Positions 1 through 64,000 of a stretch of 64,000 nucleotides of DNA are shown one piece after another. Source of the DNA: Butyrivibrio sp. AC2005 (GTDB lineage Bacteria; Bacillota; Clostridia; Lachnospirales; Lachnospiraceae); NCBI RefSeq assembly GCF_000424145.1, contig NZ_AUJI01000009.1, forward strand, positions 124,001 through 188,000, in the 5' to 3' direction. Positions within the stretch are counted from its first letter, which is position 1. Each line of letters starts with the position of its first letter. The notes beneath the pieces were generated by a model. The model searched no databases, had not been told where the DNA came from, and saw only the letters and a list, made by a program, of their open reading frames with translations. The position numbers were made by a program, and so were the translations under genes.

Positions 1-153
1 TATCATTGAAACACCGACTATTCCGCCATCGAATATCTTGTTCGGGGCAAGAAAATCTTCAATTGCAAACGCTGCAATCGTAGCGCCTACCCCAACCATT
101 ATGTAGCAGAAAATTATTTCAGTTAATGAGTTATTTGAGATACGCTTTGACAA
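1..153 (-). CDS. YitT family membrane protein, N-terminal part (runs off the window)
   Basis: On the minus strand a TTG at 153 follows GGAGG by 7 nt and opens a frame of 51 codons that reaches the window edge without a stop. The protein starts with a short cytoplasmic stretch, then a hydrophobic helix (IIFCYIMVGVGATIAAFAIE) and the signature FLAPNKIFDGGIVGVS. Phe-Leu-x-Pro-Asn-x-(I)-x-x-Gly-Gly-(I)-x-Gly is characteristic of the first loop of YitT (DUF161) integral membrane proteins. The family's biochemical role is not established. Only the N-terminus is visible, so length and completeness cannot be judged. The assignment rests on the motif; I am fairly sure of the family. Confidence 0.75.
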   Translation of the reverse strand, partial: MSKRISNNSLTEIIFCYIMVGVGATIAAFAIEDFLAPNKIFDGGIVGVSMI

Positions 154-273
154 AGTTTTTCCTCCGAAGCAAATAAAATTCCGTAACTATTTTCATTATA
201 TATTCCTATAGAGGTGCATTAAAGCAAATAAGTATTAAGAAAAAATAAATATATTTTCAAAGAGGAAAAGAGT

Positions 274-471
274 TTGTATATCGTCAAAATATCATTGGCA
301 AAAAGTGATAAAAAGAGAGCATTTTCTGGTAGGTATATGGTCAATATATACGGAATAATAGCGGTACTGAGAATGAACCAGCCGCTGAGAGGGATAAAAG
401 TGACCGTATCAGGTAGCGATAACTATGAAAGCGCAGAGAATACAGTTACATTCAAGGTTAAGGTAAAATAA
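274..471 (+). pseudogene. possible remnant of an Ig-like surface protein
   Basis: A 65-codon frame opens with TTG after GAGGA with 7 nt spacing. Its last 26 residues (GIKVTVSGSDNYESAENT and following) look like the final strands of a bacterial Ig-like (Big/MBG) repeat: a KVT-x-SGS-x-NY-x-SA-x-x-TV-x-F-x-V pattern. The first 35 residues show no such fold, and stops lie upstream in the same frame. This suggests the 3' end of a larger surface protein whose body has been lost. It could instead be a genuine short peptide. A strong terminator follows directly. I am unsure it is expressed. Confidence 0.3.
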
Positions 472-484
472 GTAATAAGTATGA

Positions 485-530
485 GGGCTGTTGCACTAAT
501 TATAAATATAGTGTAACAGCCCTATTTCCT
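485..530 (+). terminator. rho-independent terminator
   Basis: A 14-bp stem, GGGCTGTTGCACTA (485-498) with TAGTGTAACAGCCC (509-522), has one G-U pair and a 10-nt loop, followed by TATTTCCTT. It lies between the short plus-strand frame and the convergent AraC gene and could serve both. Confidence 0.75.
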
Positions 531-568
531 TAGGTGTTAAGTCGGCTTTGCGTAAAGTAATATGAAAA

Positions 569-1465
569 TCAGAAGTGAAAAAGAAGTCTCTTCGAGTAGG
601 TATTGCGGTAAGCGGTGGGAGTGAGCCCGGTTATCCGTTTGAAGGTTCTTGAGAAGTTATGCACATCTGAAAAACCGACGTCATTAGCAATTTCAGAGAC
701 TGTCTTGTCGGTGTCTCTAAGATAAAAACTTGCAGTTTCCATTTTTAAAGACATAATAAACTGCTTGAGTGAGGTACCCTTCACGACACTGAAGAGGTGT
801 GAAAGGTACTTTGGACTGTAGCCGAAAGCATCTGCAATTTCACTGATCTTGATATTTTTTGATATATTGCGACGTATATAGTCTGCGATGTCCGAATATA
901 TCTGTTTGGTTCCTATAGGATCTGAATCCTTTGGAAGTTCAGCAAGGATCTGACCGTATAGCTCTGTGACGATAGCTGTCATGGCAGCATTCAGAGTTAT
1001 ATCGGGATAACTGTTGCGCTCCAGATCCTGAAGCTGCTTCATCTGTACTACCATCTTCTCGAGCCTTGGGACGGTACCTGTCTGAGGAAGGAGAAAACAG
1101 TTTGCTCTTTCGTATGCCGGTGTTTCATCAGGTGTTATTCGCGCAGGGAAGGATTCCATATCTACTGTGAAATGACTCCAGTAGAAGGAGCAATAGGCTT
1201 TCTTGAAACCGGATCTGTCTCCTTCACTTGGAGGTAAAATCAGATATTCGCCTTCGGAAACCTTGTAGTCTTCTTCCATATAACGCAGATAAAGAGTTCC
1301 TTCTGTTACAACAATAAGTTCATAGTCAAAACGGAGAGGAAGATTTTGATGCTTCCAGTCTGCATTTAATGCAACAAATTTTCCTGATCTCAGGTAGCAG
1401 AAAAGTTGTTCTTTGGGAAAAACCATCAATTTGGTAAGTTTCTTCTTAAGCCTTGCATTAGCCAT
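569..1465 (-). CDS. AraC family transcriptional regulator
   Basis: Predicted regulator of the adjacent sugar locus. The first ~190 residues form a cupin-like sensing domain (FDYELIVVTEGTLYLR, then a GEYLILPP strand). The last ~100 form a double helix-turn-helix of the AraC type (IADYIRRNISKNIKISEIA; YSPKYLSHLFSVVKG; VSEIANDVGFSDVHNFSRTF; ITGLTPTAYR). I chose the ATG at 1465 (298 aa) because AAAGGAA lies 10 nt before it; an ATG 25 codons upstream has no comparable site. It is transcribed away from the importer/GH127/GH31 operon starting at 1730, the usual arrangement for an inducer-sensing activator of such an operon. The inducer is not deducible; arabinose- or xylose-containing oligosaccharides are my inference from the enzymes. 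Confidence 0.85.
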   Translation of the reverse strand: MANARLKKKLTKLMVFPKEQLFCYLRSGKFVALNADWKHQNLPLRFDYELIVVTEGTLYLRYMEEDYKVSEGEYLILPPSEGDRSGFKKAYCSFYWSHFTVDMESFPARITPDETPAYERANCFLLPQTGTVPRLEKMVVQMKQLQDLERNSYPDITLNAAMTAIVTELYGQILAELPKDSDPIGTKQIYSDIADYIRRNISKNIKISEIADAFGYSPKYLSHLFSVVKGTSLKQFIMSLKMETASFYLRDTDKTVSEIANDVGFSDVHNFSRTFKRITGLTPTAYRNTYSKRLLFHF

Positions 1466-1729
1466 ATTATTCACAATTCCTTTTGAAATAGTATCCTTAA
1501 AAGTGTCAAAAATAACACCGAAGATAGAAAAATGATACATTTTTTAAAAAATTATACACTCAAAGAGAATGATAAGCAAACTAAAGCAAGAATTGAGCCA
1601 TATTTGAATAGGCGGTAAAATGACACACAATCTATCTTTGTACTATTTAGATAAAAGACTGGAGATGATAACCTTTTTATAGTGCAACATGCACAAAGGG
1701 GAAGCAAAAAGGTTTAAAGGAGGATTAGT
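1466..1729. promoter_or_regulatory. divergent control region of the first sugar locus
   Basis: This AT-rich spacer separates the AraC gene from the binding-protein gene. Visible elements are a TATAGT box at 1678-1683, a small dyad GTGCA-ACA-TGCAC at 1682-1694 that overlaps its end, and a strong ribosome site AAAGGAGG at 1716-1723. No convincing -35 hexamer is seen, which would fit an activator-dependent promoter. The operator is inferred from position only. Confidence 0.4.
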
Positions 1730-3364
1730 ATGAAGAAAAAGTTAGTTTCAGTTTTATTGTCTATGATTATGGTTACCGGAATGCTTTCAGGATGTGGAGG
1801 ACAAGCCGGAAACGGAGCAGCATCTGATGAATCTGCACAGACATCCGATGATTCGGCTTCGGGAGAAAAGACCAAGCTCACTGCGCTTTTCTGCGCACAT
1901 GCTCTTACTGCTGATATCAATGAATTCAAGTGGCTTCAGGAGTTTGAGGACCAGGCAAACGTAGATATCGAATGGGAAGTTATCTACTCTGACTGGGATC
2001 AGACGAAGCCTACACGATTTGCTTCAGGAGATATCCCGGATATTCTTTTTAATGCAACAACAGATGCGGATTACATTACATATAACGGACTTTTTGAGGA
2101 TCTTACACCTTATGTAAGTGCAGAAAAGACACCCAATATTCAGGAAATGTTCGATGAAGAACCGGATACACTGGTACTGGCAAAGACACTTGAGGGTAAG
2201 CTTTTCGGACTTCCCAAATTCCAGGGGAAATGGCCCGGAACAAATGGTGTTCTTTTCATAAATAAAACATGGCTTGATAAGCTGGGACTTGAAAAGCCCA
2301 GGACATTCTCAGAATTGGAAAAGGTTCTGTTGGCATTTAAGGATGGAGATCCTAACGGTAACGGTGTAGCAGACGAGGTTCCTATGGATTTCAACGGATG
2401 GTTTGGAAGTGCTTATTCACTTTCAAATCTGGTTGGCGGACTTGGTATACAGCTCACAAACTGGGCAAACGACGGATATTTTGCAGAGGGCGGAGAGGTA
2501 AAAAACTTCGCGGTTGATGAGAGATATAAGAAGCTCATGAAGTACCTTGCAGGTCTTTATGCAGAAGGACTTATTGATGAAAATGCTATAACAAACGATT
2601 ATTCAATGTTCCAGTCCTTATCAAGAGGAAATGAGAATGGTGATGCGCTTGTAGGTGTTGTTTACGGATGGGAAGAAACAGATAAGTTTGGTAATGAGCT
2701 CGCAAGTCAGTACGAAGCACTGGAGCCTCTTACTTATGATCTTGATGGCGAGAGTTACGATGCACGTTGGACCTATGACTATTCAGGACTTAACATGTCC
2801 ACAAACAGAGCATGTGTAAGTGCCAAGTGCAAAGATAAGGAAGCTGCTATGAGATTCCTTGATCAGTTCTATACACAGAAGGATTCTGTAGAAGTTCTTT
2901 TTGGTGGCATAGCAGACGGCAACGTATCAGAAATCGGTGACAATAAATACAAAGTAAATGATCCTCAGGATCCTGCTGTAGATCCCGGCACATGGAAATG
3001 GACCTATGCATTTGCAGATAATGGACCTATGTATATAAGAAGAAACACAGAAATTGAGATGACACAGGATATGGACAATGCTCTTCGCGAAAGAGAAGCT
3101 TATAATGATACGCTTGCCAAGGTTTCCGAAGATGACTATTATCCGCAGATGTTCATGAAGTACACAGAGGATGAGCAGAATGAAATGGCTGTACTTCAGG
3201 CAAATGTTACGAATATTACTGACAATCAGTGGGGATTATGGCTTGTTGGTGATGAGGATGTGGATGCAACCTGGGATGCTTATGTAAATAGTGTAAATGA
3301 AGCAGGGCTTCAGCGAATTCTTGAGATTCGTCAGGGTGCGTTTGATAAATACAGAGGTAAATAA
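1730..3364 (+). CDS. LplA-type ABC sugar-binding lipoprotein
   Basis: Extracellular solute-binding protein, 544 aa, for an ABC importer. It has a lipoprotein signal peptide (MKKKLVSVLLSMIMVTGMLSGC) with lipobox LSGC, a Ser/Asp/Gly-rich linker, and a family-1 binding fold. The DGDPNGNGVADEVPMDF segment is the Ca-loop-like block typical of LplA/YtcQ-type proteins of 500-550 aa. The permease genes at 3446 and 4371 belong to the matching LplB and LplC families. No ATPase gene is adjacent, as is common for this group, which uses a shared MsmX-like ATPase. The ligand is probably an oligosaccharide released from plant cell wall, judging from the enzymes downstream. Confidence 0.88.
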   Translation: MKKKLVSVLLSMIMVTGMLSGCGGQAGNGAASDESAQTSDDSASGEKTKLTALFCAHALTADINEFKWLQEFEDQANVDIEWEVIYSDWDQTKPTRFASGDIPDILFNATTDADYITYNGLFEDLTPYVSAEKTPNIQEMFDEEPDTLVLAKTLEGKLFGLPKFQGKWPGTNGVLFINKTWLDKLGLEKPRTFSELEKVLLAFKDGDPNGNGVADEVPMDFNGWFGSAYSLSNLVGGLGIQLTNWANDGYFAEGGEVKNFAVDERYKKLMKYLAGLYAEGLIDENAITNDYSMFQSLSRGNENGDALVGVVYGWEETDKFGNELASQYEALEPLTYDLDGESYDARWTYDYSGLNMSTNRACVSAKCKDKEAAMRFLDQFYTQKDSVEVLFGGIADGNVSEIGDNKYKVNDPQDPAVDPGTWKWTYAFADNGPMYIRRNTEIEMTQDMDNALREREAYNDTLAKVSEDDYYPQMFMKYTEDEQNEMAVLQANVTNITDNQWGLWLVGDEDVDATWDAYVNSVNEAGLQRILEIRQGAFDKYRGK

Positions 3365-3382
3365 TTGAAATAGCGGAGATTT

Positions 3383-3428
3383 AGGGCGGCAGAGTGGATA
3401 TTTGCTCGTCGCCCTTATTCCTTTTTTT
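3383..3428 (+). terminator. intra-operon terminator/attenuator after the binding protein
   Basis: AGGGCGGC (3383-3390) pairs with GTCGCCCT (3408-3415) to give an 8-bp stem, followed by TATTCCTTTTTTT. Placed between binding-protein and permease genes, it would let the binding protein be made in excess, a usual pattern for such importers. Confidence 0.65.
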
Positions 3429-3445
3429 AGAAAGTGGAGGAGAAT

Positions 3446-4360
3446 ATGGTAAAAAAGGCAGCCAAATATTTTAGTAAAACCTGGCAGCTGTGGATAATGC
3501 TATTACCTGCCATGATTTATATTTTTGTATTTTGCTATGTTCCCATGTATGGAGTTCAGCTTGCATTTAAGGAATATAGTTTTTCTAAGGGATTCCTGGG
3601 AGGAGACTTTGTAGGCTTTAAATACTTTAAACAGTATTTTGAAAGTAATATGTTCTGGCCTACTTTAAAGAACACATTTGTCATAGCTGTGACGGGAATA
3701 ATCGTAGGATTCCCTGCACCGATAGTTCTTGCGTTGATAATAAATCAGCTGAGAAATCAGAAGTGGAAAAAATTTGTACAGACAATAGTGTACATACCAT
3801 ACTTTATTTCGGTAGTTGTACTTGTCTCGATGATAAACATTTTGTTTGCAAACGGGAGTGGAGTAATTGCCAACTTTTTCAAGACTATACATCTGGTGAA
3901 TCCTTCGGTAAATATCATAGGAAGTTCTTCCACCTTCCTGCCGCTTTATGTTTTGACCGGGGTGTGGCAGTCCATGGGATGGAATTCGATCATCTTTATT
4001 GCGGCACTGTCGTCAGTTGATACCCAGCTCTATGATGCCTGTAAGGTTGACGGAGCAAACAGGTGGCAGACGATGATTCATATTGATATTCCAGCTCTTG
4101 TACCAACTATTATGATTCTTCTTATTCTTAATATGGGCGGAATTCTTAATGTAGGTTTTGACAAGATTTTCCTTATGCAGAACAGTACAAACCTCGGGGT
4201 GTCACAGGTTATATCAACCTATGTATATGATGTGGGTGTTAAAAGCTCTCAGTTCTCGTTTGGTACAGCTGTTGGTCTGTTTAACACAATTATCAATTTT
4301 ATCTGTCTGGTTGTTACAAACTGGGTTTCACGCAAAACCACAGGCAGTGGCTTGATGTAA
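3446..4360 (+). CDS. LplB-type sugar ABC transporter permease
   Basis: Integral membrane permease of the importer, 304 aa. Predicted six helices; the N-terminus reads KTWQLWIMLLPAMIYIFVFCYVPMYGVQLAF, the standard LplB opening. The cytoplasmic EAA-type loop is DACKVDGANRWQTMIHIDIPAL, which contacts the ATPase. The ATG at 3446 is preferred over a GTG at 3434 because GGAGG (3436-3440) sits 5 nt before it. It pairs with the permease gene that starts 10 nt downstream of its stop. Confidence 0.9.
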   Translation: MVKKAAKYFSKTWQLWIMLLPAMIYIFVFCYVPMYGVQLAFKEYSFSKGFLGGDFVGFKYFKQYFESNMFWPTLKNTFVIAVTGIIVGFPAPIVLALIINQLRNQKWKKFVQTIVYIPYFISVVVLVSMINILFANGSGVIANFFKTIHLVNPSVNIIGSSSTFLPLYVLTGVWQSMGWNSIIFIAALSSVDTQLYDACKVDGANRWQTMIHIDIPALVPTIMILLILNMGGILNVGFDKIFLMQNSTNLGVSQVISTYVYDVGVKSSQFSFGTAVGLFNTIINFICLVVTNWVSRKTTGSGLM

Positions 4361-4370
4361 GGAGGCAGAT

Positions 4371-5312
4371 ATGGAAAAAATGTTAAATGCGGCAGACTTA
4401 TGTGAAGCAGAGACTGAGAAAGTAAAGGAAAAAACATTTTCAAAATGGCCTGACAGGATCTTCGGGGCAGCAGTCATTATTCTTAGCATAATTGTGGTTA
4501 TCATGATTGCGTATCCTTTGTATTTTGTGGTTATAGCATCGATTTCAAATTCGAATCTTGTTAACCAGGGAGCGGTGACTTTTTGGCCAAAGGATATAAG
4601 ATTCTACGGATATGAGCAGATCCTTAAGGATGGCAGAATCTGGACAGGTTACGCCAATACTATTTTGTATGTTGTAGCAGGGACTGCCCTTAATATGGCA
4701 ATAACGATGCCTGCAGCGTATGCTCTTTCACGAAAGGATTTTAAGGCAAGAAATGTGGTGATGTTTTACTTTGTATTCACGATGTTTTTCAATGGCGGAC
4801 TAGTACCTACGTACATGACGGTTTCATCACTTCATCTTATTTCGACAAAGACCATACTTATAATTTTTGTTGCGATAAATACTTATAACCTGATAATAGC
4901 AAGGACCTTTATAGCAAACTCTATTCCGGATGATCTTTATGAGGCAGCTATACTGGATGGATGCTCACATTTTAAATACTTTTTCCTTGTGGTGCTTCCT
5001 TTATCAAAAGCGGTTATTTCGGTTCTTACACTTTATTATGCTGTATTCCATTGGAATGATTATTTCAATGCTCTTATTTATAATAGTAAGGAGCAGAATG
5101 TTCCGCTGCAGATCGTACTAAGACAGATCCTTCTTCTTAATCAGGCCTTTGCCAGCGGAAATGGCGGAGTACAGGGCGGCTACGGTCAGTCCAGTGCTGA
5201 TCAGGTTAAGTATGCAGTGCTTATAGTTTCAACACTGCCGATATTGTGTGTATATCCTTTTGTACAGAAATACTTTGAGAAGGGTGTCATGATTGGCGCC
5301 GTCAAGGGATAA
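4371..5312 (+). CDS. LplC-type sugar ABC transporter permease
   Basis: Second permease subunit, 313 aa. After a hydrophilic start of ~25 residues come six predicted helices; the segment PLYFVVIASISN and the ending EKGVMIGAVKG are typical of LplC/YtcP proteins. The EAA loop reads DDLYEAAILDGCSHFKYFFL. The N-terminal extension (about 25 residues rich in Glu/Lys) is longer than usual. GGAGG lies just before the ATG. The stop codon directly abuts the start of the GH127 gene, so the two are probably translationally coupled. Confidence 0.9.
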   Translation: MEKMLNAADLCEAETEKVKEKTFSKWPDRIFGAAVIILSIIVVIMIAYPLYFVVIASISNSNLVNQGAVTFWPKDIRFYGYEQILKDGRIWTGYANTILYVVAGTALNMAITMPAAYALSRKDFKARNVVMFYFVFTMFFNGGLVPTYMTVSSLHLISTKTILIIFVAINTYNLIIARTFIANSIPDDLYEAAILDGCSHFKYFFLVVLPLSKAVISVLTLYYAVFHWNDYFNALIYNSKEQNVPLQIVLRQILLLNQAFASGNGGVQGGYGQSSADQVKYAVLIVSTLPILCVYPFVQKYFEKGVMIGAVKG

Positions 5313-7298
5313 ATGAGGGGAAATAAAATAAGAAAGGTTTTTAATATTATGAAAAAATGCTATAGGGCAGCTGAATTGTCAGCTGTAAAGGTTACTGACA
5401 AGTACTACGACGAGGCGCTTTGCATCGAAATTAAGAATATGCTTCTGCTTGATGCTGACAGGCTTCTTGCAGGGTTCAGGGAGACGGCAGGACTTCTTGC
5501 GGGTAAGAGCGAAGAGGAACTGGTCAGCCTAATGAAGGGAAAAAGACGTTATGGAGGAGACTGGGAGGATGGTCTCATCGGAGGGCATACTCTTGGGCAT
5601 TACATCACTGCTTTGGCGCAGGCTGTTGCCAGCCCTGCGCTCTCTGAAGAGGATAAGAAAAGTGTTTTAGACAGATTGGACTATATGCTTTCTGCACTGA
5701 AGGAGTGTCAGGAACTTACAAAAGGAACAGACGAAGAAGGCTTTATATTCGGAGCAGCATTTCCTTCAAAAGCATTCAGAGATAATCCGGTTCTTCAGTT
5801 TGATAATGTGGAGAAGGGGCTTAGCCAGCCCTTTGAAGAGGCGTGGGTACCGTGGTACACAATGCACAAGATTCTTTCAGGTTTAAACGCATCATTTAAG
5901 CTTGCGGGGAAGGAGCTTGGACTTGATGTGGCAAATTCTCTTGGGATGTGGATTGCAGACAGGGCACTTTCCTGGTCAGAGGAGGTTAATAAAACAGTTC
6001 TTTCTATAGAGTATGGCGGAATGAATGACTGTCTTTACGAACTCTATCAGATTAATGAATGCTTGAAGAAAAGTGGCAGCAGCTTGTATCATCCTGAATT
6101 TGAGAAGATAAAGGAAGCTGCTCACAGATTTGATGAAACTGAGCTTTTTGAAAAAGTACTCGCAGGAGAGAAAAATACCTTAAACAATTTTCATGCAAAT
6201 ACTACTATTCCCAAGTTCATCGGAGCCCTTGCGCGATATGAGACCGATAAAAACGAGGTCAAATATCTGGAGTATGCAGAGAGCTTCTGGGATATGGTGT
6301 TATCAAAGCACACCTATGTTACCGGTGGAAACAGTGAGGATGAGCACTTCGGTGAAGACAATATCCTGGATGCTGAGAGAACTAACGTAAATAACGAAAC
6401 CTGCAACACTTATAATATGCTGAAGTTTTCAAGAAGGCTTTTTGCGGTGACAGGGAAAAAGAAATATCTTGATTATGCGGAGAGGACGCTTGTAAATGCC
6501 ATTATGGCATCCCAGAATCATGAGACGGGATTTTCAACTTATTTTCAACCTATGGCGACAGGTTTTCAGAAGGTGTTTAACACACTTGACGGGAATTTCT
6601 GGTGCTGTACAGGAACGGGCTATGAGAACTTTACAAAGCTCCAGGACGGTATATATTTTGGCAGAGAAGACGAGATAATTATTGCGCTGTATCTGGCTTC
6701 TGAGTACTGTACAGAGGACTTCAGTATTTCCATAGATGCTGATTTTACAAAGTCGGATGAAGTGAAAATATGTGTTAAACCTGTGGCAGGGAAGGAAGTT
6801 GAAAAGGATCTCCTTTTGAGAAAACCAACCTGGGTAATGGGAGAGCCTGAGATTAAGGTGGGAGAAGATGAGATTTCTCCTGAGGAACAAGATGGTTTTT
6901 ATATAATTCCAAAGAAGACTGTTAAGAATGGCTGCAACATTTTCTTGAAGCTTCCTATGGGAATTACCTGCCATAATCTTCAGGATGGAGCTGACACCTA
7001 TGCTTTCATGTATGGACCATATGTACTCTCTGCACGACTTGGAGTAGCTAAGATGAAGACAAAAGGACACGGAATCGCTGTTGTGGTTGCTGCAGAAAAA
7101 GCTGTAGAGTCAGATGAAGTTCTTGTTACTAAAGAGAAATCAGTTCAGGATTTTATTGAGAATATAGATAAGTATCTTGTGAAGAGGGAAGGCGAGATGG
7201 AATTTGATCTTGCAGGCACAGATAGGAATCTTAACTTTACAACACATTATAATCAGTACAGTGAGAGCTATGGTATTTACTGGAAGTTCAAGGCTTGA
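5313..7298 (+). CDS. GH127-type beta-L-arabinofuranosidase
   Basis: Predicted cytoplasmic glycoside hydrolase (DUF1680/GH127 or the related GH146), 661 aa, that removes beta-L-arabinofuranose. Family blocks seen: GGDWEDGLIGGHTLGHYI, WVPWYTMHKILSGL, TYVTGGNSEDEHFGE, NNETCNTYNMLKFSRRLF and NFWCCTGTGYENF. Known enzymes of the family bind zinc through a Glu-x-Cys pair and a Cys-Cys pair, one Cys being the nucleophile; here these are E362/C364 and C431/C432. No signal peptide is present, so the substrate must be imported, matching the upstream ABC genes. The start is uncertain: ATG 5313 abuts the permease stop, ATG 5349 follows AGAAAGG. Substrate specificity beyond beta-arabinofuranose is not visible. 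Confidence 0.88.
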   Translation: MRGNKIRKVFNIMKKCYRAAELSAVKVTDKYYDEALCIEIKNMLLLDADRLLAGFRETAGLLAGKSEEELVSLMKGKRRYGGDWEDGLIGGHTLGHYITALAQAVASPALSEEDKKSVLDRLDYMLSALKECQELTKGTDEEGFIFGAAFPSKAFRDNPVLQFDNVEKGLSQPFEEAWVPWYTMHKILSGLNASFKLAGKELGLDVANSLGMWIADRALSWSEEVNKTVLSIEYGGMNDCLYELYQINECLKKSGSSLYHPEFEKIKEAAHRFDETELFEKVLAGEKNTLNNFHANTTIPKFIGALARYETDKNEVKYLEYAESFWDMVLSKHTYVTGGNSEDEHFGEDNILDAERTNVNNETCNTYNMLKFSRRLFAVTGKKKYLDYAERTLVNAIMASQNHETGFSTYFQPMATGFQKVFNTLDGNFWCCTGTGYENFTKLQDGIYFGREDEIIIALYLASEYCTEDFSISIDADFTKSDEVKICVKPVAGKEVEKDLLLRKPTWVMGEPEIKVGEDEISPEEQDGFYIIPKKTVKNGCNIFLKLPMGITCHNLQDGADTYAFMYGPYVLSARLGVAKMKTKGHGIAVVVAAEKAVESDEVLVTKEKSVQDFIENIDKYLVKREGEMEFDLAGTDRNLNFTTHYNQYSESYGIYWKFKA

Positions 7299-7321
7299 TT
7301 TAGCGATAAGAGGATGAGGAT

Positions 7322-9331
7322 ATGCAGTTCTTTTCAATCGAAAACGGATCATTATTATTTAGGGAAAATGGAGAGACACTGAAAATTGAAGCCTGGGGCA
7401 GGGACAGCTTCCGGGTAAGGTCGGTTTTTCTCGGAGGAATAAGTGATTATAGCCCGGCGCTTCTGGAACAGGAGAAGAGAAACTGTGATATCACAATTGA
7501 TGACAGGAGAGCTTTAATAGTTAATGGGAAGATCACAGCAAAATGCTATGTTCAGCCCTGGGGAAATGCGCTCCAGATATCATTTGTGGAGACTGATTCA
7601 GGAAAAGTTCTTCTTGAAGAAATATCAAACGGAGGTGCTTTGGCCAATAAAGCCAGGTATTACAAGCATCTTAAGGGTGATGTTTTCAGGCTTAAGGCAA
7701 GCTTTATTGCAGATCCGAAGGAGAAGCTCTTCGGAATGGGGCAGTATCAGCAGGAGATTATGGATTTAAAGGGCTGTAATCTTGAACTTGCTCACAGGAA
7801 TTCTCAGGCAAGCGTTCCTTTTGTATTATCTGACAAGGGCTATGGCTTTTTGTGGCACAATCCTGCCATAGGTGAAGTTCACTTTGGATACAATACCACC
7901 GAGTGGGTGGCAGAGGAGACAAGGCAACTGGATTATTGGATTACTGCCGGTGATACGCCTGCTGATATCATGGGAAATTATACAGAGGTATCCGGACGTG
8001 CGCCCAGAATGCCGGAGTATGGACTTGGCTTCTGGCAGTGTAAACTTCGTTATTATAATCAGGAACAGGTTCTTGATATAGCGAGGGAGTATCATAAGAG
8101 AGGCGTCCATATTGATGTTATTGTTATTGACTATTATCACTGGCCAAGGTGCGGAGACTGGAGATTTGACCCTGAGTATTTTCCTGATCCAAAGGCTATG
8201 ATAAAAGAGTTAAATGACATGGGAATAGAGTGCATGGTCTCAATCTGGCCTCAGGTTGACTGGAGAAGTGAGAACTATGAAGAAATGAAGCAACAGGGGC
8301 TTCTTGTGAAAATTGGCTCCGGTGTTGATGTTCAGATGATTTTCCATGGGAATAATGTATTTTTTGATGCTACAAATAAGAGGGCGAGGGAGTATATCTG
8401 GAATAAATGCAGGAAAAACTATGCAGAACTCGGGGTGAAGACCTTCTGGCTGGATGAGGCGGAGCCTGAGTTTACCGGATATGACTATGAAAACTATCAT
8501 TATAATTCCGGTTCTGTTCTGCAGACAGGAAACATATATCCCAGAGAATATGCACGAGCTTTCTATGAAGGACAGCGCTCACTTGGTCAGGAAAAGATAG
8601 TAAATCTCATAAGATGCGCCTGGGTAGGAAGTCAGCGCTACGGTGCACTTGTGTGGTCAGGCGATATAATGTCGACCTGGGAGGATTTCAGAAAGCAGAT
8701 AATTGCAGGACTTCAGATGGGAATAGCAGGTATTCCCTGGTGGACAACGGATATTGGAGGATTCCATGGAGGCGATATCCGAAGTGATGAGTTTAAAGAG
8801 CTCCTGATCAGATGGTTCCAGTATGGATGCTTTTGTCCGGTAATGAGAATACATGGTAACAGGGATCCTCATACAGAAATTATAAATAAGGCGGGCGAAG
8901 TTCGTGAGTGGACCGGTGCTGAGAATGAAATCTGGAGTTACGGAGAAGAGAATTATGAAATAATGAAGCATTTCATAGAAATCAGGGAAAAGCTTCGGGA
9001 TTACACCCGTTCTGTAATGGATGAGGCATCAGAGAAAGGATATCCTGTAATGAGAACTCTTTTCTTCGAATTCCCTAATGATGAGAGAGCATGGAGTATC
9101 ACTGATGAGTATATGTACGGAGGTGATATTCTTGTTGCTCCGGTGTGTCACAAAGGAGAAACAAAAAGGAAGGTATACCTTCCGGAAGGCTGCGACTGGA
9201 TAGAGGCATTTACAGGGGAAAAGTATCAGGGAGGCATTGAAATTATGGCTGATGCGCCGATAGAGAGACTTCCGGTATTTGTCAGAGCCGATAGTGAAAA
9301 GATTGGGAATGGCATACAAATAAATTTCTGA
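7322..9331 (+). CDS. GH31 alpha-glycosidase (probable alpha-xylosidase or alpha-glucosidase)
   Basis: Cytoplasmic TIM-barrel hydrolase of family GH31, 669 aa. The N-terminal beta-sandwich is followed by the barrel. The nucleophile is D378 in TFWLDEAEPEF and the acid/base D448 in ALVWSGDIMSTW; CAWVGSQRYG and GGFHGGD are conserved around the sugar site. GH31 includes alpha-xylosidases and alpha-glucosidases, which I cannot separate by eye; an alpha-xylosidase would fit the companion arabinofuranosidase. It lies 23 nt after GH127 with the ribosome site GAGGA before ATG 7322 and probably closes the operon of the first sugar locus. Confidence 0.88.
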   Translation: MQFFSIENGSLLFRENGETLKIEAWGRDSFRVRSVFLGGISDYSPALLEQEKRNCDITIDDRRALIVNGKITAKCYVQPWGNALQISFVETDSGKVLLEEISNGGALANKARYYKHLKGDVFRLKASFIADPKEKLFGMGQYQQEIMDLKGCNLELAHRNSQASVPFVLSDKGYGFLWHNPAIGEVHFGYNTTEWVAEETRQLDYWITAGDTPADIMGNYTEVSGRAPRMPEYGLGFWQCKLRYYNQEQVLDIAREYHKRGVHIDVIVIDYYHWPRCGDWRFDPEYFPDPKAMIKELNDMGIECMVSIWPQVDWRSENYEEMKQQGLLVKIGSGVDVQMIFHGNNVFFDATNKRAREYIWNKCRKNYAELGVKTFWLDEAEPEFTGYDYENYHYNSGSVLQTGNIYPREYARAFYEGQRSLGQEKIVNLIRCAWVGSQRYGALVWSGDIMSTWEDFRKQIIAGLQMGIAGIPWWTTDIGGFHGGDIRSDEFKELLIRWFQYGCFCPVMRIHGNRDPHTEIINKAGEVREWTGAENEIWSYGEENYEIMKHFIEIREKLRDYTRSVMDEASEKGYPVMRTLFFEFPNDERAWSITDEYMYGGDILVAPVCHKGETKRKVYLPEGCDWIEAFTGEKYQGGIEIMADAPIERLPVFVRADSEKIGNGIQINF

Positions 9332-9368
9332 TATAATAAGCTGTACTATTTTTGGGAGGTTTATTATT

Positions 9369-10736
9369 TTGGAAGAAGAAAATCGCAGTTCCTTTTCGGG
9401 GAAAATCGGCTATGTGCTTGCGGCAGCAGGTGCATCGGTAGGACTTGGTAACATTTGGAGATTTCCGTATCTGTGCGCGAAATATGGCGGAGGAATATTC
9501 CTTCTTGTCTATATTATTCTTGCACTGACCTTCGGATACACCATGATTATTGCTGAGACTGCCATAGGACGTACTACTAAGAAGAGTCCTGTAGGAGCAT
9601 TCAGAGAGCTCGGAAAAAATGGACAGATGCAGATCGGTGGTTGGATTAACGCTATTATACCTATGCTGATTGTGCCGTATTATTCTGTTATTGGTGGATG
9701 GGTATGTAAATATCTGTACGAATATATAACAAATGATGTGCAGAACATTGCAGGTGATAGTTTCTTTGTTGATTTCATCACGGACGGCTCTAAGGCAGAG
9801 CTTTGGTTTATTATTTTCATGCTCCTGGTAGTTGTGGTTATTATCATGGGAGTAGAAAATGGTATTGAACGCGTATCTAAGATTATGATGCCTGTGCTTT
9901 TGGTTTTGGCAGTTATCATATGTATTTATTCCGTTTCAAGACCCGGAGCACTTAAGGGTGTGAAGTACATGCTTGTTCCGGATATGAAGCATTTCTCATG
10001 GATGACAGTAGTTTCAGCTATGGGGCAGATGTTCTACTCACTGTCAATAGCAATGGGTATTCTGATTACATTCGGTTCATATGTGAAAGAGGATGTAAGT
10101 ATTGAGGATTCTACAAGAAACGTTGAGTTTTTCGATACAGGCATAGCTATCCTTGCAAGCCTTATGATAATCCCGGCAGTATTTTCATTTTCAGGCGGAG
10201 ATCCTGATACCTTGAATGCGGGACCTTCACTTATGTTCATCACAATGCCCAAGATATTTGCCAGCATGGGACTTGGAAGGATAATCGGAATATTATTCTT
10301 TGCCCTCGTTCTTTTTGCAGCTGTTACAAGCGCTATTGCTCTTACTGAGAGTGCGGTTTCAACACTTACGGATGAAACAGGCTGCAGCAGGGGAAAGGCA
10401 ACAGGCGTAATGGTATTGATAATGCTTATTCTGGGAAGCTTATCTTCTCTTGGAAACGGACCGCTTGCAAATATAACTATATTTAAGATGCAGTTCCTGG
10501 ATTTCTTTGACTTCCTTACCAATTCTGTAATGATGCCTATAGCAGCATTTGCTACATGCATGCTTGTTACAAATCATATGGGTATTGAAAAGGTAGAAGA
10601 AGAGGTTATGCTGAACGGACATCCCTTCAGAAGAAGAGGAATATTCAGATTCATGATAAGGTTCCTGTGTCCACTGTTCGTAATTATAATTCTGTTCAGC
10701 TCAGTAGCGCAGGTGTTTGGACTTATCAGTTTTTAA
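9369..10736 (+). CDS. Sodium-dependent amino-acid symporter (NSS/LeuT family)
   Basis: Inner-membrane Na+-coupled transporter of the neurotransmitter:sodium symporter family, 455 aa, close to the size of LeuT- and MhsT-like proteins. The first helix shows the hallmark GYVLAAAGASVGLGNIWRFPY with the unwound Na+/substrate segment, followed by KYGGGIFLLVYI. About eleven helices are predicted. The start is TTG at 9369, with GGAGG 8-9 nt upstream; no better ATG is near. The substrate is most likely a neutral or aromatic amino acid, but this is family knowledge, not something visible. It stands alone between the sugar locus and the uracil permease. Confidence 0.88.
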   Translation: MEEENRSSFSGKIGYVLAAAGASVGLGNIWRFPYLCAKYGGGIFLLVYIILALTFGYTMIIAETAIGRTTKKSPVGAFRELGKNGQMQIGGWINAIIPMLIVPYYSVIGGWVCKYLYEYITNDVQNIAGDSFFVDFITDGSKAELWFIIFMLLVVVVIIMGVENGIERVSKIMMPVLLVLAVIICIYSVSRPGALKGVKYMLVPDMKHFSWMTVVSAMGQMFYSLSIAMGILITFGSYVKEDVSIEDSTRNVEFFDTGIAILASLMIIPAVFSFSGGDPDTLNAGPSLMFITMPKIFASMGLGRIIGILFFALVLFAAVTSAIALTESAVSTLTDETGCSRGKATGVMVLIMLILGSLSSLGNGPLANITIFKMQFLDFFDFLTNSVMMPIAAFATCMLVTNHMGIEKVEEEVMLNGHPFRRRGIFRFMIRFLCPLFVIIILFSSVAQVFGLISF

Positions 10737-10774
10737 GGAATTAAAAAAATACAATCGATATGTTTTGATTTTTC

Positions 10775-10838
10775 TTTATCTGTAAGAAAGTGCATGATAT
10801 AATTGATAGGGCTTCCGGTTAACCCCGGGAGCCTTTTT
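10775..10838 (+). terminator. hairpin with U-tract behind a TATAAT box
   Basis: GGCTTCCGG (10810-10818) pairs with CCGGGAGCC (10825-10833), followed by five T. A TATAAT box lies at 10798-10803 with a weak TTTATC 17 nt upstream at 10775-10780. Either this is the terminator of the symporter gene, or a promoter whose transcript opens with an attenuator hairpin in the 35 nt before the uracil permease ribosome site. Both readings are possible. Confidence 0.55.
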
Positions 10839-10872
10839 GTGTGTAAATGTATTCATAACGGAGGAGTAGAAA

Positions 10873-12255
10873 ATGGGAGAAAAAGGAAAAGCTATTTATG
10901 ATGCGTCCAAGCTGGGGAAGAAAAGAATGATGATTCTTGGTCTTCAGCACATGTTTGCAATGTTTGGTGCAACCATTCTTGTTCCGATACTGGTTAACAG
11001 CTATTTTCATGGCGAAGGCCTGTCGGTTCAGGTAACATTGTTTTTTGCGGGAGTTGGTACACTGTTGTTTCATCTGTTTGCCAAATTTAAGGTTCCTGCA
11101 TTCCTGGGGTCTTCATTTGCATTTCTTGGAGGTTTTGCAACAGTAGCCGAGCTTAACACAGGTAAATTTGCAGATATGTCATACGGAGAAAAACTTCCTT
11201 ATGCATGCGGTGGAATTGTAGTTGCAGGTCTTCTTTATCTGGTACTTTCATTATTCATTAAGCTTGTAGGTGTTAAGAAGGTAATGCATTTCCTTCCTCC
11301 GGTAGTTACAGGCCCGATCATTATCTGCATCGGATTATCACTTGCACCTTCAGCAGTCAGTAATGCAGCAGTTAATCCTGTCCTTGCTATAATAGCGCTT
11401 GCTATAGTAATCGCTTTCAATATATGGGGCAAAGGAATGTGGAAGATTATTCCTATTCTTATGGGGGTTGTAATATCCTATGTATGTGCGCTCGTTATGC
11501 ACCTTGCAGGCATGACTAATGTTGACGGAAGTGCGATTCTTGATTTTGCACCGATTGCTTCTGCAAGCTGGGTTGGTCTTCCGCCGTTCGTGATTGCTAA
11601 GTTTGACATTTCAGCAATTCTGGTTATGGCTCCTATCGCACTTGCTACTATGATGGAGCATGTAGGTGATATCTCAGCTATCTCTGCTACAACAGGCAAC
11701 AATTTCCTTGAAGATCCTGGTCTCCACAGAACTCTCTGGGGTGACGGTCTCGCTACAGCACTTGCAGGTCTCTTCGGTGGTCCTGCTAATACAACTTACG
11801 GTGAGAACACAGGTGTTCTTGAGCTCTCTAAGGTGTATGATCCCAAGGTTGTAAGACTTGCAGCAGTTTATGCTATAGTAATCAGCTTCATTCCGAAGAT
11901 TACCGATGTTATCGGAACAATGCCCACAGCTATTATTGGTGGTATAAGCTTTGTCCTTTACGGAATGATCTCAGCAATCGGTATCAGAAACGTGGTTGAG
12001 AACAAGGTTGACTTTACAAAGTCAAGAAATCTTATTGTGGCTGCAGTTATCCTGGTAACGGGGCTTGGCTTCTCAGGCGGACTTACCTTTGAAGTTGCAG
12101 GAACTTCGATTACTCTCACTTCACTTGCTCTTGCAGCTATTTTCGGAATCGCACTTAATGCTGTTCTTCCCGGAAATGACTACAACTTCGGTGAGAATTA
12201 TAAGGGCGATATAAACAGAGGAGTAAGCTTCAACAACCTTGAAAAGGGAGCTTGA
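10873..12255 (+). CDS. Uracil/xanthine permease (NCS2 family), probable uracil permease
   Basis: Nucleobase:cation symporter-2 protein, 460 aa, with ~14 helices. It starts GLQHMFAMFGATILVPIL, the NCS2 signature region. Substrate-site glutamates are present in ATMMEHVGDISAIS and GPANTTYGENTGVLELSKVYD, corresponding to the two uracil-contacting Glu of E. coli UraA. The Thr-Tyr-Gly-Glu-Asn version is typical of uracil permeases rather than xanthine/urate carriers. GGAGGAG lies before ATG. Upstream is the hairpin/TATAAT element at 10775-10838; downstream is a long terminator hairpin. It is likely a single-gene unit for pyrimidine salvage. Confidence 0.88.
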   Translation: MGEKGKAIYDASKLGKKRMMILGLQHMFAMFGATILVPILVNSYFHGEGLSVQVTLFFAGVGTLLFHLFAKFKVPAFLGSSFAFLGGFATVAELNTGKFADMSYGEKLPYACGGIVVAGLLYLVLSLFIKLVGVKKVMHFLPPVVTGPIIICIGLSLAPSAVSNAAVNPVLAIIALAIVIAFNIWGKGMWKIIPILMGVVISYVCALVMHLAGMTNVDGSAILDFAPIASASWVGLPPFVIAKFDISAILVMAPIALATMMEHVGDISAISATTGNNFLEDPGLHRTLWGDGLATALAGLFGGPANTTYGENTGVLELSKVYDPKVVRLAAVYAIVISFIPKITDVIGTMPTAIIGGISFVLYGMISAIGIRNVVENKVDFTKSRNLIVAAVILVTGLGFSGGLTFEVAGTSITLTSLALAAIFGIALNAVLPGNDYNFGENYKGDINRGVSFNNLEKGA

Positions 12256-12294
12256 TAGTACGAAATATTAAACTTTTCTAAACAAGATATAGTG

Positions 12295-12339
12295 AGCGCT
12301 GTGTGTGGTATGATTACCATATATGGCGCTTATTTTTTC
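12295..12339 (+). terminator. strong terminator of the uracil permease gene
   Basis: AGCGCTGTGTGTGGTA (12295-12310) pairs over all 16 positions, counting G-U pairs, with TACCATATATGGCGCT (12315-12330), with a TGAT loop, followed by TATTTTTTC. An outer ATAGTG/CACTAT pair (12289-12294, 12339-12344) extends the dyad. Confidence 0.85.
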
Positions 12340-12359
12340 ACTATTATAGGGGGTTACAT

Positions 12360-13835
12360 ATGCTTAGAGATTTCGTGGTAACTGATATTCCGGAAGAGGA
12401 AGAGTTAAGAGCAAAGCTAAAAGAAGAGAGAGCAAAATTAAATGCTTTTCAGATGAAAATAAAGGAAGCGGGGCTTCCTGTAATGGTGCTGTTTGAGGGA
12501 TGGAATGCCGCAGGAAAAGGTGCAGTTATAGGAAAGGTAATAAGAAATATCGATCCCAGATTTTTCAAGGTGGCAACTTTGGACAGAGAGCCCAGCAATG
12601 AGGAAAAGAGGTATCCCTTCTTATATAGATATATCAGGGAGATCCCGGAGGCAGGAAAATTCCAGTTCTTTGATACCTGTTGGATGGAGGAAATTGTTGA
12701 TGGTGTTCTCAAAGGTGAGATGGATGATGAGACCTATGCTACGAGAGTGCATTCCATCAATGTGATGGAGAGGCAGCTGTGTGACAATGGCTACCTTGTT
12801 GTGAAGTTTTTCATGAATATATCCCAAAAAGAACAGAAGGAGCGCATGGGAAAGCTTCTTGATAACAAGAATACGCGTTGGCGTGTAACTGATGAGGATA
12901 TAAAGCAGAATAAGCACTATGATGAGATTCAGGAGGTGTATGACAAGTATCTTAACGACACAAATCAGTCAAGAACACCCTGGTATATTATAGATGCAAC
13001 TGATAGGAAATATGCTGAGCTTCAGGTTTTGCAGTTTCTTAATCAGGGTATAGACATTGCTTTGAAGAACCACGCACTGAATGTGCCAATACTTCAGAAT
13101 ACTTTCCCTATGGAGAAGGTGCAGAAACTCTCTGATATTCCGCTTAACGATAAGTTTCTTACGGATGAGGAATATAAGCTTGAGCTTAAGAAACTGCAAA
13201 AGGAGCTCAAGGAGCTTGGAAATAAGGCCTACAGAAAAAAGCTTCCTGTAATTATTGCTTATGAAGGCTGGGATGCAGCAGGTAAAGGAGGAAATATAAA
13301 AAGAATTACAGCAGCTTTGGATCCAAGGGACTATGTTGTTGAGCCCATTGCGAGCCCTGAGCCTCATGAGAAGGCAAGGCACTATCTCTGGAGATTCTGG
13401 ACAAGACTTCCCAAGACAGGACATATCACTATTTTTGACAGAACCTGGTATGGACGCGTTATGGTTGAGAGGCTTGAGGGATTCTGCTCTGAGAATGACT
13501 GGCAGAGAGCTTACAACGAGATAAATGAATTTGAAAAAGAACTCCATGACTGGGGTGCAGTTATAATTAAGTTCTGGGTGCAGATAGATAAGGATACCCA
13601 GCTTGCCAGATTTACCGACAGACAGAATACTGCTGAAAAACAGTGGAAGATAACGGATGAGGACTGGCGAAACAGAGAGAAGTGGGATCTTTATGAAAGT
13701 GCGATAGATGAAATGATCGCTAAGACCAGTACAACCTTTGCACCTTGGCATGTGCTTGAATCGGTGGATAAAAAGTATGCGAGAATTAAGGCACTCAGGA
13801 TTGTGATAGAAGAGATGAAGAAGGCATTAAAATAG
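12360..13835 (+). CDS. pap: Two-domain PPK2 (polyphosphate:AMP phosphotransferase type)
   Basis: Polyphosphate kinase 2 of the fused two-domain class, 491 aa, which transfers phosphate from polyphosphate to AMP to make ADP. Domain 1 has Walker A EGWNAAGKG near residue 45 and FFDTCWMEEIV where active copies carry an Asp-Arg-x-Trp-Tyr-x-Arg block. Domain 2 has EGWDAAGKG near residue 300 and the intact IFDRTWYGRVMVERLEG. In characterised fused PPK2s the C-terminal copy is the active one, which matches what is seen. I start at ATG 12360 (AGGGGG before it) rather than 19 codons upstream, where the frame overlaps the terminator. Nothing nearby links it to a pathway. Confidence 0.88.
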   Translation: MLRDFVVTDIPEEEELRAKLKEERAKLNAFQMKIKEAGLPVMVLFEGWNAAGKGAVIGKVIRNIDPRFFKVATLDREPSNEEKRYPFLYRYIREIPEAGKFQFFDTCWMEEIVDGVLKGEMDDETYATRVHSINVMERQLCDNGYLVVKFFMNISQKEQKERMGKLLDNKNTRWRVTDEDIKQNKHYDEIQEVYDKYLNDTNQSRTPWYIIDATDRKYAELQVLQFLNQGIDIALKNHALNVPILQNTFPMEKVQKLSDIPLNDKFLTDEEYKLELKKLQKELKELGNKAYRKKLPVIIAYEGWDAAGKGGNIKRITAALDPRDYVVEPIASPEPHEKARHYLWRFWTRLPKTGHITIFDRTWYGRVMVERLEGFCSENDWQRAYNEINEFEKELHDWGAVIIKFWVQIDKDTQLARFTDRQNTAEKQWKITDEDWRNREKWDLYESAIDEMIAKTSTTFAPWHVLESVDKKYARIKALRIVIEEMKKALK

Positions 13836-13863
13836 AGGGGAAGGCATTCCCCTCATCCGCCCT
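13835..13863. repeat. truncated copy of a REP-like palindromic repeat (minus orientation)
   Basis: GAGGGGAA-GGCA-TTCCCCTC (13835-13854) forms a hairpin over the stop codon of the PPK2 gene. Bases 13849-13863 read on the minus strand as AGGGCGGATGAGGGG, identical to the end of the element at 57866-57911 and close to that at 54006-54053. Confidence 0.6.
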
Positions 13864-13875
13864 GTATACTTTATT

Positions 13876-13960
13876 GCCCCTGCATAGTATATGTGAAATT
13901 TCAATCGATTATGTACGAAGTACAACGAGATTGAAACTTCCATATATACTATGCAGGGGC
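13876..13960. repeat. 85-nt near-perfect palindrome between convergent genes
   Basis: The left arm begins GCCCCTGCATAGTATAT and the right arm ends ATATACTATGCAGGGGC; each arm is about 31 nt with few mismatches, continuing to TTTCAATC/GATTGAAA. The centre TGTAC-GAA-GTACA adds a further stem. As RNA it would fold into one long hairpin. It separates the PPK2 gene from a convergent AraC gene and could end transcription from both sides, though no T-run follows. A small non-autonomous palindromic element is also possible. Confidence 0.7.
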
Positions 13961-13965
13961 GTACT

Positions 13966-15216
13966 TTAGTTACTCATAACGTTTTTCTGCATGGCCCGTT
14001 CTCTGAATTCCTTGGGCGTAAGATCTGTCTTTTTCTTAAATATACAATTGAAGTAGCTCTGTGAGCTGAAGTTTAATAAGGTACTGATCTCAAGATATGA
14101 AAGCTCTGTATTTGTGAGAAGGTGCTTGGCTTCGTTTACCCTTAGATCCTGCATGAAATCTGTAATTGATGAACCGGTTTCTTTATTAAACAGTGCTGAT
14201 AAGTATTTTGCTGAGATATGCAGCTCTTTTGCCAGCTCATCTAAGCTTATCCTATCGGGCAGGCGCTCGATAATACGCTGTATGCATTTGTTTGTCATAG
14301 GTGAATACGAATCGTTGGTATATTTGCTCATGTCATGAGAGTTACGTGCAAATTCAATAGCACATTTTTCAACGATTTTGGCAATTGTCTCGTAGTTTTT
14401 GGCATCAATCAGCTTTGTGGAATATTTCTGATATCTGCTGTAGCTGGATATGCTGTCATTTCCGCTTTCATGTGAGGCAACTCTTGCAAGAGTAAGTAGC
14501 TCGGAAGCTCTGACCTTACTGCTCTGAACAGATGCCTTGTTGGGGAACAGGATGCCCATGGTATGCTCGTCCTTGAACATGGAATATAGCTGATAGGTGT
14601 TACCGTTTGTGATATAAACCTGGAAAAAATCTTCCAGTCTGCAAAGCTCGGAAATCTCGTCGGAATTAAATACATCATCTTCGGATGACAGAATTTCATA
14701 GGAATCTTCTTCGGAAGAGTATTTGTTTATTACAGCAGAAATATTGTCTGATTCAAAAGTGGGTGGAATTACATCAATAACCTGTTTGAGGAAGTTGGTT
14801 ATCTCAAGCTTGAAATCTTCAACGTCCATAACCGGAAGGGCGCGTGAAAGGACACGCTTTTGCTCTGCGAACAGATTGCCCGAAAAGCCAAGCTCCGGCC
14901 ATATTGTTTCTGTAGGATTAACAGTGAGCACAGGACCAACAACCATAGTGTAGGTGCTGTGCTTTCCTATAGTATATGAAAATTCAAAATACATTACGTA
15001 GGGATTATCCAGATTGAGATGATAACCTTCTATGGAATGTGCAAGCATAAAGTTCCTCGCAAGAGGGCGCACGCACTCAAAAAGGTTCAGGATAGCAGCA
15101 GTGGAAAAATTGGTATATGCTACTTCCAGATTCTGATCAAAGAACCATATGGGTACTTTTTTCTCCTGATAATAACTCTCCAGTCTCCATTTAACCAAAG
15201 AAGTATTTGTCTGCAT
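13966..15216 (-). CDS. AraC-type transcriptional regulator next to the Opp operon
   Basis: Regulator of 416 aa with a C-terminal AraC helix-turn-helix pair (RISLDELAKELHISAKYLSALFN and YLEISTLLNFSSQSYFNCIFKK, then DLTPKEFRERA). The ~300-residue N-terminal part is large for AraC proteins and has no family I can name; it resembles the sensing part of peptide- or surface-protein-associated AraC regulators of Firmicutes. Start chosen at ATG 15216, which follows AAGGA by 9 nt; an ATG 17 codons upstream lacks a ribosome site. It is divergent from the oligopeptide-binding protein gene, so control of that operon is the simplest inference. Confidence 0.82.
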   Translation of the reverse strand: MQTNTSLVKWRLESYYQEKKVPIWFFDQNLEVAYTNFSTAAILNLFECVRPLARNFMLAHSIEGYHLNLDNPYVMYFEFSYTIGKHSTYTMVVGPVLTVNPTETIWPELGFSGNLFAEQKRVLSRALPVMDVEDFKLEITNFLKQVIDVIPPTFESDNISAVINKYSSEEDSYEILSSEDDVFNSDEISELCRLEDFFQVYITNGNTYQLYSMFKDEHTMGILFPNKASVQSSKVRASELLTLARVASHESGNDSISSYSRYQKYSTKLIDAKNYETIAKIVEKCAIEFARNSHDMSKYTNDSYSPMTNKCIQRIIERLPDRISLDELAKELHISAKYLSALFNKETGSSITDFMQDLRVNEAKHLLTNTELSYLEISTLLNFSSQSYFNCIFKKKTDLTPKEFRERAMQKNVMSN

Positions 15217-15553
15217 AAAGTGTCTTCCTTGTCCCCTCAAAACGATTACAACGCTCCCAAACTTCATATTAATGTAGTAATTTTGCTTATCAAATTACCA
15301 AGGTAAATTCTACATTATAATGTGCGAAAATACAAATTAATTGAGCAATATTTGTTATATGCGCAAGTTTTGTATGTGAAATATGCCCATAAGCAGCTAG
15401 TTAAATTTCGATTAAATGTGAATAATGAACAAAAGCGGAAATTTTTTTATGGATGTGGAATTTTTGATATAAACAATTATGAACATTTTATTAAAATTCT
15501 ATTATCAACTTATGAGCATATAGCTCACAACAAAAATGAAAGGGAGGTAAGTT
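15217..15553. promoter_or_regulatory. divergent spacer between AraC regulator and Opp operon
   Basis: No credible gene. A 12-bp perfect palindrome ACATTATAATGT (15312-15323) contains a TATAAT box readable on both strands. A TGAGC-ATATA-GCTCA dyad lies at 15513-15527, just before the GGGAGG ribosome site (15541-15546) of the binding-protein gene. No strong -35 is evident on either strand. Confidence 0.4.
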
Positions 15554-17533
15554 ATGAAGAAGAACTTACAGAAGGTTATGTCACTTCTGTGTGTATCCGC
15601 ATTATCACTTTCCATGCTTGCAGGATGTGGCGGCGGAAACAACGGTGGCACAACAACAACTGAGACTCCGGCAGCTACAGAAGAGGCTTCTACAGAAGCT
15701 CCTGCAGCAGAGGAGAAAACAGAAGACACAGCTGAAGAGACAACCGAAGAGACAACCGAGGAGACAACCGAGGAGACAACCGAGGAAACAACTGAGGAAG
15801 CTGCTGAAGAGACAACGGAAGAAGCTTCTGCAGACGGTGAGTCAACACCCAGAAACGAGACTCTTTATGAGGCTGGTCAGCAGTGGGGAACAATCAATGA
15901 CTGGAACCCTATGTCAGCTAACTCAAACAACGGTCTTGCACTTTCCGCAAATGATGTTGCACGTGAACTTGTATATGAGACATTGTTCATGTTCAATCCT
16001 CTTGACGGCGAGCTCTATCCTCTTCTTGGTACAGAGTATAGCTGGAATGACGATAACACAGAGCTTACTGTAAAGCTTAATGCTGATGCTAAGTGGAGCG
16101 ATGGTACTGCATTCACAGCAGAGGATGTTGCATATACTTATGATACACATGTTAAGTATCAGTCTTCACAGGGTTCAGATTTCTCAACCTATGTTGATGC
16201 TGTAGAAGCTGTTGATGATGCAACAGTTCTAATCAAGGCTAAGGTTGAAGGCGGTAAGGCTATTAACCCTCTTAAAGTTACATCAATGCTTAATACAATG
16301 TACATGATGCAGAAGGCTTATCTGCAGACTGTAGAAGAGAGAAACGGCGAGGATGCTGATAAGGTTAAGCAGGATACAATGGAAGATATGGCTCATACAG
16401 GCCCTTATGCTCCTTACATCTCTAACGATCAGAAGGCTGTACTTCAGAGAGATGACAACTATTGGGGACAGGCTGATTCAATGTGGGGCAAGCTTCCTGT
16501 TCCGAAGTACATCGCTCATACAATTTATAAGGACAATGCAGCAGGACAGGTTGCTCTTTCACAGGGCGAAGTTGATGTCTGCCAGCAGTTCATCACAGAT
16601 GTACAGAACCTTTGGTTAGAGGATCAGCTTCCGATTTCAACATGGCTTGATGAAGCTCCTTACGGACAGTGCGAAGCTATTCCTTCAATGTTCTTCAACG
16701 TAGAGAGAGAAGGCCTTGATCAGAAGGAAGTTCGTCGTGCAATTGCTATGGCAGTTGACTATGAGCAGATTATTGCATCAGCTATGTCAGGTCAGTCACC
16801 TACATTTGACGAGTATCCGAGATCTATTGTTGGACCTACAGCAGGTGAGAGAAAGTATGTAGACTTTGATGCTATTGCAGATCTTCAGTGGGAGAACGCA
16901 GATGTAGACGGCGCTAACAAGCTCCTTGACGATGCAGGTATCGTTGATGGCGATGGAGACGGAATCCGTGAGTACAATGGTAAGAACCTTTCCTTCAAGG
17001 CTGAGTGCCCTTCAGGATGGTCAGACTGGAACGCTTCAATGGAAATCGTAGCAGCAGCCGGTGAGAAGATTGGTATCGATATCCAGACATACTTCCCTGA
17101 GGCTTCTTCATTCTACGATGACATGACAACCTGCAACTTCGATATTTGCATGTGGTCAGCTCCCGGTGCAGGTGTTATGAACCCTTACTCAAAGGGAATG
17201 TTCTACTTCTCAGAAGAGTATGCAAAGCTTGCATCTAACTGGAGTGGTAACTTCGGACATTATATGAATGATGACGCTGAAGCTATCCTTGAGGCTATTC
17301 CTACAGAGACTGACGAAGCTAAACTTAAAGAGTACTATACAGAGCTTTCAAGAATACTCCTTGAAGAGTGCCCTGCAGTTGCTCTTATGTATCGTCCTCA
17401 GCTGTTCTATGCTGTAAACGAATCTGTATGGACAAACTTCCCTGCAGCTGATGATGGAAGAAATATTCCTCCGACAGACTGCACAGATGGTTATGGTATT
17501 GCAGCACTTTACGAGCTTGAGCTTGTTGAGTAA
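15554..17533 (+). CDS. Oligopeptide-type ABC substrate-binding lipoprotein
   Basis: Family-5 (OppA/DppA-like) extracellular binding protein, 659 aa, which is long for the family. The signal peptide ends in lipobox LAGC (LSMLAGCGGG). Residues ~45-95 form an acidic linker with a run of Glu-Glu-Thr-Thr repeats encoded by a 12-nt repeat at 15734-15799. The binding fold follows, with WSDGTAFTAEDVAYTYD, RDDNYWG and GIVDGDGDGIREYNG typical of the family. Permeases and ATPases follow in the standard order. The long linker probably carries the binding domain away from the membrane through the wall. Peptide as ligand is inferred; some family members bind oligosaccharides. Confidence 0.88.
   Translation: MKKNLQKVMSLLCVSALSLSMLAGCGGGNNGGTTTTETPAATEEASTEAPAAEEKTEDTAEETTEETTEETTEETTEETTEEAAEETTEEASADGESTPRNETLYEAGQQWGTINDWNPMSANSNNGLALSANDVARELVYETLFMFNPLDGELYPLLGTEYSWNDDNTELTVKLNADAKWSDGTAFTAEDVAYTYDTHVKYQSSQGSDFSTYVDAVEAVDDATVLIKAKVEGGKAINPLKVTSMLNTMYMMQKAYLQTVEERNGEDADKVKQDTMEDMAHTGPYAPYISNDQKAVLQRDDNYWGQADSMWGKLPVPKYIAHTIYKDNAAGQVALSQGEVDVCQQFITDVQNLWLEDQLPISTWLDEAPYGQCEAIPSMFFNVEREGLDQKEVRRAIAMAVDYEQIIASAMSGQSPTFDEYPRSIVGPTAGERKYVDFDAIADLQWENADVDGANKLLDDAGIVDGDGDGIREYNGKNLSFKAECPSGWSDWNASMEIVAAAGEKIGIDIQTYFPEASSFYDDMTTCNFDICMWSAPGAGVMNPYSKGMFYFSEEYAKLASNWSGNFGHYMNDDAEAILEAIPTETDEAKLKEYYTELSRILLEECPAVALMYRPQLFYAVNESVWTNFPAADDGRNIPPTDCTDGYGIAALYELELVE
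15734..15799 (+). repeat. 12-nt in-frame tandem repeat (Glu-Glu-Thr-Thr)
   Basis: About 5.5 copies of GAAGAGACAACC-like units lie in frame within the lipoprotein linker. Such runs can change copy number by slippage and thereby linker length. Confidence 0.85.
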
Positions 17534-17565
17534 TTCATATGAATTAAATATCTGACTGAAAACTG

Positions 17566-17633
17566 GGGCTGCCGTTAGTGGCAAAAACGCTTTCGGCAGC
17601 CCTTTTTTTACCAAAAATCGCCGATTTTTTGGT
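17566..17633 (+). terminator. double terminator/attenuator between binding protein and permease genes
   Basis: GGGCTGCCG (17566-17574) pairs with CGGCAGCCC (17594-17602), then seven T. A second inverted repeat ACCAAAAATCG/CGATTTTTTGGT follows (17610-17633). This would keep permease expression below that of the binding protein. Confidence 0.8.
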
Positions 17634-17685
17634 GAAAAACACAACTATTTACCGGCGTAAGTTAGCAGAAGGGAGGTTTCTTCAA

Positions 17686-18690
17686 TTGAAAGGGTATAAA
17701 AAATACTATGGTCAGAAATTATTCTGGTATTTTCTGACACTCATATTCGCCGTAATCCTCAATTTCATTCTGCCGCGCCTGATGCCCGGAAATCCTGTTT
17801 CCGCTATAGCATCAAAGGCAGTAAGCGGTATGACGGATTCAACGGCTATCCAGAAGGTTTTAAATGATTATGCTACAAAATTCGGTATCAATGAGCCGAT
17901 GTACAAACAGTTTTTCATGTGGCTTGGAAATGCATTAAAGGGTGACTTCGGTGTTTCCTTCAGCCAGTATCCCAGACCTGTTTCCGATATAATCGCAAAT
18001 GCTGTATGGTGGACAGTTTGCTTACAGCTTCCTGCAATTATTGTTGGATGGATTCTCGGAAACATTCTCGGTGCGATTGCCGCTTATATCAAAGGTGCTT
18101 TTGATAAGGTAATCCTTCCTGTATTCCTTTTTATAGGAAACATTCCGGCATTTGGTATGGCAACAGTTCTTCTTTATCTGTTTGCTATCAAGCTTAAGAT
18201 TGCTCCTTCATCAGGTGGTTACGGATATGATCTTATTCCATCTATGAGCTGGACTTTCATGAAATCGATAATCGCGCATTACCAGCTTCCTTTCTGGTCA
18301 ATCGTTCTTATTACAATCGGCGGACAGGCAATCGGTATGCGTTCAATGTCAATATATGAGTTAAATGCGGACTACGTTAAATACTCAAGATTCCTTGGAA
18401 TCAAGGATAGAAAGATTGTAGGCTATGTGTTCAGAAACGCTATGCTTCCTCAGATCACAGGTCTTGCACTTTCACTCGGAACCATGATGGGTGGTGCTCT
18501 TGTTGCAGAGATGATTTTCTCATATCCCGGACTTGGAATGACACTTCTTTCAGCTGTAAATGGTCAGGACTATCCGCTGCTTTCAGCTTGTACACTCATC
18601 ATTACAATCATGGTACTTATTGCCAACCTTGCGGTCGAACTCCTCTATGGTGTTATTGATCCTCGAGTTAAGGCTAATCAGCAGGATTAA
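17686..18690 (+). CDS. OppB/DppB-type ABC permease
   Basis: Inner-membrane permease, 334 aa, of the peptide-type importer. It begins [19 protein letters not shown] and carries [21 protein letters not shown] and the EAA loop [26 protein letters not shown], all normal for the family. The frame can be extended upstream through the terminator region, but TTG 17686 with GGGAGG 9 nt before it is clearly the start. The next permease gene starts 14 nt after its stop. Confidence 0.9.
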
Positions 18691-18704
18691 GGAGGGAATG
18701 AAAA

Positions 18705-19949
18705 ATGAAAAATACAATAAAACAAGTTTTCCATTCCGGAAAGTTCCTGTTTGGATTTGTAATCTTTATGTTCATACTGCTTACAGTACTCATTTATCCT
18801 ATTTTTGTAACAGCTGATCCGTTGCAGATGATAGGACAGGGTAACTTCTTCAAACCGGGGACATATGTATCTGTAGAAGAGTCAGCACTTGAGAAAACCT
18901 ATACATTGCAGATTCCCAAGCAGTTTTCAAAGCTTGAGATGGTACTCGATGTAGACACAAGAGCAAGTATTCAGGATTTCCTTATTAAGCAGGCAGGTGT
19001 TGCTGAGTCAGAAATCGATGTAACAGATGCTGAAGGACTTGTAGCACTTTGGAAAGCAAATTACGATCCCAATACAAAGTATAAGGGACTTACAACAGCT
19101 AAGAGAAAAGCACTTAGAAGATTAGATGGCCAGATTACAGCAGCTATGAAGGATTCAGGTGTTATCATTGCTGAAAAGGATGAAGAGGGTACTCTTCAGC
19201 AGAGTAAGGTTATTAAGGATACAGACTATATAAACATTAAGGACGTAACAACAAAGACCTTCCTCTTAGGAACTGATAACTTCGGTCGTGATGTGCTCAC
19301 AGAGCTTGTTGCAGCTACAAAGTCTTCCTTAAAGATCGGTCTTCTTGCAGGACTTATCGCAACAGCAATTGGTCTTTTACTTGGACTTATTGCAGGATAC
19401 ATGGGTGGACTTGCTGATAACATCATTATTTTCATCACAAACCTGTTTACAGTTATTCCTTCCTTCGTAATCCTGATCCTCATTTCTTACTCTGTAGGAG
19501 ATAAGGCAAGAGGTATTGCAATGGTTGGTATAATCATCGGTATTACATCGTGGCCATGGACAACACGTTCCGTTCGTTCACAGGTAATATCACTTAGAAA
19601 CCGTGATCACGTTAACCTGTCAAAATTGTCAGGTCACAGCATGTTCAGGATCATCTTCACAGATATCCTTCCTTACATCGCTTCTTATGTTGTAATGGCT
19701 ATGATTCTTCAGATTTCATCAGGAATCCTTGCAGAAGCACAGCTCTCAATGATAGGACTTGGACCTGCAACAACAAAGACAGCTACCCTGGGACTTATGA
19801 TGCAGTGGGCAATGCAGTATTCAGCACACTTAAATGGTTCCTGGTGGGCATACTTCCCGGTAGTAATTTTGATAGCGCTGATTTCATTCTCACTTAACCT
19901 TATGAACACAGGAATGGATCAGGTATTCAACCCGCAGCTTCGTGATTAA
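18705..19949 (+). CDS. OppC/DppC-type ABC permease with an enlarged extracytoplasmic domain
   Basis: Second permease subunit, 414 aa, against ~280-320 for typical OppC. One N-terminal helix (residues ~13-35) is followed by an unusually long hydrophilic region to ~residue 180 before the family block [17 protein letters not shown] and five further helices. The EAA loop is [23 protein letters not shown]. The extra ~100 residues face outward and include charged helices; their role is unknown, perhaps docking the equally enlarged binding protein. GGAGG precedes ATG 18705. Confidence 0.88.
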
Positions 19950-19968
19950 TGGAAAGGAAAGGTTAGTT

Positions 19969-21012
19969 ATGGGAAAAGTAATGCTTGAGGTAAGAGACCT
20001 CAAAACTAAATATATAACCAGATTCCATGAGGATGTGTATGCGGTTGATGGTGTTTCCCTTAAGGTAGAAGAAGGAAAATCACTTGGTATTGCCGGAGAG
20101 TCCGGATGTGGTAAATCAACACTTGCACTTTCACTTATGGGTTACTATTTTGCTCCCCTTCATTATATTAGTGGAGATATCATAGTTGACGGTCAGACAA
20201 TTTCAAATATGAAGCCCGATGATGTACGTAGAAAGATTCTCGGTAACGAGATCGCTTACATCCCTCAGGCAGCTATGAATGCGCTGAATCCTACTCAGAA
20301 GATTATCCGTTTCGTTGAGGACGTTATTCATGCTCACGGAATAAAGATGACTAAAAAAGAAATTTACGATATGGCAAGGGAACGCTTTGCTGAGCTTGGA
20401 CTTCCTGAGGATGTACTTGAAAAGCACGCTGTAGAGCTCTCAGGTGGTATGAAACAGCGTACCGTTATTGCAATATCTACAATCCTTTCACCTAAGGTAC
20501 TTATTGCAGATGAGCCTTCATCAGCTCTTGATGTTACATCTCAGAAGATGGTTATCAGAATGATGAGACAGCTTATGGAAAAGGGCTATATCAAGTCCAT
20601 GATTTTCATCACACATGAGCTTCCACTTCTCTATAATGTAACAGATGATATCGCAGTAATGTACGCAGGACAGTTTGTAGAGCTTGGAACAGCGAAGGAA
20701 ATGGTATTTGATCCGGTGCATCCATATGCTAAGGGCCTTATGGGATCCATCATCGTTCCTGAGGAAGGTATGAAAGCACATGATCTGACAGCACTGCCCG
20801 GAACACCTCCGAACCTCAAGAATCCTCCGAAGGGATGCAGATTTGCACCCAGATGTAAATATGCGGTTCCTACATGTACCGCTATGGCACCTGATGCCAA
20901 GGAATTTGAGAATGGCAGATGTTACCGCTGTCTGATGTCAGTAAGAAAGCTTAGGGAGGTATACGCTAATGGCAACGAATCAAAACCAGAGCCAGAAACA
21001 GAATTCGACTGA
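19969..21012 (+). CDS. OppD/DppD-type ABC transporter ATPase
   Basis: ATP-binding subunit, 347 aa. Walker A is [10 protein letters not shown], signature LSGGMKQR, Walker [13 protein letters not shown], followed by the H-loop ITHE. The C-terminus has the oligopeptide-type extension with [14 protein letters not shown], the Cys cluster that binds an iron-sulphur cluster or metal in some DppD proteins. ATG 19969 follows AAAGG; an upstream in-frame GTG overlapping the permease gene is less likely. Its 3' end overlaps the next gene by 44 nt, a sign of tight coupling. Confidence 0.9.
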
Positions 21013-21835
21013 TACAAATAAACCGGCTCCGAAGCCTTGCCTCTCAGGGCGAGGACTTACAAAGATATTCGGAGTAGGTAAAACTCAGAAAGTAGCTGTT
21101 GATCACGTTGATTTTGACTTTAATGAGGGCGAGATTGTTTCAATAGTTGGTGAGTCAGGAAGTGGAAAGACAACTCTTTCAAAGATGCTTCTTGGTCTTA
21201 TCAGCACAACAGAAGGATCAATTGATTATCAGGGAAAACCCCGTGATATAAGCACAAACGCTAAGAAGAAGGAATACTGGAAAAATATCCAGCCCATCTT
21301 CCAGGATCCTTTCTCATCCTACAACATCTTCTATAAGATTGATGCGGTATTGGATGACTGCCTGAACATGAGAGGATTTAAGAATCTTCCTGAGGAGCAG
21401 AAGATACAGATGAAGACAGAGGCCTGCAGCTTTGTTAACCTTAAGTATGCAGAGCTTACAAACAAGTATCCTTTCGAGCTCTCCGGTGGACAGATGCAGA
21501 GACTTATGATTGCCCGCATCTTCCTCTTAAAGCCGAAGATTCTTATGGCCGACGAGCCTACATCCATGATCGATGCATGCTCAAGAGCAACAATCCTTGA
21601 TATGCTCTTAAAGCTTCGTGATGAGATCAATATGACAATCATTTTCATCACACATGATATCGGTCTTGCTTATTACATTTCCGATAAGGTTTATATCATG
21701 GAGCATGGTAAATTTGTTGAGTCAGGTACTGCAGAGGAGGTTATTATCAATCCGCAGGCTGATTACACAAAGAGACTTATCAGTGATGTACCTAAGATCT
21801 ATGAGAAGTGGGATCTTGATACAGTAGTAAGCTGA
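20969..21835 (+). CDS. OppF/DppF-type ABC transporter ATPase
   Basis: Partner ATPase, 288 aa. After a Gln/Asn-rich start it carries Walker [11 protein letters not shown], signature LSGGQMQR, Walker [13 protein letters not shown] and H-loop ITHD. It forms a heterodimer with the preceding ATPase in this transporter class. GGGAGG lies 9 nt before ATG 20969, inside the upstream gene. It lacks the usual C-terminal Cys-containing extension, ending soon after [13 protein letters not shown]. Last gene of the operon. Confidence 0.9.
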
Positions 21836-21878
21836 TAAAAATAGCTTTAGCCTAACTTTAATAGATTAGTTGTATGAG

Positions 21879-21910
21879 CAAATCCCTCGCCATGGACGGC
21901 GGGGGATTTG
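21879..21910 (+). terminator. hairpin after the Opp operon
   Basis: CAAATCCCTCGCC (21879-21891) pairs with GGCGGGGGATTTG (21898-21910), a 13-bp stem with one G-U pair and a 6-nt loop. No U-tract follows, so termination is likely but not certain. Confidence 0.55.
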
Positions 21911-22023
21911 GCATGTAGGGAGAATATATATATTAACGCGTTAATACACTAAAATTTTATGTAGATTTTTCCTTGTAAAATGGCGTATAATGCGCTTTAG
22001 AAAGATTAAATAAAGGAGGACTT

Positions 22024-23010
22024 ATGAGCACTAGAATCGGTATTATAGGATATGGTAATCTGGGTAAGGGTGTTGAGCTTGCAGTAAAGGAAGCTCCTGA
22101 CATGGAGCTTGTAGCTGTTTTCACAAGAAGAGACCCTTCCACACTGACAATAAAGACTCAGGGAATTCCCGTTGTGTCTGTTAATGAAGTAGAAGACTGG
22201 AAAGATAAGGTAGATGTAATGATTCTCTGCGGAGGAAGCGCTACAGATCTTCCGGTTCAGACTCCTCAGTATGCTAAGCTGTTCAATGTTGTAGACAGTT
22301 TTGATACACATGCAAGAATTCCGGAGCACTTTGCAAATGTTGATGCCGCTGCTAAGGAAGCAGGTAAAGTTGCTGTTATTTCATGCGGATGGGATCCCGG
22401 AATGTTCTCACTTGCAAGAGTTTATTCAAATGCTATTCTTCCTGACGGAAACGATTATACTTTCTGGGGAAAGGGTGTATCACAGGGACATTCAGATGCA
22501 ATCAGAAGAATTGATGGCGTAAAGAATGCCAAACAGTATACTATCCCTGTAGAAAGTGCTCTTGAAGCAGTCAGAAGCGGCAAGAATCCTGAACTCACAA
22601 CACGCGACAAGCACACAAGAGAGTGCTTTGTTGTTCTTGAGGAAGGCGCTGATGCAGCAAGGGTTGAGAAGGAAATTAAGGAGATGCCCAACTATTTTGC
22701 TGATTATGACACAACAGTTCACTTCATCAGTGAAGAAGAGCTTCTTAAGAACCACAGTGGAATGGCACACGGCGGTTTTGTTTTCAGAACAGGCAAGACA
22801 GGTGCTGACAAGGAGCACAATCATGTTATAGAGTACAGCTTAAAGCTTGATTCCAATCCGGAATTTACTACAAGTGTCCTTGTGGCTGCAGCAAGAGCAG
22901 CTGTACGCATGAATAAGGAGGGACAGACAGGTTGTAAGACCATGCTTGATATTCCTCCGGCATATCTTTCAGATAAGAGCGGCGAGGAATTAAGAGCACA
23001 CCTGCTGTAA
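22024..23010 (+). CDS. ddh: meso-diaminopimelate D-dehydrogenase
   Basis: NADPH-dependent enzyme, 328 aa, that makes meso-diaminopimelate from tetrahydrodipicolinate in one step, feeding lysine and peptidoglycan. The N-terminal Rossmann motif is GIIGYGNLGKGVELAV, then AVFTRRDP, LCGGSATDLP, VDSFDTHARIPEHF and SCGWDPGMFSLARVY; these match the Ddh family along the full expected length of ~325 aa. AAAGGAGG lies 5-6 nt before ATG, and TATAAT is seen at about 21991. It is monocistronic, ended by a strong terminator. Confidence 0.95.
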   Translation: MSTRIGIIGYGNLGKGVELAVKEAPDMELVAVFTRRDPSTLTIKTQGIPVVSVNEVEDWKDKVDVMILCGGSATDLPVQTPQYAKLFNVVDSFDTHARIPEHFANVDAAAKEAGKVAVISCGWDPGMFSLARVYSNAILPDGNDYTFWGKGVSQGHSDAIRRIDGVKNAKQYTIPVESALEAVRSGKNPELTTRDKHTRECFVVLEEGADAARVEKEIKEMPNYFADYDTTVHFISEEELLKNHSGMAHGGFVFRTGKTGADKEHNHVIEYSLKLDSNPEFTTSVLVAAARAAVRMNKEGQTGCKTMLDIPPAYLSDKSGEELRAHLL

Positions 23011-23025
23011 TATATGCTGATAGTA

Positions 23026-23085
23026 ATCCCATGTAATGTGTATCATAAAATATTATGATACGCAGAACGTGGGATTTTTCTTTTG
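23026..23085 (+). terminator. strong terminator after ddh
   Basis: Nested stems: ATCCCATGT with ACGTGGGAT (23026-23034, 23067-23075) and GTGTATCATAA with TTATGATACGC (23038-23048, 23053-23063), followed by TTTTTCTTTT. Confidence 0.9.
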
Positions 23086-23163
23086 CAATTGCCTGGTTTA
23101 AGGCATACTATAATAATATAAAAAGGAGTTGCATCAGCATAATTTACGTATGGGGGAAAACTT

Positions 23164-24153
23164 ATGCCAAAGGGAACAAATCAGAAATTAAAACTCTATT
23201 ATCTTGCAAAAATACTGCTGGAAGAGACTGATGATACACACGGACTTACTATGCCGGATTTGTTGCAGGAGCTTGAGGCGTATGGAATTACGGCAGACAG
23301 GAAGAGCATTTATACAGATATTGATGCTCTAAACGAGATAGGTCTTGATGTTATTGGCGAGAAGAGTGGTAAATATTTTGTTTACCATATTGCAAGCAGA
23401 AGGTTTGAGCTTGCAGAATTAAAGCTCCTTGTAGATGCGATTCAATCCTTCAAATTTATTACAGAGAAGAAATCTAACGCTCTTATTAAGAAGCTTACTA
23501 CACTTGCAAGTTCCTATGAGGCTGCACAGCTTGAGAGACAGCTGGCTGTTCAGGGACGCGTAAAGACAATGAATGAGAGTATCTACTATACTGTGGACGA
23601 GATTCACAGTGCAATATCCGATAATAAGAAAATCAGTTTTAAGTACATGAACTGGGACACAAATAAGAAGCTGGTTCCGAGAAAAAATGAACCCTATATC
23701 ATTAGTCCCTGGAAGCTTACCTGGAATGATGAAAATTACTATCTCATTGCTTATGATGCTGTGGCAGATAAGATCAAGCAGTACAGAGTAGATAAGATGG
23801 ATAAACTGACAATTCTTGACGAGAAGAGAGAGGGAAAAGAGCACTTTAAAGCCTTTGACCTGGCAGCATACACAAACAGGGCTTTTGGAATGTTTGGCGG
23901 AGATGGAACGATGGTCACTCTTTCTGTCAGGGATGAGATGATAGGTATTCTGATTGACAGATTCGGAAAAGATATTTCAGTGAAGCCATCCAAGAAAAAA
24001 GGATGGTCAGATGTCAGGGTCGAAGTGGCTGTAAGTGACCAGTTTTTTGGCTGGATCTTCGGACTTGGAACAAATGTGAAAATCACTGCTCCGGCTTCTG
24101 TAGTAAAAGCGTACAAGGAAGAGATAGATAATCTCTTAGAATTCTACAAATAA
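23164..24153 (+). CDS. WYL-domain transcriptional regulator
   Basis: DNA-binding regulator, 329 aa. Residues ~10-75 form a DeoR/HTH_11-like winged helix (GLTMPDLLQELEAYGI, DRKSIYTDIDALNEIG). The WYL domain follows (ISFKYMNWDTNKK, then EPYIISPWKLTWNDENYYLIAYD) and a C-terminal WCX-type extension. WYL domains bind small ligands or nucleic acid. GGGGGA precedes ATG. No target is adjacent apart from the SulP gene downstream, from which it is separated by a terminator-like inverted repeat holding the next promoter, so regulation of that gene cannot be claimed. Confidence 0.85.
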   Translation: MPKGTNQKLKLYYLAKILLEETDDTHGLTMPDLLQELEAYGITADRKSIYTDIDALNEIGLDVIGEKSGKYFVYHIASRRFELAELKLLVDAIQSFKFITEKKSNALIKKLTTLASSYEAAQLERQLAVQGRVKTMNESIYYTVDEIHSAISDNKKISFKYMNWDTNKKLVPRKNEPYIISPWKLTWNDENYYLIAYDAVADKIKQYRVDKMDKLTILDEKREGKEHFKAFDLAAYTNRAFGMFGGDGTMVTLSVRDEMIGILIDRFGKDISVKPSKKKGWSDVRVEVAVSDQFFGWIFGLGTNVKITAPASVVKAYKEEIDNLLEFYK

Positions 24154-24159
24154 AATATG

Positions 24160-24231
24160 CTCCCATTTATGAAACTGTGCTATAATTTGTCTGTTTTTTG
24201 TTAACGTTTCATTAAATGGGAGATTTTTATT
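24160..24231 (+). promoter_or_regulatory. inverted repeat with an extended -10 promoter in its loop and a ribosome site in its 3' arm
   Basis: CTCCCATTTATGAAAC (24160-24175) pairs with GTTTCATTAAATGGGAG (24206-24222, one bulged T), followed by ATTTTTATT. TGCTATAAT (24178-24186), an extended -10, lies in the 30-nt loop, and GGGAG of the 3' arm is the ribosome site for ATG 24232. Read-through RNA would fold, end and hide the site; RNA from the internal promoter would lack the 5' arm. Confidence 0.65.
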
Positions 24232-25893
24232 ATGAAAAAGGACAAAATAAAGCCGATGCTTTTTTCCGTGATGAAGAAGTACACGGCGAAACAGTTTACT
24301 ACTGATGTTATTTCCGGAATAATAGTTGCAATCATTGCGCTTCCGCTTTCGATAGCGCTTGCACTTGCATCGGGTGTAGGACCTGAGGAAGGTCTTTACA
24401 CTGCAATTGTTGCAGGTTTTATCATTTCATTTTTAGGTGGAAGCCGAGTTCAGATCGCAGGTCCCACAGCCGCTTTTGCAACAATTGTCGCAGGTATAGT
24501 TGCTACTAACGGAATGGAAGGACTTATGATGGCAACAATTATTGCCGGAATTCTTCTTATTCTGATGGGACTTCTAAGACTTGGTTCGCTTATCAAGTTT
24601 ATCCCCTATACCATCACAACAGGTTTTACAGCGGGTATCGCTGTGACAATTCTTATAGGACAGATCAAGGATTTCTTAGGACTTACATATCCCAAGGGAA
24701 CAGTTACGATTGAGACAACGGAAAAAGTGGAGGCTATAGTTAAGAACATAGCAACCATCAATTATCAGGCACTTATCGTTGGTGTTGTCTGTCTTGCGGT
24801 TCTTATTATATGGCCTAAGTTCTTTGAGAAGATACCTGCTTCACTTATTGCCGTAATCGTAGGTATCCTTATGGTAAAGGTTCTTGGAATGAAGGTTAAT
24901 ACCATAGGTGATCTTTATACTATTAACGGTGGACTTCCTAAATTCCATGCACCGGTATTTAGCTGGAAGCTCGTAAGAGAATCATTTTCAAACGGATTCA
25001 CAATCGCGATCCTTGCTGCTATCGAGTCACTTCTTTCTGCAGTTGTTGCCGATGGTATGATCGGTTCACATCACAGATCAAATATGGAGCTTATTGCACA
25101 GGGATGCGGTAACATCGGATCAGTTTTATTTGGCGGTATCCCCGCGACAGGAGCGATTGCAAGAACAGCTGCAAACATCAAGAACGGTGGTAGAACACCC
25201 ATAGCAGGTATCGTTCATTCAATTGTTCTTTGCCTTGTACTTGTTGTGCTTATGCCGTATGCAGCACTTATCCCCATGCCGACCATTGCAGCAATCCTTT
25301 TCCAGGTTGCTTACAATATGTGCCAGTGGAGACCCTTTACACACCTTTGTAAAACTGCACCTAAGAGTGACATAATCGTACTCGTAACCACTTTTGTTCT
25401 TACAGTTGTATTTGACCTTGTGGTTGCTATCGAGGTTGGTATGGTTCTCGCATGCCTCCTTTTCATGAAGAGAATGAGCGAGGAGACATCAGTTCGCGGC
25501 TGGACTTATGTTGATCCCGATGATGAGGAACTTGAAAAACATGATCCCGACAGCATTGACCTTAAGGTTGTGCCTAAGCATGTTCGTGTATATGAGATCA
25601 ATGGTCCCATGTTCTTTGGTGATGCAGATGCCCTTGCAGATATTACAACCAAGGAATTCACTAAGTGTCTTGTTATAAGAATGAGAAGTGTTCCGGCTCT
25701 TGATGCTACCGCAATGAGAGCTCTTGAGATGCTCTATGATGATTGCAAAAAGAGAGGAGTAAGACTTATCTTTTCACATGTTAACGAGCAGCCCATGAGA
25801 ACCATGGAGAAGGACGGCTTTGTTGAGAAGGTAGGAAGAGATAATTTTGCAGCTCATATCGATGAAGCTCTTGAGAAGGCTGCTTCATATTAA
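24232..25893 (+). CDS. SulP family anion transporter with STAS domain
   Basis: Membrane carrier for sulfate, bicarbonate or related anions, 553 aa. Its start carries the SulP signature (DVISGIIVAIIALPLSIALALASG, VGPEEGLYT), followed by ~10-12 helices and GSRVQIAGPTAAF. The cytoplasmic STAS domain occupies the last ~115 residues (VYEINGPMFFGDADAL, VPALDATAMRALEMLYDDCKKRG). Both parts are complete. The ion cannot be read from sequence. The ribosome site lies in the 3' arm of the inverted repeat described at 24160-24231, suggesting insulation from the upstream WYL gene. Confidence 0.9.
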   Translation: MKKDKIKPMLFSVMKKYTAKQFTTDVISGIIVAIIALPLSIALALASGVGPEEGLYTAIVAGFIISFLGGSRVQIAGPTAAFATIVAGIVATNGMEGLMMATIIAGILLILMGLLRLGSLIKFIPYTITTGFTAGIAVTILIGQIKDFLGLTYPKGTVTIETTEKVEAIVKNIATINYQALIVGVVCLAVLIIWPKFFEKIPASLIAVIVGILMVKVLGMKVNTIGDLYTINGGLPKFHAPVFSWKLVRESFSNGFTIAILAAIESLLSAVVADGMIGSHHRSNMELIAQGCGNIGSVLFGGIPATGAIARTAANIKNGGRTPIAGIVHSIVLCLVLVVLMPYAALIPMPTIAAILFQVAYNMCQWRPFTHLCKTAPKSDIIVLVTTFVLTVVFDLVVAIEVGMVLACLLFMKRMSEETSVRGWTYVDPDDEELEKHDPDSIDLKVVPKHVRVYEINGPMFFGDADALADITTKEFTKCLVIRMRSVPALDATAMRALEMLYDDCKKRGVRLIFSHVNEQPMRTMEKDGFVEKVGRDNFAAHIDEALEKAASY

Positions 25894-25940
25894 AAATAAG
25901 AAGTAATTATTTTCATGCATTCAGGTGCTTAAGGAAAATC

Positions 25941-25964
25941 ATAACCCCCCGGGGGGCTTATAAT
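25941..25964 (+). promoter_or_regulatory. C6G6 palindrome abutting a TATAAT box, candidate metal-repressor operator
   Basis: Six C followed by six G (25945-25956), flanked by ATAA and CTTAT, gives an extended dyad in AT-rich surroundings. TATAAT begins at 25959, so the dyad fills the -10/-35 spacer. A/T-flanked C-tract/G-tract dyads are typical operators of CsoR/RcnR/CstR-family repressors. The match is by form only; no such regulator gene is in the window. Confidence 0.45.
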
Positions 25965-25982
25965 AAATTCTTGTTTGTACTA

Positions 25983-26023
25983 AACTTCTATTCGTGACTA
26001 ATAATCATGAATAGGAGTTTTTT
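25983..26023 (+). promoter_or_regulatory. terminator-like leader hairpin containing the ribosome site
   Basis: AACTTCTATTCGTGA (25983-25997) pairs with TCATGAATAGGAGTT (26005-26019), overlapping a run of six T. AGGAG (26013-26017) inside the 3' arm is the only ribosome site for ATG 26027. With the promoter upstream, every transcript would carry the hairpin, giving a way to attenuate or mask translation. Confidence 0.6.
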
Positions 26024-26026
26024 ATT

Positions 26027-27670
26027 ATGAAGAAAAAAGTTTTATCAATTTTACTTACCGCAGTGCTTGCGCTTAGTGCAGTAGGCTGTGGAGGTAATAC
26101 AAATACCGGAAGCACAAATGAAAGTACAGAAAGTACTGAAGCAAGTGCTGATCAGACTGATGCGGGTGATAAGAATGAAGCAGAAGGAGATCAGACAGAG
26201 GCAGACGCTAAGGATGCGGCAGCAGAAGGAACAACTTCTTCTGACGGGACAAAGATACTTAAGACAGCAGCATCATTTGCATATCCAAGTCTTGATGTGC
26301 ATAAGGAATACTATGGATGGTACACTTCAATTTATGGTATTTCCGAGGCACTTTTTAAGATGAATGAGAATATGGAAGCAGCACCATGCCTTGCGGGGGA
26401 TGCTACAGTTGAAGGCAGAGTATGGACAATTACACTAAATGATGGAGTTGCTTTTTCAAACGGAACACCTCTTACTGCTGAGATGGTAATTAAGAATCTT
26501 CAGAGAGTTGCGGAAGTGAATGAGCGCTTTGCTTATCTTGCTGACTTTGACATGACAGCTGTGGATGACAAAACAGTTACTATTGATACAAAGGAAGTTT
26601 ATCCTACTCTTCGTAACGAGCTGGCAAGCCCTGAGCTTGGAATGATTGACCTCGATGCGACAACAGATTTTGATAACAATCCTATCTGCACAGGTCCTTT
26701 CGTGATCGCAAAATTCCAGCCTGAGGGTGATGTGGAAGTTACAAAGAACGAGAATTACTGGGGCGGAGATGTAAAGCTTGACGGTGCAGTATTCTACTAC
26801 ATGCAGGAGGACGACCCGAAGCTTCTTGCGATGCAGAGTGGTGAGATTGACTGCTATAACAGCGTATCTTCTGCAGCACTTGCAGTATATGAGCAGGAGC
26901 CTGAAAATTACAACGTGGTATCCATTCCCGGAGCAAGACTTCAGTTCTATATCCTTAATGAGAACACTCTTGATGATGCTGTAAGAGAAGCAATTAACCT
27001 CACTGTTGATAAGGACAAGATTGCTGAATACTTATCAGGAACAGTATCACCTGCAGTGGGACCTTTCAGTACCAGTGCTGAGTATGGTAAGGTTACAGTG
27101 CCTGCAGTAGATACAGACAAGGCAAAGGAGATTCTTGAGGCTGATGGTTATACACTTGGAAGTGATGGCATCTATGAAAAGGATGGACAAAAGCTTTCCA
27201 TAAATATTAAGTATTATGCTGCAAGATCACTCGATACAATTGCACTTCTTATCCAGGAACAGCTTAAAGCTATAGGAATTGATTCAGTACTTGGAGTAGA
27301 GGAAGATCCCGATTCTACTTACATTGCAAACAGTGACTTTGACCTTGCACTTTATTGTATGATCGCTGATAAGTCAGGTGATCCGCTTTATTTCATCGAG
27401 TCAACTCTTAAGGAAGGCTCATATTACGACTGCGGCGGATTCGACGATGCTCACTGTGAGGAGCTTATTGAGCAGCTTAAATATGAGACAGATACTGCAA
27501 AGAGGGCAGAGCTTGCAAATGAGATAGTTCAGATTGCAATTGATGACAATGCTTTTGGATATGTCGGACTTTTCAATAACACAACAGTTCTTCGTCCCGG
27601 CGTATCAGGTTTTGCAGAGGATATTCCATTTGATTTCTATGGAATAGATGCGGAGACAGATATTAAATGA
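26027..27670 (+). CDS. NikA/CntA-like ABC substrate-binding lipoprotein
   Basis: Family-5 binding protein, 547 aa. The signal peptide ends LSAVGC, then an acidic Thr/Glu/Asp linker. The fold includes YYGWYTSIYGISEALFKMN, GVAFSNGTPLTAEMVIKNLQR, NPICTGPFVIAKF and NENYWGG. This pattern resembles nickel or metallophore binding proteins (NikA/CntA) more than general OppA, with ALFKMNENMEAAPCLA and the short length. Ligand assignment by eye is tentative. Its stop overlaps the permease start by 4 nt (ATGA). It heads a five-gene importer operon followed by two methyltransferases. Confidence 0.78.
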   Translation: MKKKVLSILLTAVLALSAVGCGGNTNTGSTNESTESTEASADQTDAGDKNEAEGDQTEADAKDAAAEGTTSSDGTKILKTAASFAYPSLDVHKEYYGWYTSIYGISEALFKMNENMEAAPCLAGDATVEGRVWTITLNDGVAFSNGTPLTAEMVIKNLQRVAEVNERFAYLADFDMTAVDDKTVTIDTKEVYPTLRNELASPELGMIDLDATTDFDNNPICTGPFVIAKFQPEGDVEVTKNENYWGGDVKLDGAVFYYMQEDDPKLLAMQSGEIDCYNSVSSAALAVYEQEPENYNVVSIPGARLQFYILNENTLDDAVREAINLTVDKDKIAEYLSGTVSPAVGPFSTSAEYGKVTVPAVDTDKAKEILEADGYTLGSDGIYEKDGQKLSINIKYYAARSLDTIALLIQEQLKAIGIDSVLGVEEDPDSTYIANSDFDLALYCMIADKSGDPLYFIESTLKEGSYYDCGGFDDAHCEELIEQLKYETDTAKRAELANEIVQIAIDDNAFGYVGLFNNTTVLRPGVSGFAEDIPFDFYGIDAETDIK

Positions 27671-28590
27671 TAAAAAAGGCAATTAAGAAAATTGTCAGTT
27701 TAATAGTAATCCTGATGATTTTGAGCTTTTTTGTATTTGCACTTCTTTATATAGCGCCGGGTGATCCGGCTGAAAAAAGGCTGACCTCGCAAGGGGTCGC
27801 CGTCACAAAGGAAGTGCTGGATGCAGAGCGCGAAAGACTCGGTCTTTTAAAGCCATTCCTCGTTAGATACGGGGAGTGGCTTGTCCGCGTTATCAGAGGA
27901 GATTTTGGAGTTTCCTTTAAGGATGATATGCCTGTTGCACCAAAGCTGTGGGCAGGGCTTAGGAATACGACTATTCTTGCTATGACAAGCCTGATATTAT
28001 CGCTTCTGATTTCATTTCCACTTGCAGTGCTTTCTGCAATTAAGAAAAATGGCATAGCAGACAATATCATCAGACTGTTTTCCTTTATAGGAAATTCAAT
28101 TCCCAACTTCCTGATATCTGTTTTGCTCATGTACTTTTTATGCATAAAAATGAAGCTGTTCCCCGTAATCGCAAGCGAGAATCTTCAGGGGCTGTTTATG
28201 CCTGTGGTATCTCTCTCGATACCAATGACAGGAAGATTTATAAGGCAGATGCGCACAGAGTTTCTTATCCAGTTGAAAGAGGATTACGTCGTAGGAATGT
28301 GGGGACGAGGGGTAAAAGGTCGATATATTGTGCTGAATATTCTAAGGAATTCCATCGGACATATTTCCACAGTTATTGCGCTGCAGATTGGAACACTCAT
28401 GGGCGGAAGTGTTGTAATTGAGACAATTTTCAGGTGGCCCGGCATAGGAAAGCTTGTGATGGATTCAATTACCGCAAGAGATTACCCTGTGATAATGGGA
28501 TTCGTAATAGTAATGGGAACAATCTATGTGGTGATAAATCAGGTTTCAGACATTTTAGGGCACTTAATGGATCCAAGGACAAATATATGA
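27667..28590 (+). CDS. NikB/DppB-type ABC permease
   Basis: Inner-membrane permease, 307 aa: IKKIVSLIVILMILSFFVFALLYIAPGDPA at the N-terminus, GDFGVSFKDD, and EAA loop YVVGMWGRGVKGRYIVLNILRNS. Size and order are normal for nickel/peptide importers. Starts on the ATGA overlap with the binding-protein gene and itself ends on an ATGA overlap with the next permease, so the block is translationally coupled. Confidence 0.88.
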   Translation: MIKKAIKKIVSLIVILMILSFFVFALLYIAPGDPAEKRLTSQGVAVTKEVLDAERERLGLLKPFLVRYGEWLVRVIRGDFGVSFKDDMPVAPKLWAGLRNTTILAMTSLILSLLISFPLAVLSAIKKNGIADNIIRLFSFIGNSIPNFLISVLLMYFLCIKMKLFPVIASENLQGLFMPVVSLSIPMTGRFIRQMRTEFLIQLKEDYVVGMWGRGVKGRYIVLNILRNSIGHISTVIALQIGTLMGGSVVIETIFRWPGIGKLVMDSITARDYPVIMGFVIVMGTIYVVINQVSDILGHLMDPRTNI

Positions 28591-29408
28591 AACAAAGAAC
28601 ACTCAGGGAAAAGAAATTAAAAAAGAGAATAATTGTTGTGTCTTTGCTTGCGCTTTTGATAATTCTGATGACCACCTTTGCAGGAGTTATCGCGCCAAAT
28701 GATCCGTATACAACAAGTGCGTCTTCCATAAGGATGGCACCGGGAGCACAGTACCCCTTTGGAACGGATAATCTTGGAAGATGTGTGTTTTCGAGGGTAT
28801 TGTATGGTGGAAGAACCACAATTGCAGCTACTTTTCTACTGGTATTCATATCATTTTCAATCGGAACGGTGATAGGAATGCTTTGCGGATATTATGGGGG
28901 TATTCTGGACCAGCTGCTTATGAGACTTGCTGATATTATGCTGGCATTTCCGCAGATGGTTGTGGCAATTGCAGTTGCGGGTATATTAAACGCGGGAATG
29001 TCAGGAGCAATGGTTGCACTTGGTATAACCATGTGGGTCAGCTTTGCGAGACTTTCAAGAAGTCATACTTTTTCAATAAAAAAGGAGGCATATATTCAGG
29101 CGGCTTTCTTTGCAGGGAAAAGTGATTTTTATATAATAATGGTTCATGTATTCCCGAATCTTCTTGCGCCTGTTTTGACAAATGCCCTTACACAGATTGG
29201 AACAACTATGATAGGATTATCAGGCTTGTCATTTTTAGGACTTGGTGTTGTGCCTCCGAAGGCTGAATGGGGTTCGATGATAAGTGAGGCTAAGGCATAT
29301 ATTCAGATAGCGCCGTGGGCTGTGCTTTTTCCTGCGCTTGCAACTATTATCACCATTATTGTTTTCAACTATCTTGGTGATGTTGTGATGGATTACATGG
29401 AGGTGTAA
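28587..29408 (+). CDS. NikC/DppC-type ABC permease
   Basis: Second permease, 273 aa, starting at ATG 28587 within the ATGA overlap; a longer frame upstream lies inside the NikB-type gene and is not protein-like. TM1 (VSLLALLIILMTTFAGVIAP) is followed by the family block YPFGTDNLGRCVFSRVLYGGRTT. The EAA loop reads YIQAAFFAGKSDFYIIMVHVFPNL. In contrast to the Opp-type permease at 18705 it has the normal short outer segment. Confidence 0.9.
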   Translation: MKQRTLREKKLKKRIIVVSLLALLIILMTTFAGVIAPNDPYTTSASSIRMAPGAQYPFGTDNLGRCVFSRVLYGGRTTIAATFLLVFISFSIGTVIGMLCGYYGGILDQLLMRLADIMLAFPQMVVAIAVAGILNAGMSGAMVALGITMWVSFARLSRSHTFSIKKEAYIQAAFFAGKSDFYIIMVHVFPNLLAPVLTNALTQIGTTMIGLSGLSFLGLGVVPPKAEWGSMISEAKAYIQIAPWAVLFPALATIITIIVFNYLGDVVMDYMEV

Positions 29409-29411
29409 AGG

Positions 29412-30161
29412 ATGGCGGAGTGTTTACTTGACATAAAAAAGCTTTGCACCTCATATGATGAGAGTATGGTGCTGAAGGAAATTGACCTTAGCGTCTATAA
29501 AGGTGAAGTTCTCTGCATTGTGGGAGAGAGCGGTTCCGGAAAGTCCACTCTCATAAAGGCAATATGTGAGGATAAGAGCGTAAGGGTAAATGAGGGAAGT
29601 GTAATGTTCAAGGGAAGTCACTGTGGACACAAGCTTCTTGGCAGCAGTATAGGGCTTGTTCAGCAAAATCCTGAGGGTGCTTTTAATCCCTTGCGGTCCT
29701 TTGATGTGCAGTTTGCGGAGACGCTTAAGAGCCACAAAAGAGAGCCTGATAAGGAAAAGCTTGCTGCGATATTTTCTACTCTTGGACTTAAGGATACAGA
29801 CAAGCTTTTGAAAATGAGACCGTATGAGCTGAGCGGCGGAATGAATCAGAGAATGGCAATTGCGGCGTCTCTGCTTTTGAATCCGGAGCTTTTACTCTGT
29901 GATGAGATTACAAGTGCGCTTGATGTTTCTACTGCAATAGCTGTCGTAGATGAGCTTTTAAGGCTCCGCAGAGAATTCGGGGTTACCATAGTTTTTGTAA
30001 CTCATAATCTGGGTATAGCTGCCAATATTGCAGACAGAGTTGCTATTATGTATCAGGGAAAAATAGTTGAAATCGGTGATGCAAAGGATGTTCTTACAAA
30101 TCCAAAGCATGAATATACAAAGGGTCTGTTAAGAGATGTCCCAAGATTAAAGGCGATGTGA
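29412..30161 (+). CDS. NikD/DppD-type ABC ATPase
   Basis: ATPase subunit, 249 aa: Walker A GESGSGKSTLIKAI, Q-loop VQQNPEGAFNP, signature LSGGMNQRMAIAAS, Walker B LLLCDEITSALD, H-loop VTHN. Walker B ends Asp-Glu-Ile where most family members have Asp-Glu-Pro; the same variant occurs in the next ATPase. GGAGGTG lies upstream of ATG. It is short, lacking the C-terminal peptide-type extension with its Cys cluster, as in NikD-like proteins. Confidence 0.88.
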   Translation: MAECLLDIKKLCTSYDESMVLKEIDLSVYKGEVLCIVGESGSGKSTLIKAICEDKSVRVNEGSVMFKGSHCGHKLLGSSIGLVQQNPEGAFNPLRSFDVQFAETLKSHKREPDKEKLAAIFSTLGLKDTDKLLKMRPYELSGGMNQRMAIAASLLLNPELLLCDEITSALDVSTAIAVVDELLRLRREFGVTIVFVTHNLGIAANIADRVAIMYQGKIVEIGDAKDVLTNPKHEYTKGLLRDVPRLKAM

Positions 30162-30164
30162 TAT

Positions 30165-30905
30165 ATGGTTTTACTCGAGGGTAAAAATTTAAATAAATGC
30201 TTCAATGATAAGATTGGCTATACTAATGCTCTTCAGGATGTGAGCTTTACGCTTAGTAAGGGTGAGGTGCTTGGGATAGTAGGAGAGAGCGGTTCAGGGA
30301 AAAGTACTCTTTTACGAGTTATTTCAGGTATGATCCCTCCAAGCAGCGGTTCTCTTTATTTTAAAGGTGAGGAGTATACCGGCAAAAAGCCAAGGCAGAC
30401 AGGCGAGTTCCTGCAGGTGATTTTTCAGAATGCAAAGAGCTCATTCGATCCCAGAATGACAATGGAAAAAGCTATTTTGGAAAACGGAAGAGGAAAGAAG
30501 GATAAGGATGAAATTCTGCGTCTTCTTGAGCTTGTAGGACTAGAGGAAAGGCAACTGTCAAGAAGAGCGGGAGAACTTTCAGGCGGGCAGTGCCAGAGGA
30601 TGTCCATTGCGAGAGCTTTCTATTCAAATGCGGAGATATTACTCTGCGATGAAATCACAAGTGCGCTTGATGTATCGACGCAGGCAAGGGTAGTTGAACT
30701 ATTGCAGAGGTTAAAGAGTGATGGAAAATTGTCCGCTGTTTTCATATCCCATGATATTGCACTAGTCAGTATGATATGCGACAGAATCATGGTCATGAAG
30801 GATGGAAGATGCGTGGAGCAGGGCAGTACTGATGAGGTAATTGGTAATCCCAAGGATGAATATACAAGACTGCTGATTGATAGCGTAAAAAGGCAGGCTA
30901 TTTAG
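30165..30905 (+). CDS. NikE/DppF-type ABC ATPase
   Basis: Partner ATPase, 246 aa: Walker A GESGSGKSTLLRVI, Q-loop VIFQNAKSSFDPRM, signature LSGGQCQRMSIARAFY, Walker B ILLCDEITSALD, H-loop ISHD. It starts 3 nt after the previous stop. Both ATPases are compact and share the Asp-Glu-Ile-Thr variant. The two methyltransferase genes follow after a 75-nt gap without a visible terminator, so they may be co-transcribed. Confidence 0.88.
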   Translation: MVLLEGKNLNKCFNDKIGYTNALQDVSFTLSKGEVLGIVGESGSGKSTLLRVISGMIPPSSGSLYFKGEEYTGKKPRQTGEFLQVIFQNAKSSFDPRMTMEKAILENGRGKKDKDEILRLLELVGLEERQLSRRAGELSGGQCQRMSIARAFYSNAEILLCDEITSALDVSTQARVVELLQRLKSDGKLSAVFISHDIALVSMICDRIMVMKDGRCVEQGSTDEVIGNPKDEYTRLLIDSVKRQAI

Positions 30906-30980
30906 GATGGCTCATTTAGATGTAGTATGAGCAGCGCAGATTTGACTGAGATTTACAGATAGAACGGTAAGAATACGAAT

Positions 30981-31769
30981 ATGTTTAGTACTAAGAATGC
31001 AATAAGTATCAGGAATCATGAATATTGGATAGACAGAGCACCCGGTTATTCTGACGTTAACAGGGAAGAGCTTGAGGGCTCCCAGAGAAAAAACTGGTCA
31101 AAGCTTCTGGATGAGGAAATCAGGGCTCATTTTGGTATTGCGCCGGATGAAAGAGGAAAGATAAAAATTCTTGATATAGGTGCAGGCCCGGGATTTATTT
31201 CTATTATACTGGCTGAGCTTGGATATACAGTTACTGCGGCAGATTTTGCAAAGACCATGCTCGCAGAAGCTAGGAAAAATGCCGGAGAGTTGGCAGATAT
31301 GATTTCTTTCAGAACAGAGAATGCCATGGAGCTTGGCTTTGAAGATGACTGTTTTGATGTTGTTTTTTCAAGGAATCTTACCTGGAATCTTCCGGATCCT
31401 CAGAAGGCCTACAGTGAATGGATGAGAGTTCTTAAAAAGGATGGACTGATGCTGATTTTTGATGCCAACTGGTATGCCTACCTCAGGGATTCGGAAAAGA
31501 AAGAACAGTATGATCTGGACAGAGCCAATGTGAAGGAGCAGGGCTTTGGAGATTACAACATCGGTGATAATTTTGATGTTATGGAGCATATCGCGGATAA
31601 GCTTCCGCTTACAGGAATAGACAGACCGGGATGGGATATTGACTATTTCAATAAAAATTTAGTGCAGTCAGTTAGCAGTGTTTATGATATAGGTTCGAGG
31701 GTTTATTCGGAAAAGGAAAAGGTTAATTATGCTTCGACACCTATGTTTATGGTAAAGGTTGTTTTATAA
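30981..31769 (+). CDS. Class I SAM-dependent methyltransferase, first of a tandem pair
   Basis: Rossmann-type methyltransferase, 262 aa. Motif I is KILDIGAGPGFISIILAELG, motif II acidic residue in VTAADFAKTMLAEARKNA, motif IV FDVVFSRNLTWNLPDP. Small-molecule methyltransferases of this type act on hydroxyl, amine or carboxyl groups; no substrate is visible. It is a paralog of the next gene (shared RNLTWxLPxPxxAYxEWxRVLKK). It abuts that gene (stop then ATG with no gap). The ribosome site is weak. Its place after a metal/peptide importer suggests modification of an imported or exported chelator, which is inference only. Confidence 0.82.
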   Translation: MFSTKNAISIRNHEYWIDRAPGYSDVNREELEGSQRKNWSKLLDEEIRAHFGIAPDERGKIKILDIGAGPGFISIILAELGYTVTAADFAKTMLAEARKNAGELADMISFRTENAMELGFEDDCFDVVFSRNLTWNLPDPQKAYSEWMRVLKKDGLMLIFDANWYAYLRDSEKKEQYDLDRANVKEQGFGDYNIGDNFDVMEHIADKLPLTGIDRPGWDIDYFNKNLVQSVSSVYDIGSRVYSEKEKVNYASTPMFMVKVVL

Positions 31770-32669
31770 ATGAGTGAATTAAAGTATATTCCCTTTGAGG
31801 AGGAATCAGAGGAAATCAAGGATAGAGTTACAGGCTATTGGACAGAAAGGGCAGAGAGTTTTTTTGAGCAGAGACAGCATGAGCTTTCGAGTCCGAAGGC
31901 GGGGAAGTGGCTTTCTGAAATCAGAACAAAGCTTTTTGAGTCATTTGGAGAGAATGCTTCTTTGGAATTGAAAAGTGATGGTTTTTCGGAATTGAAAAGC
32001 GATGGTTTTTTTGAATTGAAAAAAGACACATCTGAGATTTGTGGTATCAGCTGCAATGACGGGGGCATGGAAAGAACCTTGAAAATTCTCGATGTAGGTT
32101 GTGGAGCCGGATATTTCTGTGTTCTTCTGGGGAAAGAAGGTTATGAAGTAACTGGAATCGACCTTACAGAGAAAATGATTAACGAAGCCAGAGAACTTAT
32201 TAAGCTTCATGAACCTTATAGTAAGCCTGTGAAGGCAGTGATCATGGATGCGGAGAAGCTTTCATTCGAGGATGAGACCTTTGATGTTGTGATCACAAGA
32301 AATCTCACCTGGACACTGCCTCATCCTGTAGAAGCATATAAGGAGTGGTTTAGGGTTCTGAAGAAGGGAGGGCTGCTTCTGAATTTCGATGCGGAATATG
32401 CCAAGGGTGCTCACAATTTGAAGACATTAGAGAATCTGGCCCACAGAAATATCAGCGATAAGCTTAAGGATGAGTGTCATGAGATTTATCATATGCTTAC
32501 AATAAGTGCGCTGGACAGGCCTGAGTGGGACAAGGAGATTCTTGAGAGACTTGGCTTTGTTGATATTCAGTGTGATACGGAATTTGCGGACAGGATTTTT
32601 TCAGAGAAGGATGAGTTTTATATTCCGGATAGGATGTTCATGATAAGTGCAAGGAAATATTATATTTAA
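31770..32669 (+). CDS. Class I SAM-dependent methyltransferase, second of a tandem pair
   Basis: Paralog of the preceding gene, 299 aa. Motif I is KILDVGCGAGYFCVLLGKEG, then VTGIDLTEKMINEARE and FDVVITRNLTWTLPHPVEAYKEW. It is ~37 residues longer, mainly because of an insertion before motif I in which an 8-residue unit (ELKSDGFS, ELKSDGFF, ELKKDT) repeats almost three times. N-terminal WTERAESFFEQRQHEL is shared in outline with its neighbour. The frame is intact throughout, so the repeat is tolerated. Substrate unknown. Confidence 0.82.
   Translation: MSELKYIPFEEESEEIKDRVTGYWTERAESFFEQRQHELSSPKAGKWLSEIRTKLFESFGENASLELKSDGFSELKSDGFFELKKDTSEICGISCNDGGMERTLKILDVGCGAGYFCVLLGKEGYEVTGIDLTEKMINEARELIKLHEPYSKPVKAVIMDAEKLSFEDETFDVVITRNLTWTLPHPVEAYKEWFRVLKKGGLLLNFDAEYAKGAHNLKTLENLAHRNISDKLKDECHEIYHMLTISALDRPEWDKEILERLGFVDIQCDTEFADRIFSEKDEFYIPDRMFMISARKYYI
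31959..32030 (+). repeat. 24-nt in-frame tandem repeat inside the methyltransferase
   Basis: Three adjacent units begin TTGGAATTGAAAAGTGATGG, CGGAATTGAAAAGCGATGG and TTGAATTGAAAAAAGAC. Near-identity of the DNA points to recent duplication by slippage. Confidence 0.8.
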
Positions 32670-32731
32670 TGAAATGATAGTTTTTCGAGATATAATTAAG
32701 AAATAATATTGGAAATTCCGGGAGGATTGAA

Positions 32732-34060
32732 ATGGCAGAATTAAAGTGCCCACATTGTGGACAGGTTTTTTCGGTGGATGATACAGAGCTGAGCTCAATT
32801 GTAAGTCAGATAAGAGATGAAGAGTTTAAGAAGGATGTTGATAAAAGAATCGAAGAGCTGGAGAAACATCTTGGGGAAAAACACAAGCTTGAGCTGGATG
32901 CGGTTAATTCCGAACTTAAGCTAAAGCTCCAGGAATCTTATGAAAAACAACTATCCGAGCTTCGTGAAAGTCATGAAAAGGAGCTTAGTAAACTTAGAGA
33001 GTCTTTTAGTAAAGAAAATCAGGAACTTAGAAAAAGTTATGATGCAGAGACAAAAAAACTAAGGGATGATCATGATAAAACAGCGCAGAAGCTCCGTGAA
33101 GAGGTTTCCAAAGCCGAGATTGAAAATCAAAAGCTGGTGGGTCAGATAGAGAGAGCTGAGGATAAGCAGAAAGCTGCTGTTCTTGAGGCCGTAAAGGAAG
33201 TTGAGGACGAGAAGCGAGACCTTGAGAGAAATCTTCAGGCTGAGAAGGAGAAGTCGCAGATATTACTCGCTCAGAAGGATGAGCAGATAGAGTTTTACAA
33301 AGATTTAAAGACAAAGATGTCCACAAAGATGGTCGGAGAAACCCTGGAGCAGCACTGTGAGATTCAGTTTAATCAGCTCAGGGCGACAGCCTTTTCCAAC
33401 GCATATTTTGAAAAGGATAATGATGCCAGATCCGGAAGTAAGGGTGATTACATCTATCGAGAGAAGGATGAATTCGGCAATGAAATAATATCCATCATGT
33501 TTGAGATGAAAAACGAGATGGATACTACTTCCACAAAGCATAAGAATGAGGATTTCTTCAAGGAACTTGATAAGGACAGAAGAGAAAAAAATTGTGAATA
33601 TGCCGTTCTGGTATCACTTCTTGAGGCTGACAGTGAGCTCTACAATGCGGGAATAGTTGATGTTTCCTATAAATACGACAAGATGTATGTTGTGAGACCG
33701 CAGTGCTTTATTCCGATGATCACACTGCTTAGAAATGCTGCTATGAATGCTCTTATGTACAAGCAGGAGCTGGCAGAGATAAGAAATCAGGATATTGATA
33801 TTTCTAATTTTGAGGACAGTCTTTTGAAATTCAAGGATGATTTTGGAAGAAATTATGAGCTTGCCCATTCTCATTTCGATAAGGCAATAGACGAAATTGA
33901 CAAGACAATACAACACCTTGAAAAGGTTAAGAAAGAGCTCCTTGGCTCAGATAACCAGCTTAGAATTGCCAACAATAAGGTAGATGAGGTCAGTGTTAAG
34001 AGACTTACTAAGGGAAATCCTACAATGCAGGCAAAGTTCGAAGAACTGAAAAAAATATAA
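32732..34060 (+). CDS. DUF2130 domain protein with zinc ribbon and coiled coil
   Basis: Protein of 442 aa matching the DUF2130 layout. Residues 1-12 hold a CPHCG half of a zinc ribbon; ~25-190 are a long Glu/Lys-rich coiled coil; the C-terminal domain reads [53 protein letters not shown] and [17 protein letters not shown]. The Asp in SKGDYI and the Glu-x-Lys in FEMKNE have the spacing of a PD-(D/E)xK nuclease site; a nuclease-like fold has been suggested for this family, but function is not proven. GGGAGG precedes the ATG. Separate from both neighbouring operons. Confidence 0.85.
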
Positions 34061-34192
34061 AAAAACGTCAAATATAGATGCTTTTTTTAGTAAATTGTAT
34101 AAAATATATTTATGAACCAAATTTCAACAAATAGCCGGCACTAAGGCAGAACGATAAAATAATTATCGGTTGCCTAAAGAGGGGGAAGTGCT
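34061..34192 (+). promoter_or_regulatory. leader of the third sugar-importer operon
   Basis: An A/T-rich spacer contains TTGTATAAAATA near 34095 (possible promoter) and an interrupted hairpin AGGCA..CGATAA / TTATCG..TGCCT (34144-34175) just before the ribosome site GAGGGGGA. The hairpin could be an operator or leader fold. No terminator is seen for the DUF2130 gene. Confidence 0.35.
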
Positions 34193-35134
34193 TTGGATAA
34201 AAGAAAACGGTCTCAGCGGAAGGGCAAGAATTCAGGGCTTCTTCTGCTGTCTTTACCTACACTGATTTGGTATTTAGTATTCTGTTATTTGCCTATGTTC
34301 GGAATCGTAATTGCCTTTAAGCGATATAAACCGGTTCCGGGCAAAGGTTTTATTTATTCGCTCTTTCAGAAAAGTCCCTGTGTTGGATTTGATAATTTCA
34401 AGTTTTTGTTTTTAAATCCTCAAATGCTTTTGACAGTACGTAATACCCTTGCATATAACCTGACTTTTCTTGTCATAGACACAGTGTTGCCCGTAGCGCT
34501 GGCTATACTGTTATCATATTTGTATTCAAAAAAGCTTTCCATGGCAGTTCAGACTGCCGCTATGCTTCCGCACTTTCTTTCGTGGGTAGTGGTAAGCTAT
34601 TTTCTGTATACTTTCCTTTCGACAGACAGAGGTCTTTTTAATAATATCCTTATAAACACAGGTAACGATCCGGTCAGATGGTATCAGAACCCGGGAGTAT
34701 GGCCCGTGATTCTCATAATCACGCATACCTGGAAGGCTTATGGATATGCACTTGTAATGTATATGGCATATATTACGGCTATAGATCAGGAGCTATATGA
34801 TAGTGCTATTGTTGACGGGGCAGACGTATTTCAGATGATAAATCACATAACACTCCCTATGCTGAGACCGATAATACTTGTACTTCTTATTTTGAATCTT
34901 GGGAATATTCTTAATACTGATTTTGGGCTTTTTTATCAGGCTACCAGAAATTCGGGTTCCATCCTATCTTCGACTCAGACCATTGATGTATATATCTATA
35001 AAGCACTCATGGAAAATGCAAACTATGGCTATAGTGCTGCAGCAAGCCTTATTCAAAACACAGTGGGCTGCTTTTTGTTAATTGTAGCTAATTATGCTGC
35101 AAAGAAAATAAATCCGGAAGAAGGAATACTATGA
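34193..35134 (+). CDS. LplB-type sugar ABC transporter permease
   Basis: Permease, 313 aa: SGLLLLSLPTLIWYLVFCYLPMFGIVIAFKRY at the N-terminus and EAA loop YDSAIVDGADVFQMINHITLPML. TTG start at 34193, with GAGGGGGA 6 nt upstream. Here the permeases precede the binding-protein gene, the reverse of the first locus. Its stop overlaps the next permease start (ATGA). A paralog of the gene at 3446. Confidence 0.9.
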   Translation: MDKRKRSQRKGKNSGLLLLSLPTLIWYLVFCYLPMFGIVIAFKRYKPVPGKGFIYSLFQKSPCVGFDNFKFLFLNPQMLLTVRNTLAYNLTFLVIDTVLPVALAILLSYLYSKKLSMAVQTAAMLPHFLSWVVVSYFLYTFLSTDRGLFNNILINTGNDPVRWYQNPGVWPVILIITHTWKAYGYALVMYMAYITAIDQELYDSAIVDGADVFQMINHITLPMLRPIILVLLILNLGNILNTDFGLFYQATRNSGSILSSTQTIDVYIYKALMENANYGYSAAASLIQNTVGCFLLIVANYAAKKINPEEGIL

Positions 35135-36015
35135 AAATAATACGACCCCGGAGCAATGTATTTATCAGTCTGTTGGCAGTCTTCATTGCTGTTGTAACCA
35201 TATTGCCTATTGTTTTTGTATTTATCATTTCCTTTTCATCCGAAGAGTCCATTGTGAAAAGGGGATACAGCTTCATTCCGGAGGAGTTCTCCCTTGAAGC
35301 GTATAAATATCTGATGTCAAGTATGGATATTATCGGAAAATCGTTTCTGCTTAGCATTTTTATAATGATTGTGGGAACTACTTTATCTCTCTGGCTTATA
35401 AGTACAATGGCATTTGTAATAAGTCGCAGGGACTTCAGACTGCAAAAGCTGTACATGCTGCTTATCATAATTCCAATGTTTTTCAGTGGCGGACTGGTAG
35501 CTTCATATGTTGTAAATACACAGCTCCTAAACCTGAAGAATAACGTGCTTGCACTGATACTACCGGGAGCATGCTCAAGCTGGTACATCCTGGTAATGAG
35601 AACTTATTTTAAAAATCAGATACCGGAGGAGCTGCTTGATGCTGCGCGAACTGACGGTGCAACAACCTTCAGACTTTTCATGCAGATAGTATTACCATTG
35701 TCAAAACCGATAATGGTGACGGTAGGGATTTTTGAGGCCTTTGCGTATTGGAACAGCTGGTATTATGCAATGCTGTATATAAGTCAGAATCATAGCGAAT
35801 TGTATCCGTTGCAATATGTACTTTACTCAATACAAAAGAGTGTTGAATTTGTATCACATAATGACAGGATATCAGGAACGGTAGTCAGGCACACACCTAC
35901 TGAATCCTTTCGCATGGCGATAGTTGTAATAATAACGATTCCTGTATTGATTGCTTATCCGCTTCTGCAAAAATATCTTGAGAAGGGAATAATGGCAGGC
36001 GGCTTAAAGGGATAA
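35131..36015 (+). CDS. LplC-type sugar ABC transporter permease
   Basis: Second permease, 294 aa, with TILPIVFVFIISFSSEESIVKRGYSF, EAA loop EELLDAARTDGATTFRLFMQIVLPLSKP and the typical ending EKGIMAGGLKG. Starts on the ATGA overlap with its partner. Lacks the charged N-terminal extension of the paralog at 4371. Confidence 0.9.
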   Translation: MKIIRPRSNVFISLLAVFIAVVTILPIVFVFIISFSSEESIVKRGYSFIPEEFSLEAYKYLMSSMDIIGKSFLLSIFIMIVGTTLSLWLISTMAFVISRRDFRLQKLYMLLIIIPMFFSGGLVASYVVNTQLLNLKNNVLALILPGACSSWYILVMRTYFKNQIPEELLDAARTDGATTFRLFMQIVLPLSKPIMVTVGIFEAFAYWNSWYYAMLYISQNHSELYPLQYVLYSIQKSVEFVSHNDRISGTVVRHTPTESFRMAIVVIITIPVLIAYPLLQKYLEKGIMAGGLKG

Positions 36016-36052
36016 TTTTTTATATATCATTATGAATCAGGAGGACCTGGAA

Positions 36053-37639
36053 ATGAAAAAAAGAGTGGCACTAATTCTTGTGGGAGCTTTTCTGGCACTT
36101 ACTGCATGCGGGAAAACTGAGCAGAGTTCAGCAACAGAAGCTGACAAGGACACGAAGCAGGGTGCGTCAACAGAAGCTGACAAAGCCACGGAGCGGGATA
36201 CGAAAACGGAAGCAGCAACAGGAGAAGAGACAACAGCTGAACAGACCGCAACAAATTCTGATGAACCGATTAATCTTGTGTGGTGGGTCTATGATGAAGG
36301 CGTTCCGAGGGACCTTGATAAAGTGCTTCAGAAGGCCAATGAGATCAGTGCTGAGAAGATAGGTGTTACTGTTGAAATGTATTTTAAAAACGAGGAACAG
36401 TTTCCGCTTGATATGACAGCAGGTGAGTACTATGACATGACCTTTGCCTGTGACTGGTGCAATGATTTTGATAAGAATGCAAGAATAGGCTATTTCTATG
36501 ATATTACGGATATGGTTCAGGATACTGCTCCTGAGCTTTATAAGGCAGTTGATCCTTGGTGGGGGATAGGAACGCTTAATGACAGGATTTATGGAGTTCC
36601 TATGCTTAAGGATCTGGGTGCGGAGGTATTTTTCCGACTTAACAGCGATTATTACGAGGGTGAAAAAGGAATGACTATTCCTGAGAATATGACCTTTGAG
36701 GAGCTGGAACCGATGCTCGAAATGTGGAAAGAGGATAATCCTGATGAATATCCGCTCTATATGGGAAGAAACGGACTTGGTGGCATGAGCAATGAACACG
36801 AGTCCATTGTCTCATCTTATCTTGTAATCCCTTATAGTAAGGCTGGAACACCGGAAGGGACAAAAATTATTCCCATATGGGAGGATGAGGATTACATGAA
36901 CATGCTAAGGTGTCTGCACAGATGGTATGAAAAGGGCTACATAAATCCTGATGCAGCAACCACGACGGAGTTTCCTTACACAATCCTGGCTCCCGTAAGA
37001 ACCGGTACTGCCTGGACCGGATACAAGGGCTGGTCGGATCCGGAAACAGTAGGCTTTAATGTTAAGCTTTCACGTTTCATAGGACCAAATATATCAAGAG
37101 CAACAGAGCAGGGAGCCCTGTTTGCGATAAATGCTGCTGCTCCAGAGGAAAATGTAAAGGCATGTCTGAAATATATGGAGCTTTTATATACTGATGTCAA
37201 GTTCAGAGACCTTTTGGCCTATGGAATAGAAGGAGAGCATTTTGACTACTATGAGGGAACTGTAATAAGAACAAAAGAAGGCGCTGATGGTTATCTTATG
37301 GATAATTTTGTCACTGGGCCATCTATAAGTGCCACTGTGGTATCTGCAAGTAAGGAGGTGCTGGCAGATCCCGATCAGTGGACCAAGGTTTATGAAGGCT
37401 ATAAAACCGCTAAGCAAAGTGATACAAAAGGATTTAGCTTTAATGCTGAGAACAGCGAAGCAGAGATAGCCTCTATGGATGCTATTTGGGATAGTTACTA
37501 CAATGATCTTGTAACAGGTACAATCGATCCTGACGAGACAATGGAAGAGCTTAAGGGACTTATGGAGGCTTCAGGGCTTCAGTCTGTATGTGATGAAGCG
37601 CAAAAGCAGCTTGATGAATATCTTAAGACCATGGAGTGA
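36053..37639 (+). CDS. LplA-type ABC sugar-binding lipoprotein
   Basis: Binding protein, 528 aa. Start at ATG 36053 with AGGAGG 8 nt before it gives a clean lipoprotein signal (KKRVALILVGAFLALTAC); the frame opens 7 codons earlier without need. A Glu/Thr/Ala/Lys linker with repeated STEADK precedes the fold, which begins INLVWWVYDEGVPRDLDKVL and contains YFYDITDMVQD and IYGVPMLKDLGAEVFFRLNSDYY. Highly diverged from the protein at 1730, so a different ligand is likely. It is followed by three unusual genes, probably in the same operon. Confidence 0.87.
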   Translation: MKKRVALILVGAFLALTACGKTEQSSATEADKDTKQGASTEADKATERDTKTEAATGEETTAEQTATNSDEPINLVWWVYDEGVPRDLDKVLQKANEISAEKIGVTVEMYFKNEEQFPLDMTAGEYYDMTFACDWCNDFDKNARIGYFYDITDMVQDTAPELYKAVDPWWGIGTLNDRIYGVPMLKDLGAEVFFRLNSDYYEGEKGMTIPENMTFEELEPMLEMWKEDNPDEYPLYMGRNGLGGMSNEHESIVSSYLVIPYSKAGTPEGTKIIPIWEDEDYMNMLRCLHRWYEKGYINPDAATTTEFPYTILAPVRTGTAWTGYKGWSDPETVGFNVKLSRFIGPNISRATEQGALFAINAAAPEENVKACLKYMELLYTDVKFRDLLAYGIEGEHFDYYEGTVIRTKEGADGYLMDNFVTGPSISATVVSASKEVLADPDQWTKVYEGYKTAKQSDTKGFSFNAENSEAEIASMDAIWDSYYNDLVTGTIDPDETMEELKGLMEASGLQSVCDEAQKQLDEYLKTME

Positions 37640-37649
37640 TTTTTTTAAT

Positions 37650-38570
37650 ATGAACAGCAAAGAATATGCACGAAGAGAGTTTTTTGATAATTATGATTAC
37701 TACTGGCTCAAATATACGCTGGAAAGGGGAGCTGCCACACAGTCCTCTTTCCTTCTTGTGGGTCATTCTTTGCCAAGATTTGCAGTTAATGACAAAACAA
37801 TAGAGGGACTTATTAATCTGTCCTTTTTATCACAGGATTATTATTATTCAGGAAAAATCATTGAGCGTGCTTTGGAGGATATATCTTCTCTGAGAACCGT
37901 GATTTTGGGAACGAGCTATATATCACCTTTCATGGATCTATCCAGAGCAAGGAACAGGGATGAGCTTGCGCGAATTGTGAAGGTATATGACAGATATTTT
38001 GATGATATGCATAATGCGGACAGGGGAATATGCGAGGAAATACGTAAAGAACTCCTGAATTATAATTCTCATGCCTTTGATGAGGAGTTTGCAAAGGAAG
38101 AGCTGTTTAAAATGTATGACGAGAGGAAGGATGATTATTTTTGCAGGGAGCGTGACAGGCAGAGCCTTTCGGAGGTTGTATGGCATGAACTTTCTTCTGA
38201 GGAGCGAATGGAAGAGACAAGAATAAGAACAAATTTCCACAACAAGCTTTGCTCTCATATGGATATTTATAATGAAAATTCTGAGATACTGCGAAAAACA
38301 GCAAATTTGTGCCATGATAGGGGTGCTCGGTTTTTGTTAATGGTATTTCCGCTTAACAAATGCTATAGAGAGCTCATAAATCCTGAATTTTGTGATTACT
38401 ATCAAAAACAGATAAATCTTATACCGGAAGAATATCGTCCGGAGTGCTTTGATTTTTCAAAAGCTCCGCAGATTGATTCCGTAACCGATTTTGTGGATGC
38501 AGATCATTTAAATGATACAGGTGCAGCGAAAATGACCGCAATTTTATCTGAATGCATTAGGGAGAATTGA
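37650..38570 (+). CDS. SGNH-hydrolase-like protein (DUF1574/DltD-type), function unknown
   Basis: Predicted cytosolic protein, 306 aa, without signal peptide. FLLVGHSLPRFAVN, TVILGTSYISPFMDLS, ARFLLMVFPLNKCYRELI and a late DFVDADHLNDTGAAKMTAIL suggest the SGNH/GDSL-like fold: the last block matches the Asp-x-x-His-x-Asn motif that carries the catalytic Asp/His in esterases and acyltransferases. The catalytic Ser could be that of GHS or GTS. If active it would remove or transfer an ester such as acetate from an imported sugar. ATG 37650 is 10 nt after the binding-protein stop; the ribosome site is weak, suggesting coupling. Confidence 0.5.
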   Translation: MNSKEYARREFFDNYDYYWLKYTLERGAATQSSFLLVGHSLPRFAVNDKTIEGLINLSFLSQDYYYSGKIIERALEDISSLRTVILGTSYISPFMDLSRARNRDELARIVKVYDRYFDDMHNADRGICEEIRKELLNYNSHAFDEEFAKEELFKMYDERKDDYFCRERDRQSLSEVVWHELSSEERMEETRIRTNFHNKLCSHMDIYNENSEILRKTANLCHDRGARFLLMVFPLNKCYRELINPEFCDYYQKQINLIPEEYRPECFDFSKAPQIDSVTDFVDADHLNDTGAAKMTAILSECIREN

Positions 38571-39791
38571 ATGCTTGGAATATGGTTTAATCATGAGGAC
38601 TATCGCCTGAGATCGAAAAAGCATAAGGACTTCAGTGTTCTGAAGATGGCTGGAGTTACAGATGCATATATTCTCGTCAAGGGTATGGAGGATGATATAA
38701 GAATTACTGAGGATCTTTTTTTGCATACGAAGTTTTTATTTCGTGAAATGAAGAAACTTGGTATAAGGACTCATGGAGTTTTTATATGCAGCCATGATGA
38801 GTATTATTGCAAAAAATATCCTGACAGGGCGGATTCCTCCCTGTTTGGAGACAAAAGTACCCGTAGGATATCTCATGTTGATCCCTATTATCTTGAGTAT
38901 TTGGAAGACTCTGTTTTTACGGCAAACGATATATTTGACATGGATGGAATCCAGCTGGATTTCCTGCGGTATGGAATTGTTGCAAATGGATGGAGCAAAT
39001 TAGAGGAACAGATTTATGAAGAACACGGATTAAATGTTCAGACATTTAAACGGGAGCTCCTTGAACATTATGATTCTAATAAGGCAGGATATAATCTGTT
39101 ATCGATAGTGTCACGCTATTATCAAAATGACGAGCAGCTTATATCCTTTGTAAATGGAAGGAGAAGCGTAATAAAAGGTTTTGTGAGATCCTTGTCTGAA
39201 GCTATAAGAGAGAAACTGCCTGAAAAAGAGCTCTCGATAGCAATGATGCCAGAGGGGTTACTCCCGGATCAAAAGGGATTTGCACTTTTTCATTATGGGC
39301 AGGATTACAACGACTTTGCATCCTTTGCAGACCGCCTCTTTCCAATGGCTTATGCCGGAGCCTATGGGAAAAAATCTGATTGGGTTGGGAGCGTTGCAAA
39401 AAGCGCTTCACTAAGTTTAAAAGGCGCAGTCATGGGACTTGAATGTACTGAGCCTCGCACAGCTATGGATATACAGGGCGACCTGAATGAGGTAACAAAA
39501 TATAAAAATGATGGATTTTGCCTATTTAGATATGGAAGGATGATCTTTGCCCTGGAAGAAGATAATGACACACTTCTTTTCAATACTTATCCCGGAACTG
39601 TTATGAGTTTGCTTCTTGTAAAATCAGATGAGCAGGAGGAAAAGAACTTCGAAATTGAAGAGGGAAGCTGGCTACGAATAAATGGCCATTTTGATATTAT
39701 CAGAGCCTTTGGTTCTTTCAGAACGGACAGTCAGTCTGTCTATGAAGGAGAGCTCTGTGTGGTAAAAGAGCCGTCAAAATATAATAAATAA
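38571..39791 (+). CDS. GHL10/DUF187-like putative glycoside hydrolase
   Basis: Protein of 406 aa, TIM-barrel-like: MLGIWFNHEDYRLRS, LGIRTHGVFICSHDEYY, FDMDGIQLDFLRYG, ELSIAMMPEGL, FADRLFPMAYAGAYG and VMGLEC. DGIxLDxxRY is the core signature of glycosyl-hydrolase-like family 10 (DUF187) and relatives. The usual following Pro is missing and no signal peptide is present, so it would act on an imported substrate. Starts immediately after the SGNH-like gene stop. Specific reaction unknown; assignment to the wider GHL10-like group is my reading of one motif plus the pattern of strands. Confidence 0.5.
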   Translation: MLGIWFNHEDYRLRSKKHKDFSVLKMAGVTDAYILVKGMEDDIRITEDLFLHTKFLFREMKKLGIRTHGVFICSHDEYYCKKYPDRADSSLFGDKSTRRISHVDPYYLEYLEDSVFTANDIFDMDGIQLDFLRYGIVANGWSKLEEQIYEEHGLNVQTFKRELLEHYDSNKAGYNLLSIVSRYYQNDEQLISFVNGRRSVIKGFVRSLSEAIREKLPEKELSIAMMPEGLLPDQKGFALFHYGQDYNDFASFADRLFPMAYAGAYGKKSDWVGSVAKSASLSLKGAVMGLECTEPRTAMDIQGDLNEVTKYKNDGFCLFRYGRMIFALEEDNDTLLFNTYPGTVMSLLLVKSDEQEEKNFEIEEGSWLRINGHFDIIRAFGSFRTDSQSVYEGELCVVKEPSKYNK

Positions 39792-39811
39792 GTAGGGGAG
39801 AAGAGTTTGAA

Positions 39812-40309
39812 ATGAAGGTTTGGATCAATGCCGACGGAGGCAGTGACAAATTAAAACTGAGCTTGGCTAAAGCTCTTGAAGAAAAAGGAATTTCTGTTTT
39901 TGTAGGGAAAACAGACGTCAGTGCACATTATGCCGATTATTTTAATGTGACCTCTGATTATAAATATTATATAACCATATACAATGGCTTCTGCGCCGGA
40001 ACCATAAGAGAGGCATACAGCAGGGAAATTCAGGATCTGCTTAAGGAAAAGGGTGTCACCCTGATGATTGTATTTGATACTGAACTGTGGCTGGAAGGAA
40101 TGAAACCGTATAGATTCGGTGACTTTAGTGGTTATCATGCCAAGAGAGCATGGGATGATAATTTCAGCGAAAAAGAACCTGATATCGAGGATGTCAGGAC
40201 TTTTTTGATGGATAATAATGCTATATACTGTGCGGGACCTGATGCGCAGACTATCATGGAGCAGTTTGAAGCAGGTGGATACTTTGAGTGGGAAAAGCAG
40301 CACAAATGA
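39812..40309 (+). CDS. conserved-looking protein of unknown function
   Basis: 165-aa soluble protein, no signal peptide. It starts MKVWINADGGSDKLKLSLAK, an alternating alpha/beta pattern, then SAHYADYFN, YYITIYNGFCAGTIREAYS, VTLMIVFDT and AWDDNFSEKEPDIEDV. From memory, the NGFCAGTIRE and DDNFS blocks recall a domain at the end of methanogen adhesin-like proteins (GGxCAGTI, then DDNFSP), but I could not test this. GGGGAG lies 12 nt before ATG. Last gene of the importer operon; its role with the two preceding enzymes is not known. Confidence 0.6.
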   Translation: MKVWINADGGSDKLKLSLAKALEEKGISVFVGKTDVSAHYADYFNVTSDYKYYITIYNGFCAGTIREAYSREIQDLLKEKGVTLMIVFDTELWLEGMKPYRFGDFSGYHAKRAWDDNFSEKEPDIEDVRTFLMDNNAIYCAGPDAQTIMEQFEAGGYFEWEKQHK

Positions 40310-40321
40310 ATCGGGGCTTAG

Positions 40322-42430
40322 TTATACAACAGTAGCTTCTGCCTGGTATAATTTTCTGTAGGATTCGCATTTCTCAAGGAGCTGTGAGTGTGTTCCCTGT
40401 TCGAGGATTTTGCCGTTTTCCACAAAGAAAATAATGTCTGAATTAATGACAGTGGACAGTCTGTGTGCAATCATGATAACGGTGCGGTTTCCCTTAAAAT
40501 TGTTTATTGCTTCCTGGATTTTTAGCTGTGTTTCATTATCCAAAGCAGAGGTTGCTTCGTCAAGCAGAATTATTCCAAAATCTTTCAGAAGGCATCGCGC
40601 TATTGCCAGGCGCTGCTTTTGACCGCCTGATAAGTTTACACCACCTTCACCGATAATTGAATCATACTTAAGTGGCATAGCCTCAATATCATCAGCTATG
40701 CACGCCATTTGGCATACTCTGCGCATTTCTTCCTCAGTCATATCAGGTTTTACAAGCGACAAATTATCATGGATAGATAGGTGGAATAGATACGGATTTT
40801 GGCTGACAACGGTAATGTTTCCGCGGAGTGATTCTTTATCAAGGGTTGTGATATCCTCTCCGTCCAGGTAAATTGTACCGGATTTAACTACATTAAGCTT
40901 TGTTATAAGCCTGAAAATTGTGCTTTTTCCACAGCCACTTTTTCCTACAAAGGCAGCAGTACTGCCAGCAGGGATGACAAAATTCATATCTTTTAGTATT
41001 TGCCTTGGCTTTAGTCTGGGATCGAAAGAATCATAATGGAAGTTTACATGATCAAAGCGGATTTCCCCTTTTACATCATGGAGCTTTCTGTCTCCGAATT
41101 CTTCCTTCGGAAATTCAGGACTATAAATTAATGCACAGATTCTATCGGCTGAAAGCTCGAATCCTTTTTTGAATTCCAAAAATTCTCCAAGAAGAAGAGC
41201 GGCACTGCCGTTAAGCTCAGTGTAGAAATTAAATAGAATGACTGCGGTTGCAGGTGCCATGCCAAAATTCAAAATGCACGTGGCAATTATGCATATGAAC
41301 GCAAGAATAGCGATATCTCCGAACCCCCACCTGGCCAATTTAAAACGCCAGCTCGTCTGCATCATATTTATATGGCGTTGGTTTGCAAACCTTATGCGCG
41401 TTGAAATTTCATCATGAAAAGATTTTTCACTGTTCAGAGTCTTTATATCAGTAGAACCATTGACCATTTCGGAAATCATACCGGAAACACGTTCATTAGC
41501 CTGTCTGAAGGTATTATCATCGGTATACATTCTTTTGGTTCGTTTAAGTTCAATAACGGTCTTGGTTGTGATCATTATAAAAACAAATACAAAAACAGGA
41601 GGACTTATAATCAAAAAGGCAATAAGTATGCCTATGTAGTGGAACATTTGAGAAATCTCATCTGCCATTACATTAAAGCTGGTTGCCAGATTGGTGGTAT
41701 CTGTAGTGAGGCGTTGTATAAAAAGTCCTCCGCCCCTGTGTTCTATGCAGGAGGTTTTGATTCGCATGGCGCTATCTACAAGGTCTACCTCGATATCGGA
41801 TAGTATCCCATTATAAACCCGGTTATAGTATGTGTTACAAAAATATATACTGATATCTGCAATAACGCTCACAGCAAAAAGCATTAGTGCAGTGAGGATT
41901 ATCTGATCAAGAATCTTGTCTGTGTATGAAACAATTACCTTTGCACTTGCCATTGGTAAGGCAATATTCATTAATACATTGATTAACTGTGCACTGACTG
42001 CGATGATAAAGTGCTTTTTATGACGTTTAACATATTTCCACGCAAACTTCAGGTTTTTAATGGAAGTAGTGTGAATTGGAATCGTAAAAGAAATCTGATT
42101 GCGGTCATGTTTATACTGCCAGGAGAATTTATCATTATCCTTTTGGAAAAGCGCAAGGATCTCGGGAAAAGGATCCTTTGAGGTTGTAAGATCCAGAGAG
42201 GCTCCGCCTATTGAAATCATGTAGCAGAGCTCCTCCGTGTTTTTGCGCATGCGAAAAACAAAGTCTGAATCTTCAATAAAAGCATCCTTGTATATAAGGA
42301 GCACTTCTTCTGTCATCAGGCGTACTTTAAGACAATCTGATTGCGCAGCTCCCCATTTTTTTGCGAAATCTTCTGCGGATGAGACTGCTTTTTCTATATC
42401 TGTCACATTTAATTTGCCTTGTATTTTCAT
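40322..42430 (-). CDS. ABC exporter (fused membrane and ATPase domains) with extra N-terminal domain
   Basis: Type IV ABC exporter half-molecule, 702 aa against ~580-620 usual. Residues ~130-430 hold six helices; the ATPase domain carries Walker A VGKSGCGKSTIFRLI, signature NLSGGQKQRLAIAR, Walker B GIILLDEATSALD and H-loop IAHRLS. The first ~120 residues are an extra cytoplasmic domain (VTDIEKAVSSAEDFAKKWG, VRLMTEEVLLIYKDAF, LCYMISIGGASLDL, FSWQYKHDRNQISFTIPI), absent from ordinary exporters and recalling the small GHKL/anti-sigma-like ATPase fold, though the match is weak. It faces away from the GH2 operon. Substrate unknown. Confidence 0.87.
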   Translation of the reverse strand: MKIQGKLNVTDIEKAVSSAEDFAKKWGAAQSDCLKVRLMTEEVLLIYKDAFIEDSDFVFRMRKNTEELCYMISIGGASLDLTTSKDPFPEILALFQKDNDKFSWQYKHDRNQISFTIPIHTTSIKNLKFAWKYVKRHKKHFIIAVSAQLINVLMNIALPMASAKVIVSYTDKILDQIILTALMLFAVSVIADISIYFCNTYYNRVYNGILSDIEVDLVDSAMRIKTSCIEHRGGGLFIQRLTTDTTNLATSFNVMADEISQMFHYIGILIAFLIISPPVFVFVFIMITTKTVIELKRTKRMYTDDNTFRQANERVSGMISEMVNGSTDIKTLNSEKSFHDEISTRIRFANQRHINMMQTSWRFKLARWGFGDIAILAFICIIATCILNFGMAPATAVILFNFYTELNGSAALLLGEFLEFKKGFELSADRICALIYSPEFPKEEFGDRKLHDVKGEIRFDHVNFHYDSFDPRLKPRQILKDMNFVIPAGSTAAFVGKSGCGKSTIFRLITKLNVVKSGTIYLDGEDITTLDKESLRGNITVVSQNPYLFHLSIHDNLSLVKPDMTEEEMRRVCQMACIADDIEAMPLKYDSIIGEGGVNLSGGQKQRLAIARCLLKDFGIILLDEATSALDNETQLKIQEAINNFKGNRTVIMIAHRLSTVINSDIIFFVENGKILEQGTHSQLLEKCESYRKLYQAEATVV

Positions 42431-42702
42431 GATACTACCTCAGAGAATGACCATTAAAACATTCGCTAATTGTATTCTAAAATATGATAGAAAATTCACT
42501 ATAAAGAAATGATTATTTTTTCATAAATTAACTTGATGGGTCGTGGGATTTTGCGCGTAAACCATAGTGCTATGGAGCATTTCATTTGAGCAAGAAATGA
42601 ATATAAAAGGTAAAGAATTGAATATATACTTTGAGAGCAATTTAATAAATAATTAAAGACAGAAAACACATATCACTTAGTCTGGATTGGGGGATTCATG
42701 GC

Positions 42703-45222
42703 ATGAAAAATATATGTATTGATGATAATTGGACTTTTAGAAGAGGATTTGCAGATTCTATTGGAATGCTTAATGAGGATCCGGGGACATTGGTTAATCT
42801 TCCGCACGATGGAATGATTGGAACCAGGGTATATCCTGATGCTCCTGCAAAATCCGACAGCGGATATTTTGTCGGAGGACTTACAAACTATACCAGATAC
42901 ATAATGATTCCAAAGGAATGGGAAAATGAGTGCGTAGGACTTAAATTCGATGGTGCAATGATGAATGTCACAATCGAGGTAAACGGCTGCAAGGTAGGAT
43001 GTCAGCACTACGGATATGCGCCTTTTTATGTTGATCTTACGGACTATGTGACCTTTGGCGAGGAAAACCGCATCACAATAAATTGTAATACCAGTATGTA
43101 TGTTAATTCCCGCTGGTATACAGGTTCGGGATTGTACAGAGGTGCTGTACTTTGCCATGGAACCAGAGTTCATATTGTTCCTGACGGAGTATTTGTCTAT
43201 ACAAAGGAAGTGGCTGAGGGTTATGCCTTTCTGGATGCTGAAGTGGAGGTGAAAAATGCGACGCTACAGAACAGATTGGCAGAAGTAGAGATAACAGTAT
43301 TTAGAGAAGTTTCAGGAGAAAAGGAAAGTGAGGCTTCAGAAGTTGTAGGCAGAACAAAGCGGGTAATTCAGATCAATGCCGGGAAATCAGAAATTGCGAA
43401 AATAGCGTTAAATATAAAAAATCCGGTGTTATGGGATGCGGATAATCCAAACCTCTATAGGGTAAGGGCTCAGGTTAAGAGTCTTGGTATGAACCGCACG
43501 CATTTTATTTCGGAAAAAACAGATGAAATTGATGAAGCAGAAACACTCTTTGGAATCAGGACAATAACAGTGGATTCTGTTCGAGGGCTGAGAATTAATG
43601 GTAAAACAGTGAAGCTTAAAGGTGGCTGCCTCCATCACGATAATGGTCTTCTTGGTGCAGTATCTTTATATGAAACTGAAGCAAGAAAAATAAAGAAGCT
43701 AAAGGAAGTGGGATTTAATGCAATCAGAACCGCGCATAATCCGCCGTCAGCAGCTCTTATAGAGGCCTGTGACCGAATCGGAATGTATGTATTTGACGAA
43801 GCCTTCGATGCCTGGGGTATGGCAAAGCGTGGAGGTGACTACAGCCAGTTCTTTGAAAGTGATTGGGAAAAGGACTTAACAGCATTTGTAAAAAGGGACA
43901 GAAGCCATCCATCCGTTATCTTGTGGTCCACAGGTAATGAGATTCCTGAGAGGGGAGGCCTTGATAATGGATATACGCTCGCTACAGAGCTTGCAAATAC
44001 AATGAGAAGCCTTGACGGAACAAGACCTGTGAGCAATGGAATCTGTTCCCTCTGGAGCGGTCTTGATGATGAGCTTATGAAAAATCAGAGCCAAAAGCAG
44101 AATTCTTCCGAAGGTCTTATTGATACGAGTTGGGAGACTATAACTGAACCCTTTACAAATGGACTTGATGTTGTTGGCTATAACTACATGGAGGAGTTGT
44201 ATGAGCGCGACCATGAGATGTTCCCGGAGAGAGTAATTTTGGGATCGGAGAACTTTCCAAAGGAAATTGGATTCAGGTGGCCCCTTGTGGAAAGACTTTC
44301 CTATGTGATAGGAGAGTTCACCTGGACTGCCTGGGATTATATCGGAGAAGCCGGTATTGGAAAAGCAGCTTATGTAGAGGAAGATGATCCGATGGTAGCG
44401 ACGAACGGATGGGCACTTATGCCGCCATCGGGTTCCCCCTATCCATGGAGACTTGCTAACGATGCAGATGTTGACATCACAGGCCACATACTTCCACAAG
44501 GCGCTTATAGAAGTGTGGTGTGGGGAACCAACAATACATATCTGTTTTCAATGCACCCTGATACCTTTGGCAGGACTGAGCTTATGACCATGTGGGGATT
44601 TCCCTCAGTTGCTGCAAACTGGAATTATAAGGGATATGAGGATAAGCCAATAAGACTTGTGGTAGTTTCAAGGGCAGAAGAGGTAGAAGTATTTGTTAAC
44701 GGAGAATCTGTCGGAAGAAAGCACGTCAGCACAGAGCGGCCCATGCCAAATACAGCATATTTTGATACTGTTTATGTACCGGGAAAAGTTGAAGCTGTAA
44801 GCTACGTGGGCGGTAAGGAGGTAAGCAGGGATATTCTTCTTTCTACCGGAGAACCTGCAGAAATCAGACTCATACCTGAAAAGAAGGAGATGAAGGCTGA
44901 CGGTCATGATGTCATCTATGTTGGAATTGAAGTGGTTGACAGTGAAAGAAATGTAGTTCCGGATGCAGAAATATCATTAAAAGCGGAAGTGAAGTATGTT
45001 CCGGACAATGGACATGATAAAGAAGAGTCGGGCTGTGCAATCCTTGCAGGCTTTGGTTCAGCAAATCCCATAACTGAAGACAACTACACAGACGGAGAGA
45101 CTACCAGCTACCGCGGTAGAGCCATGGCGATTCTTCGCGCCGGATATGAGCAGGGAGAGGCGGTGCTTACGGTTTCCGCAGAGGGATTAGAGGTAGTTCG
45201 AGAGATTTTTAAGTTGTTATAA
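42703..45222 (+). CDS. GH2 glycoside hydrolase (probable beta-galactosidase)
   Basis: Cytoplasmic family-GH2 enzyme, 839 aa. The N-terminal sugar-binding domain (NLPHDGMIGTRV, GGLTNYTRYI) precedes an Ig-like domain and the barrel: IRTAHNPPSAALIEACDRIGMYVFDEAFDAW, acid/base E413 in WSTGNEIPE, nucleophile probably E516 in LGSENFP. A DUF4982-like domain and an Ig-like tail follow. GH2 includes beta-galactosidases, glucuronidases and mannosidases; galactosidase is favoured by the fucosidase and GH31 genes that follow. GGGGGA lies 10 nt before ATG. The 272-nt spacer to the divergent exporter holds a CCATAG-TG-CTATGG dyad (42562-42575) and no gene. Confidence 0.87.
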   Translation: MKNICIDDNWTFRRGFADSIGMLNEDPGTLVNLPHDGMIGTRVYPDAPAKSDSGYFVGGLTNYTRYIMIPKEWENECVGLKFDGAMMNVTIEVNGCKVGCQHYGYAPFYVDLTDYVTFGEENRITINCNTSMYVNSRWYTGSGLYRGAVLCHGTRVHIVPDGVFVYTKEVAEGYAFLDAEVEVKNATLQNRLAEVEITVFREVSGEKESEASEVVGRTKRVIQINAGKSEIAKIALNIKNPVLWDADNPNLYRVRAQVKSLGMNRTHFISEKTDEIDEAETLFGIRTITVDSVRGLRINGKTVKLKGGCLHHDNGLLGAVSLYETEARKIKKLKEVGFNAIRTAHNPPSAALIEACDRIGMYVFDEAFDAWGMAKRGGDYSQFFESDWEKDLTAFVKRDRSHPSVILWSTGNEIPERGGLDNGYTLATELANTMRSLDGTRPVSNGICSLWSGLDDELMKNQSQKQNSSEGLIDTSWETITEPFTNGLDVVGYNYMEELYERDHEMFPERVILGSENFPKEIGFRWPLVERLSYVIGEFTWTAWDYIGEAGIGKAAYVEEDDPMVATNGWALMPPSGSPYPWRLANDADVDITGHILPQGAYRSVVWGTNNTYLFSMHPDTFGRTELMTMWGFPSVAANWNYKGYEDKPIRLVVVSRAEEVEVFVNGESVGRKHVSTERPMPNTAYFDTVYVPGKVEAVSYVGGKEVSRDILLSTGEPAEIRLIPEKKEMKADGHDVIYVGIEVVDSERNVVPDAEISLKAEVKYVPDNGHDKEESGCAILAGFGSANPITEDNYTDGETTSYRGRAMAILRAGYEQGEAVLTVSAEGLEVVREIFKLL

Positions 45223-45257
45223 AATCATTAAGAGTAAAAGGTATGAGGAAAGATATT

Positions 45258-47819
45258 ATGGAGAAAAAACTGAGTTTGTGGTACGAGCAGCCTGCTTCAA
45301 GATGGGAGGAAGCACTTCCTGTGGGAAACGGAAGGCTTGGAGCCATGGTGATGGGCGGAGTTTCCAGGGAAGTAATTTATCTTAATGAGGATAGTATCTG
45401 GAGTGGGAAGCCTACAGACAGAATAAATAAGGATGCTCGGAAATATCTTGATGAAATACGAAAGCTTATCAGGGAGGGGAGAATACCTGAGGCGGAGAAG
45501 TTATCACTGATGGCCCTTTCCGGTACTCCTAACTCAGAGAGATCCTACGAAACCGCGGGGGAGTTTATCCTCGAATTTGATGGGATTGCAGATTATGAAA
45601 ATTATCGAAGAGAACTGAATCTTGAGACAGGCTGCGCGTCAGTTTCATATGAGTCTGACGGAATAAAGTATTCAAGGGAGTTCATTGCTTCTTTCCCCGA
45701 TCAGGTTATGGCTTATCATCTCAAGGCAGAGGACGGAAAGCTGAGCTTTTCCTGTAGGTTGGACAGATGCCACAACAGACTTGATGAAGTGTGGGCAAAT
45801 GATGATGAAATTGGCTTTAATGTGGCATCCGGAACCGGGATTCCTTTTGAGGTAAGAGTAAAAGCCAGAGTGACTGATGGAGAAATATGTACTATAGGTG
45901 AGCATCTTGTGATAAAAGAAGCTTCGGAGGTGCTGCTCCTCATTGATATCCGGACGGAGTTTTATAATGGGTCATTTATTAGCAGAGTTGAAGGGTCCAA
46001 GCAGGGGAATTATGAGAAAGATAATAATTGTGAGTCGAAAAAGATGACTTTGCAGAGCGACTTAGAAAGTACTAAGGAAAATCCTGCGATTGGAAAGGAT
46101 ATCTTAGATAATGCAGCAAAGAAGAACTGGAGTGACATTTTTGCGGAGCATGTGAGTGAATTCAAACGAGGTTTCAATAAGTTGTCACTGCGGCTCGGTG
46201 ATGGCATGGAAATGCATGAGAGTACTGTAGCGGATAATGATGCAACAAAGAAGAATGAGAGAAGTACAGCAGAGAGAAATGACACTGAGGATAGGAATAG
46301 CATGCCTACCGATAAGCGCCTTCAGGCTTTGAAAAACGGTGAAAAGGACCCCGATCTATTTGCGCTTTATTTTCAGTACGGAAGATATCTCCTTTTTTCA
46401 TCCAGCCGTGGTAAGTGTCTTCCTGCGAATCTGCAAGGGATATGGAATAACAGCATGACCCCGCCCTGGGACAGTAAATTTACAATAAACATAAATGCAG
46501 AGATGAATTACTGGATTGCTGAGAGCGGAAATCTTTCTGAATGTCATATGCCTTATTTCGAGTTCTTGAAAAGAGTATGCGAAAACGGTAAAAGGACAGC
46601 CAGAAAAATGTATGGCTGCAGGGGTTCAGTAGCTCATCATAACTCTGATATTTATGCGGATACCGCGCCGCAGGATCACTATATTCCCGCAAGCTTCTGG
46701 GTTATGGGAGAGGCCTGGATGACTACCCATATATGGGAGCATTTTCTCTATACCGGGGATAAGGAATTCTTACGGAATAATTTTGATGTTATGTCTGAAT
46801 GTGTGGATTTCTTCGAGGATTTCCTGATAGAAAATGAGTTGGGAGAGCTTGTCACATCACCCTCTGTTTCTCCTGAAAATGTATATATTATGGAGGACGG
46901 AACAAGAGGCTGCCTTTGTGAGGGAGCAACCATGGACATAGAGATTCTGATGGAACTTCTAAATGGATATATAGCTGCATGTGAAGTTCTTGGCGATGCT
47001 GGCTATGCGGGAGAAGAGAATTCACCAAAGGAGAAGGCTTGTACTGGAAAAGCTATAGAATCACCCGGAATATATGCGAAAGCAGCAGAAAAAGCCCGGA
47101 AAATTCTAGAAAGGCTCCCCAAAATCAAAATTGGAAAATATGGCCAGATCCAGGAGTGGATGGAAGATTACGACGAGCTTGAGCCCGGACACAGACATAT
47201 CTCCCACCTTTACGGAGTGTATCCCGGAAGCTCAATAAGTTATGAAAAGACGCCCGAACTTATGGATGCTGCAAGAGTAACATTAGAGAGAAGACTTGCT
47301 AACGGAGGAGGCCACACAGGTTGGTCGAGGGCATGGATTATTGGACTCTGGGCGCATTTTCTTGAAGGGGAAAAGGTTTATGAAAATCTTGAAGCGCTGC
47401 TTTGTCAGGGAACTTTTGATAACCTCATGGACAATCATCCTTATGGAGCAGGAGCAGTTTTTCAGATTGATGGAAATCTTGGGGCTTCCGCTGCAATTTT
47501 GGAGATGCTCGTGCAGTGCAGAGATGGTCATGTAAAGCTCCTGCCGGCACTTCCCAAGGCTTTCTCAGAAGGTAGTGTAAGCGGAGTGTGCCTAAGAGGA
47601 GGACTTGAGCTTTCCATGGAATGGAAGGATATGAAAGTGACGAGTTGGGAGATTAAACGCAGAAAATTCTGTAAAGATGATTTAAACCAAGATGCAAGCC
47701 AGGTGAATCAAGATACAAGCTCCAAGGGCAGTGCATCCTCAAATTCAGAAAATCCAAGCTATGGACAGACAGAATTAATTGTCTGCGTCAACGGGGAAGA
47801 GCAGGTGTTTAAGTTATGA
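45258..47819 (+). CDS. GH95 glycosidase (probable alpha-L-fucosidase)
   Basis: Family-GH95 enzyme, 853 aa, which releases alpha-1,2-linked L-fucose or, in some members, L-galactose. Blocks: ASRWEEALPVGNGRLGAMVMGG, LNEDSIWSGKPTDR, LPANLQGIWNNSMTPPWDSKF, NINAEMNYWIAESGNL, QEWMEDYDELEPGHRHISHLYG (general acid probably E633) and NGGGHTGWSRAWIIGLW. Two hydrophilic insertions are unusual: ~residues 255-345, rich in Asn/Asp/Glu/Lys, and a Ser/Asn/Gln/Asp-rich stretch near the C-terminus. ATG 45258 with AGGAAAG before it is preferred over ATG 45243. Ends on an ATGA overlap with GH31. No signal peptide. Confidence 0.88.
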   Translation: MEKKLSLWYEQPASRWEEALPVGNGRLGAMVMGGVSREVIYLNEDSIWSGKPTDRINKDARKYLDEIRKLIREGRIPEAEKLSLMALSGTPNSERSYETAGEFILEFDGIADYENYRRELNLETGCASVSYESDGIKYSREFIASFPDQVMAYHLKAEDGKLSFSCRLDRCHNRLDEVWANDDEIGFNVASGTGIPFEVRVKARVTDGEICTIGEHLVIKEASEVLLLIDIRTEFYNGSFISRVEGSKQGNYEKDNNCESKKMTLQSDLESTKENPAIGKDILDNAAKKNWSDIFAEHVSEFKRGFNKLSLRLGDGMEMHESTVADNDATKKNERSTAERNDTEDRNSMPTDKRLQALKNGEKDPDLFALYFQYGRYLLFSSSRGKCLPANLQGIWNNSMTPPWDSKFTININAEMNYWIAESGNLSECHMPYFEFLKRVCENGKRTARKMYGCRGSVAHHNSDIYADTAPQDHYIPASFWVMGEAWMTTHIWEHFLYTGDKEFLRNNFDVMSECVDFFEDFLIENELGELVTSPSVSPENVYIMEDGTRGCLCEGATMDIEILMELLNGYIAACEVLGDAGYAGEENSPKEKACTGKAIESPGIYAKAAEKARKILERLPKIKIGKYGQIQEWMEDYDELEPGHRHISHLYGVYPGSSISYEKTPELMDAARVTLERRLANGGGHTGWSRAWIIGLWAHFLEGEKVYENLEALLCQGTFDNLMDNHPYGAGAVFQIDGNLGASAAILEMLVQCRDGHVKLLPALPKAFSEGSVSGVCLRGGLELSMEWKDMKVTSWEIKRRKFCKDDLNQDASQVNQDTSSKGSASSNSENPSYGQTELIVCVNGEEQVFKL

Positions 47820-50341
47820 TGGATGTAATACCGGATAAGGACAGAAGTATTTCTAAGGTTTATGAGAATAACGGTGTCGTTTTTATGGAGTCGGAAGCAG
47901 GGACTCTTCGCGTTATTCCGCAGAAGGGCGGAATAGTCAGGGTTTCCTTTTCAAACGATGGCGTGTTTTGCAAGGAACAGGGAGAGGATTTTGCAGATTA
48001 TACGGGAAGTATTGAGTATACGCTGGCAGAGAGAGCAGCTTTTGATAATACTAAGACTATAAACTGCGAAAACGGAACAAGCAACACTGATAATTGTATG
48101 GGTTATGTCAGAATAATAACTCATGAGGGTGAAGTACGTATAGACAAGACCGTCGGTGCGATATCTTTTTATAATACAGCAGGTGAACTCCTGCTCTCTG
48201 AAAGGATAAGCCATCCCAGGGAACTTGAGAAAATCTCCCTTTACAGGATGGTAAATGCAGATAATGCACAAATTGAGGAAATCGTCACCGCTGACGGAGT
48301 TAAGAAAAAGGTAAAGGCAGCTGACCGGGAAGAGTATGGGACAGCTTATAAAACCAGAACTTATTTTGAATTCGACGATGAGGAAATTCTGACTGGATTT
48401 GGACAGGGTGAAAATGGTGAGTGGAACTTAAGAAACAGCACCTACTATGTGCATCAGGCAAATAGGAAAATTGCTATGCCCATGATGATCTCCAGTAGAA
48501 ACTATGGATTACTCTTTAGTACAGAGTCACTTATCATGTTCTCTGAAACTGCGGACAAGGCCTATATTCAGACTGAGGCGGATTATTACCTCGACTACTA
48601 TTTCCTTTTTGGGAATGATCCTTTTGATGTTGTGAAAAACTACAGACGGCTGACAGGAAAGGCTGCGATGCTTCCTCTTTGGACCTGCGGCTATATTCAG
48701 TCAAAGGAGCGTTACAAAAGTCAGGCTGAGATTCTGGAGACTGCTGATGAATTTCGAAAAAGAGATATCGGTTTGGATTGTATAGTCCTTGACTGGATGA
48801 GTTGGGAAGATGGAAAGTGGGGACAGAAGAGCTTTGATAGGGTGAGATTCCCCGATCCAAAGGCGATGACTGACAAGCTTCATGAAAGTGGAATACATTT
48901 CATGATGTCCATTTGGCCTAATATGAGTGAGGGCACGGAAAATAACAGAGAGTTTAAAGAGAGAGGACTCCTCCTTCCGGGAATGAGTATATATAACGCT
49001 TTTTCAAAAGAAGCGAGAGATTTGTACTGGTCACAGGTTGAGCGGAGTCTCTGGCAGGGCGGTGTTGATGCCTGGTGGTGCGATTCAAGTGAACCCATAA
49101 CTCCTGAGTGGGAACACAGTATTGAACCTGCTGATAGTGAGAAATATTTTGAGTTCAGGGAAAATGCTTCTAACATAATGCCGCTTGAAAAGGCTAATGC
49201 CTTTAGTAAATATCATGCGCAGACAATATGGGACGGCCAGAGAAACAGTAGTAAAGCCAAGCGCGTTGTGAATCTTACAAGAAGTGGTTGGGCAGGAAGC
49301 CAGAAGTATGGAACTATTCTTTGGTCGGGAGATATTTCTGCCAGCTGGGATACCCTGGCTAAGCAGGTGAGAGTAGGCCTTCAGCTGGCCGCAAGTGGTA
49401 TGCCCTATTGGACACTGGATACAGGTGCTTTTTTCGTGAAAAAGGGTATTCAGTGGTATTGGGATGGCGATTATTCAAAAGGAATAGATAATGCGTACAA
49501 AAAGCTATATGTAAGATGGCTTGAATATGCAGCATTTTTGCCGGTTTTCAGAGCACATGGAACTGATGTGGAAAGAGAACCCTGGGCATTTGGAGAGAGA
49601 GGAGATAAGTATTACGAAGCGATATGCGAGACCATAAGGAATCGCTATAAGCTGATCCCTTACATATATTCACTTGGTGCCTTCGTGCATTTGGAAGACG
49701 GCATGATAATGAGGCCGCTCATGTTTGATTTTAATAATGATGAAAAAGCAGTAGGGATCTCGGATCAATTCATGCTGGGCGACAGTCTTATGGTGTGCCC
49801 TATAGTTGAAGAATCCGGTGTTAAGGATAAATGCGGAGAAGAAAACTTTGCAGAGAGTGATATAGATACACGCAATATTTATCTTCCTAAAGGCGCCGGA
49901 TGGTATGAATTTACTTTAGGAGAGTTGATTGAAGATGATATGAACAGACTGAATCCTGCCATCAAGAATTATACTGAGGAATCTGGGAGTGCTTCTTTCC
50001 ACAAGTATTATGAGGGCGGTCAGACAATCCGATATCAGTGCCCTATAAACAGAATTCCTGTTTTCGTTAAGGCGGGCTCAATAATTCCAACCAAGAAACC
50101 ACAGGGATGTACTGATGCTATGAAAGGTGAGAACATAGAAGTTCTGATATATCCGGGGGCCGATGCAGAATTCAGACTTTATGAAGATGCAGGAGATGGC
50201 TATGGTTATGAGAATGGAGAGTACTGTATAACAGAGCTTTCCTGGAATGAAGAAGCTAAGAGTTACTCATATTCATCCTCGGGAGATTTAAGATTCCGGG
50301 AGGGTGAATTGAAGTTCAGATTCCCGGTTACTTATTCCTGA
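47816..50341 (+). CDS. GH31 alpha-xylosidase-type glycosidase
   Basis: GH31 enzyme, 841 aa. The N-terminal domain ends in LTGFGQGENGEWNLRN; the barrel holds WTCGYIQSKERY, DCIVLDWMSW, FMMSIWPNM, the nucleophile D423 in AWWCDSSEP and acid/base D506 in ILWSGDISASW; GRxxL-type IPVFVKAGSIIP and a DUF5110-like tail (VLIYPGADAEFRLYEDAGDGYGYENG) close it. The order resembles xyloglucan alpha-xylosidases such as BoGH31A more than maltases, but this is not decisive. Starts on the overlap with GH95, so GH2-GH95-GH31 form one operon. Distinct from the smaller GH31 at 7322. Confidence 0.87.
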   Translation: MMDVIPDKDRSISKVYENNGVVFMESEAGTLRVIPQKGGIVRVSFSNDGVFCKEQGEDFADYTGSIEYTLAERAAFDNTKTINCENGTSNTDNCMGYVRIITHEGEVRIDKTVGAISFYNTAGELLLSERISHPRELEKISLYRMVNADNAQIEEIVTADGVKKKVKAADREEYGTAYKTRTYFEFDDEEILTGFGQGENGEWNLRNSTYYVHQANRKIAMPMMISSRNYGLLFSTESLIMFSETADKAYIQTEADYYLDYYFLFGNDPFDVVKNYRRLTGKAAMLPLWTCGYIQSKERYKSQAEILETADEFRKRDIGLDCIVLDWMSWEDGKWGQKSFDRVRFPDPKAMTDKLHESGIHFMMSIWPNMSEGTENNREFKERGLLLPGMSIYNAFSKEARDLYWSQVERSLWQGGVDAWWCDSSEPITPEWEHSIEPADSEKYFEFRENASNIMPLEKANAFSKYHAQTIWDGQRNSSKAKRVVNLTRSGWAGSQKYGTILWSGDISASWDTLAKQVRVGLQLAASGMPYWTLDTGAFFVKKGIQWYWDGDYSKGIDNAYKKLYVRWLEYAAFLPVFRAHGTDVEREPWAFGERGDKYYEAICETIRNRYKLIPYIYSLGAFVHLEDGMIMRPLMFDFNNDEKAVGISDQFMLGDSLMVCPIVEESGVKDKCGEENFAESDIDTRNIYLPKGAGWYEFTLGELIEDDMNRLNPAIKNYTEESGSASFHKYYEGGQTIRYQCPINRIPVFVKAGSIIPTKKPQGCTDAMKGENIEVLIYPGADAEFRLYEDAGDGYGYENGEYCITELSWNEEAKSYSYSSSGDLRFREGELKFRFPVTYS

Positions 50342-50359
50342 TAAAAATATTTGCACAAT

Positions 50360-50414
50360 CTGTCCGTTCCATTTTGCAGTTTTCCTGAAGTTCTTTATAA
50401 AATGGACCGGACAG
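50360..50414. repeat. 16-bp inverted repeat between convergent genes
   Basis: CTGTCCGTTCCATTTT (50360-50375) pairs with AAAATGGACCGGACAG (50399-50414) with one G-U-type mismatch and a 23-nt loop. No U-tract follows on either strand. Confidence 0.6.
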
Positions 50415-50426
50415 GGTGACACTCAT

Positions 50427-50451
50427 CGGCAATTGGACTTGCCGTTTATTT
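50427..50451 (+). terminator. terminator of the GH2-GH95-GH31 operon
   Basis: CGGCAA (50427-50432) and TTGCCG (50439-50444) with TTGGAC loop, then TTTATTTT, just inside the convergent gene's end. Confidence 0.6.
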
Positions 50452-51582
50452 TCATAAAACACCTGCAACAGTTTTATATATTTCTTCGAGTTTATTTAAG
50501 TGCGTCTCAAAGCTATATCCCTCATCAGCGAGCTTAAGACTTTGTCTGCTTGCTTCTTCCCAGGAAGCTTTGTCAGAGAAATATGAGATGATGCCGTCTG
50601 CCATTCCGTCAACATCCTGAGGGCGGTATAGTTTTCCGTTTACATCCTTGGATACAACCTGAGGAATGCCGCCTACCTCGCAGGACACGATGGGAAGAGC
50701 ATAGCCCATGGCTTCAAGGATTGACATCGGCATGGCTTCCATATGGGACGGAAGAAGGAAAATAGCACTCTCTCTTAGAAGCTTTTGCTTTTCATCACCG
50801 CGTATCCATCCGGGGAGTATGACAGTGTCTTCGAGATGTAGTCTTTTTATTTCAGCCTCTGTTGGCTGTGTTTCTCCTGTTCCGCCAAGAATGAATTTGG
50901 CCTGGGGGAATACCTTCGTTACCTTATCTGCAATAGCCGGAATATCAACTACCCCCTTCAGCTCATCAAATCGTCCCAGATATAATATCTGCTTTCTGTC
51001 AAAGCGTTCCTTCATTGCTTTTTCGGAAATCATTTCAGGAACAATAACACTGTAATTTGGTACAACCTCTATTTTTTCCGCAGGTACGATTGCCGATATT
51101 TTTCTTTTCCATTCTTCGGATAAAACAATCAATTTTGTACACTGACCATAGCTTTTTTCTACCATACGTTTTTTCCAGGTAGGAGCGTTAGTGTAGAGGT
51201 CATCAAGGGCAGAGCCATGGATGTGGTTTACGATTGGAATCCCTGCATTATATGCCATCTGAATTATCGGATATTTTCTGAAAAAACTGGGTCCGAAGGA
51301 TGAGTGTACATGAACTATATCCGGGCGGTTTGCCCTTAAAATGTGATGAAATTCGCGGTAACACTTAAGAGCCTTAGCAAGCTTGGTGAACTTTGAACCA
51401 TCACAGTAGGATTCGACATAGGTTATATCAAAATCCTTTTCAAGACGGCTGTTGTAATAGCCGCTTGTGACAGCAGCGATGCCGCCCTTTACATTAGGAT
51501 CCTGAACAATCATACAGATTTTTAATTTTGTATTAGAAGTTGTGATTGATTTTGACATTGATTTTCTCTTTTGAGTTTTCAT
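50452..51582 (-). CDS. GT4 family glycosyltransferase
   Basis: Predicted cytosolic retaining glycosyltransferase of the GT-B fold, 376 aa. N-terminal CMIVQDPNVKGGIAAVTSGYY is the acceptor-side glycine loop; DIVHVHSSFG and IPIVNHIHGS follow; the C-terminal half has ILYLGRFDELKGVVDI, FILGGTGE and LPSHMEAMPMSILEAMGYALPIVSCEVGG with the Glu-x7-Glu donor site typical of GT4. Likely role in capsule, exopolysaccharide or glycolipid assembly. ATG 51582 or 51558 could be the start; neither has a strong ribosome site. No other polysaccharide gene is adjacent. Confidence 0.85.
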   Translation of the reverse strand: MKTQKRKSMSKSITTSNTKLKICMIVQDPNVKGGIAAVTSGYYNSRLEKDFDITYVESYCDGSKFTKLAKALKCYREFHHILRANRPDIVHVHSSFGPSFFRKYPIIQMAYNAGIPIVNHIHGSALDDLYTNAPTWKKRMVEKSYGQCTKLIVLSEEWKRKISAIVPAEKIEVVPNYSVIVPEMISEKAMKERFDRKQILYLGRFDELKGVVDIPAIADKVTKVFPQAKFILGGTGETQPTEAEIKRLHLEDTVILPGWIRGDEKQKLLRESAIFLLPSHMEAMPMSILEAMGYALPIVSCEVGGIPQVVSKDVNGKLYRPQDVDGMADGIISYFSDKASWEEASRQSLKLADEGYSFETHLNKLEEIYKTVAGVL

Positions 51583-51742
51583 TTTTCTTATATATTACTA
51601 TTGCACGCGAAATAAAGCTACTTTAAGTATTATCTGATAATAAGGTAAGCTTACTGAAATGAGGGAAATTTATGTGTAGAACATAATTTATGTTAAAATA
51701 ATAAGTATAAGTATTATCAAATCCGTTTAAAGGAGGGTTCTC
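51583..51742. promoter_or_regulatory. divergent promoter region with two palindromes
   Basis: TATTATC-T-GATAATA (51628-51642) and ACATAA-T-TTATGT (51681-51693) lie between the divergent glycosyltransferase and ACT genes. A TTAAAATAATA stretch follows the second as a possible -10 region, and AAAGGAGG marks the ACT gene's ribosome site. Confidence 0.35.
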
Positions 51743-52111
51743 ATGGAACTTAAGAAAATAGATAAAGACTTCACAGTATGTAAGGTTCAGGATCTGAGTA
51801 AGGTAAAACTGGACAGAGAGTATGTTTTCATAAGTAAGACTGATGAAGAAATCTCGGTTGTTTGTGAGACTGATGATGTTCCGGAGAATACTACTGACAG
51901 AAGTGACGGGTTCAAGGCCCTCAGAATCGAGGGGAAGCTTGATTTCTCACTCATAGGGATTTTATCCAAGATATCGACGGCGCTTGCAAAAAACAATATA
52001 GGGTTATTTGCAATATCAACCTATAACACAGACTATATTCTTGTGAAAAAAGAGGAATTTGATAAGGCAGTAGCTGTGCTTGATGAAAAGGGATACCGAA
52101 TTTCGGAGTAA
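51743..52111 (+). CDS. ACT domain-containing protein
   Basis: Small cytosolic protein, 122 aa, of the COG3603-like ACT group. Residues ~55-120 form an ACT fold: KALRIEGKLDFSLIGILSKISTALAKNNIGLFAISTYNTDYILVKKE, the pattern of amino-acid-binding regulatory domains. An N-terminal half-ACT-like segment (FTVCKVQDLSKVKLDREYVFISKTDEEISVVC) precedes it. Likely senses an amino acid; no partner enzyme is adjacent. AAAGGAGGG is 6-7 nt before ATG. Confidence 0.8.
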   Translation: MELKKIDKDFTVCKVQDLSKVKLDREYVFISKTDEEISVVCETDDVPENTTDRSDGFKALRIEGKLDFSLIGILSKISTALAKNNIGLFAISTYNTDYILVKKEEFDKAVAVLDEKGYRISE

Positions 52112-52230
52112 ATGGTGCAGATGATCAAAACATGGAGTATAACACAAATAAAAGTTGAATAACTAATGACAGCGTAATTAAAAAACAAATACATGTAAAA
52201 TTATAAAAATAAGAAAGGTACATACAACCA

Positions 52231-53802
52231 ATGAATTCAGAAACCAAAAAGAAATTAGACTACGTGCAGGCTGTGCTCAAGGAGGCAGAGATGTATGCCC
52301 ATGCAAGCCGCCTTTTAACATATGATCAGGAGACAATCTGCCCTGAAAAAGGTATGGAGGAGCAGGGAGAAATCACTGCATTTTTACAGAATCAGGTATT
52401 CAAGCTTCAGAAACAGGCTGAGTTTGAGGATGCGATGCTCTATCTCTACGATCACAGAGACGAGCTTGAGGAGTTTGACAGAGTTTGTGCAGAGCAGCTT
52501 CACAGAGATTATGCAAAGACCAGGAATATTACTGCAGAGAAGCAGCTTGAGTTTTCAAGAATAATGAACAAGGCATTTGTGGACTGGTCAGCTGCAAGAA
52601 AGAATTCCGATTTTTCAATGTTTGCAGACTCTCTTAAAAAGGTAAGAGATGCCAATATAGAGATGGTAAAGCTCCGCGATCCGGAGGACATTGCAGCCGA
52701 AGCACCAACTGATGGCAATAAGGCTCCCAGCCTTGATCCGTCAAACAAATACTATGTAATCGGTCAGCTTATAAATGACTATGAGCGGGGAATTACGGTA
52801 GAAGAGCTGGATGAATGTTTTGAACACTGTAAGGAGAGACTTGTTCCGCTTCTTAAGAAAATCATGAGCAGCAAGAAGAAAATCCGCACAGATTTCATGC
52901 ACAAGGAAGTTACTGAAGAGCAGCAAAGAAGGATGACCGACTATCTTATCAGCGTAATCGGATATGATCTTACAAGAGGTGCATATTCTACTTCCGAGCA
53001 TCCCTTTACAGACTGGATGGGTAAGAATGACATCCGCATAACGACGCATTATTATCCCACAGATTTTGCAGCAAGTATGTACTCCATTATCCATGAGGGA
53101 GGACATGCTTTATTCGAGATGTATCAACCCGGAGAGAACTATGATCATTTCATTGAAGGTGGAAAAACTCTTGGAATGCACGAGTCAGTTTCCAGAATGT
53201 ACGAGAACAGAATCGGACGTTCAAGAAGCTTTATCAAACTGATTTATCCCAAGACCTGCGAGATATTCCCTGAGGTTATGGATGGAGTGTCAGAGGAGGA
53301 ATTCTACGAGGCAATTAACGTGGTAGAGCCTTCCCTTATAAGAACGGAATCTGATGAGTTTACCTACACTTTCCACATCATAATCAGATATGAGATTGAA
53401 AAAGAAATAATAAGTGGAGACATAGACATCGCGGATATACCCCGCAGATGGAGAGAAAAATATGAGGAGTATCTGGGAGTATCACCCAAGACTGACAGAG
53501 AAGGTGTTCTTCAGGACGTTCACTGGGCATCAGGATTCGGATACTTCCCCACCTATTCCATGGGTAACATGTACAACGCCATGTACTACAACCGCATGAA
53601 AAATGAGATAGATATCGACAAAGCGGTTGAAAGCGGCGACTTTGCAACCATAAACGGCTGGATGACCGAGAACGTGTTCAAAAAGGCTGACAGACTTTCT
53701 CCTGCAGAGTGGATAAAGGACATCACCGGCAGAAACTTTACAGCAGACGACTTCCTTGACTATCTTGAAGAGAAATATTCTGCGTTGTATGAACTGGAAT
53801 AA
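52231..53802 (+). CDS. M32 family metallocarboxypeptidase
   Basis: Thermostable-carboxypeptidase-type zinc exopeptidase, 523 aa, cytosolic. Zinc motif HEGGH at residues 288-292 (IIHEGGHALFEMY); HESVSRMYENRIGRSRSF, IRTESDEFTYTFHIIIRYEIEK and GVLQDVHWASGFGYFPTYSMGNMY are all M32 blocks. Length is normal. It trims C-terminal residues from peptides, broad specificity by family. Middle Gly in HEGGH differs from the HEFGH of the Thermus enzyme but is common in other bacteria. The 119-nt upstream spacer is AT-rich; AAAGG lies 12 nt before ATG. Confidence 0.92.
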   Translation: MNSETKKKLDYVQAVLKEAEMYAHASRLLTYDQETICPEKGMEEQGEITAFLQNQVFKLQKQAEFEDAMLYLYDHRDELEEFDRVCAEQLHRDYAKTRNITAEKQLEFSRIMNKAFVDWSAARKNSDFSMFADSLKKVRDANIEMVKLRDPEDIAAEAPTDGNKAPSLDPSNKYYVIGQLINDYERGITVEELDECFEHCKERLVPLLKKIMSSKKKIRTDFMHKEVTEEQQRRMTDYLISVIGYDLTRGAYSTSEHPFTDWMGKNDIRITTHYYPTDFAASMYSIIHEGGHALFEMYQPGENYDHFIEGGKTLGMHESVSRMYENRIGRSRSFIKLIYPKTCEIFPEVMDGVSEEEFYEAINVVEPSLIRTESDEFTYTFHIIIRYEIEKEIISGDIDIADIPRRWREKYEEYLGVSPKTDREGVLQDVHWASGFGYFPTYSMGNMYNAMYYNRMKNEIDIDKAVESGDFATINGWMTENVFKKADRLSPAEWIKDITGRNFTADDFLDYLEEKYSALYELE

Positions 53803-53810
53803 TACTATAA

Positions 53811-54005
53811 AGCCTTCTCATATGTGAGAAAATGATGATAAAAATCTTCTGTGTGAGAAGCTGATGAAATAATAAAGCCTTCTCATATGTGAGAAAATAA
53901 TGATAAAAATCTTCTGTGTGAGAAGCAGATGAAATAATAAAGCCTTCTCATATGTGAGAAAATAGTGATAAAAATCTTCTGTGTGAGAAGCTGATGAAAT
54001 AATAA
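53811..54005. repeat. three 65-nt tandem repeats of decayed hairpins
   Basis: Units start at 53811, 53876 and 53941 and differ by only a few bases. Each holds two hairpin halves of ~32 nt: one around CTTCTCATATGTGAGAA and one around CTTCTGTGTGAGAAG, each followed by TGATGA. The array runs directly into the REP-like element at 54006, whose first bases match the unit start. Confidence 0.9.
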
Positions 54006-54053
54006 AGCCTTCTCCTTGGGGAGAAGGTGTCAGCGAAGCTGACGGATGAGGGG
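54006..54053 (+). repeat. REP-like double-hairpin element
   Basis: Stem 1 CTTCTCC-TTGG-GGAGAAG is followed by stem 2 GTCAGC-GAA-GCTGAC and the tail GGATGAGGGG. The tail ends 2 nt before the kinase ATG and GAGGGG is the only ribosome-site-like sequence there. Related copies are at 57866-57911 and, truncated and inverted, at 13835-13863. The form matches a palindromic repeat common in Clostridia, by recollection. Confidence 0.8.
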
Positions 54054-54055
54054 AA

Positions 54056-55579
54056 ATGAAAACAACCGCGCATCGTGTAAAGTTCATATTATATGTGGTA
54101 CTAATGCTCATAAGTCTCTTCCTTGGCGGAGTTGCAATCGCCTACAGATGGGAGATTTTGTGGGTTCTGTTCTTTACGCTCCTTTTTGCCCTTTTCCTTG
54201 TGCTCGCAGGATACGTATATATGTCGAGCCAGAGAGACTCTGCTTACGATGTCTTAAGGAAGCAAAAGCTCCATGACGAGGAAGATGCCAGAAGACGTAT
54301 GGAATACTTTGCCAACATGTCTCACGAAATCAGAACACCCATAAATGCGATTCTCGGATACGATGAACTCATACTCAGAGAGTACAATGATCCTGCGCTC
54401 AGGCAGTATGCTTATAACATTCGTTCTGCCGGAAATACCCTGCTCTCACTCATCAATGATTCACTTGATTATTCCAGAATTGAAGCGGGCAAGATGGAAC
54501 TGTTCCCCACTGAATATGATTTGAGTGTGGTTATAGAGGATATGATGAGCCTTATCCGCCCCAGAGCACTGGCGAAGGGACTTGACCTCAAGGGGTATGT
54601 TAATGAAAATATCCCCCGCAGACTATATGGCGATGCGGAAAGACTAAAGCAGTGTATAGCAAATATTCTCACCAATGCTGTGAAATATACCGAAGAGGGT
54701 GAGATAGATTTTTCTGTTGATTATGAAAAAATAGAATCCAAGGCCGGAAGCGATGGTGAGGAGATAATTCTCAAGGTGGCCGTAAGAGATACCGGTATAG
54801 GAATTAAAAAAGAAGATTTGCAGCGTCTTTACAAACCTTTTGAGAGAATCGAAGAAGATAAGATAAAGACCATAGAGGGAAGCGGACTTGGAATATCCAT
54901 AGTAAGACAGATTCTTGCTCTTATGGATTCAGAGCTAAAGGTTGAAAGTATCTACGGTGAAGGAAGTAATTTCCATTTTTCAATAAAGCAAAAGGTAGTG
55001 GGGAGTGAGCCTATCGGAGACTTTGAGCAGAGTTATGCCAGAAGCGTAATGGATAAGAATCACTTCAAGATCAGTTTTACAGCACCGGATGCCAGAGTGC
55101 TTATTGTTGATGATGCAGAATTAAATCTGGCAGTTATGGAGAGCCTTCTCAACGGCACAGGAATTCAGGTGGATTCAGCCCTTTCTGCTACAACGGGGCT
55201 TGAGCTTGCAACGGGGAATAAGTATGACATGATTTTTATCGACCTTTTGATGCCCGGAATGAGCGGTGAAGAAATGACCACAATGCTTAAAAATACAGAT
55301 GGTATTAATTCGGATACAACCTGTATCGCACTTACTGCCGGCTCACGTCAGGAAGTAAGGAGTGTATATAAAAAGCAGGGCTTTACGGACTATCTCCTTA
55401 AACCTGTTGTGTTTAAAGAGATTGAGGCCATACTTCTAAGGTATCTTCCGGATGAGAAGATTAAGAAAAAAAGCTCATCTTCAAATAAGAGGAAAAAGGC
55501 AGGAATTCCGATTCTTGCAACGGAGGAGAAGCTTCAGGAAGCATATAAGATTTTGTCTCAGAGGGAGTCTTTGAATTGA
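54056..55579 (+). CDS. Hybrid sensor histidine kinase (TM-HisKA-HATPase-REC)
   Basis: Membrane kinase, 507 aa. Two helices (residues ~9-30 and 35-55) leave almost no outer domain. HisKA: MSHEIRTPINAILGYDELI with H90. HATPase: N box QCIANILTNAVKYTEEG, G1 RDTGIGIKKEDL, G2 GSGLGISIVRQIL. REC at ~345-460: LIVDDAELN, phospho-acceptor D396 in FIDLLMPGMSG, Lys in LLKPV. It is the only protein of this cluster with an ATP-binding kinase domain, so it may phosphorylate the neighbours. Its stop overlaps the next start. The start follows the REP-like element that provides GAGGGG, closely spaced at 2 nt. Confidence 0.9.
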   Translation: MKTTAHRVKFILYVVLMLISLFLGGVAIAYRWEILWVLFFTLLFALFLVLAGYVYMSSQRDSAYDVLRKQKLHDEEDARRRMEYFANMSHEIRTPINAILGYDELILREYNDPALRQYAYNIRSAGNTLLSLINDSLDYSRIEAGKMELFPTEYDLSVVIEDMMSLIRPRALAKGLDLKGYVNENIPRRLYGDAERLKQCIANILTNAVKYTEEGEIDFSVDYEKIESKAGSDGEEIILKVAVRDTGIGIKKEDLQRLYKPFERIEEDKIKTIEGSGLGISIVRQILALMDSELKVESIYGEGSNFHFSIKQKVVGSEPIGDFEQSYARSVMDKNHFKISFTAPDARVLIVDDAELNLAVMESLLNGTGIQVDSALSATTGLELATGNKYDMIFIDLLMPGMSGEEMTTMLKNTDGINSDTTCIALTAGSRQEVRSVYKKQGFTDYLLKPVVFKEIEAILLRYLPDEKIKKKSSSSNKRKKAGIPILATEEKLQEAYKILSQRESLN

Positions 55580-57393
55580 TTCTTAAGTACAATATTTTTC
55601 TTGAACTGGCGGTGATACCGCTGGACTTTATATTGTTTGTGTTCTTCCTTTTGCGCTACAAGGACAACACAAGAGTTAACAGGGAGTTTAAACTCTTTTC
55701 TTTTCTTGTGCTCTGCGGAACGGTTCTCGATGTTATAAATGCAATTGCCATAAGCCTTGGAAATGTGGTGCCTGTTTTTCCGAGATATCTTTTGAACACG
55801 CTAAATTACGTATCCGCAACCTTTGGTGCCTTTCAGTTTGTGAGATATGTTATTTCCTATGTCGGCGAGCAGTACAACAGAACCACAGGTGCTTTCATTA
55901 ACCGCGTGCTTCTGGGGATTTATGCGCTTATTATGTTCCAGAATATATTTTTTGGAACAGTTTTTTCATACCTTCCAAACGGTGACCTGGCAACAGGGCC
56001 GCTGTTTATGATGGTTGTTTATGCATATCCGCTTTACTACATTATGTGCGGAGGTGTATTTATTCTAAGTCACAGTGAGAGCTACGCCAGAAACATGAAA
56101 TATGCCCTTGCTGTGACCTTTTCATTTGTTGTGATTCTTTATGGCGTTCAGATGTTTTTCTATCAAAATCTCCTGGTTACGTTTTTTGTTGCCTCCCTTG
56201 CAATGCTTGTAATGTTCCTGACTCTGGAGACACCGGACTATGCACAGCTTAGACGTACTCTCGAGGAACTGTCTGTTTCCAAAAGGGAGCTTGAGGCGTC
56301 AAGTATTAGAGCGACCGAAGCAAGTCATGCCAAGTCAAGGTTCCTTGCGCAGATGTCCAATGATATCAGAACTCCTGTTAATGCGATTATGGGATATTCC
56401 AATCTGATTCTTGCGGATACAGAGGAGGAGTCTACCAAGGAGTATACGAGACGAGTTAAGATTTCAGCAAAACGCCTTCTTACATTCTTTGAGAACGTCC
56501 TTAATTATGTGTCGGAGGAAGCAGATGAAAACGGTCCAAGGCGTCTTCCTTCCATGGCGGAGCTGATAGAGAGAACGGATGAAAATGAATTCCTTGATTC
56601 CGATGGAAATTCTGAGAGGTCGGAAATTATCGGCGCATCCGAGATGAGAATTCTGGTTGTGGATGATACACCTATGAATCTTGATCTTATGGTGAGAATG
56701 CTGACACCAATGGGATTTACTGTAGATACAGCGGCTAATGGGCAGCAGGCGGTTATGCAGGTAAGGAAATTCCGATATGATCTCATTTTTATGGATCATC
56801 TGATGCCTGTTATGGACGGTGTTGAAGCATTAAAACAGCTTAGAGATGAACAGCTCTGTGACAATACTCCGGTTATCATGCTTACGGCCAATGCCATAGC
56901 AGGTCAGGATGAGGAGTATTTGAACAAAGGCTTTGCGGCATATCTCACAAAGCCCTTTACCGAGGATATGGTGCTTGATATTCTGAAGCAGTTTTTATCA
57001 GGAAAAGGGAAAATGCTAAGTGGCGAGATGGAGCTTAGCGCATGGGAGAGCCTCCAGGAAAAACTACCCATGGTCAGAGTGGCTGATTCCAGAGAATATC
57101 TGCTTCATGATATTAAACTTTATAAAAAGATACTGGAAATATACGCAAAAGAAGATGTCAGCTCAGAACTTTCAGCAGCCATAAGGCATGGTGATTATGA
57201 AGAGAGCCTCGCGAGAATAAGATCAGAGCGCGACAAGGCAATGCTTATAGGCGCTGAGAACTTGGTGAAAATCGCAGACAAGCTTGAGAACTTGTGCCAA
57301 AAGAAGGAATTCGAGCTTTTACGCGAGAGAATAGGCGCGTTTGTATCAGAGAGAGACGCACTGTCTGAGGCCATAAATAAGGGGATAGTGTGA
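55576..57393 (+). CDS. 7TM receptor with degenerate HisKA, REC and degenerate Hpt
   Basis: 605 aa, TTG start overlapping the previous stop, GAGGGAG upstream. Residues ~1-215 give seven or so helices. A coiled linker leads to MSNDIRTPVNAIMGYSNLI, a HisKA H-box in which His is replaced by Asn (N262). No HATPase domain follows; after ~90 residues comes an intact REC (LVVDDTPMN, D407 in FMDHLMPVMDG, Thr in MLTAN, Lys in LTKPF). The C-terminal ~100 residues align with the Hpt domain of the protein at 57915, but Arg549 stands at the phospho-His position (IRSERDKAMLIGAENL). It can accept phosphate only on REC. A sensing pseudo-kinase or phosphate sink is likely. Confidence 0.85.
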   Translation: MILKYNIFLELAVIPLDFILFVFFLLRYKDNTRVNREFKLFSFLVLCGTVLDVINAIAISLGNVVPVFPRYLLNTLNYVSATFGAFQFVRYVISYVGEQYNRTTGAFINRVLLGIYALIMFQNIFFGTVFSYLPNGDLATGPLFMMVVYAYPLYYIMCGGVFILSHSESYARNMKYALAVTFSFVVILYGVQMFFYQNLLVTFFVASLAMLVMFLTLETPDYAQLRRTLEELSVSKRELEASSIRATEASHAKSRFLAQMSNDIRTPVNAIMGYSNLILADTEEESTKEYTRRVKISAKRLLTFFENVLNYVSEEADENGPRRLPSMAELIERTDENEFLDSDGNSERSEIIGASEMRILVVDDTPMNLDLMVRMLTPMGFTVDTAANGQQAVMQVRKFRYDLIFMDHLMPVMDGVEALKQLRDEQLCDNTPVIMLTANAIAGQDEEYLNKGFAAYLTKPFTEDMVLDILKQFLSGKGKMLSGEMELSAWESLQEKLPMVRVADSREYLLHDIKLYKKILEIYAKEDVSSELSAAIRHGDYEESLARIRSERDKAMLIGAENLVKIADKLENLCQKKEFELLRERIGAFVSERDALSEAINKGIV

Positions 57394-57404
57394 GGTGAAA
57401 TGAA

Positions 57405-57773
57405 TTGAGTAAGAAATTATTGGTAGTAGATGATTCCGAGACGGAGAGATTTTTTATATCGGAGCTTGCTAAAAAAATAGAAGACGTGGAAATTGATGAT
57501 GCAGCCGGCTTTTCGGAAGCAAAAGTGAAGCTTGCCGAGAAAAAATATGACCTGATACTCATTGATTCCTACATGCTTGAAGGAACCGGTGCTGAGCTAA
57601 GACGCATTATCTTGGAGGAAAATCCCGGAGGAAATGCCGAGACAGCCGCCATCGTTATGGGCCATGAATCTGATTTTGAGGACGGATACCTAAAAGAGAA
57701 CGGCTTCATAAATTATCTCGAAAAACCTATTGAATTCAATATGCTTAAGGCAGCAATCTCGCTGTACACATAA
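57405..57773 (+). CDS. Stand-alone receiver (CheY-like) protein
   Basis: Single REC domain, 122 aa: LLVVDDSETERFF with the acidic pair, phospho-acceptor Asp in LILIDSYMLEG, and Lys in YLEKPIEF. The Thr/Ser that normally ends strand 4 is not evident (AAIVMGHES), so its activated state may differ. It lacks an output domain, suggesting a shuttle in a relay between the neighbouring HisKA/REC/Hpt proteins. TTG 57405 follows GAGGTG by 7 nt. Confidence 0.85.
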   Translation: MSKKLLVVDDSETERFFISELAKKIEDVEIDDAAGFSEAKVKLAEKKYDLILIDSYMLEGTGAELRRIILEENPGGNAETAAIVMGHESDFEDGYLKENGFINYLEKPIEFNMLKAAISLYT

Positions 57774-57782
57774 TATTTACCG

Positions 57783-57800
57783 TTAAGGTAATTACCTTAA
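57783..57800. repeat. 18-bp perfect palindrome
   Basis: TTAAGGTAATTACCTTAA is its own complement. It lies 10 nt after the receiver stop codon and before the hairpin repeats. It could be an operator or mark a transcript end; no T-run follows. Confidence 0.7.
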
Positions 57801-57812
57801 AGAGTAATGAAT

Positions 57813-57911
57813 AAAGCAATCTTTTGAAGAGAATAATTAAAGTAATCTTTCGGAGAGAAATAAATAAAGCCTTCCCCTTGGGGGGAAGGTGCCCGTAGGG
57901 CGGATGAGGGG
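57813..57911 (+). repeat. decayed hairpin units followed by a REP-like element
   Basis: Two units of ~26 nt start AAAGCAATCTTTT (57813) and AAAGTAATCTTTC (57839); a third (57866) begins AAAGCCTTCCCC and is an intact REP-like element: CCTTCCCC-TTGG-GGGGAAGG, GCCC-GTA-GGGC, then GGATGAGGGG ending at 57911. GAGGGG is 3 nt before ATG 57915. The layout repeats that at 53811-54053. Confidence 0.8.
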
Positions 57912-57914
57912 AAC

Positions 57915-60395
57915 ATGCTTCTACACAATTTATCATTCGGACTGTCTGCAATCCTGTACGACATCTTAATCTGCATATTCTTAACCATGACATATACAGA
58001 CTCTTCCCAGACCACAAAGGCCTTCAGAAGGTTTGCATACTGTCTCATGGCAGCGACTGTGATAGATACTGCAACCGTAGCAACAGAAATGTACGCCGGT
58101 ATGGTACCTGTTGCAGGCCATTACATCATGCATTCATTAAATATTCTTTCGGCAACTGTTGCAGCCAATTCCTACGCAGAATACATAGTTGCAGCAGCCA
58201 AGGTGGATATAAAGGAAACGCTTCTTTATAAAATCAACCTGGCCGTCATAATCACTCAATGCTTTATGATGGTTCAGAACGTATACACCGGAAATGTATT
58301 CATATGCATGGAGGATGGAACCTACATTACAGGCATGATGTTCCTTGCATGCTCGCTGCTTCTTCCCTGCTACTATATCCTGCTTGCTACAGGATTTGTA
58401 GTCGTAAACCGGAAGGGATATACAATTCTGCAGCTGTTTAGCATTGCTGTGGCCACACTGATGGTTATTGTGATGTATATGGTCCAGATGCTGTGGCTTA
58501 AGAATGTTATGCTGATATTCTTTGCTGCTTCGGTAGCGCTTATTATCCTGCTGTTCACGCTGGAAACACCTGATTATCACAGACTTGAAAAGACAATCGG
58601 TAAGCTCGAATCTGCTCAGAAGGAAGCTTCGGAAGCAAGAAAAAGGGCAGAGGAAGCAAATGAAGCAAAGAATGATTTCCTATCCCAGATGTCACATGAA
58701 ATAAGAACACCCATTAATTCGATTCTCGGATTTGATAACCTGATTTTGGAAAATACCAACGATGCGAGGATTTCTGAGTATGCATCAAAAATAAAGGGTG
58801 CAGGGGAGACACTTCTTGCATTTTTCAATAACCTCCTTAATCTGATCGCACAGGACCCGGGGGAGGATGTTGATGTCAGCAAGTTTTTTGATTATTCGGC
58901 ACTGCTGGATACGGACATTGATGAAACTATCGTGCCTATAATGCCCAAGGCTCAGGTTCTTGTAGTAGATGATAATGCAATGAATGTGGACCTTATTTTG
59001 AAAATCCTGAATAAGACAGAAGCACAGATCGATACTGCGGTAGATGGGCAGAAGGCTCTCATGAAACTAAGGAAAAAGACCTATGATCTTGTGGTTATGG
59101 ATCATATGATGCCAATAATGGACGGCGTAGAGACGCTGAGCATAATGAGAGAGGAACGCCTTAGCAAGGATGCACCTGTTATCATGCTGACTGCAGGTGG
59201 ACTAAGAGGCGATGAGGAACGCTTTAAGGAGCTTGGATTTGATGCATACCTGACCAAGCCTGTTGTGGCTGACAAGCTCTATAGTCTTCTTATTGATATA
59301 ATGCCCTCTAATCTGATAGAGCAGAGAGCATCTCTTGAGCATCTTTTTTACATGGAAAAGGAGAAGACGTCCAGGATACAGGAGACTCCTGCATCCGATA
59401 AGCCTGTACAGCCGGTGGTGCCATCTAAAAAGGATATGGCAAGTGTTTTCCCTGAGCTCAATGTGGAGAACGGACTTAATTTCTGTATGGGAGATGAGGA
59501 TTTTTATATATCCCAAATACAGATGTTTGCTGAGAGTAATAAGGGAGAAGAGCTGTCGGAGTTTCTCAAAAATGATGATTTCGAAGCTTATCTTATCTCC
59601 GTGCATTCCTTAAAGAGCACGGCTAAGACCATAGGCGCAGACATGCTTTCAGAAGAGGCACTGGCGCTTGAAGATGCAATTAAGGAAGGAAAAACTGAGG
59701 CTGTTCGTGAAGGACATCCTGCCCTCTTTGAGCATTTTAATAAATTAAGTGAGGAGCTACTGGATGGAATTAAGGAATATACTCAGGAAGAGCAGATAGA
59801 TACTGAGGATATTGCAAGGCAGCAGGGTATGGGGACAGGGCTTCCTGCGCAGATACTTCTTGCCCTGGCAAATACCGTTGATTCCAGAGACATAAACAAC
59901 CCAGGCAGATCCATGAGGGTTGCAAAATACTCCTCAGAGCTTGCAAGGAGACTTGGTAAAAACGAAAGCGAGCAGCAAAATATTTACTACATGGGACTTG
60001 TGCACGATATAGGAAAACTCATTATTCCTGAAAAAATTTTGAGAAAACCCGATAGACTTACTGAGGATGAGGCTGAGATTGTAAGGCAGCATCCTATAAT
60101 CGGTTATGAAATCCTGAGGAATATATCAGAGATGCCTGGACTTGCCACGGGTGCAAGATGGCATCATGAAAGGTATGATGGTACCGGTTATCCCGACGGT
60201 CTTGCAGGCGAGGAGATTCCTGTTGAAGCCAGGATTATCGGAATTGCCGATGCTTATGATGCCATGACTTCTGAGAGGCCTTATGCGCCTGTTATGCCAC
60301 CTATGCGCATAAAACAAGAGCTCGAAAAAAACCGCGGAAAGCAGTTTGATCCGGCTCTTGTGGATGTACTTATTTCTATGATTGATGAAGCTTAA
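57915..60395 (+). CDS. 7TM-HisKA-REC-Hpt-HD-GYP signalling protein
   Basis: 826 aa. About seven helices (residues 1-215) precede MSHEIRTPINSILGFDNLI, a HisKA H-box with H261. There is no HATPase; REC follows (LVVDDNAMN, D396 in VMDHMMPIMDG, Thr in MLTAG, Lys in LTKPV). An Hpt domain has H564 in ISVHSLKSTAKTIGA. The C-terminus is a complete HD-GYP phosphodiesterase: H697/D698 in VHDIGKLIIPEKIL, HHERYDGTGYPDGL and IADAYDAMTSERPY, which degrades c-di-GMP. Phosphate must come from another kinase, probably that at 54056. The ribosome site lies in the REP-like element. A full-length paralog of the protein at 55576 plus the HD-GYP output. Confidence 0.88.
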   Translation: MLLHNLSFGLSAILYDILICIFLTMTYTDSSQTTKAFRRFAYCLMAATVIDTATVATEMYAGMVPVAGHYIMHSLNILSATVAANSYAEYIVAAAKVDIKETLLYKINLAVIITQCFMMVQNVYTGNVFICMEDGTYITGMMFLACSLLLPCYYILLATGFVVVNRKGYTILQLFSIAVATLMVIVMYMVQMLWLKNVMLIFFAASVALIILLFTLETPDYHRLEKTIGKLESAQKEASEARKRAEEANEAKNDFLSQMSHEIRTPINSILGFDNLILENTNDARISEYASKIKGAGETLLAFFNNLLNLIAQDPGEDVDVSKFFDYSALLDTDIDETIVPIMPKAQVLVVDDNAMNVDLILKILNKTEAQIDTAVDGQKALMKLRKKTYDLVVMDHMMPIMDGVETLSIMREERLSKDAPVIMLTAGGLRGDEERFKELGFDAYLTKPVVADKLYSLLIDIMPSNLIEQRASLEHLFYMEKEKTSRIQETPASDKPVQPVVPSKKDMASVFPELNVENGLNFCMGDEDFYISQIQMFAESNKGEELSEFLKNDDFEAYLISVHSLKSTAKTIGADMLSEEALALEDAIKEGKTEAVREGHPALFEHFNKLSEELLDGIKEYTQEEQIDTEDIARQQGMGTGLPAQILLALANTVDSRDINNPGRSMRVAKYSSELARRLGKNESEQQNIYYMGLVHDIGKLIIPEKILRKPDRLTEDEAEIVRQHPIIGYEILRNISEMPGLATGARWHHERYDGTGYPDGLAGEEIPVEARIIGIADAYDAMTSERPYAPVMPPMRIKQELEKNRGKQFDPALVDVLISMIDEA

Positions 60396-60416
60396 GTAAA
60401 ATAATACGATGAAGGA

Positions 60417-61136
60417 TCAGAGATTTTTCATGGTGTACTCTGACAACATCCTGTTTGCTTCTGCAAGGCTCTCTCTTCGGATGTGGACAGTGTCACCATC
60501 CTTCATCTTAAATATCTGAAGACCTCTGTCTACGCATTTTGCGTGGGCAAGATTTACCAGATAGCTCTGGTGACATCTAAGGAAAGAATCATCCGGCGTC
60601 TGGGCTTCGATGTTATCGAGCTTACCGGTAAGCTGAAGAGTTGCGCCATTAGCCATGTGCATGTACAGGGTATGTGAACTCTGCTCGACATAGCATATTT
60701 TTTCAAATGAAAAGGTCATGTCTTTTCCGTTTATTCTTACGGTAACACCGCCCTGAGTGCCCTTCATCTGGGCTGCAAGCTCCAATACTTCGCCCACCTC
60801 AACGGGATCAAAGGGCTTCATCAGATATCTGATTACCCTGTTTTTATATCCCTCCATCGCATGATCCTTACTGGAGGTCGCAAAAACTATAGGTACGGAA
60901 GCGTCGATGTTCCTGATCTTGCCTGTGGCATCAATACCGCCCATACCGGGCATTAGAATATCCATGAAAATGAGATCATATAATCCGGGACGGAAGGCAT
61001 TTAAAAAATCCTCTCCGGACTCGAAAAGATTGACTTCTGTGCCGGGACGACTCTTGTCGATAATGAATTGAAGCTGACGCCTCTGAGTCATCTCGTCATC
61101 GCATATTGCAACTTTCAAAATGTCTGAACCAGCCAT
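60417..61136 (-). CDS. LytTR family response regulator
   Basis: 239 aa. REC: VAICDDEMTQRRQL, phospho-acceptor Asp in LIFMDILMPGMGG, Lys in RYLMKPFDP. The LytTR DNA-binding domain follows (MTFSFEKICYVEQSSHTLYMHM, LDNIEAQTPDDSFLRCHQSYLVNLAHA). GAGGGG lies 7 nt before ATG. It is convergent with the HD-GYP gene (21-nt gap, no terminator seen) and divergent from the Ig-like/cyclase operon, whose promoter carries a 42-nt dyad with TGTTCAT half-sites that could be its target. No AgrC/LytS-type kinase is adjacent; the hybrid kinase at 54056 is a possible partner. Confidence 0.9.
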   Translation of the reverse strand: MAGSDILKVAICDDEMTQRRQLQFIIDKSRPGTEVNLFESGEDFLNAFRPGLYDLIFMDILMPGMGGIDATGKIRNIDASVPIVFATSSKDHAMEGYKNRVIRYLMKPFDPVEVGEVLELAAQMKGTQGGVTVRINGKDMTFSFEKICYVEQSSHTLYMHMANGATLQLTGKLDNIEAQTPDDSFLRCHQSYLVNLAHAKCVDRGLQIFKMKDGDTVHIRRESLAEANRMLSEYTMKNL

Positions 61137-61217
61137 GGTTTTACCCCTCGAAAATTTATATTTCTATCATATCACAAAAACGGAAGATTTTGATACCCCG
61201 TATCACAATTATTACGT

Positions 61218-61288
61218 TTGTCAAGTACGAATTATGAACAAAACTGTTCATATTCCGTAATATTTTATCCATAAAAAGCCGATATAAT
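61218..61288 (+). promoter_or_regulatory. dyad operator and -10 box, copy 1
   Basis: TTGTCAAG leads into TACGAATTATGAA (61227-61239), N7, TTCATATTCCGTA (61247-61259). TATAAT follows at 61283-61288, 23 nt after the dyad, with no good -35. The same arrangement occurs at 63722-63792. Placement at the -35 region suggests an activator site. Confidence 0.75.
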
Positions 61289-61352
61289 AATATGCGTAAC
61301 TTTATGTTCGGAAGTCCTGAATAAAGTTTTGGACGGAAGGTGATGGGGAGAT

Positions 61353-61991
61353 ATGAGACAATACAGTTTGGGCAACAGACTAATCACGTATCTGTGTTTT
61401 TTGTATGCCATTTGCGTGATTATTCTGTCCCCTTGCTGCGGTATAGGAACCAAGGCACAGCTTGTATACCGCAACAAGGTGATTTTTACAGCGCCGAGTG
61501 CAGAGAAATTATTTGATGGCACTCCACTGACAGAGCAGATTGATGTGACTGCACAGGGCCTGCCTGAAGGCTTTACTTACAAGGCAGTTGCTGAAGGAAG
61601 CGTAACTTATCCTGAGGATAATGCGGAGAATAACAATATTGTTACTGATTATGTGATTTATGATCCCAGCGGACTTAATGTGACAGAGAAATTTGTTAAC
61701 GTAGAGCTCCGCCCCGGTACACTCAGAATAAGCGAAAAAGAAGCAGTCCTCGGAGCCAAGAGAGATGAGGATGGTGAAGAGGTAGATACATCAGAAGAAG
61801 TAGAAGAGTCTACAGATGATTCAAATATTGGAGAAACTGTAGAAATAAATGATGAAAATACTGCGAAATCTGATAAAATAAAAAAGAATGATACTTCATT
61901 AGAATTGATTCTGTACAGCTTCTTGATAATAATTATGCTTGCTGTCTTTGTTATTTTCATGATGGATAGCAATAAAATGAGGGAAAAATGA
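61353..61991 (+). CDS. membrane-anchored protein with one Ig-like repeat
   Basis: 212 aa. An N-terminal hydrophobic segment (LITYLCFLYAICVIILSP) acts as signal or anchor. Residues ~45-130 form one copy of a surface repeat domain: KLFDGTPLTEQIDVTAQGLPEGFTYKAVAEGSVT and following, ending VELRPGTLRIS, the pattern of Ig-like repeats seen in large Lachnospiraceae surface proteins. An acidic Ser/Thr/Glu linker and a C-terminal helix (LILYSFLIIIMLAVFVIFMM) follow. The domain would sit outside the cell between two anchors. GAAGGTGATGGGGAG precedes ATG. Its stop overlaps the cyclase start by 4 nt, so the two are made together. Function unknown. Confidence 0.75.
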   Translation: MRQYSLGNRLITYLCFLYAICVIILSPCCGIGTKAQLVYRNKVIFTAPSAEKLFDGTPLTEQIDVTAQGLPEGFTYKAVAEGSVTYPEDNAENNNIVTDYVIYDPSGLNVTEKFVNVELRPGTLRISEKEAVLGAKRDEDGEEVDTSEEVEESTDDSNIGETVEINDENTAKSDKIKKNDTSLELILYSFLIIIMLAVFVIFMMDSNKMREK

Positions 61992-63628
61992 AATCTATTC
62001 AGGAAAAGATAACCCTGCTTACGACAATAGCTATCCTAATGGTTGCTGCTATTGTCGGTGGGACAGCTGTTTTGACCCTCAGGCAGGCAGGAGATTATGA
62101 TTCAGCTCAGATACTTAATCTTACCTGTCAGACTGAGACTAATTTAATCGATAGGAATCTGTTAGACACAGAGGAAGCCGTCAATATTCTTGCCGACTAT
62201 GCAGTTGAGCGTCTTTTTTCAGTTGAAAAGCTTGCAAACGATGATACCTACAGAGATAGCTACACCGTGCAGCTTGCCAATCTTTTTTCAAATATAGCAG
62301 AGAATGTTCCCGGTACAGTTTCATATTATGTGAGATATAATCCGGAGATTATGCCATCTGACAGTGGCCTTTTTTACAGGAGAGATACGCTGGAGGATGA
62401 GTTCTTTTTTGAACAGCCTACAGATATAAAGAAATTTGCGGCAGATGATATAGAGCATGTTGGCTGGTGGTATATTCCCGTTCAGCATAGTGAGCCTACA
62501 TGGATGGAGCCGTATCACAATGCAAATATAGATAAGGATCTTATTTCTTATATAGTTCCTCTCTATGAAAACGGAGTACTGATCGGTATTGCCGGAATGG
62601 ACATTGATTTCCATGAACTGGTAGATCGTGTAAAAGCCATAAAATGTTATGATACCGGTTATGCATGTCTTGCAAATGATCAGGGTGAGGTATATTACAA
62701 TCCGCATTACGAAGCAGGCGTAGCCATGGAAGAGATGGATATGTCAGGGGATCTATCCTTCGAAAGTGAGAGTAATGGAGACACTCCTTTATCCTACACA
62801 CTTGCATCGGTAGAAAAGATGCTTTCATACAGAACGCTGTCAAATGGAATGCGACTTATCATAACAGCTCCGAAGAGCGAGATTATGTACATGAGTAACA
62901 GACTCATGAGAAGAGTAATAGTTTCTACTATAATAGTACTGTTCACATTCCTTTTCCTTACTATAATGGTAAGCCGCAGAATTACAGATCCTCTTAAGAG
63001 ACTGGCTCATGTGGCTCGCGAGATCAACGATGGTAAGCTGGAAGTAGAGTTCCCTAAGGAGACCAAGGATGAGGTCGGAGATCTTACTCATGCGATGGAG
63101 AAGATGGTTCATCACTTAAAGCACCATATCGATGATCTGAACTCACTTGCATATCATGATTCTCTTACGGGAGTTAAAAACAAGACTGCATATGACGATG
63201 CTGCATCAAGGCTTGATATGCAGGAAGGTGAGAAGGAATATGGCATAGTTGTATTTGATGCTAATAACCTCAAGAAGATTAACGATACCTACGGACATGA
63301 GCGTGGAAATATTTATCTTCAGAATGCATGTCGCCTGACCTGTAGGATATTTAAAGGAAGCCCGGTATTTAGAATCGGCGGAGATGAATTTGTGGTCATA
63401 CTCCAGGGCGATGATTACGATAACTGCTACAAGCTTCTCAGAGACTTCGATGTTGAGGCTGAACGCCATAACTTAGAGACTGAGAATGAATGGGAAAAGA
63501 TAAACATTGCAAAGGGCATGGTCAAGTATGATCCTGAAACCGATGCAAATGTGGAATCAGTTTTCAAACGGGCTGACGCAAGAATGTATGTTGCAAAGCA
63601 GAAAATGAAACTGGCAGAGATGGTATGA
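61988..63628 (+). CDS. Cache-HAMP-GGDEF diguanylate cyclase
   Basis: 546 aa. N-terminal helix, then an outer dCache-like sensor (residues ~35-300; GWWYIPVQHSEPTWMEPYHN, GIAGMDIDFHELV), second helix (VIVSTIIVLFTFLFLTIMV), HAMP (RRITDPLKRLAHVAREINDG) and a GGDEF domain with FRIGGDEFVVIL at residues 464-468. The active-site motif is intact, so synthesis of c-di-GMP is expected. The RxxD inhibitory site normally 5 residues before the motif is absent. It opposes the HD-GYP enzyme encoded 2 kb upstream. Coupled to the Ig-like membrane protein, which may belong to its sensing. Confidence 0.9.
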   Translation: MKSIQEKITLLTTIAILMVAAIVGGTAVLTLRQAGDYDSAQILNLTCQTETNLIDRNLLDTEEAVNILADYAVERLFSVEKLANDDTYRDSYTVQLANLFSNIAENVPGTVSYYVRYNPEIMPSDSGLFYRRDTLEDEFFFEQPTDIKKFAADDIEHVGWWYIPVQHSEPTWMEPYHNANIDKDLISYIVPLYENGVLIGIAGMDIDFHELVDRVKAIKCYDTGYACLANDQGEVYYNPHYEAGVAMEEMDMSGDLSFESESNGDTPLSYTLASVEKMLSYRTLSNGMRLIITAPKSEIMYMSNRLMRRVIVSTIIVLFTFLFLTIMVSRRITDPLKRLAHVAREINDGKLEVEFPKETKDEVGDLTHAMEKMVHHLKHHIDDLNSLAYHDSLTGVKNKTAYDDAASRLDMQEGEKEYGIVVFDANNLKKINDTYGHERGNIYLQNACRLTCRIFKGSPVFRIGGDEFVVILQGDDYDNCYKLLRDFDVEAERHNLETENEWEKINIAKGMVKYDPETDANVESVFKRADARMYVAKQKMKLAEMV

Positions 63629-63646
63629 TTGAAAATTCACTAAAGG

Positions 63647-63683
63647 GCACCCTAAAGACTATATCTTGTGGGTGCTTTTTTTT
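63647..63683 (+). terminator. rho-independent terminator after the cyclase gene
   Basis: GCACCC (63647-63652) pairs with GGGTGC (63670-63675), AAGA/TCTT in the loop adds pairs, and eight T follow. Confidence 0.8.
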
Positions 63684-63721
63684 GACCACAAGAGACGAAG
63701 AAAAATCACAGATTATTCTAG

Positions 63722-63792
63722 TTGTCAAGTACGGAATATGAACAGATTCATTCATATTTCGTATCTTGAGGGAAGTAATAATTTTGTATAAT
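63722..63792 (+). promoter_or_regulatory. dyad operator and -10 box, copy 2
   Basis: TTGTCAAG leads into TACGGAATATGAA (63731-63743), N7, TTCATATTTCGTA (63751-63763). TATAAT is at 63787-63792. All distances equal those of copy 1 at 61218-61288. The two arms of this copy are complements apart from one base. Confidence 0.75.
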
Positions 63793-63847
63793 TTATCTGT
63801 GAAGTTTTGATTAAAATATATAAATTTTTTTTTGAAGGGGGAAGACT

Positions 63848-64000
63848 ATGCATAAGACTATCGCGAGAAAACTTGCGATTCTTCTGACACTTGTGGTATT
63901 GGTTACGACCTGCGGCGCAGATTATAACAGTATACCGGTTAGTGCTACTTCAGAAGAAGCAATTCCGAATCCGGATGAGCAAGTTTCACAATCCACAGAA
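63848..64000 (+). CDS. exported protein, N-terminal part (runs off the window)
   Basis: ATG 63848 after AGGGGG opens 51 codons to the window edge. The first ~33 residues are a signal peptide (KLAILLTLVVLVTTC); the start of the mature part is rich in Ser/Glu/Pro/Gln. Cys at the end of VTTC resembles but does not match a lipobox well. It shares the dyad promoter with the Ig-like/cyclase operon. A large surface protein is likely, but nothing beyond the signal peptide is visible. Confidence 0.75.
   Translation, partial: MHKTIARKLAILLTLVVLVTTCGADYNSIPVSATSEEAIPNPDEQVSQSTE

Follow-up and report, generated by a model that had tools for sequence, protein, structure and literature searches.

Two inverted repeats that stand at the same distance from a TATAAT word in the genome of Butyrivibrio sp. 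AC2005 raise the question of what they are, which genes they serve and which protein reads them. They lie in a stretch of 64,000 nucleotides (the window), and the original prediction, made from the letters of that stretch, took them for a small LytTR-driven regulon of surface genes. Sequence comparisons indicate that the dyads are probably operators of activator-dependent surface-gene promoters, with the LytTR response regulator encoded beside the first copy as their likely binder.

Operator sites and promoter geometry

Site 1 (61218-61288) and site 2 (63722-63792) share the layout GTCAAG-TACGAATTATGAA-N8-TTCATAWTYCGTA-N23-TATAAT and have no -35 box at canonical spacing (Table 1). In both copies the 13-nt arms are inverted with 8 nt between them, arm centres are 21 nt apart, the right arm starts 29 nt after the start of TTGTCAAG, and a 23-nt gap separates dyad and TATAAT, which bears out the predicted identical spacing and the estimate of ~20-21 nt between arm centres. 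With up to three mismatches, the dyad occurs at these two places only in the window (four matches, both strands) and in none of 100 dinucleotide shuffles of it. The word TGTTCAT, which had been placed in the arms of both copies and likened to LytTR half-sites, is present in copy 1 only (copy 2 has CATTCAT); it is a weak route to a LytTR protein because it marks one copy and described LytTR operators are direct repeats. A sigma-70 scan listed neither promoter, as expected because they lack a -35 box. A stem, GCACCC...GGGTGC, with a T run is visible by eye near 63645-63683, in the gap that separates site 2 from the diguanylate cyclase gene, and was not listed either.

Table 1. Coordinates of the features of the two sites and their neighbouring genes in the window.
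Feature	Position	Strand	Basis or remark
LytTR response regulator (REC + LytTR), 239 aa	60417..61136	-	Pfam; predicted to be the likely binder of the dyads
CAYRAAA-type box, site 1, possible third half-site	61203..61209	+	column profile
Left extension TTGTCAAG, site 1	61218..61225	+	sequence read
Dyad of site 1, 34 nt, TACGAATTATGAA-N8-TTCATATTCCGTA	61226..61259	+	PWM score 75.5
TATAAT, predicted -10 element of site 1	61283..61288	+	23 nt after dyad
212-aa protein, first gene of site-1 operon	61353..61991	+	hydrophobic N and C termini
PDC/Cache-HAMP-GGDEF diguanylate cyclase, second gene of site-1 operon	61988..63628	+	Pfam
Left extension TTGTCAAG, site 2	63722..63729	+	sequence read, column profile
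Dyad of site 2, 34 nt, TACGGAATATGAA-N8-TTCATATTTCGTA	63730..63763	+	PWM score 65.8
TATAAT, predicted -10 element of site 2	63787..63792	+	23 nt after dyad
Site-2 gene, giant exported protein (start), Listeria-Bacteroides repeats	63848..64000	+	continues past window

The motif extends well beyond the window. A pattern built from the two window copies matches four places in the organism's own genome (5.13 Mb, 74 contigs), and slightly wider patterns match six; the reversed-pattern control gave none in either case. Among 79 Butyrivibrio genomes, the dyad with up to three mismatches occurs in 12, and the reversed control in none of the 79. The longer pattern GTCAAG-dyad-N23-TATAMT, with the same tolerance, has 79 places (one G014 sequence being counted on two contigs), all of them in these 12 genomes; the other 67 have none. 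Applied to the 74 loci retrieved around sites in these 12 genomes, a weight matrix (score >30) identifies 82 sites, with six in the own genome and 2 to 12 in the other carriers. A surface-gene regulon is favoured by the wider data, as had been predicted, and it is larger than the two promoters on which the prediction was built. The sites are mostly intergenic: 78 of the 82 have no overlap of at least 21 nt with an ORF of at least 100 aa, and four overlap. Across 397 genomes of the family, the full Butyrivibrio pattern is found in one, the own genome.

Promoter geometry was profiled in 59 sites picked by the dyad alone, both window copies included. TATAAT (at most one mismatch) stands exactly at offset 23 in 53 of them; at other offsets the best count is 8 of 59 and the mean 1.2. 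The GTCAAG columns (kept in 57-59 of 59 sites), both arms and the -10 element are conserved, and most other columns, including the flanks and the 23-nt spacer, are near background. Such variable columns between and outside the elements show that the sites did not arise by recent copying of a single stretch. A CAYRAAA box some 20 nt before the dyad (C at column -23 and A at column -22, each in 42/59) is conserved much more weakly than the dyad, and in site 1 it is one nucleotide off the consensus position. TTGACA-like hexamers (at most two mismatches) are nearly absent at spacers of 15, 16, 17 and 18 (2, 3, 0 and 0 of 59), in keeping with the poor -35 boxes noted originally, and a weak signal appears at spacer 19 (16/59). 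A preference for G 7 nt after the -10 element (31/59) fits a transcription start, and from this predicted start the arm centres, counted by hand, lie near -63 and -42. This layout is what an activator-dependent promoter would be expected to show, and from it we infer activation itself.

Genes behind the sites

The first gene of the site-1 operon encodes a protein without a Pfam or NCBIfam match at E 0.001, so that half of the predicted pair of Ig-like protein and diguanylate cyclase lost its name; the cyclase stands, by Pfam. Its orthologues have 65-86% identity in the 11 other carriers, and none so close is present in the other 67 genomes. Site 2 precedes an exported protein, as had been proposed, and its gene (full extent L005:3849-10044) contains a 10-base N run at L005:4182-4191. 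Elsewhere in the own genome, site C25:46784 precedes an ORF with an exported-type start together with an LRR_5 (BspA-type) protein, and site C2:98645 a 96-aa exported-type protein without a Pfam match. The weakest site, C1:673042 (score 42.2), precedes an exported-type protein of at least 1306 aa, likewise without a Pfam match.

Site C1:686006 precedes a signal peptidase I that heads a sortase-pilus cluster. This cluster, read without the stretch C1:677035-677999, contains a 1821-aa FctA/Cna_B/MucBP protein and a 462-aa pilin-backbone protein, both with an LPXTG anchor; further on, a Cna_B protein (L035:6824-8017) and a sortase (L035:6050-6691) follow on the same strand. In the published B. 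proteoclasticus B316 genome, two sortases and three LPxTG proteins form, along with a signal peptidase, a cluster called pilus-like, and the passages on it make no mention of this operator (PMC2914790).

Exported products predominate among the targets. An N-terminal hydrophobic segment occurs in 67 of 73 assigned first genes, compared with 120 of 271 other ORFs (at least 150 aa) in the same loci; first genes of at least 100 aa were assigned for 73 of the 82 sites, the nine without one being excluded, and they are not independent, being often homologous across genomes, which makes the Fisher p of 1.4e-14 overstated. Pfam was run on the own genome's target proteins, and the targets of other carriers were judged from N-terminal sequence. 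By eye, the recurring targets are a protein of ~205-250 aa encoded ahead of the diguanylate cyclase, a giant protein whose signal region is SDYNSIGVRA-like, the pilus-cluster signal peptidase (11 of 12 genomes, all but G024), an exported protein of ~95-110 aa (8 of 12 genomes) and BspA-like proteins.

The LytTR regulator and its relatives

The gene next to site 1 diverges from it at a distance of 81 nt, as originally described. Pfam, which is the basis of its family assignment, finds a LytTR DNA-binding domain (PF04397, E 5.3e-15, 55.9 bits against a cut-off of 22.6) and a receiver domain (Response_reg PF00072, E 3.1e-20). Residues D14, D59, T87 and K107 are invariant in eight aligned sequences, and we take them, from their customary roles, to form an intact phosphoacceptor site. 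The gene that follows (57915-60395) is convergent, no membrane-inhibitor gene lies in one operon directly after the regulator gene at this locus, and no GHKL kinase gene adjoins it in the window. A hybrid-kinase cluster does adjoin it there and is, by position only, a candidate kinase for the regulator.

A close LytTR orthologue (74-87% identity in 11 others) is present in exactly the 12 site-bearing genomes of the 79, and a site adjoins the LytTR gene in all 12 carriers. Ten of these adjacent sites are strong (PWM 46.5-75.5), and two, in G018 and G076, are degenerate (24.9 and 21.0). A TAA within the match had suggested a broken regulator in G076; the L082 coordinates and an open translation of 237 codons identify it as the normal stop, and this suggestion was rejected. 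The own rpoB has 96-100% identity to that of 10 carriers and at most 92% to that of 48 non-carriers, in a comparison where 21 genomes had no match, including two carriers (G058 and G076) without a full match. By rpoB, the carriers thus look like one clade. Because of this, and because the diguanylate cyclase is distributed alike, co-occurrence of regulator and site in 12 of 79 genomes is confounded; it was dropped as independent proof, and evidence was sought outside the genus.

In 13 of the 397 family genomes, each from a different genus other than Butyrivibrio, 14 LytTR genes match at 148-187 bits (33-39% identity), better than any paralogue within the genus (at most 103 bits). A 20-nt half-site matrix trained on Butyrivibrio sites only (score of at least 12 within 350 nt upstream) finds the left half-site upstream of 7 of these 14 genes. 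Three of the seven loci (G145 twice and G335) are near-identical, so that distinct loci number 12, 5 of them with the half-site. Among other windows, this score is attained by 2 of 436 from these loci and by 1 of 1377 from unrelated loci, and it is attained upstream of none of 20 LytTR paralogues within the genus, one of which has 206 nt of upstream sequence only. The other seven distant genes have no half-site within 350 nt upstream at this score; the one in G147 (L194) has a sequence that is half-site-like by eye but below the matrix threshold, and it was counted as a miss. In a looser search with two mismatches, diverged half-sites occur in 10 of the 13 genomes, with reversed-control matches in 5 of 13, so that single matches are not all real.

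Several of the distant sites retain more than the half-site. That of G146 has both arms with TATAAT 24 nt on and faces the LytTR gene itself. By eye, the sites of G285, G145 and G335 end on the right in a sequence resembling TCGTACTGG, and a TATAAT-like word comes 24-25 nt later. In G371 the half-site is oriented towards the divergent gene of an LRR_5 protein, and proteins of this class also occur behind Butyrivibrio sites; the right arm of the G371 site is poor, and TATAAT is missing from the place where it would be expected. Neighbours are different at the five distant half-site loci examined, and in three of them (G285, G371 and G343) a GHKL kinase gene follows the LytTR gene. When the G371 kinase was used as a query at E 1e-15, the 12 carriers gave partial matches or none and no full-length partner, and one non-carrier, G053, gave a near full-length match. 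In a LytTR tree of 45 rows, which includes 11 of the 12 Butyrivibrio orthologues, the Butyrivibrio rows, the distant rows and one paralogue row are joined with support 100/98; half-site carriers fall in several sub-branches, and long branches were flagged.

These data bear on three other explanations. That the regulon and promoters are real and another clade-specific transcription factor binds the dyad, with the LytTR gene merely an inherited neighbour of site 1, is unlikely, though the most probable of the three. Any clade-specific regulator would be distributed alike if the carriers are one clade, as they appear to be; LytTR protein, exported protein and diguanylate cyclase are passed on as a single block; and LytTR operators do not usually have inverted arms. 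Against this stands the recurrence of the half-site upstream of LytTR relatives in other genera, amid different neighbours, together with its absence upstream of the in-genus paralogues. Adjacency in every carrier and the half-sites of distant relatives support the original choice of the LytTR protein as the likely regulator.

A LytTR protein that binds the dyad as a repressor, with activation coming from elsewhere, would also explain a site beside its own gene, where negative feedback could operate. It is a very improbable arrangement: the dyad ends 23 nt before the -10 element, no canonical -35 is available for unaided initiation, and a repressor site does not need one fixed distance. Least credible of all is a dispersed repeat element or RNA hairpin in place of a protein-binding operator. 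The dyad lies upstream of the -10 element and so would not be transcribed from it, conservation does not extend to the flanks or the 23-nt spacer, and no Rfam family reaches its gathering score in window positions 60300-64000 (the one listed match, E 0.89 and below gathering, lies elsewhere), even though every site is an imperfect palindrome, copies are dispersed and a T run follows site C25:46784. Arms are also slightly more complementary within a site than when swapped (10.54 versus 10.36 of 13), and 92 of 2000 swaps reach 10.54.

Proposed regulon and comparison with known LytTR systems

If the LytTR regulator activates from these dyads, a phosphorylated dimer would occupy both arms on one helix face, and, once bound, it would hold or recruit RNA polymerase at promoters where a canonical -35 is missing. 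This would switch on the diguanylate cyclase together with the sortase-pilus cluster and the repeat proteins. Surface display and c-di-GMP may then rise together, because a Cache-HAMP-GGDEF protein is encoded in the operon next to the regulator gene. More broadly, and as a tentative proposal, a Lachnospiraceae LytTR subfamily could read a head-to-head operator (GTCAAG and a pair of inverted 13-nt arms, possibly with a third upstream half-site) that replaces the -35 box at one invariant distance; an orphan regulator could in this way switch an adhesive coat of repeat proteins, sortase pili and BspA-like proteins along with a diguanylate cyclase, coupling display to c-di-GMP.

No account of the timing of surface-protein or pilus display in Butyrivibrio was found in the literature searched, and a likely regulator, an operator whose geometry is invariant and a list of targets from 12 genomes are now available for this genus. 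This operator was not found, at the level of titles and the opening of abstracts, in literature on LytTR inverted or palindromic sites, Butyrivibrio and Lachnospiraceae regulons, or in that on Butyrivibrio sortases, pili and regulation. An inverted LytTR operator would run counter to the picture of these operators as direct repeats, and its conserved geometry offers a way to ask how such regulators replace the -35 contact.

According to PMC2766830, LytTR regulators bind 9-bp direct repeats that lie 12 bp apart. The Butyrivibrio dyad keeps the distance of 21 bp between half-site centres (9-bp repeats plus the 12-bp spacer), but its arms are inverted, 13 nt long and 8 nt apart, it has GTCAAG on one side and it sits closer to the -10 element. 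ComE is another LytTR response regulator with a 9-bp direct-repeat operator. No conserved direct repeat is seen by eye in the column profile of the 59 sites. In the AgrA promoters P2 and P3 the -35 and -10 boxes are separated by 18 and 20 nt (PMC4227749), and the Butyrivibrio promoters resemble them in a spacing other than 17. Like AgrA and SilA, the regulator is a REC + LytTR protein with sites upstream of a poor core promoter; unlike them, it lacks a neighbouring kinase gene in the window. LRS regulators are not known to have a REC domain, whereas the Butyrivibrio protein has one. In LRS operons a direct-repeat operator is described just upstream of the -35, and HdrRM and BrsRM share with the Butyrivibrio system a LytTR regulator whose own locus is preceded by a site (PMC6193735). 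They differ from it by a membrane-inhibitor gene in the operon and by direct repeats where Butyrivibrio has the dyad. Inverted sites are also on record in the family. AlgR, a LytTR-family regulator, has sites in inverted orientation at algD, where a large segment separates them instead of a fixed 8-nt spacer, according to the title of Mohr 1992. HigX of Caulobacter, as outlined in PMC13384398, has four predicted transmembrane helices before its LytTR domain and an 8+8 bp motif without a spacer; like the Butyrivibrio regulator, it combines a LytTR domain with an inverted-repeat motif and has envelope genes among its targets.

Genes behind the predicted sites

The predicted operator-promoter precedes a small exported-type protein of ~95-110 aa in eight of the 12 carrier genomes of Butyrivibrio, as judged by eye, and this protein has a membrane segment at its C-terminal end. 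Pfam and NCBIfam searches returned no match for the own-genome copy. Behind site 2 (63722-63792), a 10-N run within a repeat (L005:4182-4191) breaks the gene, which is why two ORFs are listed there; they are probably one protein. A variant site with GTCAAC occurs in another carrier (G066 C62:16828-16896), and the ORF that follows it has a start that resembles, by eye, an ECF-type sigma factor.

Signalling genes beside the LytTR regulator

A row of signalling genes recognized by Pfam (window 54056-60395) adjoins the gene for the LytTR response regulator. Pfam at E 0.001 lists no HATPase domain in either HisKA-REC protein, and the row possibly encodes a phosphorelay with kinase-dead partners.

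Coordinates of the signalling genes and of the own-genome small protein
Feature	Position	Basis or associated site
HisKA-HATPase-REC protein	54056-55579	Pfam
HisKA-REC protein	55576-57393	Pfam
Stand-alone receiver	57405-57773	Pfam
HisKA-REC protein, also with Hpt and HD_5 domain	57915-60395	Pfam
Exported-type protein, ~95-110 aa	L036:3649-3939	site at G000 C2:98645

Half-sites in distant genera

A distant genus (G285) has additional half-sites, which correspond to the left part of the site, at loci L212, L224 and L226; by eye, their right end resembles TNGTACTGG, with TATAAT/TAAAAT 24-25 nt downstream. The ORF behind L224 is similar by eye to that adjoining the LytTR genes of G145 and G335. In these two genomes, the LytTR loci (L199, L201 and L202; G145 twice, G335) carry the half-site, are near-identical and span two genera, and a site-specific recombinase-like ORF was seen by eye nearby within L199; the regulator of these loci may therefore be carried on a mobile element.
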